In this document: positions 1-48,267 of the stretch, piece after piece
Position numbering within the stretch: position 1 is the first letter of the stretch
How the letters are laid out: each line of letters opens with the position of its first letter
Assembly (NCBI GenBank): GCA_012269745.1
Contig: JAAXJR010000038.1
Coordinates: forward strand, 1 to 48,267
Direction: 5' to 3'
DNA: 48,267 nt
From: Flavobacteriales bacterium
GTDB lineage: Bacteria > Bacteroidota > Bacteroidia > Flavobacteriales > Schleiferiaceae
Notes under the pieces: model-generated
Database searches by the model: none
Seen by the model: only the letters and a program-made list of their open reading frames with translations
What the model was told of the DNA's origin: nothing
Made by a program: the position numbers and the translations under genes

Positions 1-889
1 ACTCAACTACCTCAGCCAAAGTCTGGAATCGGCCGTCGTGCATGTATGGGAAGGAGTATTCAATATTGCGAAGCGATGGCACCTTGAATTTCCCTCTATC
101 TGTTGGGTTACCTGTGACCGCCTCACGACCGTCTCCAACTTCATGTGTACTATCTAACCCGTTATTAGAGAATTGGAGTAATCCAAAGGCCCCCATTTGG
201 TAGCCAGAGGTCGCCGCTCCGTGACAATGGAAACAATCGCCTTGTTCGTTATTGAAAATATCGAAGCCCAATTGCTCGCTAGGCGTAAAGGAGTATTCGC
301 CCTGAACGTACCTATCAAACTTTGAGGTACCACTAATAATTGTGCGGATGTATTGTGCCAATGCTTTGGCAATGCCCTCTTCTGTAATTTCCTCGGATCC
401 GTACGCTTTATCGAACAACTCCAAATATTTCGCATCCTGTTCTAACTTTTCAATAATGCTGGCAAAATCTGCATGCATCTCAATAGGGTTCAGGATAGGG
501 TCTTTAACCTGGTCCTCTAGCGTGGTTATGCGACCGTCCCAGAAGTAGAACTGCTGCCAAGCGATATTAGTGAGCACCATAGCATTGATATCCCCTTCTA
601 TACCATCTATACCCGTGCTAAACCTAGTAGGCTCAGCGAAATTACTCTCTTGTAAATGACAACTGTTACAGCTCTGACTGTTGTCACCAGATAAGCGCTC
701 ATCGAAGAAAAGGTGCCTGCCTAAGCGCACACCTTCTTCAGTCATTTCATTCGTTGAAGGAATCGTTGGATCAGGAAAATGGGAAGGGTATTGTAAAGTG
801 TATGGCGTGGGTTCGTGTTTCGATCGGAATCGACCACAACCTTGAATGATCAAGGCGCTTAACAACACTATCCATACCTTATTCTTCAC
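1..889 (-). CDS. Cytochrome c peroxidase (CCP/MauG family), 3' end missing
   Basis: The reading frame runs off the left edge; about 296 N-terminal residues are present. Two CXXCH c-type haem sites are visible, CNSCH (bases 656-670) and CFHCH (221-235), spaced as in di-haem peroxidases that reduce H2O2 with electrons from cytochrome c in the periplasm. The N-terminus is a lipoprotein signal ending LIIQGC, so the protein is probably membrane anchored. I chose the GTG at 887-889 because it gives a complete lipoprotein signal and no in-frame ATG lies nearby. It overlaps the end of the pseudouridine synthase gene by 11 bases, which suggests translational coupling. The C-terminal part, where the axial methionine would lie, is outside the window, so activity cannot be judged. 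Confidence 0.88.
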   Translation of the reverse strand, partial: MKNKVWIVLLSALIIQGCGRFRSKHEPTPYTLQYPSHFPDPTIPSTNEMTEEGVRLGRHLFFDERLSGDNSQSCNSCHLQESNFAEPTRFSTGIDGIEGDINAMVLTNIAWQQFYFWDGRITTLEDQVKDPILNPIEMHADFASIIEKLEQDAKYLELFDKAYGSEEITEEGIAKALAQYIRTIISGTSKFDRYVQGEYSFTPSEQLGFDIFNNEQGDCFHCHGAATSGYQMGAFGLLQFSNNGLDSTHEVGDGREAVTGNPTDRGKFKVPSLRNIEYSFPYMHDGRFQTLAEVVE

Positions 890-1919
890 TTTCTTTTTCC
901 CAATTACTCGTCGTAGTATAACTCTCAAATTTGCGGATCACTTCCGCCATGTCCGCAGGTATAACAGTTTCAAATTCCATCAGTTCACCGGTTGCTGGAT
1001 GCACAAAGCCGAGCTTCTTCGCATGGAGCGCATGCCTTGGACAGGCCTTAAAGCAATTCGTGATGAACTGTTTGTACTTTGAGAAGGCGGTACCTTTCAA
1101 AATCTTATCTCCACCGTAGCGCTCGTCATTGAACAGCGGGTGTCCCAAATAGCGCATGTGTGCACGAATCTGGTGTGTACGCCCTGTTTCTAACTTACAA
1201 CTGATTAAAGTTACATAACCAAAACGTTGAAGCACCTTGTAATGAGTAACCGCATGCTTTCCTTCAGAACCGTCGGGAAAAACAGCCATTTGTAAGCGGT
1301 CCTTGACACTGCGACCTATGTGTCCTTCAATAGTGCCCTCTTCCTCTTCGACATTCCCCCAAACTAGGGCAACATATTCGCGCGAGGTGGTGCGGTCAAA
1401 GAACTGCTTGGCCAAATGTGCCATACCGAGCTCTGAAGCTGCCGCTACCATGACCCCTGAAGTGTTTTTATCCAATCTATGAACAAGGCCTGGGCGCTCC
1501 TCGCCTTGCTTACCTACAGGCAAATTTTCAGCTAAATGCGCAAGTCCATGAACCAATGTGCCTTCGTAATTTCCGTGTCCTGGATGGCATACCAAACCGG
1601 GCTGCTTGTTAATGACTATAACATGTTCATCGCGGTACAGGATATCAAGATCCAATTCCTGAGGTGTAATAGTTGAATCCCTTGGCGGCTCGCTCAAAAC
1701 GACCTCAACGGTATCGCCAGCTTTGACCTTATAATTGCTCTTTACCGCATTGCCGTTTACATGAATTGCCTTTGCTTCAGCAGCCTTTTGGATGCGAGAA
1801 CGGCTGGTATCGAAAAGGAAATTGGTCAAAAATTTATCCACTCGAAGCGGACCCTGCCCTGCGTCTGCGACAAATCTGTGATGGACGTATAATTCGTCTT
1901 TTTCTTCCTGTACACTCAT
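879..1919 (-). CDS. rluD: RluA/RluD-family 23S rRNA pseudouridine synthase
   Basis: The 346-residue protein has an S4 RNA-binding domain (about residues 25-85) followed by the RluA catalytic domain. The catalytic motif HRLDKNTSG is near residues 147-155, with the nucleophilic Asp at about 150. Family members convert uridines to pseudouridine in 23S rRNA; the S4 domain and length fit the RluD subgroup, which modifies helix 69, but substrate sites cannot be proven from sequence. The gene lies 12 bases after the secreted T9SS protein gene and overlaps the peroxidase start by 11 bases, so it is an inner member of a minus-strand operon that begins with the PASTA protein. Confidence 0.9.
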   Translation of the reverse strand: MSVQEEKDELYVHHRFVADAGQGPLRVDKFLTNFLFDTSRSRIQKAAEAKAIHVNGNAVKSNYKVKAGDTVEVVLSEPPRDSTITPQELDLDILYRDEHVIVINKQPGLVCHPGHGNYEGTLVHGLAHLAENLPVGKQGEERPGLVHRLDKNTSGVMVAAASELGMAHLAKQFFDRTTSREYVALVWGNVEEEEGTIEGHIGRSVKDRLQMAVFPDGSEGKHAVTHYKVLQRFGYVTLISCKLETGRTHQIRAHMRYLGHPLFNDERYGGDKILKGTAFSKYKQFITNCFKACPRHALHAKKLGFVHPATGELMEFETVIPADMAEVIRKFESYTTTSNWEKESEE

Positions 1920-1931
1920 GGCTTTGTCAGT

Positions 1932-3749
1932 TTAGAGCTTGATCCATTTCATCTGAGACATTCCTTGCGGGGTCTGTATGGACACAATGTAAATACCGCT
2001 CTGCAGATGGTGAAGTTCAATGGTTGTAGTTCCTTCTACACGCCCTTCGGCAACGGTATTACCACTTATGGTGTGAACGAAGTAAGAGGCTTCACAGGAG
2101 GCGATAGTTAATTGGCCCGTAGAAGGATTTGGATAAACATTATAGTCCTGGTCCAATACTTCCACAGACATGTCCGCGGGTGAATAACGGAAATATGGAC
2201 GCATCATAGCGACACCTGGCTCCAGACTTTGGTACCAATTGAACCCATCTCCATAATACCTCGGCATACCTGAAGGCAGGTTGCGCTCCACATCAAAACC
2301 CAAATACATTGGTGTTGAAGAAGTACAGATGTACCCGATCCAAACCTCGGTGAAGCTGTTCAGACTAATGGCTGAATCTAGCTCGTAAGGGATCATATCA
2401 CCTCGGTAGTATCCCGTAAATGGTCGGTAGAGGCTGTCGCTCATGTATAGCACATTACCCGGCGCATCACCACTATCTGCTGGCGCCCAAACGGCTAATC
2501 TAAAGGTGCTGGTATATTCTTCACCTGCATCGACGAAGTTGAAATACACACCCTTCAGCGTATCCGAACCTCCAAGGCCACCTACCTTGAACTTCTGAGC
2601 TACTCGGCCCCCAATGACATTTTGGACTGCATAGGCGCGTTCGGCAGTGCCGTCGTCTAAGGCGAGGTAATTATCTAATGTGATTGAACCACGAACAGTG
2701 TCGTTTGAGCGGAATCCCGCAGCGGAACCATCAAACCAAACTTTTGTTTCTACTGTGGTTGGCCCATTAAAGGTGGTCATGGCAGCAGAGGGCACTGAGA
2801 TGCTAAAAGTCTGGTCTTGATTGTGCTGCGTGTTGGTGATTACCGGTACTGCGGTGGTTTGTTGAATTAGGGTGCCGTTTTCTTCCCAGCGGAATTGGCC
2901 CAGATTCAAACTCCAGCCGCCTGAAGGGACTGTGCCGTTTCTACGGTAAGTATATTCCAGTGAAGTTGGGCGGTTGGCCACACTGCTTGCTGTGCTCACC
3001 CACCATGGCCAGCTCGTGTAGGCAGCAGATCCAATGATAAGTGGATGCGCGCGAGCAATCGCCGGTTCAGTGATAATGGTATCGCTCGGATTTCTGTCTT
3101 TATCTAGCTGGACGTAATCTACGTTCCAAATATCATAAGCACCTGCACGTGCACCATAGGCCGCAAAGCGGAATCGGAATCCTTTTTGCAAGTAATTGAC
3201 ACCTTGGACCGGTAGGATGACTGAAGAGAATGGAGTTGATGTCCCCGAACCTTTTTGTCCCCATACTTGAGTCCAATCTGAGGTGATCGGCGACCAGTAT
3301 TCAACGACTATGCTGTCAGAGTTCGACGGCAATTCGCCACGACCGCCTTCTTGCAATTGGAAACTGAGGTAGACATTTGACAATCCCAGTAAATCCAGAT
3401 AAGCAGAGGTTAATACATCGGCAAGGGAATCTGAGCCCAAGGCGTTCTCCTTGTAGGCAAACCCAAATTCGTTCAATCCGTCAAAGGTTGCCACCCCAAG
3501 CGAGTTTTGGAACAGGGCCATCTCATCGTTCACCCAGACCTTTGCATCTTGCCAAAGAGCCGGTGACGGTTTATCTGATGGATAAGAGAAGTCGTCCGTA
3601 AATGGTGGAACCAAAGTATCGGCGCTCTCTACTCCTGCATATAAGATAGGTGCGTTTGAAAGCACAGCTGTTGACTCTTCAACCTGAGCCGAGGCAAGGA
3701 AGAAAAAGAAACAAGAGATGAATGTGAAGCGTAGTCTAGAATTCAGCAT
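1932..3749 (-). CDS. Secreted protein with T9SS type A sorting domain
   Basis: The 605-residue protein has an N-terminal signal peptide ending around LASAQ and a C-terminal domain of about 80 residues with the type A pattern: YPNPSTGQLTI near residue 530, then SGIYIVSI and a basic tail ending KWIKL. Such domains direct export through the type IX system and are usually removed at the cell surface. The middle is rich in Ser, Thr, Asn and aromatic residues and looks beta-sandwich-like, but I recognise no catalytic domain. The start overlaps the end of the PASTA gene by 14 bases and rluD follows after 12 bases. I recall an uncharacterised T9SS cargo at this position in other Flavobacteriia. Its function is unknown. 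Confidence 0.85.
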   Translation of the reverse strand: MLNSRLRFTFISCFFFFLASAQVEESTAVLSNAPILYAGVESADTLVPPFTDDFSYPSDKPSPALWQDAKVWVNDEMALFQNSLGVATFDGLNEFGFAYKENALGSDSLADVLTSAYLDLLGLSNVYLSFQLQEGGRGELPSNSDSIVVEYWSPITSDWTQVWGQKGSGTSTPFSSVILPVQGVNYLQKGFRFRFAAYGARAGAYDIWNVDYVQLDKDRNPSDTIITEPAIARAHPLIIGSAAYTSWPWWVSTASSVANRPTSLEYTYRRNGTVPSGGWSLNLGQFRWEENGTLIQQTTAVPVITNTQHNQDQTFSISVPSAAMTTFNGPTTVETKVWFDGSAAGFRSNDTVRGSITLDNYLALDDGTAERAYAVQNVIGGRVAQKFKVGGLGGSDTLKGVYFNFVDAGEEYTSTFRLAVWAPADSGDAPGNVLYMSDSLYRPFTGYYRGDMIPYELDSAISLNSFTEVWIGYICTSSTPMYLGFDVERNLPSGMPRYYGDGFNWYQSLEPGVAMMRPYFRYSPADMSVEVLDQDYNVYPNPSTGQLTIASCEASYFVHTISGNTVAEGRVEGTTTIELHHLQSGIYIVSIQTPQGMSQMKWIKL

Positions 3750-4557
3750 TCAGCGTATCTATAATTTCGGGTTGAGGGAGTAAGGTGGAATCGGACACCA
3801 ACCAAAGATCAACAGCACTTCCTGCCTTGATTTGAACATCTTGTTCATAGGCCGGGAATGTTTTTAAAACAAAGGCACCGAGGGTATCAGATTCAACGCC
3901 TTGATAAATCACTGCGCCTTCATTTAAACTCGATTGTTGCAGCGCCTGCTTCACTTCTTCGTAGGTCATACCCACAAGGTTCGGCAAGAACACTGTACCA
4001 CCATCCAATCCAGCGCTCACGTAGATTTTAAACCGGCTGCCTGTTTCGTAAAGTTTTTGCTCGTAAGCGATGCTATCGTTCTCATCCACCACGCGTAAAA
4101 CGAGGTCGTGACTCAAATCTGGAACAGCGATGATGCTATCAATAATGAATCCCTTCGTTTTAAATTTCGAGGTAACATAGCTAACCAATTGATCCTTGTA
4201 ATTAGGTAGCGGATATTTAGGAAGTCTCGCTGGGTTGGTAGATAAAAGGATTTTTCGACCCAATTTCACCGTCGCATATTCCTTTGGGAAAGATTCAATA
4301 ATCGCTCCTTCAGGAATACCAGGTACATAATGCGTACTATCGATGACCTCGTAAGCCAAGCCTAAGGAGTCCAGAGTTGCGGAAGCATCCTCTAATTGCA
4401 TCAATTTTAGGTTGGGTATTTCCACGGTATGGCCGTGCATAGTTGAGCTACTCAACCACCATAAACTTCCGAAAACACTAATCAATACAATAACCGCAAC
4501 CGCCGCCAAGGTTTTGACGAAGGACATTGAAAACAAAAATCGTAGCCACTGTTTCAT
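3736..4557 (-). CDS. PASTA-domain membrane protein
   Basis: The 273-residue protein has a short cytoplasmic N-terminus, one membrane helix (about residues 14-36) and three PASTA repeats outside the membrane (roughly 42-108, 112-186 and 190-256). The repeats show the usual PNL-type starts (IPNLKLMQLEDA; LPNLVGMTYEEVKQAL). PASTA domains bind peptidoglycan or muropeptides and are best known from penicillin-binding proteins and PknB-type kinases. This one has no kinase or transpeptidase domain. It is divergent from ddl, which makes the D-Ala-D-Ala dipeptide of peptidoglycan, so a role in wall sensing or anchoring is a reasonable inference. A TATCTTTA promoter-like box ends 4 bases before its ATG. 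Confidence 0.85.
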   Translation of the reverse strand: MKQWLRFLFSMSFVKTLAAVAVIVLISVFGSLWWLSSSTMHGHTVEIPNLKLMQLEDASATLDSLGLAYEVIDSTHYVPGIPEGAIIESFPKEYATVKLGRKILLSTNPARLPKYPLPNYKDQLVSYVTSKFKTKGFIIDSIIAVPDLSHDLVLRVVDENDSIAYEQKLYETGSRFKIYVSAGLDGGTVFLPNLVGMTYEEVKQALQQSSLNEGAVIYQGVESDTLGAFVLKTFPAYEQDVQIKAGSAVDLWLVSDSTLLPQPEIIDTLNAEF

Positions 4558-4561
4558 GGTG

Positions 4562-4569
4562 TAAAGATA
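4562..4569 (-). promoter_or_regulatory. Probable -7 promoter box of the PASTA gene operon
   Basis: Read on the minus strand the sequence is TATCTTTA, one base from the Bacteroidota -7 consensus TAnnTTTG. It ends 4 bases before the PASTA ATG, so transcription would start at or just before the start codon. No convincing -33 TTG is seen. Confidence 0.42.
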
Positions 4570-4605
4570 CTTTAATAGTACCCTCTATGCATTAGGGTTG
4601 TGCAT

Positions 4606-4613
4606 TACATTTA
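4606..4613 (+). promoter_or_regulatory. Probable -7 promoter box of ddl
   Basis: TACATTTA is one base from TAnnTTTG and ends 5 bases before the ddl ATG at 4619. It also argues that the upstream TTG at 4598 is not the start. No clear -33 element is seen. Confidence 0.4.
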
Positions 4614-4618
4614 CAATA

Positions 4619-5590
4619 ATGGAAAACGTGCAAAAATTGATTGGCGTATTAGCCGGTGGATATTCTTCGGAAAGAGGCATAAGCTTGGCTTCGGGCAAGA
4701 CTGCTTATGATGCTTTTGTAGAAGCAGGTTATGCAACCATTTTTATAGAATTGGACCGCGAAGGATTCAAGGTAGATGGGCAATTAGTTAAAATATCTGA
4801 TCTTGGACTGGCCTATGTGTTTAATGTCATACACGGCACTCCAGGGGAGGACGGACACATTTCAGGAATGCTTGAAGTTTTCGGCATACCACACAGCACC
4901 TGCGACACCTTTACTAGTGCACTCACCTTTTCTAAATTTCAATGCAATACCCTACTTCGTGATAAAGGCATAGCAGTTCCTCGAGGTAAGAGCTTGCTAG
5001 AAATGCCGGATCTGTCCATTTTTAGCGATTGGAATTTCCCACTTTTTGTCAAACCAAACCGCTCGGGATCAAGTTTTGGCGTTAGCAGAATTACGTCAAT
5101 CACTGAATTCGCCAAAGCCTTTGAAGTAGCTCAAAAAGAATGTCAAGAGGTGATTGTAGAAGAAGGGATTACCGGTGTAGAAGTCGGATGTGGTGTTCTT
5201 CGAAGCGCTTATGACTTTGGAGCCGGGGTCCAATTGGACACCCCAAAAACCCAAGCCATAGCCATCACCGAGATTGTACCTACAGAAAGTGACTTTTTTG
5301 ATTACGAAGCCAAATATGATGGCAAGTCCCAGGAAATCACCCCGGCAAGAATTTCAGCTGATACAGATGCATTGATCCAAGAAATTTCAACCCGAACCTA
5401 TGATGTATTAGGCTTGAACGGCATAGTTCGTATGGATTTCATTATTGACCCTGATAAAGGCCCTATACTTATTGAAGTAAATAGCATCCCCGGTCTTAGC
5501 CCCGCATCGATCGTTCCCCAACAGGTAGCTTACCGAGGCTGGAAACTTAGCAAAGTTCTAAGCAGGTTGGCTGAAGAACAGATTGCTTAA
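4619..5590 (+). CDS. ddl: D-alanine--D-alanine ligase
   Basis: ATP-grasp ligase that joins two D-alanines for the peptidoglycan stem peptide in the cytoplasm. The 323-residue protein opens with VLAGGYSSERGISLASG, the Ddl N-terminal signature, and carries the ATP-grasp core (PLFVKPNRSGSSFGVSRI) and the C-terminal metal and substrate loop (GIVRMDFIIDP, then LIEVNSIPGLSPAS). I chose the ATG at 4619 rather than the in-frame TTG at 4598 because family members start close to the first beta strand and a promoter-like box lies in between. coaD follows after 10 bases, so the two are probably co-transcribed. Confidence 0.93.
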   Translation: MENVQKLIGVLAGGYSSERGISLASGKTAYDAFVEAGYATIFIELDREGFKVDGQLVKISDLGLAYVFNVIHGTPGEDGHISGMLEVFGIPHSTCDTFTSALTFSKFQCNTLLRDKGIAVPRGKSLLEMPDLSIFSDWNFPLFVKPNRSGSSFGVSRITSITEFAKAFEVAQKECQEVIVEEGITGVEVGCGVLRSAYDFGAGVQLDTPKTQAIAITEIVPTESDFFDYEAKYDGKSQEITPARISADTDALIQEISTRTYDVLGLNGIVRMDFIIDPDKGPILIEVNSIPGLSPASIVPQQVAYRGWKLSKVLSRLAEEQIA

Positions 5591-5600
5591 CTTTACCGCT

Positions 5601-6062
5601 ATGAGCAAAAAAATCGCATTATTTCCCGGTTCCTTTGACCCCATAACTTTAGGTCATTTAGACATTATCGAACGTGCACTGCCACTGTTTGATGAAATTC
5701 GGATTGCGGTTGGTACCAATAGTGCAAAAAAGTACCTCTTCAGCTTGGAACAGCGCGTCTCTTGGATCGAAGCAACCTTTGCGGGCGAGCCGAAAATAAA
5801 AGTCATCACTTACGAGGGATTGACGGTAGATTTTGCACAAGAACAAGGGGTGAATTTCCTACTCCGTGGTCTTAGAAACCCGGCAGATTTTGAATTTGAA
5901 AAGGCCATTGCTCAAGCAAATCGTGAGATGGTCCCAACTTTAGAAACCGTTTTCTTGCTCACCAGTGCTCGTTATGCTTACATCAGCTCGAGTATTGTTC
6001 GTGAGGTCTACAACCACAGCGGAGATTACAGCAGGTTTGTACCAGATGCGGTTAAGCCGTAA
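5601..6062 (+). CDS. coaD: Phosphopantetheine adenylyltransferase
   Basis: Catalyses the fourth step of coenzyme A synthesis, 4'-phosphopantetheine + ATP to dephospho-CoA. The 153-residue length is normal for CoaD. The nucleotidyltransferase signature GSFDPITLGH is at residues 9-18, with the second His of the T/HxGH motif at 18, and the ISSSIVREV motif is near residue 130. The ATG at 5601 is preferred over an upstream TTG because CoaD proteins begin about 6 residues before the GSFDP strand. It follows ddl and runs convergently into the nudix gene, whose end it overlaps by 11 bases. Confidence 0.94.
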   Translation: MSKKIALFPGSFDPITLGHLDIIERALPLFDEIRIAVGTNSAKKYLFSLEQRVSWIEATFAGEPKIKVITYEGLTVDFAQEQGVNFLLRGLRNPADFEFEKAIAQANREMVPTLETVFLLTSARYAYISSSIVREVYNHSGDYSRFVPDAVKP

Positions 6063-6675
6063 CTTCTTCTTTGACGTACATATCAAAGACTTCTTTTAGA
6101 CTATTGTAAGAAGGCATTTTGGCCAATTTCTTGCGTAGCTTCTTCGGTGAAGCCCAATACACATCCGTAATACCTTCTTCTTTTTGAGGCTTTAACTTTT
6201 TGGAATGCTCCGTATACATGGGGTACCAGAATGTGGTTTTTATAGCAAACCCATCTTTTACCGAATAGCAATGAACTGTCTTCGTCGGCGCTCCAGTGAT
6301 TTTTAAACCCTTTACCTTACACTCTTCCTCAACCTCTCTTACCGCACACTTTTCGATCCTTTCATGAAACTCCAACTTACCTTTAGGCATGTCCAATTTC
6401 CCGTTGCGCTCAATGATGAGCAAATGACCATCCTGATTCTTCACCCAGCCACCTGCCGCAATGACTACTTTGTGTAGCGTTAAAAAGAGCGGCCAAAAAG
6501 AATGGTCAGCGCCTATTTCTAAGGTGAGGTTGAGTTTCTCATTTTGCAGATCCTTCAAAAACGCCTTAAGCTTCTTTTTAGTGGATAATCTGTTGATAAT
6601 CTCAGGGGCTTCACCTCCAGGAACAGGGACCAAAACAGAGCCTTTAATGAAAACTTTGGTGTAATTTTGCAGCAT
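6052..6675 (-). CDS. NUDIX hydrolase
   Basis: The 207-residue protein carries a nudix box: G-x5-E (GKLEFHE), then REVEEEC about 7 residues later. The usual final glycine is replaced by Lys (ECKV instead of E-x-G-U); the metal-binding glutamates remain. An N-terminal extension of about 70 residues precedes the nudix fold. Family members hydrolyse nucleoside diphosphates linked to another group; the substrate here is unknown. The ATG at 6673-6675 shares two bases with the divergent pyrE ATG. An in-frame TTG lies 12 bases further upstream but would lie inside pyrE. The gene ends within the last 11 bases of coaD, tail to tail. Confidence 0.85.
   Translation of the reverse strand: MLQNYTKVFIKGSVLVPVPGGEAPEIINRLSTKKKLKAFLKDLQNEKLNLTLEIGADHSFWPLFLTLHKVVIAAGGWVKNQDGHLLIIERNGKLDMPKGKLEFHERIEKCAVREVEEECKVKGLKITGAPTKTVHCYSVKDGFAIKTTFWYPMYTEHSKKLKPQKEEGITDVYWASPKKLRKKLAKMPSYNSLKEVFDMYVKEEVTA
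6662..6669 (+). promoter_or_regulatory. Probable -7 promoter box of pyrE
   Basis: TAATTTTG is a perfect match to TAnnTTTG and ends 4 bases before the pyrE ATG. It lies inside the first codons of the divergent nudix gene. The predicted transcript would have almost no 5' leader. No clear -33 element is seen. Confidence 0.5.
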
Positions 6676-7315
6676 GATACAGAACAAAGAAGCAGCCCTG
6701 AAGACCGCCGAAAGTCTTTTACAAATTAAGGCGATTAAATTACAACCAGATAACCCATTTACGTGGGCAAGTGGATGGAAAAGTCCTATCTATTGTGATA
6801 ACCGCTTGACGTTAAGTTTTCCAGCAATTCGAAATTATCTAAAAATCGAATTCGCCAAACAAATTGAAGAAGTATATGGAAAACCTGATTATATCGCAGG
6901 TGTAGCTACCGGAGCCATCGCTATTGGCGCTTTAGTAGCAGACTTCATGGGCGTGCCTTTCATTTACGTTCGAGATAAAGCAAAAGGTCACGGACGCCAA
7001 AACCAGGTGGAAGGATTCTTTGAACCAGGATCAAACGTCGTAGTTATTGAAGATTTAATTTCTACAGGAGGCTCTTCACTCAAAGCAGTCGCTGCCCTCA
7101 AAGAAGCTGGAGCACGCGTTTTAGGAATGATGGCCATATTCACTTACGGTTTCCCTGTAGCCCTCGAGAATTTTGAAGTGGCCGGTGTTCGCTTAAATAC
7201 ACTTAGTGATTACCACCATTTATTGGAACAAGCGGTTCAAAGCGGCTCTATCTCTTTGGACACAAGAGACATGCTTTCCGAATGGAGGAAAGACCCATCT
7301 GTCTGGGGAAAATAA
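6674..7315 (+). CDS. pyrE: Orotate phosphoribosyltransferase
   Basis: Transfers ribose 5-phosphate from PRPP to orotate, the fifth step of UMP synthesis. The 213 residues fit the family. Visible signatures are FTWASGWKSPIYCDNR near residues 29-44 (orotate side), the Lys-rich loop RDKAKGHGRQNQVEG, and the PRPP loop VVVIEDLISTGGSS near residues 121-134. It is divergent from the nudix gene with interlocked start codons and convergent with birA, whose end lies 10 bases away. I recall pyrE between a nudix gene and birA in other Flavobacteriia, which supports the assignment. Confidence 0.94.
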   Translation: MIQNKEAALKTAESLLQIKAIKLQPDNPFTWASGWKSPIYCDNRLTLSFPAIRNYLKIEFAKQIEEVYGKPDYIAGVATGAIAIGALVADFMGVPFIYVRDKAKGHGRQNQVEGFFEPGSNVVVIEDLISTGGSSLKAVAALKEAGARVLGMMAIFTYGFPVALENFEVAGVRLNTLSDYHHLLEQAVQSGSISLDTRDMLSEWRKDPSVWGK

Positions 7316-7325
7316 ATGCTACTGT

Positions 7326-8054
7326 TTAGACTTTAGGGTCTATCCACTGAATACTATCAAGGTCAAACACTTCTGTTTGACCTTTTTTTGTTTTCAGTCT
7401 CAACCTACCCTGAGCATCTACACCATAAACAAAGGCTTCTAAGACTTCTCCATTGCTTTTACGGTAATGTTGGTACGTATCCCTGCCCCACAGAATAGTG
7501 TCGTATCTGCGGTCGAGTAATACAGGATTAGTAATCCAATGCACTGCAGAGCGCATCGCATTTAAAATCTGCTCGATGACTTCTTCTTTGGTAATATCTA
7601 CCTTTAGCTCCTGTAGGCTTATAGCTCGCTTTAACTGGTGCTCGCTTTTTTCAACATTAATTCCGAGGCCAATCATTGAACTAACAATTCGACTTCCTTC
7701 CCATCGGTTTTCAATGAGAATACCGCCCAATTTCTTGTTGCCCACCATGAGATCATTCGGCCATTTGTACTCTACTAATTTTGGCATTGTAGTCGCCAAA
7801 ACGTGACATATCCATTTATTCACCAAAAAACTCTCTCGAACGGGATATGGCCACATAATGAAAGTTGAAAACAAGGCTGATTTCCCGTTCTCATCCTGCC
7901 AAACTGACACCCCTCTTCCTCGACCTGAAGTTTGGGTATCGGCGATGACTGTTGTCATGTGCTCTAGTCGGGGGTTTCCCTCTAGTAAACGGTGCAATTC
8001 TAGTTGTGTAGAATCTAGCTGTTCGTGACGAATTATAGGGTACTTTTGTGACAT
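7326..8054 (-). CDS. birA: Biotin--[acetyl-CoA-carboxylase] ligase
   Basis: Attaches biotin to the carrier domain of acetyl-CoA carboxylase using ATP. The 242-residue protein consists only of the ligase: it lacks the N-terminal winged-helix DNA-binding domain of E. coli BirA, so it is a group I enzyme with no repressor function. The ATP/biotin loop appears as SGRGRGVSVWQ near residues 46-56, followed by KWPNDLMVGNKKLGGILIE near 97-115, with the key KWPND Lys. It starts divergently from rsfS and ends 10 bases from the end of pyrE with no obvious terminator between them. Confidence 0.9.
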   Translation of the reverse strand: MSQKYPIIRHEQLDSTQLELHRLLEGNPRLEHMTTVIADTQTSGRGRGVSVWQDENGKSALFSTFIMWPYPVRESFLVNKWICHVLATTMPKLVEYKWPNDLMVGNKKLGGILIENRWEGSRIVSSMIGLGINVEKSEHQLKRAISLQELKVDITKEEVIEQILNAMRSAVHWITNPVLLDRRYDTILWGRDTYQHYRKSNGEVLEAFVYGVDAQGRLRLKTKKGQTEVFDLDSIQWIDPKV

Positions 8055-8125
8055 TATGCCTATGTGGTATTACGCCCACGAAGATGGCACATGTTTTGGT
8101 ATTTTACAGCTATAAAAATTCATTA

Positions 8126-8497
8126 ATGCAAATACAACCTCAAGCTTCGTCCGAACTACTTCAAAAATTTGTTGTTGAAGGTCTACAAGAGATCAAAGGC
8201 GAAAACATTACCATACTTGATTTACGAGAAATTGAAAATGCCGTAACCGACTACTTTGTCATCGCGGAAGGAAATTCAAATACTCAAGTAAATGCTCTCT
8301 CAGATAGCGTTCATAAAAGTGTTCGTGAGAATGTTGGTGATCGTCCTTGGCACATTGAAGGAAAAGAAAATGCGGAGTGGATACTTATGGATTATGTCAA
8401 CGTTGTAGTTCATATCTTCCAAAAAGGTACTAGAGAGTTTTACGATTTAGAAAGCCTTTGGGGTGATGCACCTACTACAACTCTAGAAAACCTATAA
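8126..8497 (+). CDS. rsfS: Ribosomal silencing factor RsfS
   Basis: RsfS binds ribosomal protein uL14 and blocks subunit joining when nutrients are short. The 123-residue protein has the conserved blocks GENITILDLREIE, DYFVIAEGNSNTQV, WHIEGKENAEWILMDYVNVVVHIF and FYDLESLWGDA. The frame stays open upstream to about 8048, with another ATG at 8084, but the ATG at 8126 gives the normal family length and N-terminus. ftsH follows after 7 bases, so rsfS and ftsH probably form one transcript. Confidence 0.92.
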   Translation: MQIQPQASSELLQKFVVEGLQEIKGENITILDLREIENAVTDYFVIAEGNSNTQVNALSDSVHKSVRENVGDRPWHIEGKENAEWILMDYVNVVVHIFQKGTREFYDLESLWGDAPTTTLENL

Positions 8498-8504
8498 CAG
8501 CCGT

Positions 8505-10583
8505 ATGTCGGAAAAAGGAAACCAAAATCAAATAGACAAACTGAAAAAGCAGTTTGCCAAAAACAACAATCAAAGCGGTAAACCAAGCGGACCCAAGAAA
8601 TCTGGATTCAATTTTTACTGGGTATATGCCATAGTTTTTGCGCTCTTCATAGGGATGCAAATCTTCAGCGCTATGAGCTTCCGTGCGAAGAGTTCAAATT
8701 TCAGAGACTTTGAGCAAAGCTTAGAATTAGGAGACGTTGAACGTGTAAACATCGTCAACGAGAAAACCATTCAAGTATTCATCAAAGAAGAAAGTCTTCT
8801 TGAAAACGAGCGGTATGAAGAGGTTCGTAACAGCAATTTAAGTGATGCAGTTAATCCAGGCCCTCATTATGTTTTTGAAATGCCTGCAACGGCATTCGAA
8901 GACCGCCTGAAGGATTACTATGAAGACAGGATCAATGATGAACCCATTGCGGTGAATTATGAAACTCAAGAAAATTTCCTCGGGGACATCATCTCTTGGG
9001 TACTACCCTTAGTACTCATGATTGCCGTCTGGCTATTCATAATGCGCCGTATGTCAGGTGGTGGTGGCGCTCCTGGCGGCGGTGGCGGATCGCAGATTTT
9101 CAATATTGGTAAATCACGCGCCAAAGTCTTTGATAAAGACACCGAGGTTAAAACAACTTTCAATGAGGTTGCCGGTATGACCGGTGCAAAGGAAGAAGTT
9201 CTAGAGATTGTAGATTTCTTGAAGAACCCTAAGAAGTACACAGAACTAGGTGGACGTATTCCAAAAGGGGTAATGCTTTCAGGCCCTCCAGGAACTGGTA
9301 AAACACTACTTGCCAAAGCCGTAGCTGGTGAGGCGAAAGTGCCGTTCTTCTCTCTTTCGGGATCCGATTTCGTTGAAATGTTTGTAGGTGTTGGTGCATC
9401 TCGTGTACGTGATCTCTTCAAGCAAGCCAAGGAAAAATCGCCGTGTATCATCTTTATCGATGAGATTGATGCCATCGGCCGTGCACGTGGTAAAAACAAC
9501 TTTACCGGTGGTAACGACGAACGTGAAAACACATTGAACCAACTCCTTACAGAGATGGATGGTTTCGGCACCAATGAGCATGTCATCGTAATGGCAGCCA
9601 CCAACCGTGCCGATATTTTGGATCGCGCTTTAATGCGTGCCGGACGTTTTGATCGTATCATTTACGTTGATCTCCCAGAGCTTAACGAACGTGAGGCCAT
9701 TTTCGGTGTTCACCTAAAAGGCATTAAAACGGACGACACAGTAGATGTAGCATTGCTCTCAAAGCAAACACCTGGCTTCTCCGGTGCGGATATCGCTAAC
9801 GTGTGTAACGAGGCTGCACTCATTGCAGCACGTAACAACAAGAGTTTTGTAGATAAACAGGACTTCAACGATGCCATCGATCGTATTGTGGGGGGACTTG
9901 AAAAGAAGACAAAAATCATTACTCCTCAGGAGAAGAAGGTCATTGCTTACCACGAAGCTGGACACGCTGCTGTAAGCTGGTTACTCGAGCATGCGGCCCC
10001 ACTAGTGAAGGTAACCATTGTCCCTCGTGGACGCTCGTTAGGAGCTGCTTGGTATCTGCCTGAAGAACGTCAAATCACCACTGCAGAACAGATGCAGGAT
10101 GAGATGTGTGCAACCATGGGAGGTCGTGCGGCTGAAAAAGTAGTCTTTGACAAAATCTCTACGGGCGCTTTAAGTGACCTAGAAAAAGTCACAAAGCAAG
10201 CACGCGCAATGGTGACTATCTACGGCTTGAACGACAAGCTAGGAAACATCACTTATTACGATAGCCAAGGTCAGAATGACTACGCTATGGATAAGCCTTA
10301 TTCTCAAGAAACCGCGGTAATCATTGATGCAGAGATTTCAAAAATCATCGAAGCAGAATATGAGCGTGCCATAAAGATTCTATCGGAGAATCGTGATAAG
10401 CTAGATGCTCTTGCAAATCTACTTCTCGAAAAAGAAGTCATCTTTAAGGAGAATGTTGAAGAGATTTTTGGCAAGCGACCTTGGGACAAGGAAGAAACCG
10501 AGGATACCACTGCGGAAGTAGTAGCATCAACTACACCCGAAGAGATGACGCCTACTGCTCAAACGAATAAAGAAGCAGAGTAA
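8505..10583 (+). CDS. ftsH: ATP-dependent zinc metalloprotease FtsH
   Basis: Membrane-bound AAA+ protease that degrades unassembled membrane proteins and regulators. The 692-residue protein has two membrane helices (about 36-56 and 158-178) around a periplasmic domain, a Gly-rich linker after the second helix, Walker A GPPGTGKT near 261-268, Walker [14 protein letters not shown], the second-region-of-homology arginines, and zinc site HEAGH at about 483-487. The C-terminal tail is Glu/Thr-rich. It is preceded by rsfS with a 7-base gap and followed by a strong terminator at 10604-10634. Confidence 0.97.
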
Positions 10584-10603
10584 TTCGTTACGAAAATCTT
10601 AGT

Positions 10604-10634
10604 AAAACCCACCGCCATTGGCGGTGGGTTTTTT
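10604..10634 (+). terminator. Rho-independent terminator of ftsH
   Basis: A near-perfect stem (AAAACCCACCGCC paired with GGCGGTGGGTTTT) closes over a 3-base ATT loop and runs into a T tract. It lies 20 bases after the ftsH stop. Confidence 0.93.
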
Positions 10635-10682
10635 GTTAATAGCCGCCGGCAAAATTTCGCCTCAGCATTAGTTTTGCTTTGC

Positions 10683-10690
10683 TACCTTTG
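10683..10690 (+). promoter_or_regulatory. -7 promoter box upstream of the LUD gene
   Basis: TACCTTTG is a perfect match to TAnnTTTG, 18 bases before the ATG at 10709 and directly after the ftsH terminator. It would drive the LUD-cdsA-psd operon. The -33 region has no clear TTG at normal spacing. Confidence 0.55.
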
Positions 10691-10708
10691 AACTACACTC
10701 AATAACAC

Positions 10709-11320
10709 ATGTCTAGAAAAGGTTTCTTTTCAAAATTAGTTTCTTCATTGAAGAGTTCTGAAGCCACAGAATCTTCTCCCGAAGGCCAATTCGCACCTGA
10801 AGACAAGTTGCCTTTAGACGAGAAATTTGTCTCACAATTTCACGAAGGTGGCGGCCATTTTATCTATTGCGCAAGCGAACATGATGCTTTGGCTGGATTA
10901 GAACAATATGCAAAAGAGCACAACTGGCCAGGATTATACATCAGTGATGAAGGTCTTAGGAAGTTTGAGAATACACTTGGATTGAAAATTACATTCAATA
11001 ACGATGGCCAAATGCCGGCAGTAGTGAGTGGATGTGAAGCACTCATCGCTTTTAACGGAGGAATAATGGTGCACAATCACCACACCGGTGGAAGAAGACT
11101 ATCAGACTTGCCCGAGCATCATGTCATCATTGCTTATACCTCTCAGATCGTTGCAAACCTGAGGGACGGAATGACCTCAATCAACCTAAAATACCGCGAT
11201 AATCGCCCCGGCAATATTGCTGTAATTCGTGCCCCACACGATCAGAATGTTCAGATGGCTTCTGCGGATCCGAATAAGGACCGCAATGTTTTCTTAGTAC
11301 TCATAGAAGACGAAATTTAA
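10709..11320 (+). CDS. LUD-domain protein (LutC/YkgG-like)
   Basis: The 203-residue protein has a LUD fold: the blocks GLYISDEGLRKFENTLG, PAVVSGCEALIAFNGGIMVH and HHVIIAYTSQIVANLRDGM match the pattern of LutC-like proteins. LutC acts in lactate oxidation with LutA and LutB, but those iron-sulfur partners are absent here. Instead the gene heads an operon with cdsA (1-base gap) and psd. I recall this stand-alone LUD protein between ftsH and cdsA in many Flavobacteriia. A role linked to membrane lipid synthesis is only suggested by position. Confidence 0.78.
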   Translation: MSRKGFFSKLVSSLKSSEATESSPEGQFAPEDKLPLDEKFVSQFHEGGGHFIYCASEHDALAGLEQYAKEHNWPGLYISDEGLRKFENTLGLKITFNNDGQMPAVVSGCEALIAFNGGIMVHNHHTGGRRLSDLPEHHVIIAYTSQIVANLRDGMTSINLKYRDNRPGNIAVIRAPHDQNVQMASADPNKDRNVFLVLIEDEI

Positions 11321-11321
11321 G

Positions 11322-12086
11322 ATGGGTAAGCGTACACTTTGGGGAGCGGTTTATGCTGCTGTATTAATAGCTGTTTTTGGTTTTAGCTCCATCAGTCCTA
11401 TTGTACTGTCTGTTTTCACCATACTGCTCTTAAATGAATTGGCCTCCATTCAAAGAATGGAAAGTCGATTTCCTTTATTGGCCTTTTCTTGGATATTATT
11501 GAGTTTAGGAGCCTTTTTAGGATTTGGCGGACCGAAGGAATTAGTCGCCTCCACGATTCTTTACACTATTCTATTGTCATTCACCTTATTGCGCGCAAAG
11601 CAACCCGCCCTTGAAATTCGTCGCGGATTATTTGCCATCGCGTATATCTGGCTTCCATTAGTTTTTACCATTCAAAACGCTACCCAGCACCCTGAACTCA
11701 TTCTGTTCATTTTTGTGATGATCTGGTCCTCAGATAGCATGGCCTATCTCTTTGGCCGATTCTTTGGCAAGCGCCCGCTAGCTCCAACTTTAAGTCCTAA
11801 GAAAACTATTGAAGGGATGATTGGTGGTATTGTTGGCACCATTGTCATTGGGCTTGTTGCCAATCATTATTGGGAATTAATGCCGGTAAGCATCGCTGCA
11901 TCGCTGGCCTTGAGTGTGAGCATTACCGCCCCACTAGGAGACCTTGTTGCTTCCGCGATAAAAAGAGAGGCAGGAGTGAAAGATTCAGGAGTATTTTTGC
12001 CGGGGCACGGCGGTGCTTTGGACCGATTAGATAGCTTTATTACAGCCGCACCAGTGGCACTTATTTTATACCAGTATTTATCATGA
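11322..12086 (+). CDS. cdsA: Phosphatidate cytidylyltransferase
   Basis: Integral membrane enzyme that makes CDP-diacylglycerol from phosphatidate and CTP, the branch point of phospholipid synthesis. The 254-residue protein has about 7-8 hydrophobic segments. The conserved C-terminal signature is clear: SPKKTIEGMIGG, then GDLVASAIKREAGVKDSG and PGHGGALDRLDS with the catalytic Asp residues. Its stop overlaps the psd start (ATGA). Together with psd this gives two of the three steps to phosphatidylethanolamine; the serine transferase is not in the window. Confidence 0.93.
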   Translation: MGKRTLWGAVYAAVLIAVFGFSSISPIVLSVFTILLLNELASIQRMESRFPLLAFSWILLSLGAFLGFGGPKELVASTILYTILLSFTLLRAKQPALEIRRGLFAIAYIWLPLVFTIQNATQHPELILFIFVMIWSSDSMAYLFGRFFGKRPLAPTLSPKKTIEGMIGGIVGTIVIGLVANHYWELMPVSIAASLALSVSITAPLGDLVASAIKREAGVKDSGVFLPGHGGALDRLDSFITAAPVALILYQYLS

Positions 12087-12739
12087 TTATCCACAAGGAA
12101 GGAAAGGGAACTCTAGGCTTAGTATTTATCGTATTATTCGCAGTAAATGCGCTTGTACAATGGGCTACTGAAAATTCAATTGCACAAGGAATTACTCTTG
12201 GCGTTAGTGTATTTCTGTATGTTATTGTCCTGCAATTTTTCCGCAATCCAAAGCGTACCGTTCAGGTCAATCCTAATGGCCTCATCTGCCCAGCGGACGG
12301 AAAAGTGGTTACCATTGAAGAGGTGTATGAAGAAGAGGTTCTTCAAGCGAAATGCATCCAGATGTCCATCTTCATGTCCCCTTTCAACGTCCATGTGAAC
12401 AGATACCCTCTTGGTGGTAAGGTGACCAATGCCATTCATCACAAAGGAAAATTCCTCGTGGCTTGGCACCCAAAGAGCTCTACGTTAAACGAGCGTACAA
12501 CGGTCGCAGTAGAAAACAAAATTTGGGGAAAGGTCGTCTTTAGACAGATTGCCGGGGCTGTTGCACGTCGTATTGTAATGTATGCTAAGCCAGGAGATAT
12601 GGCCGCTCAAGGCGCTGAGTTCGGCTTTATCAAATTTGGATCTCGTGTAGACGTATTCTTGCCGTTAGACAGCAAAATCCTAGTCAAAGAGGGAGATGTT
12701 GTTAAAGGTGCAAAGACCGTATTGGCAGAGCGCTTATAA
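12083..12739 (+). CDS. psd: Phosphatidylserine decarboxylase proenzyme (short type)
   Basis: Converts phosphatidylserine to phosphatidylethanolamine at the membrane. The 218-residue protein belongs to the short, archaeal-like PSD group. It has N-terminal hydrophobic segments (about 10-50), a conserved MSPFNVHVNRYP block near 95-107 with the catalytic-region His, and FGSR near residue 191. In this family the proenzyme cleaves itself between Gly and Ser to form the pyruvoyl group. It overlaps cdsA by 4 bases and ends one base from the convergent cmk stop. Confidence 0.92.
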   Translation: MIIHKEGKGTLGLVFIVLFAVNALVQWATENSIAQGITLGVSVFLYVIVLQFFRNPKRTVQVNPNGLICPADGKVVTIEEVYEEEVLQAKCIQMSIFMSPFNVHVNRYPLGGKVTNAIHHKGKFLVAWHPKSSTLNERTTVAVENKIWGKVVFRQIAGAVARRIVMYAKPGDMAAQGAEFGFIKFGSRVDVFLPLDSKILVKEGDVVKGAKTVLAERL

Positions 12740-12740
12740 G

Positions 12741-13427
12741 CTACCCCTTGAGCTCGGACACCCAGCTCAGCACAAGCTGAAACTGCTCTTCGCGGGAAAT
12801 AGCACTATTATCTAGGGTACGTGCGTCTTCCGCGGCAATCAATGGAGAATCTGCTCTTTCCATATCCGCTTTATCACGGCTCTTCAGGTTTTCAAGAACA
12901 TCTTCTAAGGAGTGATATTGACCTTTAGCGTCCAATTCCGCCTTGCGTCTGCCTGCGCGTACCTCATCAGAAGCAGTCATGAAAATTTTGAGCTCTGCAT
13001 TTGGGAAAACCACAGTTCCAATATCGCGACCGTCCATCACAACACCGCCATTCTCGCCCATTTGTTGCTGAAGGGCAACTAAGCGGCGACGTACAGGAAC
13101 GAGTTTAGCAACATGACTGACCACATTACTGACCTCCATGGTGCGGATGGCTTCTTCTACGATTTCACCATTTAAAAGAGTCGTGTTTTTACCATCTGCA
13201 TCCAATTCGAAATCGATCACCAAATCATCTAAATGCGCATTGATTTGATCAGCTAGTGCACCTTGCTCCTTGCTCACCCAACCATTTTGTAATGCATTAA
13301 AAGCAACAGCGCGGTACATAGCACCACTGTCCACATAAACATAGCCGAGCTCCTTTGCCAACTGCTTTGCAAGGGTGCTTTTTCCAGTTGAACTGTGTCC
13401 GTCAATGGCAATAGTGAGTGGCTTCAT
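12741..13427 (-). CDS. cmk: Cytidylate kinase
   Basis: Phosphorylates CMP and dCMP with ATP. The 228-residue protein has the P-loop GHSSTGKST at residues 9-17, the CMP-binding DSGAMYRAVA block and the DGRDIGTVVFP motif near residue 115, as in Cmk. It lies 15 bases after porQ and last in a lon-porQ-cmk minus-strand operon. I recall the porQ-cmk pair in many T9SS-bearing Bacteroidota. Confidence 0.94.
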   Translation of the reverse strand: MKPLTIAIDGHSSTGKSTLAKQLAKELGYVYVDSGAMYRAVAFNALQNGWVSKEQGALADQINAHLDDLVIDFELDADGKNTTLLNGEIVEEAIRTMEVSNVVSHVAKLVPVRRRLVALQQQMGENGGVVMDGRDIGTVVFPNAELKIFMTASDEVRAGRRKAELDAKGQYHSLEDVLENLKSRDKADMERADSPLIAAEDARTLDNSAISREEQFQLVLSWVSELKG

Positions 13428-13442
13428 GGAGTGCTTTTAGGG

Positions 13443-14444
13443 TTATAATTGGATGCCCAAAGATAGCGTATTCATTCGTCCAGCAACGCTTCTTAGCTCG
13501 TTTGCATAATGCAGATTAAACTTGTCGAAATACATGCCAGCACCGACCGTAAATCCACCGGAAGTACGGCGTGTTGGAAGGGCCATTTCATATTGACGTC
13601 TAAAGCTGTAGCCCATCATAAGGTGGGTACGGCGCGTCGGCAGAAATTCAATCGACCCACTTAAGTGACGCAGAGCCAAATTCAAATACGATTGCGAATT
13701 CAACGTTTCTTCTCCAGTTATTGGATCGACCGTGATGTTATTTGGATCGTCATAACCCAGATTAGGCTGTTGCAGTTGATCAATGACGAATGTCCAACGG
13801 AACGGTGCATATTTCAGCTTATCTCCAAAAGCAACAAGGACATTGAATGGCAGCTGTTCTCGCTGACCCGCAAAGGTCGTAAGCTGCGCACCGGCATTTT
13901 TAGCCATCAAAACGACATCTGGAGCATTCTCAAACCTTCGCATCGCCACTAAATCCGCGGCTACAGCCCAGCTTTGATAACTCTCATAAGTACCAGAAAT
14001 CAGTTTGAAGTTAGTACCTAGGTCCCACCCTCGAAAAGAATACAAAGAAGTCCCTAAACTCATCGCCAGATCACCTGCCGTAAATGTTCCCAAAGAGTTA
14101 CCCCAAGTATCTGTGGCATTAAACTCTCCGTAACTTATGTTCTGTACACCCAGCATGAAAGCGTGGCCGTTAAACTTAAAACCAAAGGAAGACTGCAACA
14201 ATTGAATGCCCTCCCCTAAAGCACCGTAACTGACCTCTAAGTCATACAATGTGCTATCATTAAGCAACAAGGGGTTTTGCAATGCATATGCACCGACTGC
14301 AGCTGGATTGAGGTAGGACGTGTTCGCCAAGGCGGAACTGCCCGCAAAAACGCTTCTATCTAAAAAAGAGAATACCGAAGTGCCCCCGCTCTGAGCCAAC
14401 ATGCTCAACGGAAAAACAAGTGCTATGAGAATTCTTTGAATCAA
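13443..14444 (-). CDS. porQ: Type IX secretion system protein PorQ
   Basis: An outer-membrane beta-barrel-type protein of 333 residues with a signal peptide ending near MLAQ and the PorQ opening pattern of GGTSVFSFLDRS and the conserved LNPA motif. In the T9SS, PorQ forms an attachment complex with PorU, PorV and PorZ that processes cargo and links it to lipid at the surface. The start is a TTG at 14444 whose last two bases belong to the lon stop TGA. The first in-frame ATG (codon 15) would cut off most of the signal peptide. cmk follows after 15 bases, as I recall for porQ genes elsewhere. Confidence 0.82.
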   Translation of the reverse strand: MIQRILIALVFPLSMLAQSGGTSVFSFLDRSVFAGSSALANTSYLNPAAVGAYALQNPLLLNDSTLYDLEVSYGALGEGIQLLQSSFGFKFNGHAFMLGVQNISYGEFNATDTWGNSLGTFTAGDLAMSLGTSLYSFRGWDLGTNFKLISGTYESYQSWAVAADLVAMRRFENAPDVVLMAKNAGAQLTTFAGQREQLPFNVLVAFGDKLKYAPFRWTFVIDQLQQPNLGYDDPNNITVDPITGEETLNSQSYLNLALRHLSGSIEFLPTRRTHLMMGYSFRRQYEMALPTRRTSGGFTVGAGMYFDKFNLHYANELRSVAGRMNTLSLGIQL

Positions 14445-16888
14445 CCGTTCTTTTTTGCCGGCTCAAGCTTTTTAGCGCCTTTCACCTTTTGGTCTAAGAT
14501 AGCCAATTCTAACACCTGTGACATCTCACTCACATAATGGAACGTCATCCCTTTTAAGTAGTGCTCTTCTATCTCCTCAATGTCCTTACGATTCTTGTCA
14601 CAAAGTAAGATGGTCGTGATTTTAGCACGTTTGGCAGCAAGTATTTTTTCCTTAATACCACCTACTGGTAGCACCTTTCCACGAAGGGTGATTTCACCCG
14701 TCATGGCCAATTTTGGAGCAACCTTCTTCTGTGTGAACAAGGAGGTAAGAGCCGTGAGCAGTGTAACTCCTGCACTAGGCCCATCCTTTGGAATAGCACC
14801 TTGAGGAACATGAATGTTGATATCGTAGGAAGTGAATAATCTAGAATCGATTCCCAAGATATCCGCGTTAGACTTCAAATATGCTAAGGCAATAGTCGCA
14901 CTCTCTTTCATCACATCACCAAGGTTACCCGTGATGATCACTTTGCCGTTACCTTTAGCCAGTGAGCTTTCGATAAACAAGATATCTCCACCAACCGGCG
15001 TCCAAGCCAATCCAGTAACCACACCCGCATGGGCATTACCTTCGTAAATATCACGTTCACGAGAAGGTCCTAAAATTTTCTCCAAGCTATCCGTTGACAT
15101 CTTTGCAGTACCCTCGTTTCCAAGCGCCACATCCTTTGCGGTGGAGCGGATGAGCTTTGCCACTTTCTTGTCGAGATTCCTTACGCCACTCTCGCGGGTA
15201 TAGCCCTCAACGAGCGACTTTAATACGGGCTTTGGAATTGAGAATTGGTCCTTAGTTAGACCATGATTCTCTAACTGCTTTGGCACCAAATGCTGCTTGG
15301 CAATCTCTACTTTTTCTTCAATGGTGTACCCAGTAACATCAATGATCTCCATGCGGTCCAATAATGCCGGCTGAATGGCGCCCAAATTATTGGCGGTTGC
15401 AATGAAGAATACCTTGCTTAGGTCATACCCCATTTCGAGGTAATTGTCGTAAAAACTATCGTTCTGCTCTGGGTCCAATACCTCTAGCATAGACGACGAA
15501 GGGTCTCCACCAGTGCCGTAGCTGAGCTTATCGATCTCATCCAAAATGAACACGGGATCGTTAGAGCTCGCCTTTTTCATATTTTGAAGAATACGCCCCG
15601 GCATAGCACCGATGTAAGTCTTGCGGTGACCGCGGATCTCCGCCTCATCGCGCAATCCGCCGAGCGACATGCGCACGTAAGGACGTCCCAATGCTTCTGC
15701 AATGCTTTTTCCTAAAGAAGTTTTACCCACCCCTGGAGGCCCTGCTAAACAGATGATTGGGCTCTTCATATCCCCTTTGAGCTTAAGTACAGCGAGGTGC
15801 TCAAGAATACGCTCCTTGACTTTCTCTAGACCGTAATGATCTTTATCCAGAACCTTGGTCGCTGCTTTTAAATCAATATCTGCAGAGCCTTTAGATTCGA
15901 AGGGAAGGTCGAGCATAAATTCCAAATAGTTGCGCTGAATGGCGAATTCAGGCATCTGTGGATTCAAACGCTGCAACTTCTTGAGCTCCTTATCAAATCT
16001 ATCCGCAGTGGCATCGTTCCAGGTTTTGGTTTTTGCGCGCTGACGAAGCTCTTCTATTTCAGTCTCGCTTGAATTACCTCCCAATTCCTCTTGGATGGTC
16101 TTCATCTGCTGGTGCAAGAAATATTCGCGTTGCTGCTGATCAAACTCATGTTTAACCTTATCCTGAATCTCATTTTTCACCTCGAGCATCTTTAACTCAA
16201 GGTTCAATCCTTCAAGCACCTTTGCAGCACGCTCATTAAGTGAATCCAATTCTAGTACCTCTTGCTTCTTTTCGAGCGTCATACTGCTGTTCGAAGCAAT
16301 GAAGTTGAGGAGGAAGGTATTGCTCTTAATGTTGTCTAAGGCTGCCTGCGCTTCAGATGGGATATGTGGACTATCCTGGATCAATTGGGCTGCAACATCC
16401 TTGATGCTCTCCATTAAAATGCTGAATTCCACATCTTCATCGCCTGGAACAAACTCTGGAAGGAATTCCACCTTGGCCTTGTTGAACGGTTCAGTCTGGG
16501 TCCACTCTAAAACACGAAATCGCTTCTTACCCTGAATGATAATAGTAGTATTCCCATCCGGCATTTTGAAGCTCTTGACAATCTGAGCTAGGGTACCCGT
16601 TGGAAAGACATCCGATGCGCCAGGATCTTCGGTATCCCCGTCTTTCTGCGCGATCATTCCAACGTACTTTGGCTCGTCGGTTATGCTCTGGATAAGTCGC
16701 AAACTTTTATCTCTTCCCGCGGTAATTGGCGCAACCACACCAGGGAAAATAACTGTGTTTCGAAGAGGAAGAATGGCCAATTCTTCGGGGAGATCCGTAT
16801 TATTAATTTCCACCTCATCATCAGAAGTCATCAATGGAATGAATTCTGTGGTTTCATTAATGATATCAGTAAGTGACAAACTGTCCAT
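14441..16888 (-). CDS. lon: ATP-dependent protease Lon
   Basis: Cytoplasmic AAA+ serine protease for misfolded and regulatory proteins. The 815-residue protein has a LON N-terminal domain (about 35-235), a coiled-coil region (about 235-300), Walker [10 protein letters not shown] near residue 388, Walker [12 protein letters not shown], and a C-terminal protease domain with the catalytic Ser in [10 protein letters not shown] near 704 and Lys about 43 residues later in [10 protein letters not shown]. Upstream, ACCGCAT and ATGCGGT form an inverted repeat 22 bases before the ATG. The stop TGA overlaps the TTG start of porQ, coupling a stress protease to a secretion gene. Confidence 0.96.
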
Positions 16889-16910
16889 AATTCAGTGCAA
16901 CATCTCTCTT

Positions 16911-16929
16911 ACCGCATCGTAAATGCGGT
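16911..16929. promoter_or_regulatory. Inverted repeat upstream of lon, possible operator
   Basis: ACCGCAT and ATGCGGT are perfect 7-base arms around a 5-base spacer. The repeat ends 22 bases before the lon ATG, where a repressor could act. It does not resemble CIRCE. A binding role is inference. Confidence 0.35.
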
Positions 16930-16949
16930 CAAGGTGTCATTTATAGGTT

Positions 16950-16979
16950 AAAAAAAGGCCACTCTTTCGAGGGCCCTTT
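16950..16979 (-). terminator. Rho-independent terminator of the yaaA-barrel operon
   Basis: Read on the minus strand, AAAGG(G)CC pairs with GGCCTTT, with an inner CTC-GAAA-GAG tetraloop hairpin, followed by a run of T. It lies about 26 bases after the stop of the outer-membrane protein gene and separates it from the next minus-strand unit, lon. Confidence 0.8.
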
Positions 16980-17005
16980 ATATGGTTCAAAGGCTATGCC
17001 GAAAA

Positions 17006-17698
17006 CTACTGCTCGAAAAAGCCAAGACTCATGCCGAGCTTTAACGTCAATGATCCGTCCAACGTATTTCTCGTACCAGGATTAGCTCCTAAATATTCAG
17101 ACGTATAGTTGAATCCTTCAATATTTGAGGCGCCAAAGCCGTTGTAATAGATCCCGAAGTTGTAGAAAGACTTCAGGGAACGGCGAATTCTCCAACCAAA
17201 ACCCAAGGAATATCCAAAAGTGTGACCGGTACCTGGGTAAAGCTCTATCTCCTCAGGGTATTGAGCATTAGTATTCAAGTTTGGCTGGAAGGTCACTGCA
17301 TTCAACCCAACGTGAATAAATGGAGTATGCGAATGGCGCAGGTTATACTTTCCGAAGGGAATAAAATGAATGTTCGTAAACAGCCCCATCTGCAATAGCT
17401 CTGTATCTACCACATAATCTCTCGCTGCATTCCCGTGCAGGTTGTCGTGAGAATACACACTTCCAAAATTCACATCAGCGCCGACACTTAATAAACTGCT
17501 GAAGTTATATTTTAACTGAGCGCCAGCACCAAATTTGGCCTCTTGAGTAAAGGCACTCAATGAATTGCCATTAACATCGCCAAGGTAATTCTGGGACATT
17601 CCATAACCTCCTAATTCAAGGAATGATGTCGGGCGTTGTGCTTGTGCTGTGAATGCTCCGAATGCAAATACAGCTGCTATGATAAATTTTATTTTCAT
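17006..17698 (-). CDS. Outer-membrane beta-barrel protein (DUF6089-like)
   Basis: The 230-residue protein has a signal peptide (cleavage near AQAQ) and alternating hydrophobic beta strands that end in an aromatic residue plus one (GFFEQ), as in small outer-membrane barrels. ELGGYGMSQNYLGDVNGN near the mature N-terminus resembles the DUF6089 group of Bacteroidota. No enzyme motif is seen. It follows yaaA by 13 bases and ends before a clear terminator, so the two form an operon although their roles look unrelated. Confidence 0.7.
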   Translation of the reverse strand: MKIKFIIAAVFAFGAFTAQAQRPTSFLELGGYGMSQNYLGDVNGNSLSAFTQEAKFGAGAQLKYNFSSLLSVGADVNFGSVYSHDNLHGNAARDYVVDTELLQMGLFTNIHFIPFGKYNLRHSHTPFIHVGLNAVTFQPNLNTNAQYPEEIELYPGTGHTFGYSLGFGWRIRRSLKSFYNFGIYYNGFGASNIEGFNYTSEYLGANPGTRNTLDGSLTLKLGMSLGFFEQ

Positions 17699-17711
17699 CT
17701 AAGTTGTGTTG

Positions 17712-18479
17712 TTATCCTTCTCGTAAAAAGACCATGTGATCTCCTTCGTGGCTAAATAGTCTGTAGCCATCTAAATCAAACGATGCTAGCCCAAAAATAG
17801 TTTGAATATTCTCTTTAAATATCCATCGAGCCATTAATCCCCGCGCCTGTTTCGAAAACGCTGATATCGATTTCTGCTCACCATTCTTCATCTGCTTAAA
17901 ATCCACGTGAACAGTGGGCATTTGAATTGATCTCCAATCGAACGCCTTTGCGTATTCATTACTGCACAAATTGACAGCAAATCCAGCCTCTTGCTTGTTC
18001 AACCAATTCGTCAAAATAGGTTTCCACATCGCATATAAGTTCTTATGATCGTCCACGGCCAATCGGCTTTGCATCTCGAGGCGGTAAGGTACAATGTTCA
18101 TTTCACCCGTCACTACACCGTACAATCCACTGATAATAGCGAGAGAATTTTTCGCGCGTTGAAGTGCATTCGGCCCAAGTGAATGCGCATCGAAAGATTT
18201 GAATGCCTCACCGGTGTAGGCAAACAAGCCTGATAGGCCTTGTGAAGGCTCGATATATTCTTTAGCATTTAAGGACCAAATCTGCTCTACAGAAGGATAC
18301 ATGGCATCACTCACTTTGAACAGCTTCTTCTTTTGTTCTTCGCTCAACCCCTGTATGGCCTGCACAATAGCTTTGGTTTTTGGCGCAAATGGGACAGGCG
18401 CAGAACCAACATAGGGTGCGTTCGATGGGAAAGTACCCATACCTTTGGAAGGTGAGAGTAGTACAATCGGGTTGTTCAT
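17712..18479 (-). CDS. yaaA: Peroxide stress protein YaaA (DUF328)
   Basis: Members of this family lower free iron and protect DNA during H2O2 stress in E. coli. The 255-residue protein starts with IVLLSPSKGM, matching the family opening LLSPAKT, and carries LYGVVTGEMNIVPYRLEMQ, NLCSNEYAKAFDW and the C-terminal FDLDGYRLFS. The frame is open further upstream, but the ATG at 18479 gives the correct N-terminus and follows a perfect TATTTTTG box. It is divergent from the CsgG-like lipoprotein gene. Confidence 0.9.
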   Translation of the reverse strand: MNNPIVLLSPSKGMGTFPSNAPYVGSAPVPFAPKTKAIVQAIQGLSEEQKKKLFKVSDAMYPSVEQIWSLNAKEYIEPSQGLSGLFAYTGEAFKSFDAHSLGPNALQRAKNSLAIISGLYGVVTGEMNIVPYRLEMQSRLAVDDHKNLYAMWKPILTNWLNKQEAGFAVNLCSNEYAKAFDWRSIQMPTVHVDFKQMKNGEQKSISAFSKQARGLMARWIFKENIQTIFGLASFDLDGYRLFSHEGDHMVFLREG

Positions 18480-18484
18480 GGTGT

Positions 18485-18492
18485 CAAAAATA
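18485..18492 (-). promoter_or_regulatory. -7 promoter box of yaaA
   Basis: On the minus strand TATTTTTG is a perfect TAnnTTTG and ends 5 bases (ACACC) before the ATG at 18479. This predicts a leaderless or nearly leaderless yaaA mRNA. Confidence 0.52.
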
Positions 18493-18557
18493 ATCGCAAG
18501 ACCTAACTTTATGGCCTTGGGCATGGCTTTTGTTCTGCACAATATAAGATGGTCGCT

Positions 18558-19928
18558 ATGAAAAAACTTACACTTCTACTCTTTTCATCAATTCTCCTTG
18601 CCGGTTGCCAAGGTGCCCGCTACCATTTCAAACAGGGAAACAAATTTGCTGAAGCCCGTGCTTTGAAGAGAGCCGTCACAGAATACAAGTTTGCCCTTGA
18701 CCGAAAACCAAACAAGGCGAAATATGTAGCTGCGATGAATTCGTACGGAACAGCCCTTTTAGAGGAGCTCTACACCAACTACCGGTTCGCTGATGGAAAT
18801 GATTCATTATCGGTTTATAAGTTCCTCGAGGCTGAAAAGTGGACCAATTACCTCAAACCCTACATAAGCGTTAGTCGCTATGAAGGCTTCTACACTGCAG
18901 ATTATCAGCAGCAACGCTCAAGATATATGTCTAGCGTATATGATCGATGCCATAACCTCATTCGCAATAAAAATTACGAAAAGGCCCAACTGAGACTGCG
19001 AGAGTTAAGTGAATTGGACCCCAATTATAAAGATATTCAGAATTTGCTCACTTTCAGCGAAGTGGAGCCGGTATATACTGCAGCTTTAGAAGAATTTGAG
19101 GCAGGTCAATACAAGGAAGCCTATTATCGTTTGGCGCCTATTTATAAGAAATACCCTCAGCAAAATGAGCTAAAATTGCTGATGGATGAATCGCTCAGCA
19201 GAGGGATGTATCGCATTGGCATTGTTTCAAACCCTAATTTATCGGGTAAAGAAGCCACTATTAGTGCTGCAGTTCAATCTAGGCTCATAAGCGAGCTTTA
19301 CAAGATGAATGACCCTTTCTTAGAATTGGTAGACCGCACCAATTTTGATTTGATCAAAGATGAGCAGGAAGCCATTGTACAAGGAGCTACTTCCGAAGGA
19401 GCTTTAACCAAAGAGTTACTATCTGCCAACGCCTACCTCAAGGTTGTCGTGAATGTTGCTGATGAAGTAGAAGGCAAACTAGAATCGGAGACCAAAAAGG
19501 GATACGAGCGCTACTATGTGAAAACGAAAAATAAGGAAGGTGAAACAGTGATGTCGGCCAAATACAAAAAGGTGACCTATCGCGAATATTGGAAGGAAAA
19601 CCGCGTTCACTATATCGCTGAACTCGTCCTTACTGACCGTGCCACCTCGAAAATCATCAGTGTCAACTCTTTCGAATACGACGACAAGGACCTGGCACAT
19701 TACATCAACTATGGCAACGATCAGTTGTTCCCAGGGTATTGGAAATTCCAGAACAGGGATCACTATTCAGATCGCCCGGAACTGGCAGAATTCAAAAGAA
19801 AGGAATTGGCCAATCTTCGTAAGGCTTCAAAAAGTGTGAAGAGCCCCTCCACCATGCGCCGTGGTGCCATCAACTATTTTGCTTCAAATAGTGCGAAGCA
19901 CATTCAAACATTAGACTTAAGACCATGA
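18558..19928 (+). CDS. Lipoprotein with helical repeats and a CsgG/FlgO-like domain
   Basis: The protein starts MKKLTLLLFSSILLAGC, a clear lipoprotein signal; an ATG 9 bases upstream is also possible but less typical. Residues about 20-190 are helical with TPR-like spacing (KQGNKFAEARALKRAVTEYKFAL; YEKAQLRLRELSELDPN). Residues about 215-310 resemble the CsgG/FlgO/LpoB fold: an AAVQSRLISELYK helix, then the strand FLELVDRTNFDLIKDEQE and a later AYLKVVVNV strand. The region after 310 is rich in Lys and Tyr. It overlaps the LPP20-like gene by 4 bases (ATGA), so the two products probably work together at the outer membrane. The CsgG-like call is by eye and should be tested by profile search. Confidence 0.68.
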   Translation: MKKLTLLLFSSILLAGCQGARYHFKQGNKFAEARALKRAVTEYKFALDRKPNKAKYVAAMNSYGTALLEELYTNYRFADGNDSLSVYKFLEAEKWTNYLKPYISVSRYEGFYTADYQQQRSRYMSSVYDRCHNLIRNKNYEKAQLRLRELSELDPNYKDIQNLLTFSEVEPVYTAALEEFEAGQYKEAYYRLAPIYKKYPQQNELKLLMDESLSRGMYRIGIVSNPNLSGKEATISAAVQSRLISELYKMNDPFLELVDRTNFDLIKDEQEAIVQGATSEGALTKELLSANAYLKVVVNVADEVEGKLESETKKGYERYYVKTKNKEGETVMSAKYKKVTYREYWKENRVHYIAELVLTDRATSKIISVNSFEYDDKDLAHYINYGNDQLFPGYWKFQNRDHYSDRPELAEFKRKELANLRKASKSVKSPSTMRRGAINYFASNSAKHIQTLDLRP

Positions 19929-21178
19929 AAAAAATAATCTTCGCACTATTAAGTTTCGCTTTGTTATTCAGCTGTGGAACACAGAAAACAGCCGTTCCCA
20001 CTTGGGTAAATGCTAAGCCAATAGATGCAAAGCGCAACTATGTTTACGGTGTTGGCATGAGCTATGTAAACCCTAACACAGCCTACCAGCAGGCGGCACG
20101 CTCTAATGCCCTTGCCGATCTCGCAGGTGAGGTTGAAAGCCAAGTTTTCGACGAGAGTAAACTACTCCAGAAAGAAGATGCTGGAGGTTTCTCAACGGCA
20201 TTCAGCTCTCAAACCTTGACGACCAGTCATATTAAGCTTGAAGGTTATGAATTAGTGGATACTTATTCTGATGAATTAAGGTATTACGTCTTGTACAAAT
20301 TGGACTTGCCTAAATTCCTTGAGATTAAAGCACAGAATGACGCTATCGCTATGAGCTACATCAACGACAAACTCGAATCGGTCGGTAATAGTGGACTCAA
20401 CGCGAGCAACAGATTTCAAGCTTTAGCCGATGCATTACAAAAGGCCGTCGATCGTCAGCTTTTGAATGATCCAAAATTCAACATTGAGCTCAATGCTAAA
20501 CTCATTAGCGGGCTTCGTAACATTGAACATGATTTAAGTGGCGCCATTTTGCTTCCTGAAGCCACCTACTTCTTGGGCTTACCTAAGCAATTCTCAGGAG
20601 CTCTAAGGATTAGTGACGAGAGCATCGCGGAGGCAATTAAACTAGTTTCGAGCTCTGGAAATTTCAGTTACAACAGCTCCCTCAATGCCGTTCTGTGCGA
20701 ACATACCGGGCGAGAGAACGCAATTTTGCTCGAGTGCCCAATAGATTTCAGGCTTTTACTTCCACAAGCTTCTCCGCTCGTTCAACTCTGGCTCACGGAG
20801 CGCAGCAACTGGAAAATCACCGAGAGCCTCTACTTCCAAAACACACAGATTAAAGTTCAAGCAACAAGTGCTCTCTCTGAGGCTATCGCCTCCGCTATAT
20901 CGGCTGAATTTGCAGTCTACAACGACGCGCCTTTAACCCTTGAGTTTAAAGGAAACGAGGTCACAGAACGCAATTTAGGCGACCGCACAAAGCATATAAT
21001 TTCTGGTAATTTCATCTTGAAAAACTCAAACGGAGCTATCCTCTGGTCCAGTCAACGATTGATGAAATTCGGCATTAGCACGAATCCAGCCGCGGCGAAA
21101 CAGGCTGCATATGCTGAATTTGACAAAGACATCCGATTCTTTATTGTTCCGCAAATCGTTCGTAACCTAGGCTTCTAG
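19925..21178 (+). CDS. LPP20-family lipoprotein
   Basis: The 417-residue protein has a lipobox LLFSC (Cys17). Residues about 35-135 match the LPP20 pattern: YVYGVGMSYVNPNTAYQQAARSNALADLA, a helix of repeated Ala, then the strand YYVLYKLDLPKF. The remaining 280 residues are of unknown fold and may hold a second similar module. LPP20 domains occur in Helicobacter lipoproteins and in Vibrio FlgP, an outer ring protein of the flagellum, but no flagellar genes are here. The 4-base overlap with the CsgG/FlgO-like gene suggests a two-protein outer-membrane assembly. Confidence 0.7.
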   Translation: MKKIIFALLSFALLFSCGTQKTAVPTWVNAKPIDAKRNYVYGVGMSYVNPNTAYQQAARSNALADLAGEVESQVFDESKLLQKEDAGGFSTAFSSQTLTTSHIKLEGYELVDTYSDELRYYVLYKLDLPKFLEIKAQNDAIAMSYINDKLESVGNSGLNASNRFQALADALQKAVDRQLLNDPKFNIELNAKLISGLRNIEHDLSGAILLPEATYFLGLPKQFSGALRISDESIAEAIKLVSSSGNFSYNSSLNAVLCEHTGRENAILLECPIDFRLLLPQASPLVQLWLTERSNWKITESLYFQNTQIKVQATSALSEAIASAISAEFAVYNDAPLTLEFKGNEVTERNLGDRTKHIISGNFILKNSNGAILWSSQRLMKFGISTNPAAAKQAAYAEFDKDIRFFIVPQIVRNLGF

Positions 21179-21182
21179 ATTA

Positions 21183-21196
21183 CTATGCGCGCATAG
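21183..21196. promoter_or_regulatory. Perfect palindrome upstream of marR, likely operator
   Basis: CTATGCGCGCATAG is identical to its reverse complement over 14 bases. It lies 22 bases before the marR ATG and about 10 bases before a near-consensus -7 box (TATATTCG, 21207-21214), so it would cover the -33 region. Its length and position fit MarR autoregulation. Confidence 0.55.
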
Positions 21197-21206
21197 GAAT
21201 ATTACG

Positions 21207-21214
21207 TATATTCG
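21207..21214 (+). promoter_or_regulatory. Possible -7 box of marR
   Basis: TATATTCG differs from TAnnTTTG by one base and ends 4 bases before the ATG, the same short spacing as at pyrE, ksgA and the PASTA gene. Confidence 0.33.
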
Positions 21215-21218
21215 GAAG

Positions 21219-21659
21219 ATGAAGCCCGAACAAACCTTTGACTTCCACATTCGCAAAACCTGGATTCAAATCTTTAAGATGTATAATGAACTCGTTACCG
21301 AACAAGGTCTGACGACATCATTAGGAATGGCATTGTTAAATATTGATATCAAAAACGGGACAAGATCAACAGCCCTAGGACCTAAGATGGGCATGGAAAG
21401 CACTTCATTGAGTCGCTTATTGAAAACCATGGATAAGCAAGGTCTCATTATCAAGGAATCGGATCCAAATGACAAACGTTCTGTTGTCTTGAAGCTAACT
21501 AAGACCGGGATTGAAAAACGCAATGTCGCAAGAAGCGTGGTGCTAAAATTCAATCAGACCGTTGCAGAAGAAATCGGAGAGGAACGCACCAAAGACTTTC
21601 TCATCACCATGGAGGACATCCATAAAGTGATCGAAAAACTCAGGGCTTCCGCTGAATAG
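21219..21659 (+). CDS. MarR-family transcriptional regulator
   Basis: The 146-residue protein has a MarR winged helix-turn-helix: GPKMGMESTSLSRLLKTMDKQGLI is the recognition region (about residues 48-71) and SDPNDKRSVVLKLTKTG the wing with the usual D-x-R-S motif. It acts as a dimeric DNA-binding regulator that usually responds to a small ligand. I recall close relatives with this N-terminus next to fatty-acid beta-oxidation genes in Flavobacteriia. No such genes are here; the nearest metabolic block is the acetate/propionate set that begins 300 bases downstream. Confidence 0.9.
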   Translation: MKPEQTFDFHIRKTWIQIFKMYNELVTEQGLTTSLGMALLNIDIKNGTRSTALGPKMGMESTSLSRLLKTMDKQGLIIKESDPNDKRSVVLKLTKTGIEKRNVARSVVLKFNQTVAEEIGEERTKDFLITMEDIHKVIEKLRASAE

Positions 21660-21957
21660 TTTGATATACACGGGCTAATCACTAATTCCGGTGTTAGGAT
21701 AAGATCAATTAGTGTGTTCTAGGCTCTAAAATCTAGGAATCTTATTGGTATTGTTGCGCAATTTCAGGAGAATCAATGCTAAAATGTATACTTTATTTAC
21801 ACACTATATCCATAAAACAAGCGCCTTGGATACAATTTCTTATGATTCATTTTCAGTTAATTAGAAATAGCTATCTTTAGTGAGCATCCATCTTAAAAGT
21901 ATATTTTGCTAATTAAGTATGGTTTTGCAAAATACCTATACATACCGCCAAAACATC
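21660..21957. other. AT-rich non-coding stretch before the InsA-like gene
   Basis: No gene is seen. It contains CACTAATT (21680-21687) and its inverted copy AATTAGTG (21707-21714) with a 19-base spacer. Two promoter-like boxes follow, TATCTTTA at 21872-21879 and TATATTTTG at 21900-21908, the latter with one extra base. Either could drive the InsA-like gene from the ATG at 21958, leaving a leader of about 45-75 bases. Confidence 0.45.
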
Positions 21958-22383
21958 ATGTCAAAGGATCAATATTGTCCTAAATGCCAAAGCCAAGATT
22001 ACGTCAAGAGTGGCATTATAAAAGGACGACAGCGCTTCAAGTGTAAGCAATGCAACTACTATTTCACTGTCCAAAAAATGGGCAAACGTATTGACGACTA
22101 CTACGTTACAAAGGCATTGCAGCTTTATGTGGAAGGCGTCAGCTATAGAGAAATCGAGCGAGTGCTTGGCATCTCGCACGTAAGTGTAATGAACTGGGTG
22201 AAGACCTATGGTATCAAGCGACCTCAACACAATGAAAACTACCATCCCACCTACAAGATTCTAAAGCACGAGGAGCTTGCTAAATACGTGGGATGTTCCG
22301 AAAATGTTAAAGGCTCAGGCATGATTATAACTGAGATTGGAGACAAATTCATGCTCATCAAATGGGAGCGCTTCAGAAAATAG
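21958..22383 (+). CDS. Zinc-ribbon/HTH protein related to IS1 InsA, no transposase core
   Basis: The 141-residue protein begins with a four-cysteine zinc ribbon (CPKC near residue 6, CKQC near residue 29), then an HTH of the insertion-sequence type (ALQLYVEGVSYREIERVLGISHVSVMNWVKTYG, about residues 48-80). These match the N-terminal DNA-binding part of IS1/IS1595 transposases. The following DDE catalytic domain is absent: only about 55 residues of unknown type follow, and the gene ends cleanly 138 bases before the porin ATG. The frame is intact, no IS ends are visible, and the gene points into the acetate operon, so a domesticated regulator is likelier than a relic. An ATG at 21919 is possible, but MSKDQYCPKC is the natural start. 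Confidence 0.75.
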   Translation: MSKDQYCPKCQSQDYVKSGIIKGRQRFKCKQCNYYFTVQKMGKRIDDYYVTKALQLYVEGVSYREIERVLGISHVSVMNWVKTYGIKRPQHNENYHPTYKILKHEELAKYVGCSENVKGSGMIITEIGDKFMLIKWERFRK

Positions 22384-22449
22384 GCCCTGAATAATTAAAG
22401 GGTACCTATACCACTTTACTGAAATGTATAGCTGATTTCCATAAAAAAA

Positions 22450-22515
22450 GGGTTTTTGAAACATTTGAATTGGGAGACCGTAGCAAGTAACCCAATTCGT
22501 TTAATTCAAAAACCC
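22450..22515. promoter_or_regulatory. Large imperfect palindrome at the porin start
   Basis: Two 25-base arms (22450-22474 and 22491-22515) flank a 16-base spacer. 19 of 25 positions pair: the outer 11 (GGGTTTTTGAA), the inner 8 (GAATTGGG) and one in the middle. The right arm ends 6 bases before the porin ATG. If transcribed from upstream, it is a long hairpin next to the ribosome entry site. If AACATTTG (22460-22467, one base from TAnnTTTG) is the promoter, it is instead a DNA operator around the transcription start. Confidence 0.65.
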
Positions 22516-22521
22516 AGTTTT

Positions 22522-23754
22522 ATGAGAACAAAACTAATCGCTGTTCTTACACTAACATTAGCTACCACAGCTTTGTTTGCACAAAAGAACGCAGCTCCGT
22601 ACGGATCAGGCTTAAAAGTCAGTCTGAATGAAGACGGCAGCAAGTATTACCGCTTGATTACCTGGCACCAAGCCTGGCTTCAAAGCGATCTAAGCGCTGA
22701 TAACTTCAGCGTAACCCCTTCCCTACGTCGTTCAAGAATGTTGATGTTCGCTCAGATCAACGACAGATTCTTGATTCTTACTCACTTCGGCTTGAACAGT
22801 TTAAATCCCGCAAAAATGGATCCAACTGGTCAAAGTTCTGCAGCACAGCTTTTCATGCACGATGCGTGGGCAGAATGGAAAGTGAATGAGAACTTATACA
22901 TTGGTTCCGGCCTTCACTACTGGAACGGTATCAGCCGCTTGAGCAACCAAAGTACATTGAACATGCTTTCATTGGACAATGCACGTCACAGCTGGGCAAC
23001 CATCGGAACTTCTGATCAGTTTGCGCGTCATATGGGTGTGTATGCAAAAGGTAAAGTTGGTAAACTGGATTACCGCGTAGCTTGGAATTCACCTATCGTG
23101 AACTCTTTGGATGCCAATGCAGGTTTTGAGGCTACCACTGAACAAGCCTCTTACACGGGTCGTCGTGATTTAGGCACTTCTGCTTCAAATGCTTTTGCAG
23201 GTTACTTCAATTACCAGTTCTGGGATCAAGAAAGCAACAAACTTCCTTACTTCGTTGGTACCTACTTCGGTGGTAAGGACGTATTCAATATTGGTGCTGG
23301 TTTCTTCTCGCATGCAAACGGCTCTGTACTACTTGATGGAAACGGCGCAACCGTAGGTCAGAATGTAAATATCGTTGCAGTAGATGCTTTTTTAGAGAAG
23401 AAAGTAGGCGGAGAAGGTGCAGCAGTGACGGCGTATGCTTCTTACCAAATGAACGACTACGGCCAAAACTACCAACTAAAAGGTAGCTCTGAAGACATCT
23501 TCAGTGGTAACGTATTGTATACGCAAGCTGGTTACGTACTTCCTGATTTCAACGATAATGTTCGTGTTCAACCTTATGCAACATTTACCGCAAAAAGTAT
23601 TGACAACGCTGGCAATGCGAACACTGTAGGTATTGGTGCGAACTTCCTTTTAAATGGTCACAACAGCAAAATCTCTGTAGAATACAAGAGTACAGGTAGA
23701 ACTGACGGTACTACAGGTAATATGTTGACGACTCAAGCAGTAATCTTCCTTTAA
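22522..23754 (+). CDS. Outer-membrane porin of the acetate operon
   Basis: The 410-residue protein has a signal peptide (MRTKLIAVLTLTLATTALFAQ) and the features of a 16-strand porin: repeated aromatic-flanked beta strands, Gly/Asn turns and a hydrophobic C-terminal strand ending AVIFL. It probably lets short-chain acids cross the outer membrane for the symporter that follows 13 bases after it. The ATG at 22522 is chosen over an upstream ATG at 22456 because only it gives a normal signal peptide, and the upstream one lies in the palindrome. Asn is nearly always AAC and Arg often CGT/CGC, as in strongly expressed genes. Confidence 0.85.
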   Translation: MRTKLIAVLTLTLATTALFAQKNAAPYGSGLKVSLNEDGSKYYRLITWHQAWLQSDLSADNFSVTPSLRRSRMLMFAQINDRFLILTHFGLNSLNPAKMDPTGQSSAAQLFMHDAWAEWKVNENLYIGSGLHYWNGISRLSNQSTLNMLSLDNARHSWATIGTSDQFARHMGVYAKGKVGKLDYRVAWNSPIVNSLDANAGFEATTEQASYTGRRDLGTSASNAFAGYFNYQFWDQESNKLPYFVGTYFGGKDVFNIGAGFFSHANGSVLLDGNGATVGQNVNIVAVDAFLEKKVGGEGAAVTAYASYQMNDYGQNYQLKGSSEDIFSGNVLYTQAGYVLPDFNDNVRVQPYATFTAKSIDNAGNANTVGIGANFLLNGHNSKISVEYKSTGRTDGTTGNMLTTQAVIFL

Positions 23755-23767
23755 TAAATACAGTATC

Positions 23768-24022
23768 ATGAGTAATGACAAAATGAAAGAATACTGGTCA
23801 AAGAACATCTCTAAGGTGTTGACTTTGCTCGGTGTATGGTTCTTGGTTTCCTACGTGTTTGGAATCCTATTAGTAGATACGTTGAACACCATTCCATTGG
23901 GTGGTTTCAAACTAGGCTTCTGGTTTGCCCAGCAAGGCTCTATCTACACGTTTGTAGCATTGATTTGGATCTACGTTCGTCAAATGAACAAGCTTGACGA
24001 AGAATACGGAGTTAACGAATAA
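23768..24022 (+). CDS. Symporter small subunit, DUF4212
   Basis: The 84-residue protein has two membrane helices (about 15-37 and 49-70) and the family pattern WSKNISKVLTLLGVWFLVSYVFGILLVD with GGFKLGFWFAQQGSIYTFVALIWIY. DUF4212 proteins are encoded just before a VC_2705-type sodium:solute symporter and are thought to be its small subunit. The gap to the large subunit is 11 bases. Confidence 0.92.
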   Translation: MSNDKMKEYWSKNISKVLTLLGVWFLVSYVFGILLVDTLNTIPLGGFKLGFWFAQQGSIYTFVALIWIYVRQMNKLDEEYGVNE

Positions 24023-24033
24023 AACTTTTTACA

Positions 24034-25728
24034 ATGAGTATTTTAACTTGGACCTACATTCTTGTAGGATTGACATTTGCCCTTTACATCGGGATCGCTA
24101 TTTGGTCTCGCGCGGGCTCTACAAAAGACTTTTATGTAGCAGGAGGTGGCGTTAGCCCTCTTGCAAACGGTCTTGCAACAGCAGCAGACTGGATGTCTGC
24201 GGCATCTTTCATCTCTATGGCGGGTTTGATCTCGTTCATGGGATACGACGGTTCGGTATTCCTTATGGGTTGGACCGGTGGTTACGTGCTTCTAGCACTT
24301 CTTCTCGCACCTTACCTACGTAAGTTTGGGAAGTTTACCGTGCCAGATTTCATTGGTGACCGTTACTATTCAAATACGGCACGTACAGTAGCCGTTATTT
24401 GTGCATTGTTCGTTTCATTCACGTACGTTGCTGGTCAAATGCGTGGTGTTGGTGTTGTATTCTCTCGTTTCCTTGAGGTAGATATCAACACAGGTGTATA
24501 CATCGGTATGGCAATCGTATTCTTTTACGCTGTATTAGGTGGTATGAAGGGAATTACCTACACGCAGGTAGCTCAGTACTGTGTATTGATTTTTGCCTTT
24601 ATGGTTCCAGCAATCTTCATCTCTATCCAGATGACAGGCAACCCAATCCCTCAATTAGGTTTTGGTGGTAGCTACGATGGTATGCCAATTCTAGATAAAC
24701 TTGACGGACTTCACCGCGAGCTTGGCTTTGCCGAGTACACCAACGGTAGCAAGTCGACTGTGGATGTATTCTTCATTACTGCCGCTCTTATGGTAGGTAC
24801 TGCGGGTCTTCCACACGTAATTGTACGTTTCTTCACAACTCCTAAAGTGAGTGGTGCACGTAAGTCTGCTGGATGGGCATTGTTGTTCATCGCTATCCTT
24901 TACACTACTGCACCTGCAGTAGCCGTATTTGCTCGTGTAAACTTGATTGAAACTGTAAGCAACCAACCTCGTACTGAACTTCCTGCTTGGGTAGATAACT
25001 GGGAGGAAACTGGTCTACTTTCTTGGGACGACAAAAACGGTGACGGACTTGTTCAATACGTAGCTGATGCAGAAGCGAACGAATTCAATGTAGACCGCGA
25101 TATCATGGTACTCGCGAATCCTGAAATTGCAGGTCTACCTAACTGGGTAGTAGCTCTCGTAGGTGCGGGTGGTCTTGCTGCAGCTCTAAGTACAGCCGCA
25201 GGTCTTCTACTTGTAATCTCTACTTCGGTATCTCACGATTTATTGAAGAAGCAGATTGCTCCAAACATCTCTGATAAGCAAGAGTTGATGTGGGCTCGTA
25301 TTGCTGCGGTTATCGCAGTAGTAGTTGCAGGTTACTTTGGTATCAACCCACCAGGGTTCGTTGCTTCGGTAGTAGCACTTGCCTTCGGTCTAGCAGCAGC
25401 TTCATTCTTCCCCGCTATCCTCTTGGGTATATTCACGAAGAAGATGAATAAAGAAGGTGCAATTGCTGGTATGATCAGTGGTCTTGCTATCACGATGTAC
25501 TACATCGCTCGATTCAAGCTACACTGGATTGGTGATGATGCAACTTCAACATCAGCTGATTGGTGGTGGGGCATCTCCCCTGAAGGATTCGGTACAATCG
25601 GTATGATTGTCAACTTCGTAGTTGCATTCGTTGTGAGCCGTTTCACTCCTGAAACACCACTAGATGTTCAAGACCTCGTTGAGAATATCCGTATCCCTTC
25701 AGGCGCAGGTGAAGCTTCGGCACACTAA
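24034..25728 (+). CDS. Sodium:solute symporter, probable acetate/propionate uptake
   Basis: The 564-residue protein has about 13 membrane helices of the SSSF fold. The N-terminal FYVAGGGVSPLANGLATAADWMSAASFISMAGL is the family signature that includes sodium-site residues, and GLPHVIVRFFTTP lies in the middle. It belongs to the VC_2705-like group related to acetate permease ActP, judged by its DUF4212 partner and by acs and prpE downstream. It should import acetate or related acids with Na+. Codon choice is strongly biased (GGT, CGT, AAC, TTC), as in the porin, suggesting high expression. A strong hairpin follows 25 bases after the stop. Confidence 0.9.
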   Translation: MSILTWTYILVGLTFALYIGIAIWSRAGSTKDFYVAGGGVSPLANGLATAADWMSAASFISMAGLISFMGYDGSVFLMGWTGGYVLLALLLAPYLRKFGKFTVPDFIGDRYYSNTARTVAVICALFVSFTYVAGQMRGVGVVFSRFLEVDINTGVYIGMAIVFFYAVLGGMKGITYTQVAQYCVLIFAFMVPAIFISIQMTGNPIPQLGFGGSYDGMPILDKLDGLHRELGFAEYTNGSKSTVDVFFITAALMVGTAGLPHVIVRFFTTPKVSGARKSAGWALLFIAILYTTAPAVAVFARVNLIETVSNQPRTELPAWVDNWEETGLLSWDDKNGDGLVQYVADAEANEFNVDRDIMVLANPEIAGLPNWVVALVGAGGLAAALSTAAGLLLVISTSVSHDLLKKQIAPNISDKQELMWARIAAVIAVVVAGYFGINPPGFVASVVALAFGLAAASFFPAILLGIFTKKMNKEGAIAGMISGLAITMYYIARFKLHWIGDDATSTSADWWWGISPEGFGTIGMIVNFVVAFVVSRFTPETPLDVQDLVENIRIPSGAGEASAH

Positions 25729-25753
25729 TACCTGAATTAAAAAAGGAATATAT

Positions 25754-25780
25754 CCTCCTGGGGCCTGCGGCCCCAGGAGG
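25754..25780 (+). terminator. Strong hairpin between symporter and sensor genes (terminator or attenuator)
   Basis: CCTCCTGGGGCC and GGCCCCAGGAGG are perfect 12-base arms around a TGC loop, followed by TTTATT. The T tract is short and the next gene starts 4 bases later. It probably limits read-through from the highly expressed transport genes to the sensor and enzyme genes, or protects the upstream mRNA end. Confidence 0.78.
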
Positions 25781-25784
25781 TTTA

Positions 25785-26000
25785 TTGATTAAAAACGCTC
25801 GCCGCTTGGAAAGAATTAAATACATAGGAATCTTTATCACAATTGTGCTTTTTCTGGTGTTTTCGAACCCCATTCTTAGTTTGTACAATAAGGCAACATT
25901 GTGGCAAGGCTTCCCTGTTTCTTTAGCTTTTCTTTTCAGCTGCTGGATAGGTGTTATAGTCATAGCACTCATTTTTAGTAAAGAACGCAGCAAAAGATGA
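25785..26000 (+). CDS. Small two-helix membrane protein before the histidine kinase
   Basis: The 71-residue protein has a basic N-terminus (about 13 residues), membrane helices at about 13-32 and 44-63, and a basic tail (SKERSKR). It overlaps the kinase gene by 4 bases (ATGA), so it is probably translated together with it and may be an accessory subunit of the membrane sensor. No ATG is available. The TTG at 25785 is used here; a TTG at codon 8 is also possible. I recognise no family. Confidence 0.65.
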   Translation: MIKNARRLERIKYIGIFITIVLFLVFSNPILSLYNKATLWQGFPVSLAFLFSCWIGVIVIALIFSKERSKR

Positions 26001-28609
26001 GTGCTTACATGATTATATTAATTACGGGGATGTACCTGGGTATTCTATTCTTCATTGCACAATGGGGGAAGAATGCCGGCCGTGCTTTTTTGGAAAAACA
26101 CAGCGCCATTTTCTACGCCATGGGCATCTGTGTGTACGCAACAGCATGGACCTTCTACGGCTCCATCGGTAGAGCTGCGACTCACGGTCTTGACTTTCTA
26201 GCTATTTATTTAGGTCCAATTTTATTCTTACCTGTTTGGTGGACCGTGATGCGCAAGATCATTCGCATCTCAAAGGCACAGCATCTGAATTCATTGGCAG
26301 ATTTCATTACGGCCCGCTACGGTAAAAGCTGGTCTTTGGCATTATTAACTACATTGTTAGTAGTCATGGCAATCACCCCGTATTTGGCTCTTCAAATTAA
26401 GGCGATTAGCTCTAGTGCGAATGTGTTATTAAACGATACGAAGGCGGCACCTATTGACATTGATTTAGCCTCGACCATGTTACTCTTCGTTTTCGCGTTG
26501 TTCTATGGTACTCGGTTCGCCTTTGACCCGAAACAACGCAATGGCCTTATAGCCACCATTGCCTTTGAAAGTAGCGTCAAGGTCATTGCTGCTTTTATTG
26601 GAGGTGCGATCATAGTGTACACCTATTTTGACGGCCCATCTACTATCTACCAAGAAAGCAGTACTGCAGGTTTAAGTAATCTACTTAGTATACAGAGCAG
26701 TTCAGATTGGATGCTCATGCTCATTATTAGTGGGTTTGCCTTCTTCTTGCTTCCGCGCCAATTCCAAATGGCAGTAGTCTCCAACAAACAAGAAAAAGAC
26801 TTGAGAACTGCTGTTTGGCTCGTGCCTTTATTCCTACTATTAATGAACTGGTGGGTAGTACCTATTGCTTTGGGCGGTAATCTTAAACTCCCTGCAGGAA
26901 GCAACCCAGATTACTACTTCTTGGATCTAGCGTTAAACTCAAGTCCTGTGATGGCTGGGCTAGTATTCCTAGGTGGTTTGGCTGCTTCTACATCCATGAT
27001 TATCGTAAGTTCATCGGCGGTAGCTTCCATGGTTAGTAGCAGCATGATTATGCCGCTTTTCCTGAATAACAGATGGGGAAGAAAGGAAAGCATTACCCCG
27101 GTAATCTCGCAGCGCATTGGTCTTTTAATCGTATTCGCACTGGCATTCTCTTATCATGCGGTGATCGTAGAGAAAGAAAGCTTGGTAAGCATCGGGATGA
27201 TTTCTTTTATTGGAATTGCCCAATTGGCCCCTGGATTCCTTGCTGCGCTGTACTGGCGACAGGCTACTTCTAAAGGGGTACTCGCCGGTCTTAGTGTAGG
27301 TTTCTTGTTGTGGTTGACTGCTTTTGGGGTACCCCAATGGCTGGGCAGCCGTTCAGACGAGCTAATACTGTTCAACCTATTTGAACAATGGTCACCATTG
27401 GCCAACATCTCTTTCATTTCACTGGGACTAAATGCACTAGTGATGAGCGGCATCAGCCTCATAGATTCTCCGAGCCGATTAGAGAAAAACCAAGCGGAAA
27501 TCTTCTACAACATCTTGAACATCGAGCCTGTCCTTTACGACAATTCCAACATCACCAATGGAAAAATCACTTTTGAACGATTAGAAAAACTGATGTTCCG
27601 CTATTTGCCAGACGAATTGGTTAGCGAAACGCTTTTCAAGAGGTACACCATCAACAGGATCAAGCCGAAGCCTTTTGAGCCGGTGCCGGCGCATTTGGTG
27701 AGTTACGCGGAACGACTGCTCACCCAGATGATGGGCCCCGCAACAGCTCGAATCGCATTGCACAAAGAGTTCGAAAGCGAAACTATAGATCAGTTTGACA
27801 TTCAAGACATCATCAAGGAAACCCGCGAAACCAAGCAGCTCAACACAGCATTGAAAGAAAAAACTGACCGTTTGGCCAAATTGACCGGTGAACTCACCCG
27901 TGCTAATGAGCAACTGTACTCCATGGGTAAACTAAAGGACGATTTTCTCTACACAGTGACCCACGAGTTGCGCAGTCCTCTTACTGCCATCAGAGCGCAG
28001 ATTGAATTGATGCGGGATGAAGAGGATATGCCCAAAGAAATCCGTGACCAATTCCTTGATGCTACCATCAGCGAATGTGTACGACTAACTTCGCTGATTT
28101 CGAACGTCTTGGATATAGAAAAATTTGAAAGTGGAAACCAGCAACTCAGCTTGAGTAAGGTCGATTTAAGGAACACTTTAGGAACCATCCTTAATACCCA
28201 ACTCCTGGTGGCAGAACAAGAAGGCATTTCCATTGAGATTGATGGACCAGAGCAAGTTTGGACGCTGGCAGATGAAAAGCGCATCACTCAAGTCATTATT
28301 AATCTCTTGAGCAATGCCATTAAATACGCGGACAACGAAGTAAAAGTATGCTTCAAGGAGAACGAGAACAATTGGCTCATTAATGTAGTGGACGATGGAC
28401 CAGGAGTACCTCAAGATGCTGTACCACACCTCTTTAAAAAGTTCTATCAAAGCGACGACCAAACGGTAAAAAAACGCGTCGGAACTGGATTGGGTTTGGC
28501 GATCAGCGAAAACATTATTAAGGCCCACAAAGGCACTATTGCACTAACTAATAACACACCCGAAGGGAACACAACATTCACCTTCACAATATCAAAATAT
28601 GGAAACTAA
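25997..28609 (+). CDS. Histidine kinase with sodium:solute symporter sensor domain
   Basis: The 870-residue protein combines an N-terminal SSSF transporter domain of about 12-13 helices (about 1-485), a linker (about 490-620) with a short coiled coil, and a kinase core. The H box FLYTVTHELRSPLTAIR has His656, followed by the N box QVIINLLSNAIKYAD, G1 VVDDGPGVP and G2 GTGLGLAIS. This architecture is shared with CbrA-like and related kinases, in which the transporter part senses or couples to solute transport. No PAS domain is seen. It overlaps the small membrane gene by 4 bases and the response regulator by 11. A control of acetate/propionate use is inferred from its neighbours. Confidence 0.92.
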   Translation: MSAYMIILITGMYLGILFFIAQWGKNAGRAFLEKHSAIFYAMGICVYATAWTFYGSIGRAATHGLDFLAIYLGPILFLPVWWTVMRKIIRISKAQHLNSLADFITARYGKSWSLALLTTLLVVMAITPYLALQIKAISSSANVLLNDTKAAPIDIDLASTMLLFVFALFYGTRFAFDPKQRNGLIATIAFESSVKVIAAFIGGAIIVYTYFDGPSTIYQESSTAGLSNLLSIQSSSDWMLMLIISGFAFFLLPRQFQMAVVSNKQEKDLRTAVWLVPLFLLLMNWWVVPIALGGNLKLPAGSNPDYYFLDLALNSSPVMAGLVFLGGLAASTSMIIVSSSAVASMVSSSMIMPLFLNNRWGRKESITPVISQRIGLLIVFALAFSYHAVIVEKESLVSIGMISFIGIAQLAPGFLAALYWRQATSKGVLAGLSVGFLLWLTAFGVPQWLGSRSDELILFNLFEQWSPLANISFISLGLNALVMSGISLIDSPSRLEKNQAEIFYNILNIEPVLYDNSNITNGKITFERLEKLMFRYLPDELVSETLFKRYTINRIKPKPFEPVPAHLVSYAERLLTQMMGPATARIALHKEFESETIDQFDIQDIIKETRETKQLNTALKEKTDRLAKLTGELTRANEQLYSMGKLKDDFLYTVTHELRSPLTAIRAQIELMRDEEDMPKEIRDQFLDATISECVRLTSLISNVLDIEKFESGNQQLSLSKVDLRNTLGTILNTQLLVAEQEGISIEIDGPEQVWTLADEKRITQVIINLLSNAIKYADNEVKVCFKENENNWLINVVDDGPGVPQDAVPHLFKKFYQSDDQTVKKRVGTGLGLAISENIIKAHKGTIALTNNTPEGNTTFTFTISKYGN

Positions 28610-28970
28610 GAGAATTTTAATTGTAGACGACGAACCAAACATCGTCATGTCTTTAGAATACCTCATGCGCTCAAAGGGCCTTGAAGTAGGAATTGCAAGA
28701 AGCGGAACCGAAGCGCTTGATCAAATGGAACAAAGCCACTACGATTTGGTCCTATTGGACATCACCATGCCCGATCTGGACGGCTACCACGTGTGTCAAA
28801 CCATCAAGAATCATCCAGTTTGGAAGGATACCCATGTAGTGTTTCTAAGTGCGAAGAGTAAACAGAGCGATATCGAAAAAGGAATGTCCCTTGGCGCCAC
28901 CGATTATATCGTTAAACCATTCTCTACCAAAGACTTAAGCAAAAGAATATTGGAAATACTAGAAACATAA
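28599..28970 (+). CDS. Single-domain response regulator
   Basis: The 123-residue protein is a bare CheY-like receiver: acidic pocket DDE at 10-12, phosphoacceptor Asp54 in LVLLDITMP, Ser84 and Lys106 in YIVKPFS. There is no DNA-binding output domain, so it must act through another protein or as a relay. Its start lies inside the kinase gene (11-base overlap), which makes the two a probable cognate pair. The first DNA-binding candidate nearby is the InsA-like protein at the head of the block. Confidence 0.93.
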   Translation: METKRILIVDDEPNIVMSLEYLMRSKGLEVGIARSGTEALDQMEQSHYDLVLLDITMPDLDGYHVCQTIKNHPVWKDTHVVFLSAKSKQSDIEKGMSLGATDYIVKPFSTKDLSKRILEILET

Positions 28971-28988
28971 TTCAAAAAACGAACCACC

Positions 28989-30893
28989 ATGAATGCCACC
29001 TATCGGAAACAGTTTTTAGAGAGTCGCGACCATCCCGCTGCGTTTTGGATGGAGCAATCCAAGGCTATTAATTGGCTGAAAGAACCTAAAATTGGTCTTG
29101 AAACCAAAGCAAACGGCGCCTCTCGATGGTTCCCTGACGGTGAGCTAAACACATCGGCACTTTGTTTGGATACGCATATTGACAGTGGTCGCGGCTTAGA
29201 GTCCGCCATCATTTATGAAAGCCCTGTAACAGATACCGTGCGCAGCTATACCTACATCGAGGTATTGCGCGAAGTAAATTCCATAGCCAAAGGGATGATA
29301 GATATGGGGCTTCAAAAAGGTGATGCAGCCATCATCTACATGCCCATGATCCCCGAAGCTGTTTTCGCTATGTTGGCATGTGCTCGTCTTGGCGTCATTC
29401 ACAGTGTAGTTTTTGGTGGGTTTGCACCGAAGGAATTGGCTGTTCGTCTTGAGGATGCCAAGCCAAAAATCATCTTTACGGCTGATGCTGGAATTGAGAT
29501 TCAAAAAACCATTCACTACAAACCCATGGTCGATGCTGGCATTGATTTAAGTGCGCATAAACCAGAAAAAGTCGTGGTCTTTGACAGAGGCCTATCGGAC
29601 CAGTGTGAAATGAGGAATTTGGATGTGAAATGGGACCAATTCTGTAAAGACGGTTTCTACATCGCTCCTACCCCTGTGGCTTCTAACGACCCGTTATACA
29701 TTCTATACACCTCTGGTACCACAGGTAATCCTAAGGGAATTGTGCGTGAAAATGGTGGACATGCGGTAGCACTCAAATACAGCATGGAGCACATCTATGG
29801 AGTGAAGCCTGGCGAAGTATACTGGGCAGCAAGTGATATAGGCTGGGTGGTAGGTCACAGCTACATCGTTTATGGTCCTATGATTCAAGGCGCGACTACG
29901 GTGCTCTTTGAGGGCAAACCTATCAAGACTCCAGACGCATCCACTTTTTGGAGAATCATTTCTGAACACAAAGTAGTGACCATGTTCACTGCGCCCACTG
30001 CTATTCGTGCCATCCGCAAGGAGGATCCGAACGGCGATATGATTAAACAATACGACCTAAGTCACTTTAGAACGCAATTCCTCGCTGGGGAGCGTTGCGA
30101 TGCCGATACTCTAGAATGGACCGCCGAAAAATTAGGAGTACCAGTGATTGACCACTGGTGGCAAACTGAAAGCGGCTGGCCTATGCTTGGTCAATGTGTT
30201 GGGTATGGGTCCGATCCGGTGAAACCGGGTTCTGCCAATTTCCCAATACCAGGTTATAACGTGCAGATCATTGACGAGCAGGGCCAGCCCGCGGCGCCAG
30301 GTGAAGAAGGATTGGTTTGCGTGAAATTACCTCTGCCGCCAGGGGCTTTAGCTGACTTGTGGCAGGATACCGAACGCTTTGAGCGCAGCTACCTGAGCCC
30401 CGTACCCGGCTATTATTTCTCAGGCGATGGTGGGTATCGGGACGAGGAAGGCTATGTCTTTATCACAGGTCGTGTAGATGATGTGATCAATGTTGCTGGT
30501 CACCGCCTGAGTACCGCTGAAATGGAGGAAGTGATTGCCGCTAATGAAAATGTGGCTGAATGTGCATGCTTTGGCATACACGACGAGCTAAAAGGACAAG
30601 TACCTATGGCGATGGTGGTGCTGAATCACAACAGTTGTGGTATTGATGAATTGGTGCCAGAACTTAAAGCAGCTATTCGCGCAGATATCGGTGCTATTGC
30701 CGGCATCAAACACATCATTGAAGTCCCGCGGCTGCCTAAAACGCGCTCAGGAAAAATCTTGAGAAAAACCCTTAGAGCTATTGTGGATGGGAATGAATAC
30801 CAAATCCCAAGTACTATAGACGACCCAGCTATCCTCGAAGAAATTGAACAAAAAGTAAAAACACAGATAAACACTAAAACAAAGACGATATGA
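28989..30893 (+). CDS. prpE: Propionyl-CoA synthetase (acyl-CoA synthetase, PrpE/ACSS3-like)
   Basis: The 634-residue AMP-forming ligase activates short acids to acyl-CoA. The P-loop YTSGTTGNPKGIVRENGGH (about 236-254), the HWWQTESGWP core near 388 and the C-terminal PKTRSGKILRK, whose Lys is the usual acylation site, are present. The GIVRENGGHAVAL block and the DWWQ-type region resemble PrpE and ACSS3 rather than Acs, so propionate or a slightly longer acid is the likely substrate. It starts 18 bases after the response regulator and overlaps acs by 4 bases. Confidence 0.85.
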   Translation: MNATYRKQFLESRDHPAAFWMEQSKAINWLKEPKIGLETKANGASRWFPDGELNTSALCLDTHIDSGRGLESAIIYESPVTDTVRSYTYIEVLREVNSIAKGMIDMGLQKGDAAIIYMPMIPEAVFAMLACARLGVIHSVVFGGFAPKELAVRLEDAKPKIIFTADAGIEIQKTIHYKPMVDAGIDLSAHKPEKVVVFDRGLSDQCEMRNLDVKWDQFCKDGFYIAPTPVASNDPLYILYTSGTTGNPKGIVRENGGHAVALKYSMEHIYGVKPGEVYWAASDIGWVVGHSYIVYGPMIQGATTVLFEGKPIKTPDASTFWRIISEHKVVTMFTAPTAIRAIRKEDPNGDMIKQYDLSHFRTQFLAGERCDADTLEWTAEKLGVPVIDHWWQTESGWPMLGQCVGYGSDPVKPGSANFPIPGYNVQIIDEQGQPAAPGEEGLVCVKLPLPPGALADLWQDTERFERSYLSPVPGYYFSGDGGYRDEEGYVFITGRVDDVINVAGHRLSTAEMEEVIAANENVAECACFGIHDELKGQVPMAMVVLNHNSCGIDELVPELKAAIRADIGAIAGIKHIIEVPRLPKTRSGKILRKTLRAIVDGNEYQIPSTIDDPAILEEIEQKVKTQINTKTKTI

Positions 30894-32797
30894 GCTATTA
30901 CAACATCGACAGCTTCGCGAAGTACGAAGACGCTTATAAAGCCTCAGTAGATAACCCAGCTGAATTCTGGGCAGAAATCGCAGGTGAATTCACTTGGCAA
31001 AAGCCGTGGGATAAAACGCTAGAATGGGAGTTCAGCACTCCAAATGTGAAGTGGTTTCAAGGCGGTGTTTTGAACATTACAGAAAACTGTTTGGACCGTC
31101 ATCTCGAAGATAGAGGCGATGATATTGCCTTGATTTGGGAGCCTAATGACCCGAAGGAAAAAGAGGTGCGCATGACCTTCAAGGAATTGCACGCAGAAGT
31201 GTGTCGCTTTGCGAATGTCCTTAAAGCCAAAGGTGTGAAGAAAGGCGACCGTGTTGCGGTGTACATGCCTATGGTACCAGAGCTGACCATTGGGGTGTTG
31301 GCGTGTGCGAGAATTGGTGCAGTACACTCTGTGGTATTCGCAGGATTTTCTTCAAATGCACTTGCTGACCGCATCAACGACAGCCAATGTGTTTGTGTAT
31401 TAACCTCAGACGGAATGTACCGTGGTGCCAAAGCATTACCGGTAAAAACCACTGTGGACGAAGCCTTGAAGAACTGTACCTCAGTGGAGAGCGTGATCGT
31501 AGTGAAGCGCGACGGACGCGAGGTAGAAATGGTAGAAGGCCGTGATCACTGGTATGCTGAGGCAGCGGCTGAAGTGAGCGCAGATTGTGCTCCTGAGCCT
31601 ATGGATGCCGAAGACATGCTCTTCATCCTGTACACTTCTGGATCTACAGGTAAGCCTAAGGGTGTCGTTCACACGTGTGGCGGGTACATGGTTTATGCGG
31701 CCTACAGCTTCCAGAATGTCTTCCAATACGAGCGCGGCGATGTATACTGGTGTACCGCCGATGTGGGTTGGATCACTGGACACAGCTACATTATCTACGG
31801 ACCGCTATTGAACGGGGCGACAACGATGATGTTTGAAGGTGTTCCTACCTTTCCGGATGCTGGTCGTTTCTGGGACGTATGTGATAAATATAAAGTAAAC
31901 CAATTCTACACTGCTCCAACGGCGATACGCGCCTTGATGGCCTGTGGTGACGAGTTCGTTGAGCGTGCAGATTTAAGCTCTCTGAAGGTCATTGGATCTG
32001 TGGGTGAGCCTATTAATGCTGAGGCATGGCACTGGTACGACGAGAAGGTGGGTCATGGAAAATGCCCTATCGTAGATACATGGTGGCAAACTGAGACCGG
32101 AGGTATTATGATCTCCGGTCTAGGTGCACACAGCCCTCAACGCCCGACCTATGCGGGACGTCCACTTCCAGGTATTCAACCGGTACTTTTGGACGGTGAC
32201 GGTAATGAAATCACGGGCGACGGTGTGGAAGGTTACTTGTGTGTAAAACACCCATGGCCTTCTATGTTGCGCACGACTTATGGCGACCACGAGCGTTGTA
32301 AGAATGTATATTTCAGCAATTACGAAGGCTACTATTTCACCGGAGATGGTGCACGCCGCGAGGACGGAATGTTCCGCATTATAGGTCGTGTGGATGATGT
32401 AATCAACGTAAGTGGACACCGATTCGGAACTGCAGAAATTGAAAATGCCATCAACGCCTCATCAGTGGTTACAGAAAGTGCTGTAGTGGGTTACCCACAC
32501 GACATTAAAGGTCAAGGCATCTATGCCTATGTGATCCTTGAAGAAGGTGAGCACAATGCGGACGAGGTTCGTAAATCTATTGTAAGCACTTTGGTTGCTG
32601 AGATCGGACCTATTGCGAAACCGGATGTCATTCAGATTGTTCCAGGTCTGCCAAAGACGCGTTCAGGAAAAATCATGCGTAGAATTTTAAGAAAAGTAGC
32701 AGAAGGTGATACTAGCAATCTTGGCGACACTTCGACATTACTTGATCCAAGTGTTGTCGAAACAATCAAAGCAGACGCTCTAGAGTTAAGAGCATAA
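30890..32797 (+). CDS. acs: Acetyl-CoA synthetase
   Basis: AMP-forming enzyme that turns acetate, ATP and CoA into acetyl-CoA. The 635 residues match Acs. Visible are WFQGGVLNITENCLDRHL, the P-loop YTSGSTGKPKGVVHT near 246-260, the acetate-pocket region DVGWITGHSYIIYGPL, DTWWQTETGG near 400, and PGLPKTRSGKIMRRILRK near 585-602 with the acetylatable Lys. It overlaps prpE by 4 bases, so the two activating enzymes are coupled. The DUF294 gene follows after 10 bases. Confidence 0.95.
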   Translation: MSYYNIDSFAKYEDAYKASVDNPAEFWAEIAGEFTWQKPWDKTLEWEFSTPNVKWFQGGVLNITENCLDRHLEDRGDDIALIWEPNDPKEKEVRMTFKELHAEVCRFANVLKAKGVKKGDRVAVYMPMVPELTIGVLACARIGAVHSVVFAGFSSNALADRINDSQCVCVLTSDGMYRGAKALPVKTTVDEALKNCTSVESVIVVKRDGREVEMVEGRDHWYAEAAAEVSADCAPEPMDAEDMLFILYTSGSTGKPKGVVHTCGGYMVYAAYSFQNVFQYERGDVYWCTADVGWITGHSYIIYGPLLNGATTMMFEGVPTFPDAGRFWDVCDKYKVNQFYTAPTAIRALMACGDEFVERADLSSLKVIGSVGEPINAEAWHWYDEKVGHGKCPIVDTWWQTETGGIMISGLGAHSPQRPTYAGRPLPGIQPVLLDGDGNEITGDGVEGYLCVKHPWPSMLRTTYGDHERCKNVYFSNYEGYYFTGDGARREDGMFRIIGRVDDVINVSGHRFGTAEIENAINASSVVTESAVVGYPHDIKGQGIYAYVILEEGEHNADEVRKSIVSTLVAEIGPIAKPDVIQIVPGLPKTRSGKIMRRILRKVAEGDTSNLGDTSTLLDPSVVETIKADALELRA

Positions 32798-32807
32798 AAT
32801 AACAACT

Positions 32808-34676
32808 ATGGCGCCCGAACACTTCTTACACCAAAGGGTAGCTGAAGAGCTGAGCCATCACCCGCCGTTCTCCGAACTGGCGGGTGATGGCCTTCTTTTG
32901 CTCGCGGAGCACGTGGAGGTAAAATATTTGGGCCCAAAAGAGTGGCTTTTTTCTGAAGGCGATGAGCTCCACGATTTCATCTACTTCGTGAACAAAGGCG
33001 GCGTAGAATTACTGCGCGGTGAGGACATTGTGGACCATGTCGACCCGGGCGAGATGCTGGGGCTGAGAACGTTGTTTGAGAACAGTCATTACAGGGCCAG
33101 TGCCAAGCCCATAGGAAATGGAGATGCACTTTTGTACGCTATTCCTGTAGAATTGGCCAAAAAGGTATTGGTTGAGAATCAGCAGACAAGCCACTTTTTC
33201 CAACTGGACTGGAAGGGCAACAGGGAAGATTTTGTGCCCAGCGGCATTTCACTCCGTAGATTGATGAAGAAGGAAGGCAGCAGCATTGTACTTCCCATTA
33301 CCGAGGAGACTCAGAAACTGGAATGGACAGCCGCAGTGGTAGCTCATGAGGATGCACCACTTCGCAATGTGGTCGAATTAATGAATGAATGGCGCAGCGA
33401 TGCTGTGGTGGTAGTGGACAGGAAAAATTGGCCCCTGGGTATTATCACCGATAAGGACATTCGTCGCAGTCTTATTCGCGAGGATTTCTCTCGAAGTCTA
33501 CCAGTAAGTGCCTACATGAGTTCGCCGGTATTAACCTTTAGCGAAAATTTGAGTTTTTCTGCGGCAGTCGTTGCTATGATGGAACACCGGATTCACCATT
33601 TGGTCATTACGGAAAACGGGACCTCCCAGAGCCCGGTGATGGGAATTATTAGTGATCACGATGTATTACTCGAACAAGCCTTAACGCCGTCCATTATCAC
33701 CAAGAAAATGGGACGGGTGAAAACGCCTGTTGAGCTAGAGCGACTCAACGAACGCATTGAAGTACTCAGGAACAATTACCTCAAAGCGGACGTAAGCATG
33801 GAGGTGGTCTTGAAGATCATGACCCGTTTTTATGAAGGATTGACCTTGGCTGTACTGCGTATTGTGCAGCGGAATATTGGGGCTGCACCGTGTGAATTTA
33901 CCTGGCTTGCCCTTGGCTCTTTGGGGCGCGGGGAACAAGTATTGAGAACGGATCAAGACCATGCTATCGTTTACGAAAAGGCGGAACATGCAGATTACTT
34001 TGGCAAGCTTGCCAGTGGGGTCAGCGATCTACTTGAGAGGGTAGGTTTTGAGCCCGATCACTTTGGCGTGAGTGCTACCTCGAAGCTATGGAGCGGCACC
34101 CCAGAGGTTTGGGAACGCAGATTGCTGAGCTGGGTGCGCGAACCCGTGGAAGATGCCTTACTTCAGCTCAGCATTACCCAGGACGCTCGCGCCATAGCGG
34201 GCAATCCGCAGGTGGCGGCCGCTGCATTTAACAGGTTTTACAAGGCCTTGAACGAGGACAGCGCGACACTGTTGGTTATGGCGAAAGATGCACTGAGAAA
34301 TCCCTCTCCCTTGAATATTTTCAAGCAATTAAAATTGGAGGACGATGGCCAATTCGATTTAAAACTTCGCGCCATATTGCCTTTCATAGATGCCGCAAAA
34401 GTATTGGCGGCCTACGGCGGGAACAGCCACTTAGCGAACACTAGGGACCGCTTAGAGAAAAGTAAGGACGGCTCGAACGACGAATTGATCACGAGTGCCC
34501 AGCACGCCTATGAAATCTTGTTGCAGCTAAGATTAAAGTTCGGATTGAAAGACGGCAGTAGCGGAAGGTATATCAATCCGAAAACGCTCGATCAATTGGA
34601 CCGTCAATTGCTGCGAAATGTGCTGAAAACGCTAGAAGCACTACAGAGCCATATAAAGTTGAAATTCAAGTTATGA
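32808..34676 (+). CDS. cNMP-binding/CBS/DUF294 nucleotidyltransferase-like protein
   Basis: The 622-residue cytoplasmic protein has, in order, a cyclic-nucleotide-binding-like domain (about 20-130), two CBS domains (about 165-290), a GlnD-like nucleotidyltransferase domain (DUF294; LGSLGRGEQVLRTDQDHAIVY near 372-392 keeps the G-S...D-x-D pattern) and a helical C-terminal domain (about 450-600). The layout suggests a sensor of adenine nucleotides that may modify a target protein. Relatives with an exonuclease partner occur next to DUF4212 symporters and acs in other bacteria. It overlaps the exonuclease gene by 4 bases. Target and ligand are unknown. Confidence 0.88.
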   Translation: MAPEHFLHQRVAEELSHHPPFSELAGDGLLLLAEHVEVKYLGPKEWLFSEGDELHDFIYFVNKGGVELLRGEDIVDHVDPGEMLGLRTLFENSHYRASAKPIGNGDALLYAIPVELAKKVLVENQQTSHFFQLDWKGNREDFVPSGISLRRLMKKEGSSIVLPITEETQKLEWTAAVVAHEDAPLRNVVELMNEWRSDAVVVVDRKNWPLGIITDKDIRRSLIREDFSRSLPVSAYMSSPVLTFSENLSFSAAVVAMMEHRIHHLVITENGTSQSPVMGIISDHDVLLEQALTPSIITKKMGRVKTPVELERLNERIEVLRNNYLKADVSMEVVLKIMTRFYEGLTLAVLRIVQRNIGAAPCEFTWLALGSLGRGEQVLRTDQDHAIVYEKAEHADYFGKLASGVSDLLERVGFEPDHFGVSATSKLWSGTPEVWERRLLSWVREPVEDALLQLSITQDARAIAGNPQVAAAAFNRFYKALNEDSATLLVMAKDALRNPSPLNIFKQLKLEDDGQFDLKLRAILPFIDAAKVLAAYGGNSHLANTRDRLEKSKDGSNDELITSAQHAYEILLQLRLKFGLKDGSSGRYINPKTLDQLDRQLLRNVLKTLEALQSHIKLKFKL

Positions 34677-35296
34677 ATTGGCTCTCAGGACTAAAAAAGA
34701 ACGCAAATTTTCGATTTGACCATGGAGATTTCACTGTGCTAGACTGCGAAACCACCGGCTTCGATTTTAAAAAAGACCGTATTCTAAGCATAGGACTGGT
34801 GAAGATGCGCGGGGGACATATTCAGCTAAAATCGTCCATTGAAATTTTCATTAAACAGGAAAACGGCCTGCAAGAAAGCGCCTTCATTCATGGCATTACT
34901 CGCGAGCAACTCGCAAGTGGGCTACAAGAAAAAGAGGCACTCGAGTACTACCTCAATTTCATTGGAAATGACATTCTCGTTGCACATTATTCACTATTTG
35001 ACCGCAATATGTTGGAAGAAGCATTGCGCAGGCAAGGCATGGAAAAACCGGCTAATTCTTGGCTGGACACCATGGACCTCGAGGTCGCTAATTACCCCGA
35101 CCACGAGGGCAATGCCGCTAAACTGAAGTTGGACGCGCTCTTAGAAAAGAAAAATATTTCCGCTATTCGTCGACACACCGCACTGGGAGATGCCTATTCC
35201 ACAGCCTTGCTCTTACAGAAACAGTTGAAAGAATGCGCGGAGAACGGCATGTTCGAATCGAACCAACTGCACGGCCGTAGAAACACTTTGTTATAA
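34673..35296 (+). CDS. 3'-5' exonuclease, DEDDh type (DnaQ-like)
   Basis: The 207-residue protein has the motifs of the DNA polymerase III epsilon family: Exo I VLDCETTGF (Asp/Glu, about 22-30), Exo II AHYSLFDRNML with the central Asp, and Exo III HTALGDAYST with the catalytic His and Asp. It is a stand-alone exonuclease with no polymerase domain. Coupling by a 4-base overlap to the DUF294 gene in an acetate operon is hard to explain by DNA repair; it may act on RNA or a nucleotide signal. It is the last gene of the block, with no clear terminator after it. Confidence 0.87.
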   Translation: MNWLSGLKKNANFRFDHGDFTVLDCETTGFDFKKDRILSIGLVKMRGGHIQLKSSIEIFIKQENGLQESAFIHGITREQLASGLQEKEALEYYLNFIGNDILVAHYSLFDRNMLEEALRRQGMEKPANSWLDTMDLEVANYPDHEGNAAKLKLDALLEKKNISAIRRHTALGDAYSTALLLQKQLKECAENGMFESNQLHGRRNTLL

Positions 35297-35362
35297 ATTT
35301 AACAATCTGTCATTTTTTAGACTAAATACCTGCAATTGCCTGTAAATGCTTGGCAGCAGAGA

Positions 35363-35370
35363 TACTTTTG
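35363..35370 (+). promoter_or_regulatory. -7 promoter box of lysA
   Basis: TACTTTTG is a perfect TAnnTTTG, 19 bases before the lysA ATG. A TTG 24 bases upstream (35336-35338) could serve as a loosely spaced -33 element. It marks the start of a new unit after the acetate operon. Confidence 0.55.
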
Positions 35371-35389
35371 CCCTGTAAAGCACAGCGCA

Positions 35390-36667
35390 ATGACGAAATT
35401 TCCATTAAATGATGCAGCGAAGTGGGTAGAAGCCTACGGTTCCCCATTGTATGTCTATGATGCCAAAACTATCCGTGGTCAGTACTTCAGAATGAAGCAC
35501 GCTTTTGATCAAGATATCGACGTAGACATTCACTACGCTTGTAAGGCACTGAACAACCTCAACATTCTAAAGCTCATGCGCAGCCTTGGGGCAGGTCTAG
35601 ACGCTGTAAGTTTAGGTGAAATTGAGTTAGGATTGCGCGCAGGATTTCGACCGGATCAAATCCTTTTCACCCCAAATGGTGTAGGTATCCACGAGATCAA
35701 GGAAGCGGTAGCCATCGGTGTTCAGATCAACATCGACAACCTAGAAACTCTGGAAGAATTTGCCAATGAATATGGCAACACGGTGCCGGTATGTGTACGC
35801 ATCAATCCACACATCATGGCCGGTGGGAACGCGAAGATTTCAGTGGGGCACATCGACTCTAAATTCGGAATCTCTATCCACCAAGTCCGCCACTTGCACC
35901 GCATCGTGAACAACATGGGACTGCACGTTCACGGCCTGCACATGCATACGGGTTCCGACATCTTGGATATCGATGCCTTTATGCGCGGAGCAAGTCTTTT
36001 GATGGACCTAGCACACGACTTTAAAGAACTCACCTACATCGACTTCGGTTCTGGTTTCAAAGTGGGCTACCGTCCAGGAGAAGCCACCACAGATATCGAG
36101 AGCTTCGGCGCACGCATGAGTGAGCGATTCAAAGAGTTCTGCCTAGAATACGGCCGCGATCTAAAACTCATCTTCGAACCGGGTAAATTCCTAGTCAGCG
36201 AAGCCGGTGCCTTCATTGCTAAGGTGAACAGCACTAAAACGACCCCATCTACCGTCTTTGCGCAGGTAAACAGTGGCTTCAACCATTTCCCTCGCCCAAT
36301 GATGTACGACGCCTACCACCACATTGAAAACCTGAGTAACCCTGAAGGGGAGCAACGCCTGTATACCATTGTTGGATACGTTTGTGAGACAGATACCTTC
36401 GGTTACGACCGCAAGCTTAGCGAAGTACGAAACGGTGATCTACTCGCCTTCCACAATGCCGGTGCCTATTGCAGCAGCATGGCTTCGCAGTACAACAGCC
36501 GCGTGCGCCCCGCCGAAATCCTCATTGAAAACAACACGCCGTACCTCATCCGCGAGCGAGAAAACATCGAAGATTTGGTGAGAGGAACAGTGGATCACGG
36601 ACTCTACAACGAGCCTGCTGTGAGCGAGGCTACAAACGAAGAGATTACTGTACCTTCGCAGGGATGA
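35390..36667 (+). CDS. lysA: Diaminopimelate decarboxylase
   Basis: PLP enzyme that makes L-lysine from meso-diaminopimelate, the last step of the pathway. The 425-residue protein shows the PLP Lys in HYACKALNN (about 48-56), the GLHMHTGSDI block, the phosphate-binding DFGSGFKVGY, and the CETDTFGYDR and NAGAYCSSMASQYN segments of the active site. The ATG at 35390 fits the family N-terminus and the promoter 19 bases before it; the open frame further upstream includes that promoter. It overlaps the GNAT gene by 4 bases. Confidence 0.93.
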   Translation: MTKFPLNDAAKWVEAYGSPLYVYDAKTIRGQYFRMKHAFDQDIDVDIHYACKALNNLNILKLMRSLGAGLDAVSLGEIELGLRAGFRPDQILFTPNGVGIHEIKEAVAIGVQINIDNLETLEEFANEYGNTVPVCVRINPHIMAGGNAKISVGHIDSKFGISIHQVRHLHRIVNNMGLHVHGLHMHTGSDILDIDAFMRGASLLMDLAHDFKELTYIDFGSGFKVGYRPGEATTDIESFGARMSERFKEFCLEYGRDLKLIFEPGKFLVSEAGAFIAKVNSTKTTPSTVFAQVNSGFNHFPRPMMYDAYHHIENLSNPEGEQRLYTIVGYVCETDTFGYDRKLSEVRNGDLLAFHNAGAYCSSMASQYNSRVRPAEILIENNTPYLIRERENIEDLVRGTVDHGLYNEPAVSEATNEEITVPSQG

Positions 36668-37131
36668 TCAACATTCGCGTAGCACAACAGCAGGACATGA
36701 AGGCCGTATTGGGCCTTATTACTGAATTGGCCATTTATGAAAAAGAGCCAGATGCTGTGATTGTTACCGAAGAGGACCTCATCACCCACAGTTTTTCTGA
36801 AGGTCGGTTCGATTGTTTCGTTGCAGAACACCAGGACCAAGGAGTGATAGGCATGGCTCTCTATTACCCGCGATACAGCACCTGGAAAGGCCCTACCCTG
36901 CACCTTGAAGATTTGTACGTAAAGCCTGAATTCCGTCAGCACGGGGTGGGCAAACAACTTTTCGATGCCGTCGTAAAGGTGGCTGCTGAGCAAAATGTAG
37001 GACGCATGGAATGGACCGTACTTGAATGGAACGCTCCAGCGTTGAACTTTTATAAAAAATACGACGCTTCCCTTGACCCTGAGTGGCATTTGGGAACGTT
37101 GACCAGAGAACAATTAGCGCAATACAAATGA
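36664..37131 (+). CDS. GNAT-family N-acetyltransferase
   Basis: The 155-residue protein has a GNAT fold: the acetyl-CoA loop appears as RQHGVGKQLFDAVVKVA (motif A, Q/R-x-x-G-x-G/A; about 92-108), preceded by the LHLEDLYVKPEF strand. The overall pattern resembles diamine (SAT-like) acetyltransferases. It sits between lysA and aspartate kinase with 4-base overlaps on both sides, so it is part of a lysine operon. Acetylation of lysine or a pathway intermediate is a guess from position. Confidence 0.88.
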   Translation: MINIRVAQQQDMKAVLGLITELAIYEKEPDAVIVTEEDLITHSFSEGRFDCFVAEHQDQGVIGMALYYPRYSTWKGPTLHLEDLYVKPEFRQHGVGKQLFDAVVKVAAEQNVGRMEWTVLEWNAPALNFYKKYDASLDPEWHLGTLTREQLAQYK

Positions 37132-38387
37132 GCACACCGCTAGTCTTCAAATTTGGTGGTGCATCGGTAAAGGATGCACAGAGCGTACGAAATGTAGCCA
37201 GTATCATTGGCCAATTCAGCCAGCGTCCCATGGTCGTTGTCGTTAGCGCGATGGGCAAAATGACCAATGCCTTTGAAGAGGTAGTGGCCGCGTGGAGCAA
37301 CGGAAATTTATCCGAGGCCAATGCAAAAATTGACGCTATCGCTGCCTTCCACCAAGGTATCATCAACGAACTCTTTGAGGACCCCGCAGAAATCAACGAG
37401 CACGTTGCAGCCCTTATTGCCAGTATTCGAGAAGGTCTGGATAAGCAAGACATTTCTTACGGCGAAGGCTACGACTACATTGTACACCACGGAGAATTGA
37501 TCTCCACCCGCATCATTGCAGCCTACGTTGGTCAGGAAGTACCTACCGTTTGGCAGGACACGCGCGAACTGGTAAAAACCGACGGTCAATTCCGCCGCGC
37601 AACCGTCCAATGGGAACAAACCGGCCGTGCCATCCGCTCCAACATTGCCCAGGACAAGGTCAACTTCGTACAAGGGTTCATAGGCTCCTCTCCAGACGGT
37701 CGCCCAACAACCCTTGGCCGTGAGGGATCCGATTATACCGGTGCCGTGTTTGCTTTCTGCCTCGGTGCAGATAGCCTCACCATTTGGAAAGATGTACCAG
37801 GCATGTTGAACGGGGATCCAAAGACCTTCGCCAATACCCAAAAGATTGATGCATTGCCGTTTAACGAAGCCATCGAATTAGCCTTCTACGGTGCCTCTAT
37901 CATCCACCCAAAGACCATCCAGCCCCTGAAGAAGAAGGGTATTCCTTTGCACATCAAGAGTTTTGTAGACTCTACCCTCCCAGGAACCACTATTGGTGGT
38001 GTAGACCGCCCAGAGCCCGAGGTAGCGAACTTCATCTTAAAGAAAAACCAGATCCTCATTCAACTGAGCACTAAAGATTTGGCCTTTATCGCCGAGCACC
38101 ACCTCAGCGCGGTATACCGCCTGTTTGCCGAGCAAGGCGTCGTGGTAAATTTGATGCGCAACACGGCCACAAGAGCGATGTTCTGTATCAACAACGATGC
38201 GATCATCGTACCTAAAGTCTTGGCTGAACTCACCGGCCAGTTCGATCTCGAACTCACTTCTTCGGTGGAATTATTGACCATTCGTCACACCAATGAAGAG
38301 GACGAAACTCGCGAAACAGAAGGTCTAGATATCTTATTGGAACAACGAACACCTGATACGGTCCAATTCGTTTTCAAACGCTTCTAA
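37128..38387 (+). CDS. Aspartate kinase
   Basis: Phosphorylates aspartate, the first step to lysine, threonine and methionine. The 419-residue monofunctional enzyme has KFGGASV near residues 8-14, GEGYDYIVHHGE, the substrate block TTLGREGSDYTGAVFA, and two ACT-like regions at the C-terminus (about 300-419). No homoserine dehydrogenase domain is present. The ATG at 37128 overlaps the GNAT stop (ATGA). Its place next to lysA suggests a lysine-dedicated isoenzyme. The stop overlaps that of the convergent dehydrogenase gene by 4 bases. Confidence 0.92.
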   Translation: MSTPLVFKFGGASVKDAQSVRNVASIIGQFSQRPMVVVVSAMGKMTNAFEEVVAAWSNGNLSEANAKIDAIAAFHQGIINELFEDPAEINEHVAALIASIREGLDKQDISYGEGYDYIVHHGELISTRIIAAYVGQEVPTVWQDTRELVKTDGQFRRATVQWEQTGRAIRSNIAQDKVNFVQGFIGSSPDGRPTTLGREGSDYTGAVFAFCLGADSLTIWKDVPGMLNGDPKTFANTQKIDALPFNEAIELAFYGASIIHPKTIQPLKKKGIPLHIKSFVDSTLPGTTIGGVDRPEPEVANFILKKNQILIQLSTKDLAFIAEHHLSAVYRLFAEQGVVVNLMRNTATRAMFCINNDAIIVPKVLAELTGQFDLELTSSVELLTIRHTNEEDETRETEGLDILLEQRTPDTVQFVFKRF

Positions 38388-39328
38388 GAAGCCTTTAACG
38401 CCTCAAGCACTTTAGCCGCCAAACCGCGGCCCATCTTCTCGAAACTCTCCTTGGTCCAACCCGCAATGTGGGGGCTCAAGAGTACATTTTCGCGCTGTAG
38501 CAACCTTTGTAAAGTCAGGGGCAATTCATCTTCAAACAAGCTCGTAAAGCTCGATTTCTCGTATTCAAGAACATCCAAACCCGCACTCAGCACCTTGCCG
38601 TCATCCATCGCCGTCAACAAATCGTCGGTCTTGAGAATAGGCCCGCGGGCTGTATTGATAAAGTGAACGGGCTTCTGAAGTCCAGCAAAGAATTGTGCAT
38701 CTGCGAACCCCGTGGTCTCGTCGGTCAATGGCAAGTGCAAACTAACCACATCTGCCTCTACTTGCAATTCTTCCAAGCTCACCTCCCTGATGCCTTCGGG
38801 CGCATACCCTTGTTTGTATTTATCATAGGCAAGTACCTTCACACCCATAGCGCTCAGCAACAGTGCAAATTCACTGCCCATCACACCATACCCAATGACA
38901 CCCACAGTAAGCGACTGCAATTCGCGTCCTTTGTTGGGTTCACGCAACCACTTGCCTTCCTTAATCTCCCTGTGAACACGCGGAAGATGGTTCAACAAAC
39001 TGAGCAACATACCCAGCGCGTGTTCCGCCACTGCACGCGCATTCCCTTCGGGAACGCGCTGGCACGAAATACCGCGCTTTTCAGCTTCGGCGAGGTCGAT
39101 ATTCTCCAAGCCCGCACCAAGGCGACCAATGACTTTCAAAGAAGGAAATTGGCTTAAAAAATGAGCATCAACGCGCATGCGTGATCGGATAATCAAAACT
39201 TCAGCATCGCAATGGTGAGCGGCTAATTCTTCCAATGGCGCAGAGAATTTTCGCACCAAAGTAAGACCGCCCGCTTGCAAATCTTGCTCTAGGAACGGGT
39301 GGGTGTCGTCAAGGAGGAGCGCCTTCAT
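38384..39328 (-). CDS. D-2-hydroxyacid dehydrogenase (SerA-like)
   Basis: The 314-residue protein has the two-domain fold of NAD-dependent D-2-hydroxyacid dehydrogenases: Rossmann motif GVIGYGVMGSEFA near 143-155, the substrate Arg in NTARGPILKTDDL, Glu in GLDVLEYE and His in LSPHIAGWTKES. Closest families are 3-phosphoglycerate and glyoxylate/hydroxypyruvate dehydrogenases; there is no C-terminal ACT domain, so the substrate is uncertain. It follows mgtE with a 1-base overlap (TAATG) in the ksgA-mgtE-dehydrogenase operon. Confidence 0.86.
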   Translation of the reverse strand: MKALLLDDTHPFLEQDLQAGGLTLVRKFSAPLEELAAHHCDAEVLIIRSRMRVDAHFLSQFPSLKVIGRLGAGLENIDLAEAEKRGISCQRVPEGNARAVAEHALGMLLSLLNHLPRVHREIKEGKWLREPNKGRELQSLTVGVIGYGVMGSEFALLLSAMGVKVLAYDKYKQGYAPEGIREVSLEELQVEADVVSLHLPLTDETTGFADAQFFAGLQKPVHFINTARGPILKTDDLLTAMDDGKVLSAGLDVLEYEKSSFTSLFEDELPLTLQRLLQRENVLLSPHIAGWTKESFEKMGRGLAAKVLEALKAS

Positions 39329-40671
39329 TAGTATCCAATAATCAATCGGCCAATCTGGAAATAGATGATGAGCCCAATCACATCGTTAGCCGTCGTGATA
39401 AAAGGCCCTGTTGCCAAGGCTGCATCGACTTTAAATCTGTCGAGCATCAATGGAATAAACGTTCCAAAGAGAGAAGCAAAAACAATCACGGTGAGTAGCG
39501 AGGTGCTTACAGTCAAAGTAATAAGCTGGTCGTATCCTAGAAGCAATCCTGCACCAAACATCACGAGCGATAAGATGAGACCGTTGAACAGACCCACAGC
39601 CAATTCCTTGGTCAATTTTTGAATCATGTTGTTCTCCTTTCTGTCGCTCGCTAAGGCTTGTACAACAATAGCCGAAGATTGTACACCCACATTACCCGCC
39701 ATTGCCGCAATAAGCGGCATGAAGAACGCTAAGGCAGGTACCAGTTGAATGTCCTCTTCGTTTTTGCCAATGATCAAGGCCACGATGAGTCCACCAAAGA
39801 GACCAATCAACAGCCAAGGGATGCGTGCACGCGTTACTTCATATACGCTATCGTCGCTTTCTACCTCATCGGTAAGACCCGAGGCCAATTGGTAATCGCG
39901 TTCCGCCTCTTCACGAATGAAATCGACTACATCATCCAGGGTAATTCGACCCAAAAGCTCACCCGCAGCATTTACCACAGGTATCACAAACAGGTCGTAC
40001 TTCTGCATCATGTTTGCCACCTCCTCCGCAGGGGTAGTACTGAGCACAGTATGTTCAATAGGTCGGTACATCTGCGAAATAGGCGCAGTACGCTGGGCAG
40101 TCAACAGGCTCTTTAAGCTGAGTGTTCCAACTAGAATATCATTATTATCCACTACGTATACTGCATGAACGCGATCGATATTTGCTGCTTGAGAACGCAT
40201 AGCCGCGACACAACGAATGGCCGTCAAACTTTCATTGACGACTACAAGTTCTGTCGCCATCAAGGCACCCGCAGTATCTTCTTCGTGGGTAAGTAGCTGC
40301 GCAATTTTCTTCGCCTGCTCTACATCTTCTACCTGAGACAAGACCTCTTTAGTCATATCATCAGAGAGTTCAGAAAGCATGTCCGCAGCATCATCGGAAT
40401 CCATATTCCCGACCAATTCCTGGGCAATCTCCTCTGCAGAGTACGTAGCTACGAGCTCGCCACGCTCCTCCTCATCAAATTCAACAAGGATATCAGCGGC
40501 CAATTCAGGATTGATCTTCTCAAAGAATGCTGAACGCTCTTCTGCGACAAAGGTCTCCAACACCTCCGCCATATCGGCAGGGTGAATACCTTCAATGATC
40601 TCCGCAAATGTAGCTTCATTCGTCTCAGCCAAAGCCTTGACAACACGTGCTCTAATGCTCATTTCTTCCAT
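39328..40671 (-). CDS. mgtE: Magnesium transporter MgtE
   Basis: Mg2+ channel of the inner membrane gated by internal Mg2+. The 447-residue protein has the acidic superhelical N domain (about 30-135, with FEEER and DEEERGEL-like repeats), two CBS domains (about 140-257) and five C-terminal membrane helices (about 290-447) with the PLIAAMAGNVGVQSSAIVVQ pore block. The ATG at 40671 overlaps the ksgA end by 20 bases; a second ATG 9 bases later is also possible. Confidence 0.93.
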   Translation of the reverse strand: MEEMSIRARVVKALAETNEATFAEIIEGIHPADMAEVLETFVAEERSAFFEKINPELAADILVEFDEEERGELVATYSAEEIAQELVGNMDSDDAADMLSELSDDMTKEVLSQVEDVEQAKKIAQLLTHEEDTAGALMATELVVVNESLTAIRCVAAMRSQAANIDRVHAVYVVDNNDILVGTLSLKSLLTAQRTAPISQMYRPIEHTVLSTTPAEEVANMMQKYDLFVIPVVNAAGELLGRITLDDVVDFIREEAERDYQLASGLTDEVESDDSVYEVTRARIPWLLIGLFGGLIVALIIGKNEEDIQLVPALAFFMPLIAAMAGNVGVQSSAIVVQALASDRKENNMIQKLTKELAVGLFNGLILSLVMFGAGLLLGYDQLITLTVSTSLLTVIVFASLFGTFIPLMLDRFKVDAALATGPFITTANDVIGLIIYFQIGRLIIGY

Positions 40672-41443
40672 CTTCGATCGCAGTTAGTAGTTCAACAAAT
40701 TCCGTGTGAGACAATTGCTCCGCACGTTTACTCAGGTAGGGATGGTCGAAACCTTGAGGCAAGTTAAGCACTTTCAAGGCATTGCGCAGGGTTTTTCTTC
40801 TCATGCCGAAAGCTGCTTTCACGCCGCGCTTCAACAGCTTGAAATCTATATTTGGATCTTCCGCCTTACGCACCATATGCATCACCCCGCTATCCACTTT
40901 CGGAGGAGGATTGAACACGCCCGGCGGCACGGTGAAATCATAGGTCAAATCATAGTAAGCTTGACAAAGCACCGAAAGGATGCCATAGGTCTTGTTTCCT
41001 GGTGGCGAACACAAACGCTGCGCCACTTCTTTTTGGAACATCCCGCCAAAAAGTGGAATCTGATCCATGTGGTCCAGCACCTTGAAAACAATCTGAGAAC
41101 TGATGTTGTAGGGGAAGTTCCCCACTAATGCAAATTTCTCCTCGCCGAAGGTTTTGGAAGGGTTCCACCTGAGGAAATCTTCTTCCAGAATTCGAGCGCT
41201 CAAGGTATTGTAATGTGCCTTTAGATAGCTCACACTCTCGTCGTCTATCTCCACCACCCAAGTCTCAATTGCAGGATTATCTAGCAAGTATTTGGTCATC
41301 ACGCCCATTCCTGGACCGATCTCCAGAACCTTATCTACCCCTTCAAAAGGCACCACGTTAGCAATGCGTTCTGCAATGCTCTCGTCTTTCAAAAAGTGTT
41401 GTCCTAGGTGCTTTTTAGCACGTACCTGCCCGCGATTATTCAT
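40652..41443 (-). CDS. ksgA: 16S rRNA adenine dimethyltransferase
   Basis: Dimethylates two adjacent adenines in helix 45 of 16S rRNA with SAM. The 263-residue protein has KKHLGQHFL near residues 9-17, the SAM motif VLEIGPGMGVMTKYLL and the catalytic N-F-P-Y motif in GNFPYNISSQIVF, with the PPGVFNPPPKVDSGV block. The ATG at 41443 is chosen because it precedes the family N-terminus by a few residues; the longer frame would run into the fbp promoter region. A TACCTTTA box ends 4 bases before this ATG. Confidence 0.94.
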   Translation of the reverse strand: MNNRGQVRAKKHLGQHFLKDESIAERIANVVPFEGVDKVLEIGPGMGVMTKYLLDNPAIETWVVEIDDESVSYLKAHYNTLSARILEEDFLRWNPSKTFGEEKFALVGNFPYNISSQIVFKVLDHMDQIPLFGGMFQKEVAQRLCSPPGNKTYGILSVLCQAYYDLTYDFTVPPGVFNPPPKVDSGVMHMVRKAEDPNIDFKLLKRGVKAAFGMRRKTLRNALKVLNLPQGFDHPYLSKRAEQLSHTEFVELLTAIEDGRNEH

Positions 41444-41447
41444 GCCG

Positions 41448-41455
41448 TAAAGGTA
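41448..41455 (-). promoter_or_regulatory. Probable -7 promoter box of ksgA
   Basis: On the minus strand TACCTTTA, one base from TAnnTTTG, ends 4 bases (CGGC) before the ksgA ATG. It predicts a leaderless or nearly leaderless mRNA. Confidence 0.42.
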
Positions 41456-41460
41456 GTGCT

Positions 41461-41489
41461 TTGATTTGGCCTTCTTCTCATACTTTAAT
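41461..41489 (+). promoter_or_regulatory. Weak promoter candidate of fbp
   Basis: TTTG at 41461-41464 and TACTTTAA at 41482-41489 are 17 bases apart and resemble the -33/-7 pair, with two mismatches in the -7 box. The ATG is 42 bases further on. Confidence 0.28.
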
Positions 41490-41531
41490 GGTAACTTAGA
41501 CGAACCTATCACAACCAAAATACCACTGACC

Positions 41532-42545
41532 ATGGTACAACCAACCACCCTCGGCGAATTCATCGTCGAAAATCAGAAGGATTTCCCCTTCGCAACGGGC
41601 GATTTATCGCACCTACTCACCTCAATTCGCTTAGCCGCAAAAGTGGTTAACCGAGAAATCAACAAAGCTGGATTAGCAGATATCCTAGGCGCCATGGGCA
41701 AAGACAACGTCCAAGGCGAGGCGCAGCAAAAGCTCGATGTTATGGCTAATGACACCTTCATGCGTGCCTTGCGCTCCATGGGACAATGCTGCGGAGTAGC
41801 CTCTGAAGAAGAAGAGCATTACATCAGCTTCGACGATGAAATTCATGAAGATGCCAAATATGTCGTACTCATGGATCCTTTGGACGGTTCGAGCAATATC
41901 GATGTCAACGTCAGCGTGGGAACCATCTTCTCCATCTACAGGCGCATCACCCCTGAAGGCACGCCAGTAACCTTGGAAGATTTTTTACAGCCCGGCGATG
42001 CCCAAGTTGCCGCAGGGTATGTCGTTTATGGCTCCTCAACCATGCTCGTATACACCACTGGGAATGGGGTGAACGGGTTTACATTAGACCCCTCCATAGG
42101 CGTATTTTGCCTATCACACCCGGATATGCAGATTCCAAAATCGGGCAAAATCTATAGTGTCAACGAAGGAAACTATGTGCACTTTCCCCAGGGCGTGAAG
42201 GAGTACATCAAGTATTGCCAGCAATTTGATGCCGACTCAGGAAGGCCTTACACATCGCGGTACATTGGCTCTTTAGTTTCCGATTTTCATCGCAATCTTA
42301 TCAAAGGTGGGGTGTATCTTTACCCCACAGGAACGATGGCGCCAAATGGTAAGCTTCGCCTGTTGTACGAGTGTAACCCACTCGCATTTATAGTTGAACA
42401 AGCAGGCGGTACTGCCACGAACGGTAAACAGCGAATCTTGGAACTAGAGCCGAGCGAATTGCACGAGCGAGTTCCCTTCTTCATCGGTTCACCGGAAATG
42501 GTGGATATGGCCCATGCGTTTTTACGCAGGTACGAAGAAGAATAG
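41532..42545 (+). CDS. fbp: Fructose-1,6-bisphosphatase, class I
   Basis: Hydrolyses fructose 1,6-bisphosphate to fructose 6-phosphate, the committed step of gluconeogenesis. The 337-residue protein carries the metal/substrate motif [13 protein letters not shown] near residues 114-126, upstream acidic residues EEEEH, and the substrate-loop region [22 protein letters not shown]. Growth on acetate, as predicted by the neighbouring operon, requires this enzyme. The ATG at 41532 is chosen over the longer open frame because it matches the family N-terminus. The stop is 3 bases before the mfd start. Confidence 0.94.
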
Positions 42546-42548
42546 AAC

Positions 42549-45500
42549 TTGGAAATAGCAGATTTACTATCCCGCTACCACAGCCACCCTTTAGTTGAAC
42601 AGCTTAGCGCTGCCCATGCAACCGAGCAAAATATTGCCCTTGGTTTTCAAGCCGCAGGAGGTTCACACACCGCAGTATTGGCTGCTGCCACCTACGAGCG
42701 CACGGGCAGTATGCAATTCATTATCACCAACAGCAAGGAGGAAGCCGCCTATATCCAAAACGATATTGAGAAGCTACTCCCGTCTGTAAAGAGCTACTTC
42801 TACCCTGCGTCCTACCGTAGGCCTTATGAGGTAGAAACAACGGATAATGCAAACGTATTGCTGCGCGCAGAAGTGTTGAACCACCTCAGTGCCCGTCGAA
42901 AGGCCCCTATTCTCATTTCTTACCCCGATGCCTTGTTCGAGAAGGTGGTGACGAAAAAAGAATTGGAAACCAATACCCTTAAAGTGAATCTTGGGGACCA
43001 GCTAAGCTTAGATTTCCTCAACGAAACCCTTTTTGAGTACCAATTTGAACGCGTAGATTTTGTCGTTCAACCGGGCCAATTCTCTGTTCGTGGTGGCATC
43101 GTGGATATCTTCTCTTTTTCCAAGGACCATCCGTACCGGGTGGAGTTCTTTGACGACGAGGTTGAGAGCATTCGCTTCTTCGATATTGAAACTCAACGAA
43201 CCGTGGGCAAAGCCACGAAAATGAGCATTGTTCCTAATGTGGAGAACAAAACCTTCTTGGAAAGTCGGGCTTCTCTTTTGAGCTATTTACCAAAGAATAC
43301 TCAGCTCTGGATAGATACGCCCTCAATGGCTACCAAAAAGCTGGACCGATTGATGGAGCTCGCCCACGAGCGCTATGAGGAACTAGGCGATACCGTGCAA
43401 CGTGGAGCACCGAGCGAGCTGTTCATTAGCGGCGACGCAATGAAGCGAGGGCTGCTCGAATTCCCGCGCGTGGAATACGGACGCAGTGAGTGGACCTCGG
43501 AAAAGTTGGAGAGCAAGGCGTTGCCTCAACGAGCGTTCAACAAAGATTTTCAGCTCTTGGCCCAGACCTTATTGCGCAGTGAGAAGGAAGGCGTTGAAAC
43601 CGTATTGATGTGTTCGAACCCGAAGCAGATTGAGCGCTTCCATGCGATTTTTGAAGACTTGGAATTGGCGCCGAAGTATGAAACGACGGTAGGTGCCTTG
43701 CATGAAGGGTTCGAAGATGAATTGGCTAAGACCTACCTCTATACCGATCACGAAATTTTCGATCGTTACCAAAGATTCAACATCAAAAACGGCGCGAAAA
43801 AGAAACAAGCCATCACCCTCGAGCAGCTCAATGCGCTGGAGTTTGGAGATTATGTGACGCATGTGGACCACGGGGTTGGAAAGTTCGGTGGACTGCAGAA
43901 GGTCGATAATAACGGAAAAATACAGGAGGCCATCAAGCTCGTTTACCGTGATAATGACATCCTATATGTGAGTATCCATTCCCTGCATAAGATCAGCAAG
44001 TACAATGGAAAGGACGGCACTGCACCTTCCTTGCACAAGCTTGGATCGGCGCAGTGGCAGACCCTGAAGAAAAAGACGAAGGCGAAAGTGAAAAAGATTG
44101 CCTTCGACCTCATACAATTGTACGCGAAACGCCGCGAGGCCATTGGGTTCCAATGTGCACCGGACGGGTACTTGCAGCATGAATTAGAAGCGAGTTTTCT
44201 CTTTGAGGACACACCTGATCAGATGTCTGCTACCGAAGCTATCAAGAAGGACATGGAGAGTCCGATGCCTATGGACCGATTAATCTGTGGTGACGTAGGC
44301 TTTGGGAAGACAGAGCTCGCTATACGCGCTGCGTTTAAAGCCGTTGCCAATGGAAAGCAGGTGGCCGTATTGGTGCCCACTACTGTTCTTGCTTTCCAGC
44401 ACTTTAAGACCTTCTCAAAACGTCTAGAAGGGTTCCCTGTAAACGTAGATTACATCAACAGGTTCCGAACCGCAGGTCAGCAGCGCGAGACACTGAAAAA
44501 ACTTGCAGAGGGAAAGGTAGATATCCTAATCGGTACCCATAAACTAGTGAGCAAGAGCGTCGAATTTAAGGACCTTGGTCTATTGATCATTGACGAGGAG
44601 CAGAAGTTTGGTGTTGCTGTGAAAGACAAGATTAAAACGCTTAAAGTCAACGTAGACACGCTTACCCTGACGGCGACGCCTATTCCGCGTACCCTACAGT
44701 TCTCACTGATGGCAGCGCGCGATCTGAGCGTGATGACTACCCCACCGCCTAACAGACAGCCTATTGAAACAGAATTGGTCGGATTTAATGAGGAAGGCAT
44801 CCGCGATGCGATCAGCTATGAGATTCAGCGCGGCGGCCAAGTGTTCTTCATCAATAACCGAGTAAGTAATATCCAAGAGGTCGCTGGCATGGTGAGCCGA
44901 TTGGTTCCGGATGCCCGCGTAGCCATTGGCCACGGACAGATGGAGGGCAAGAAGCTCGAGAAAGTCATGCTCGACTTCATGGACGGCAAATACGATGTAC
45001 TCGTGGCTACTTCCATCATTGAAAGTGGATTGGACGTACCGAACGCGAACACCATCATTATCAATAATGCCAACCACTTTGGAATGTCTGATCTTCACCA
45101 GATGCGCGGTCGTGTGGGCCGTTCCAACAAGAAGGCATTTTGTAAGTTGATCACCCCACCACTGAGCACCTTGACTGATGAGGCACGAAAAAGATTGCGC
45201 GCGCTCGAGCAGTTCACTGATCTGGGTTCTGGGTTCAAGATTGCCATGAAAGACCTAGAGATTCGCGGTGCCGGCGATATGCTGGGAGGTGAACAAAGTG
45301 GATTTATCACGGATATGGGCTTTGATACCTATCAGAAAATTTTGGCGGAGGCTGTAAAGGAATTGAAGGAGAACGAATTCAAAGACCTTTACGAGAAAGA
45401 GAACAAAGACAAGGGGTCCGATTTTGTGGACGAGGTACAGATTGATACCGACATGGAATTGTTGATCCCTGACAACTACGTGAACAACATCGAGGAGCGT

Positions 45501-45899
45501 CTGAAGCTTTACCAAAGATTAGGCGAGCTCACTGAAGAGGAAGATTTACAATTCTTTGAAATGGAATTGGAAGACCGATTCGGCCCTATCCCGCCGTCTG
45601 TGGCAGCCCTACTCTATTCGGTACGCATCAAATGGCTGGCCAAGCATATTGGCTTCCAGAAGCTCATCATCAAAATGGGCAAGTTTATCGGGCACTTTGC
45701 CGCCGAGAACAATAGCGAGTATTACCAACTGCCTATTTTCTCGGCCATCTTAGGCTATTTGCAGCGCAATCCGCGCAAGGTTCAAGTGAAACAAAAGGGA
45801 GAGAAACTCACCTTTGTCGCACAAAACATTATTGAATTACAAGACGTTCATCAGATGTTGAGCAGCATCGTTGAATTGGAAAAACCAGTAGAAGCATAA
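42549..45899 (+). CDS. mfd: Transcription-repair coupling factor Mfd
   Basis: Removes RNA polymerase stalled at DNA lesions and recruits UvrA. The 1116-residue protein has the UvrB-like N-terminal part, the RNA polymerase interaction domain (ALEFGDYVTHVDHGVGKFGG near 430-450), a helicase/translocase core with GDVGFGKTE, DEEQ and TATPIPRTL, MRGRVGRSNKKAF, and the C-terminal TRCF domain. The start is TTG at 42549: no ATG occurs until about codon 58, which would cut the first domain. It lies 3 bases after fbp and overlaps the DinB-like gene by 1 base. Confidence 0.96.
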   Translation: MEIADLLSRYHSHPLVEQLSAAHATEQNIALGFQAAGGSHTAVLAAATYERTGSMQFIITNSKEEAAYIQNDIEKLLPSVKSYFYPASYRRPYEVETTDNANVLLRAEVLNHLSARRKAPILISYPDALFEKVVTKKELETNTLKVNLGDQLSLDFLNETLFEYQFERVDFVVQPGQFSVRGGIVDIFSFSKDHPYRVEFFDDEVESIRFFDIETQRTVGKATKMSIVPNVENKTFLESRASLLSYLPKNTQLWIDTPSMATKKLDRLMELAHERYEELGDTVQRGAPSELFISGDAMKRGLLEFPRVEYGRSEWTSEKLESKALPQRAFNKDFQLLAQTLLRSEKEGVETVLMCSNPKQIERFHAIFEDLELAPKYETTVGALHEGFEDELAKTYLYTDHEIFDRYQRFNIKNGAKKKQAITLEQLNALEFGDYVTHVDHGVGKFGGLQKVDNNGKIQEAIKLVYRDNDILYVSIHSLHKISKYNGKDGTAPSLHKLGSAQWQTLKKKTKAKVKKIAFDLIQLYAKRREAIGFQCAPDGYLQHELEASFLFEDTPDQMSATEAIKKDMESPMPMDRLICGDVGFGKTELAIRAAFKAVANGKQVAVLVPTTVLAFQHFKTFSKRLEGFPVNVDYINRFRTAGQQRETLKKLAEGKVDILIGTHKLVSKSVEFKDLGLLIIDEEQKFGVAVKDKIKTLKVNVDTLTLTATPIPRTLQFSLMAARDLSVMTTPPPNRQPIETELVGFNEEGIRDAISYEIQRGGQVFFINNRVSNIQEVAGMVSRLVPDARVAIGHGQMEGKKLEKVMLDFMDGKYDVLVATSIIESGLDVPNANTIIINNANHFGMSDLHQMRGRVGRSNKKAFCKLITPPLSTLTDEARKRLRALEQFTDLGSGFKIAMKDLEIRGAGDMLGGEQSGFITDMGFDTYQKILAEAVKELKENEFKDLYEKENKDKGSDFVDEVQIDTDMELLIPDNYVNNIEERLKLYQRLGELTEEEDLQFFEMELEDRFGPIPPSVAALLYSVRIKWLAKHIGFQKLIIKMGKFIGHFAAENNSEYYQLPIFSAILGYLQRNPRKVQVKQKGEKLTFVAQNIIELQDVHQMLSSIVELEKPVEA

Positions 45900-46537
45900 T
45901 GAAGGTTCAAGACTTTATAGATTCTAGATTGGCGGAATTGGCCAAGTATAAAAAGCAATTTGAAAGCGCCTTTTACTTCCTTGAGGAGGACGAATTATTC
46001 TTCATTCCCGAGGGCGAACAATGGTCTGCCATTGAGTGCATTGAGCACATCAACAATGTGAATGAAGGCTATTTACCGCAGCTGACCAAGGTCTGTCAAG
46101 CGGAAGAAGCAAGTCAAACGGAAGAACTTACCCTGACCTGGTTTCAGAAAAAAGCGCGCGGATGGATGTCTCCATTGAGCCAACCTGAGGCACGAAAAAT
46201 TCGTGCACCTAAGAAGCTGCAACCGCGACGCATTCAAAATCCAGAGCTCAAGCTGAGTGCACAGAAGGTGATGGAGAACTTCATTTCTGACCTCAGCCAG
46301 ATTGAGAAGATCTTACGCATCATTCCGCACAGTCCTGAGCTTAGGAACACCAAGGTGATGAGCGCTGCTCCTCCAATCAAAGTCAAAACCTTGACAGGAT
46401 TAGAAATGATGGTGCCGCATATCGGTCGTCATTTGGAACAAGCCGAGCGCATCTTAAAAGGCGGACGATTGGCTAAAGAAGCTCAAGTCGAGAACCCTGA
46501 CCTGATCTTCCCTACGCGCGAAGCGGAGAAAGAGTAA
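45899..46537 (+). CDS. DinB-like (DUF664/YfiT-type) four-helix protein
   Basis: The 212-residue protein resembles the DinB/YfiT fold: residues 1-60 end in WSAIECIEHINNVNEGYLP and a C-terminal VPHIGRHLEQAERIL provides further His residues; together they would form the metal site of the family. Members are thiol-dependent transferases or of unknown role. The central basic stretch (APKKLQPRRIQN) is not typical. It is coupled to mfd by the overlapping TAATG and ends before a bidirectional terminator. Confidence 0.8.
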   Translation: MKVQDFIDSRLAELAKYKKQFESAFYFLEEDELFFIPEGEQWSAIECIEHINNVNEGYLPQLTKVCQAEEASQTEELTLTWFQKKARGWMSPLSQPEARKIRAPKKLQPRRIQNPELKLSAQKVMENFISDLSQIEKILRIIPHSPELRNTKVMSAAPPIKVKTLTGLEMMVPHIGRHLEQAERILKGGRLAKEAQVENPDLIFPTREAEKE

Positions 46538-46588
46538 GGGTCAATTCAGCTGAAAAGACCGGATAAAAACCATAAAAAAGCCCATAAA

Positions 46589-46621
46589 AAAACCCCCGCG
46601 GCCGTCGGCCGCGGGGGTTTT
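46589..46621. terminator. Bidirectional terminator between the DinB-like and PorP/SprF genes
   Basis: CCCCCGCGGCC and GGCCGCGGGGG are perfect 11-base arms with a GTC loop, flanked by AAAA on the left and TTTT on the right. It can stop transcripts from both directions, as fits the two convergent genes. Confidence 0.93.
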
Positions 46622-46642
46622 AGTTGAATTATTTTCCGACTC

Positions 46643-48169
46643 CTACATCACCTTAATCCAAAGCTTTCCGTTGTACTGACCATTAAAGCCTGTATTACGC
46701 GCTTGGTTAGCAGCATTGTAGTTATTGAATTTCAATAGGAATACGTAGTACATGTTGTTGTTCGGATCCTGGAAGATGTCTGAACCTACACCCTGAGCAC
46801 GAAGCTTGTTTTGTAGTTTCACAGCATTGTTTCTCGATCCAAATACACCTGCAGTCACATAATACCCTTGTGAACCTGGCTGAACATTTCCAGCGTATTG
46901 GTTCGGGTTGTAACCTGTGATGTTTGAATTCACTGTACCTCCACCTTGCGGGGTCTGTGGATATATATTGCCACCGGCACCAGTATTAGGATCAAATCCT
47001 CCATTACCTGAAGCACCGCCGTTGTTCATACCACCTTGAGCACCTGCATTATTTGCAGCAGCTTCACTTGCAGCATCGGCAGCGGCTTGTGCAGCAGCTT
47101 CACTTAGCTCGCCTTTCATCGCTTCCTTCTCTGCATCAAACAAAGATTTTTGTTGCTCGGTGATCTCATCTTTGAATTCGTCCAAACGGTCATTGAGCAG
47201 ATCTTCTAGATCGCCAGATTGACGACGTTGACGGTCCTTCAATTTCTTGATTTCATTTTCTAGACGCTTGTCCTTCTTGCTCTCACCAAAGGTGTAGCGC
47301 AACATAAATTCGTGCGAATTACCCAAGGCAAAACCGTAAGTGTTCAGCGAGAAGTCATACGCGTAACCTAGGCTGATGTTCTCCGTAACGTGAACACCGG
47401 CATTACCAGTAACTGCATAAGATGAGCGGTATGCTGCACCCACGTAGAAGTACTCCTTGTGGTTGAACATCAAACCTGCATCTACCTGTGGAATGGTTAC
47501 CTCGTTAGCACGAACGGTTACAAATGGACTTAGGGTCATTAGACCTTTCTGTAGCTGTACGTCGTAAGCAGTATTCACCACATAGTGACGCATGTAGTGG
47601 TACTGGTAAGGACTGTTGAAGTTATCCCCAAAGTCCACCTTTGGCGCCAATAGGTTGGGTACTGCAGCACCAATATTGAAATCGCCAAACTTCAAATTGA
47701 AACCGAAGTTTAAATCAAATTTCGAGCTATTTAATTGGCTGTAAAGAACTGGATCCAATTCATCCGGCACGCGAATACCTGCCACGTTGATGTTGTTGTT
47801 TACATATCCAGCACCTAAACCAAGACTCAGACTATTTTGATCTGTGAACTTTACGTGCCAAGCGTAAGAGCCATAAAAACCCGAGCGGCTTACGATGTCT
47901 GTTACGTCATTAAAAGCGTAACCGCTGTATCCAAACTTAAGGTCATTTTGATTCCCGTTGAACGCCATGAATTGCGTTTCAGGAGCACCTTGAATATCCG
48001 TCCATTGACGACGATTAAGAATGGAAATTTCGGTTTTACCATCAATCCCACTGAAGGCAGGATTGAACAAGTACGCTGTATTCAAATAACTCGAAATGAG
48101 TGGTAATTGCTGTGCATTGGCAGCTAGACTTCCAACCAACAATGCGAAAATAAATAGTTGCTTTTTCAT
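46643..48169 (-). CDS. PorP/SprF-family T9SS protein with C-terminal SPOR-like domain
   Basis: Residues 1-19 are a signal peptide (ending NAQQ). Residues about 20-300 form the PorP/SprF outer-membrane barrel (LPLISSYLNTAYLFNPAFSGIDGKTEISILNRRQW). A charged coiled coil follows (about 300-370), then a Gly/Asn/Ala-rich linker (about 370-430) and a 75-residue end that reads like a SPOR domain (GYYVTAGVFGSRNNAVKLQN ... MYYVFLLKFNNYNAANQAR). PorP/SprF proteins help secrete the adhesin encoded next to them. The gene starts 2 bases after the stop of the upstream gene, whose C-terminus is visible at the window edge. Confidence 0.85.
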   Translation of the reverse strand: MKKQLFIFALLVGSLAANAQQLPLISSYLNTAYLFNPAFSGIDGKTEISILNRRQWTDIQGAPETQFMAFNGNQNDLKFGYSGYAFNDVTDIVSRSGFYGSYAWHVKFTDQNSLSLGLGAGYVNNNINVAGIRVPDELDPVLYSQLNSSKFDLNFGFNLKFGDFNIGAAVPNLLAPKVDFGDNFNSPYQYHYMRHYVVNTAYDVQLQKGLMTLSPFVTVRANEVTIPQVDAGLMFNHKEYFYVGAAYRSSYAVTGNAGVHVTENISLGYAYDFSLNTYGFALGNSHEFMLRYTFGESKKDKRLENEIKKLKDRQRRQSGDLEDLLNDRLDEFKDEITEQQKSLFDAEKEAMKGELSEAAAQAAADAASEAAANNAGAQGGMNNGGASGNGGFDPNTGAGGNIYPQTPQGGGTVNSNITGYNPNQYAGNVQPGSQGYYVTAGVFGSRNNAVKLQNKLRAQGVGSDIFQDPNNNMYYVFLLKFNNYNAANQARNTGFNGQYNGKLWIKVM

Positions 48170-48171
48170 GA

Positions 48172-48267
48172 TTAGAAGTTGTTAAGGATGGTTACTGCCG
48201 CCTTGACCCTAATCTTATTATCAAAGGTCAATACGTAATAGTAGGTACCGTCTTCGAGCTGAGCACC
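48172..48267 (-). CDS. C-terminus of a surface protein with gliding-type (type B) sorting domain, partial
   Basis: Only the last 31 residues are in the window. The segment LEDGTYYYVLTFDNK followed by AAVTILNNF fits the end of the gliding-motility-associated (type B) C-terminal domain, with its typical DGTYYYVL strand. Its place directly before a PorP/SprF gene, 2 bases apart, is the usual arrangement for large T9SS adhesins. The rest lies to the right of the window. Confidence 0.72.
   Translation of the reverse strand, partial: GAQLEDGTYYYVLTFDNKIRVKAAVTILNNF

Follow-up and report, generated by a model that had tools for sequence, protein, structure and literature searches.

How might a response regulator without DNA-binding output reach the genes of an acetate-use cluster? 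This question is raised by a 48,267-nucleotide stretch of Schleiferiaceae (Flavobacteriales) DNA, referred to here as the window, in which a gene resembling insA of the insertion sequence IS1 is followed, on one strand, by genes in the order porin-DUF4212-SSF-HK-RR-Acs-Acs (Table 1). The original prediction had placed the InsA-like gene in the same orientation before a porin-symporter-acs block and had described the response regulator as lacking DNA-binding output, and both descriptions hold. Domain models revealed a receiver but no LuxR-type DNA-binding domain in the response regulator of the window, and the response regulator genes of relatives that were measured (n = 74) encode 112-129 aa. 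The same models found no receiver domain on the SLC5-domain histidine kinase, which stands beside acs. It is argued below, with a probability put at roughly 0.7, that the InsA-like protein is a domesticated, IS1 InsA-derived transcription factor of the acetate genes, with fossil IS1 ends serving as its operators.

Table 1. Coordinates of the InsA-like gene, its surrounding elements and the acetate module in the window.
Feature	Position	Strand	Basis or remark
Presumed operator/promoter of the InsA-like gene: tandem IS1-end-derived element TTGCTAATTAAGTATGGTTTTGCAAAATACCTATA with a period of 19	21906..21940	+	Conserved upstream; resembles IS1 terminal repeat
InsA-like regulator gene (candidate)	21958..22383	+	ORF, 141 aa, single copy
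Zinc ribbon, aa 7-32, four invariant Cys	21976..22053	+	Domain models, alignment; strands in AF2 model
Three-helix HTH, aa 48-84	22099..22209	+	Domain models, alignment, AF2 model
C-terminal tail, aa 117-139, with WERF	22306..22374	+	First part aligns with zero-frame InsA tail of IS1; conserved with SLC5 kinase
Decayed inverted element copy between InsA-like gene and porin, presumed second operator (fossil right end)	22407..22441	-	Half-site matrix, shuffle p 0.01 in window
Large inverted repeat / leader hairpin before porin	22444..22521	+	Arms 22444-22474 and 22491-22521; unique in genome
Outer-membrane porin	22522..23754	+	NCBIfam ExtI match 46.9 bits, below cut-off of 150
DUF4212 small subunit of Na+/solute symporter	23768..24022	+	TIGR03647
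VC_2705-family sodium/solute symporter (SSF)	24034..25728	+	TIGR03648
SLC5(SSF)-histidine kinase, CrbS/CbrA-like	25997..28609	+	Domain models
Receiver-only response regulator, 123 aa	28599..28970	+	Domain models
Acyl-CoA synthetase 1	28989..30893	+	Best model propionate--CoA ligase, below cut-off
Acetate--CoA ligase (Acs)	30890..32797	+	TIGR02188, above cut-off

Given the best model of acyl-CoA synthetase 1, the module may be used for propionate in addition to acetate. Just upstream of the InsA-like gene lies a MarR-family regulator gene (21219-21659), which among 108 loci was matched in same-genus loci only.

The start position of the InsA-like ORF is shared by its homologues, and an alternative ATG, at 21919, falls within the conserved upstream element. 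The N-terminal zinc ribbon and HTH of the IS1 family are both present in the protein, as had been claimed for a module of the IS1/IS1595 type: NCBIfam IS1_IS1595_Zn scored 37.9 bits (cut-off 28) and Pfam HTH_23 scored 25.9 (cut-off 24.6), with Pfam Zn_ribbon_InsA, at 22.9, staying under its cut-off of 26.1. The predicted loss of the DDE core was likewise confirmed, in that the IS1 transposase model matched over positions 1-119 of 199 only (84.5 bits, under the cut-off of 100), ending before the DDE catalytic domain, and stops interrupt both other forward frames downstream of the gene. Glu105 occupies the position of the first catalytic Asp, a residue that varies in the family. An A-rich slippery run for a -1 frameshift was sought in the InsA-like gene of the window and none was found. 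A search of the organism's own genome returned no second IS1 match at E <= 0.001, and the gene is present there once, not in several copies at varied sites as a mobile element would be. Comparison of six gene pairs revealed purifying selection (pN 0.015-0.091 vs. pS 0.27-0.96), and in the matching genomes of a 40-genome set the open frames are intact at identities of at least 56%. A Foldseek search of the PDB with the protein returned nothing at E <= 0.001; the AF2 model (pLDDT 81, pTM 0.63) is informative for local structure only.

The origin of the protein was addressed through its C-terminal tail. In IS1, according to PMC12428005, InsA is read in the zero frame, with the transposase being generated via a -1 frameshift late in insA. 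Past the A-rich run, the zero frame of an IS1 from Methanomethylovorans (L140) reads KKNTAGSGLLLIELG, and the window reads SENVKGSGMIITEIG. When an HMM built from the tail only was used to search 3,784 sequences (1,892 ORFs and 1,892 shuffled decoys), the top three matches were InsA tails, namely, those of L140 (E 5.6e-4), L195 (0.018) and the Methylobacter element L141 (0.06), with the first decoy following at 2.2. In the same search, the tails of L139, L120, L196 and L197 could not be told apart from decoys, no transposase-frame ORF was found, and the final KWERF residues have no counterpart in the matches. The earlier description of a newly gained C-terminus was thus not borne out, since the tail aligns with the InsA zero-frame tail beyond the IS1 frameshift site; this alignment points to a gene that most likely descends from the IS1 repressor isoform. 

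A tblastn search of plasmids identified IS1-family transposases of Tenacibaculum (L139, plasmid CP116296), Methanomethylovorans, Methylobacter and others at 36-39% identity, and the nearest homologues outside the family also include L120 (genome G229; 38%) and L195 (genome G364; 41%). In a tree of IS1 proteins, the domesticated proteins (30 of the 52 rows) form one side of a branch with a support of 99/98, in a tree of few columns with an unsettled bootstrap and several long-branched IS1 rows. Other InsA-only genes were also encountered. L196 (G352; 37% identical) and L197 (G499; 33% identical) have unrelated neighbours and no transposase in the -1 frame, with a TTGTTAATCTAATATAG stretch lying upstream of L197, and the two may represent separate domestications from the same IS1 subgroup; further InsA-only genes occur in G522 and G467.

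Orthologues of the gene were not found scattered beside unrelated neighbours. A scan of genome contigs yielded 577 relatives, of which the best 80 were kept, a choice that favours close relatives, and in 80 of these 80 loci one or more genes of the module lie downstream on the same strand. The kinase was found downstream in 76 of these best 80, the response regulator in 74, the porin in 73, DUF4212 in 68 and SSF in 67, with a strong Acs match in at least 59, a lower bound because the 8 kb flank often ends where the Acs gene starts. Of the four loci without a kinase, three end with their contigs and one (L102) does not. The predicted co-occurrence with DUF4212 symporter/acs clusters accordingly stands as regards the acetate module and not as regards DUF4212 itself, for which 12 of the 80 loci gave no match, in one case (L031) because of a contig end. 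As a separate observation, the transporter of the cluster alternates between the DUF4212/SSF symporter and an MFS metabolite/H+ symporter, the latter lying downstream in all five other-genus loci examined (L176, L177, L180, L182 and L187).

Co-occurrence was also considered across whole genomes. Among 40 genomes, the organism's own included, 28 contain the InsA-like gene, in exactly one copy each; the kinase is present in eight, all of which have the InsA-like gene. In the remaining 20 carriers, which belong to the same genus and are without the kinase, the InsA-like gene immediately precedes the Acs gene. Of 247 genomes of the class, 22 contain strong InsA-like members (205-272 bits) and 23 contain the kinase, such that 21 have both, one (G203) has the InsA-like gene alone, two (G401 and G491) have the kinase alone and 223 have neither; five weaker matches (92-117 bits), one of them being the apparently intact IS1 L195, were excluded as members. 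Kinase-symporter clusters without an InsA-like gene were noted in G401 (L193) and G491 (L194). The kinase is missing from the carriers G203 and G327 as well, which, together with the 20 same-genus genomes, indicates that it is not essential to the role of the InsA-like protein. In G432 and G476, the InsA-like gene is followed by the porin on one contig (joined in G432 by an MFS symporter) and kinase-RR-Acs lie on another, in which no tandem element was found, such that the kinase and acs need not be targets of the InsA-like protein.

At the start of the InsA-like gene, the half-site pattern TTGCTAAWTTnnTATA appears twice with a period of 19, and k-mer counts together with alignment gave the consensus TTGCTAAATTaATATATTTATGCTAAATTAATATATA before the start codon. 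The tandem element is present in 85 of 85 training loci, whose scores are high by construction, and the best half-site pair has a spacing of 19 in each when spacings of 17-23 are allowed. These counts omit L002 and L003, which duplicate the contigs of L029 and L030, and the truncated L028; the 20 loci of the kinase-less genus members were excluded from training and scored apart. Of 24 later loci, 21 contain the element, one of these (L202) being training locus L097 again, so that 20 of 23 held-out loci have it before the InsA-like gene. The exceptions are G203 and G327, which are without it, and G227, in which the whole tandem is placed ahead of the porin. A pattern scan of 79 genomes of the order (up to three mismatches) revealed 27 sites in 26 genomes, against none for a reversed control pattern. 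The second site in G590, which sits in a duplicated contig end, was rejected as an operator; otherwise, the pattern is confined to one place per genome, from which a regulator of purely local action is predicted, and all ten sites that were fetched as loci sit just before an InsA-like gene. In L175, L200 and L203, the acs gene is divergent from the InsA-like gene and the tandem element lies between them. The 20 same-genus loci that lack the kinase have all lost the tandem element. Two of these (L025 and L026) retain one good half-site upstream (12.7 bits), an apparent intermediate in tandem loss.

The element was next compared with the ends of IS1 itself. The terminal inverted repeats of the plasmid IS1 relatives start with GGCATTG and are of the type GGCATTG(C/T)TAATT; the left end of the Tenacibaculum IS1 is GGCATTGCTAATTTAATATAG, the ends of L195 are GGTATTGCTAA, and the window element is TTGCTAATTAAGTATGG. 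A half-site matrix trained on InsA-like loci only placed the two ends of L195 at ranks 1 and 2 of 29,974 positions, with 19.8 and 17.8 bits as compared to 8.8 for the next position. The same matrix ranked the left and right ends of the Tenacibaculum IS1 first and second of 10,698 positions, and the right end of the Methylobacter IS1 first of 10,728. The resemblance varies in degree, since among the 12 plasmid or genome IS1 loci scanned the left end of L140 ranked only 24 and L172 reached only rank 11, and no element-like end was found in L168, L170, L173 or L174; inverted-repeat searches were unproductive for IS1 loci from other subgroups. The IS1 elements of L120, L140 and L195 have a transposase continuation in the -1 frame, unlike the InsA-like gene, and L139 and L141 carry annotations as IS1 transposases; these relatives keep outer tips, unlike the window element. 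In the element sites, inner half-sites are retained on both sides and outer tips of the GGCA type are not conserved, so complete IS1 terminal repeats are absent. Given these rankings, what are presumed to be operators resemble IS1 ends preserved as fossils, devoid of outer tips. The IS ends anticipated near orthologues are therefore present, as conserved fossil half-sites and not as a mobile element.

A second such site follows the stop codon of the InsA-like gene, in the opposite orientation. Scores from the half-site matrix lay above the 95% shuffle level in reverse in 55 of 85 loci, as compared to 2 of 85 in the forward direction, and across 44 clusters sharing under 80% identity, the copy had a shuffle p <= 0.05 in 31 in reverse vs. 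4 forward. The copy is weak in the window and was not found in all lineages. A 37-nt matrix of fixed spacing performed poorly here (13 of 85 in reverse vs. 2 of 85 forward above the 99% shuffle level), the commonest spacings at this site being 21 and 20, and was set aside for half-site pairs, which resolved it.

The large palindrome that had been pointed out beside the InsA-like gene does exist: the region 22380-22540 folds at -45 kcal/mol (z -5.67), with none of 200 shuffles being as good. In the alignments, as judged by eye, it is confined to same-genus loci, and it was thus set aside as a general target of the InsA-like protein; the elements that are conserved between genera are those at 21906-21940 and 22407-22441. 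Within the same-genus loci, one paired change and some one-sided breaks in the hairpin were seen by eye, and the hairpin is a candidate mRNA leader structure.

The tail differs in conservation according to whether the kinase is present. In the same genus, the core of the InsA-like protein is conserved at 0.81 in the 20 loci without the kinase and at 0.83 in the three with it, as opposed to 0.33 and 0.79, respectively, for the last 22 residues. Of the 61 genomes of known kinase status, all 39 with the kinase and none of the 22 without it have the motif WER(F/L), taken as a regular expression (W, then E/D/Q, R and F/L/M/I), the motif having been picked after the sequences were seen, 20 of the 22 kinase-less genomes (the other two being G203 and G327) belonging to one genus, and L028, counted among the 39, lying outside the motif tree. 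Both motif states occur within two genera, that of the window and that of G203 and G109; well supported branches force one independent pair in the contrast of motif and kinase, and the best tree contains five. G432, G476 and G426 also have the motif, with the InsA-like gene and the kinase on different contigs, in G426 perhaps because of a mere assembly break. Together, the distribution of the motif suggests that the InsA-like protein is coupled to the kinase/receiver pair; this indirect evidence is the mainstay of the proposed link to the receiver.

A working mechanism can be outlined from these comparisons. The zinc ribbon and HTH would bind the TTGCTAAWTTnnTATA half-sites, which would have come down to the gene as terminal repeats of IS1. 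The InsA-like gene would be autoregulated through the tandem site at its start, as with InsA at the left end of IS1, and a second binding site would be provided by the decayed inverted copy ahead of the porin. InsA represses a promoter lying across the left end of IS1 and competes for the two ends, according to PMC12428005. Input would arrive via the C-terminal tail, with the SLC5 histidine kinase phosphorylating the receiver-only response regulator in response to what is presumed to be an acetate signal, and the phosphorylated receiver relieving or altering the hold of the InsA-like protein on its operators. By descent, the simplest model would be a repressor of the acetate genes that controls its own expression and is released when the phosphorylated receiver acts on its tail. 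The original prediction of a domesticated InsA-like protein as candidate regulator is supported in terms of domestication and of linkage to the acetate module in all of the best 80 of 577 loci, as is the notion that the protein could stand in for the missing output of the response regulator; the palindrome as general target and the novelty of the C-terminus are the parts that fell. That the receiver acts on the InsA-like protein via the tail is offered tentatively, at slightly less than even odds.

Contained within the probability of the transcription-factor reading is a version in which the protein, derived from IS1 InsA together with the ends, acts as a local transcription factor independently of the two-component pair, sensing a metabolite or its own level, with kinase and receiver acting elsewhere. 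Such independence would account for the retention of the InsA-like gene without the kinase in the 20 same-genus genomes, G203 and G327, and for its separation from the kinase in G432 and G476. It is nonetheless considered rather unlikely, as the tail motif tracks the kinase (39 of 39 vs. 0 of 22) even where the two are unlinked, and as 21 of the 22 carriers of the InsA-like gene and 21 of the 23 carriers of the kinase in the class have both. Less probable by far is that the elements are no more than a core promoter for the InsA-like gene or operon, with the protein binding elsewhere or being an RNA-binding or zinc protein. The element is AT-rich, ends at or near the start codon and may contain a promoter, and its binding by the InsA-like protein is inferred only; a simple promoter would, however, not be expected to recur as an inverted copy before the porin, where G227 has the whole tandem, or to match the ends of the parent IS1. 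Finally, that a functionless, decaying IS1 remnant is hitch-hiking beside the acetate genes, as the lack of a DDE domain, of a slippery run and of conserved end tips might suggest, is scarcely credible in light of the intact frames and strong purifying selection, cis elements at fixed spacing and steady neighbours.

The transcription-factor reading can be set against three known systems. With the E. coli IS1 InsA repressor, as presented in PMC12428005, the InsA-like gene shares a zinc ribbon and HTH, a place as first gene of the unit, a promoter that overlaps the left end and presumed binding sites at both ends; it differs in having neither an InsAB' transposase nor a frameshift run of the A6C type, in being single copy, in outer tips that are not conserved, in a doubled left site and in its linkage to acetate genes. 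CrbS/CrbR, described in PMC5715377, similarly ties an SLC5-domain histidine kinase to acs and acetate use. In that system CrbR is a LuxR-family activator, whereas in the window the response regulator consists of a receiver only, and DNA binding would be contributed in trans by the InsA-like protein. Transposon-derived bacterial regulators are already known in the form of TldR, TnpB-derived RNA-guided repressors, which, as described in PMC13418256, resemble the present case in being transposon proteins with an inactivated catalytic domain, kept as regulators with strong gene associations. TldR proteins are guided by RNA, whereas the operators of the InsA-like protein themselves appear to be descended from transposon ends. 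A literature search limited to titles and abstract openings in the journals covered returned no paper on a regulator of acetate genes derived from IS1 or InsA, and none on an InsA-derived regulator of host genes with IS-end operators. As the curated models that match the InsA-like gene bear transposase-type names, such a gene is easily passed over.

Judging from sequence comparison, the InsA-like gene has the appearance of an acetate-use regulator in many Bacteroidota, in which this small protein has probably been kept as a home-made acetate-use switch. It is conceivable, if still somewhat short of an even chance, that in the class Bacteroidia a transposon-derived protein has replaced the output domain of a two-component system, with a bare receiver contacting the tail of a former IS1 repressor, such that the IS1 circuit of repressor isoform and both ends was captured and rewired to acetate sensing. 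If true, a transposon repressor and the ends to which it binds would have been captured together as a ready-made switch, and this would provide a route by which output-less response regulators beside SLC5 kinases reach DNA.
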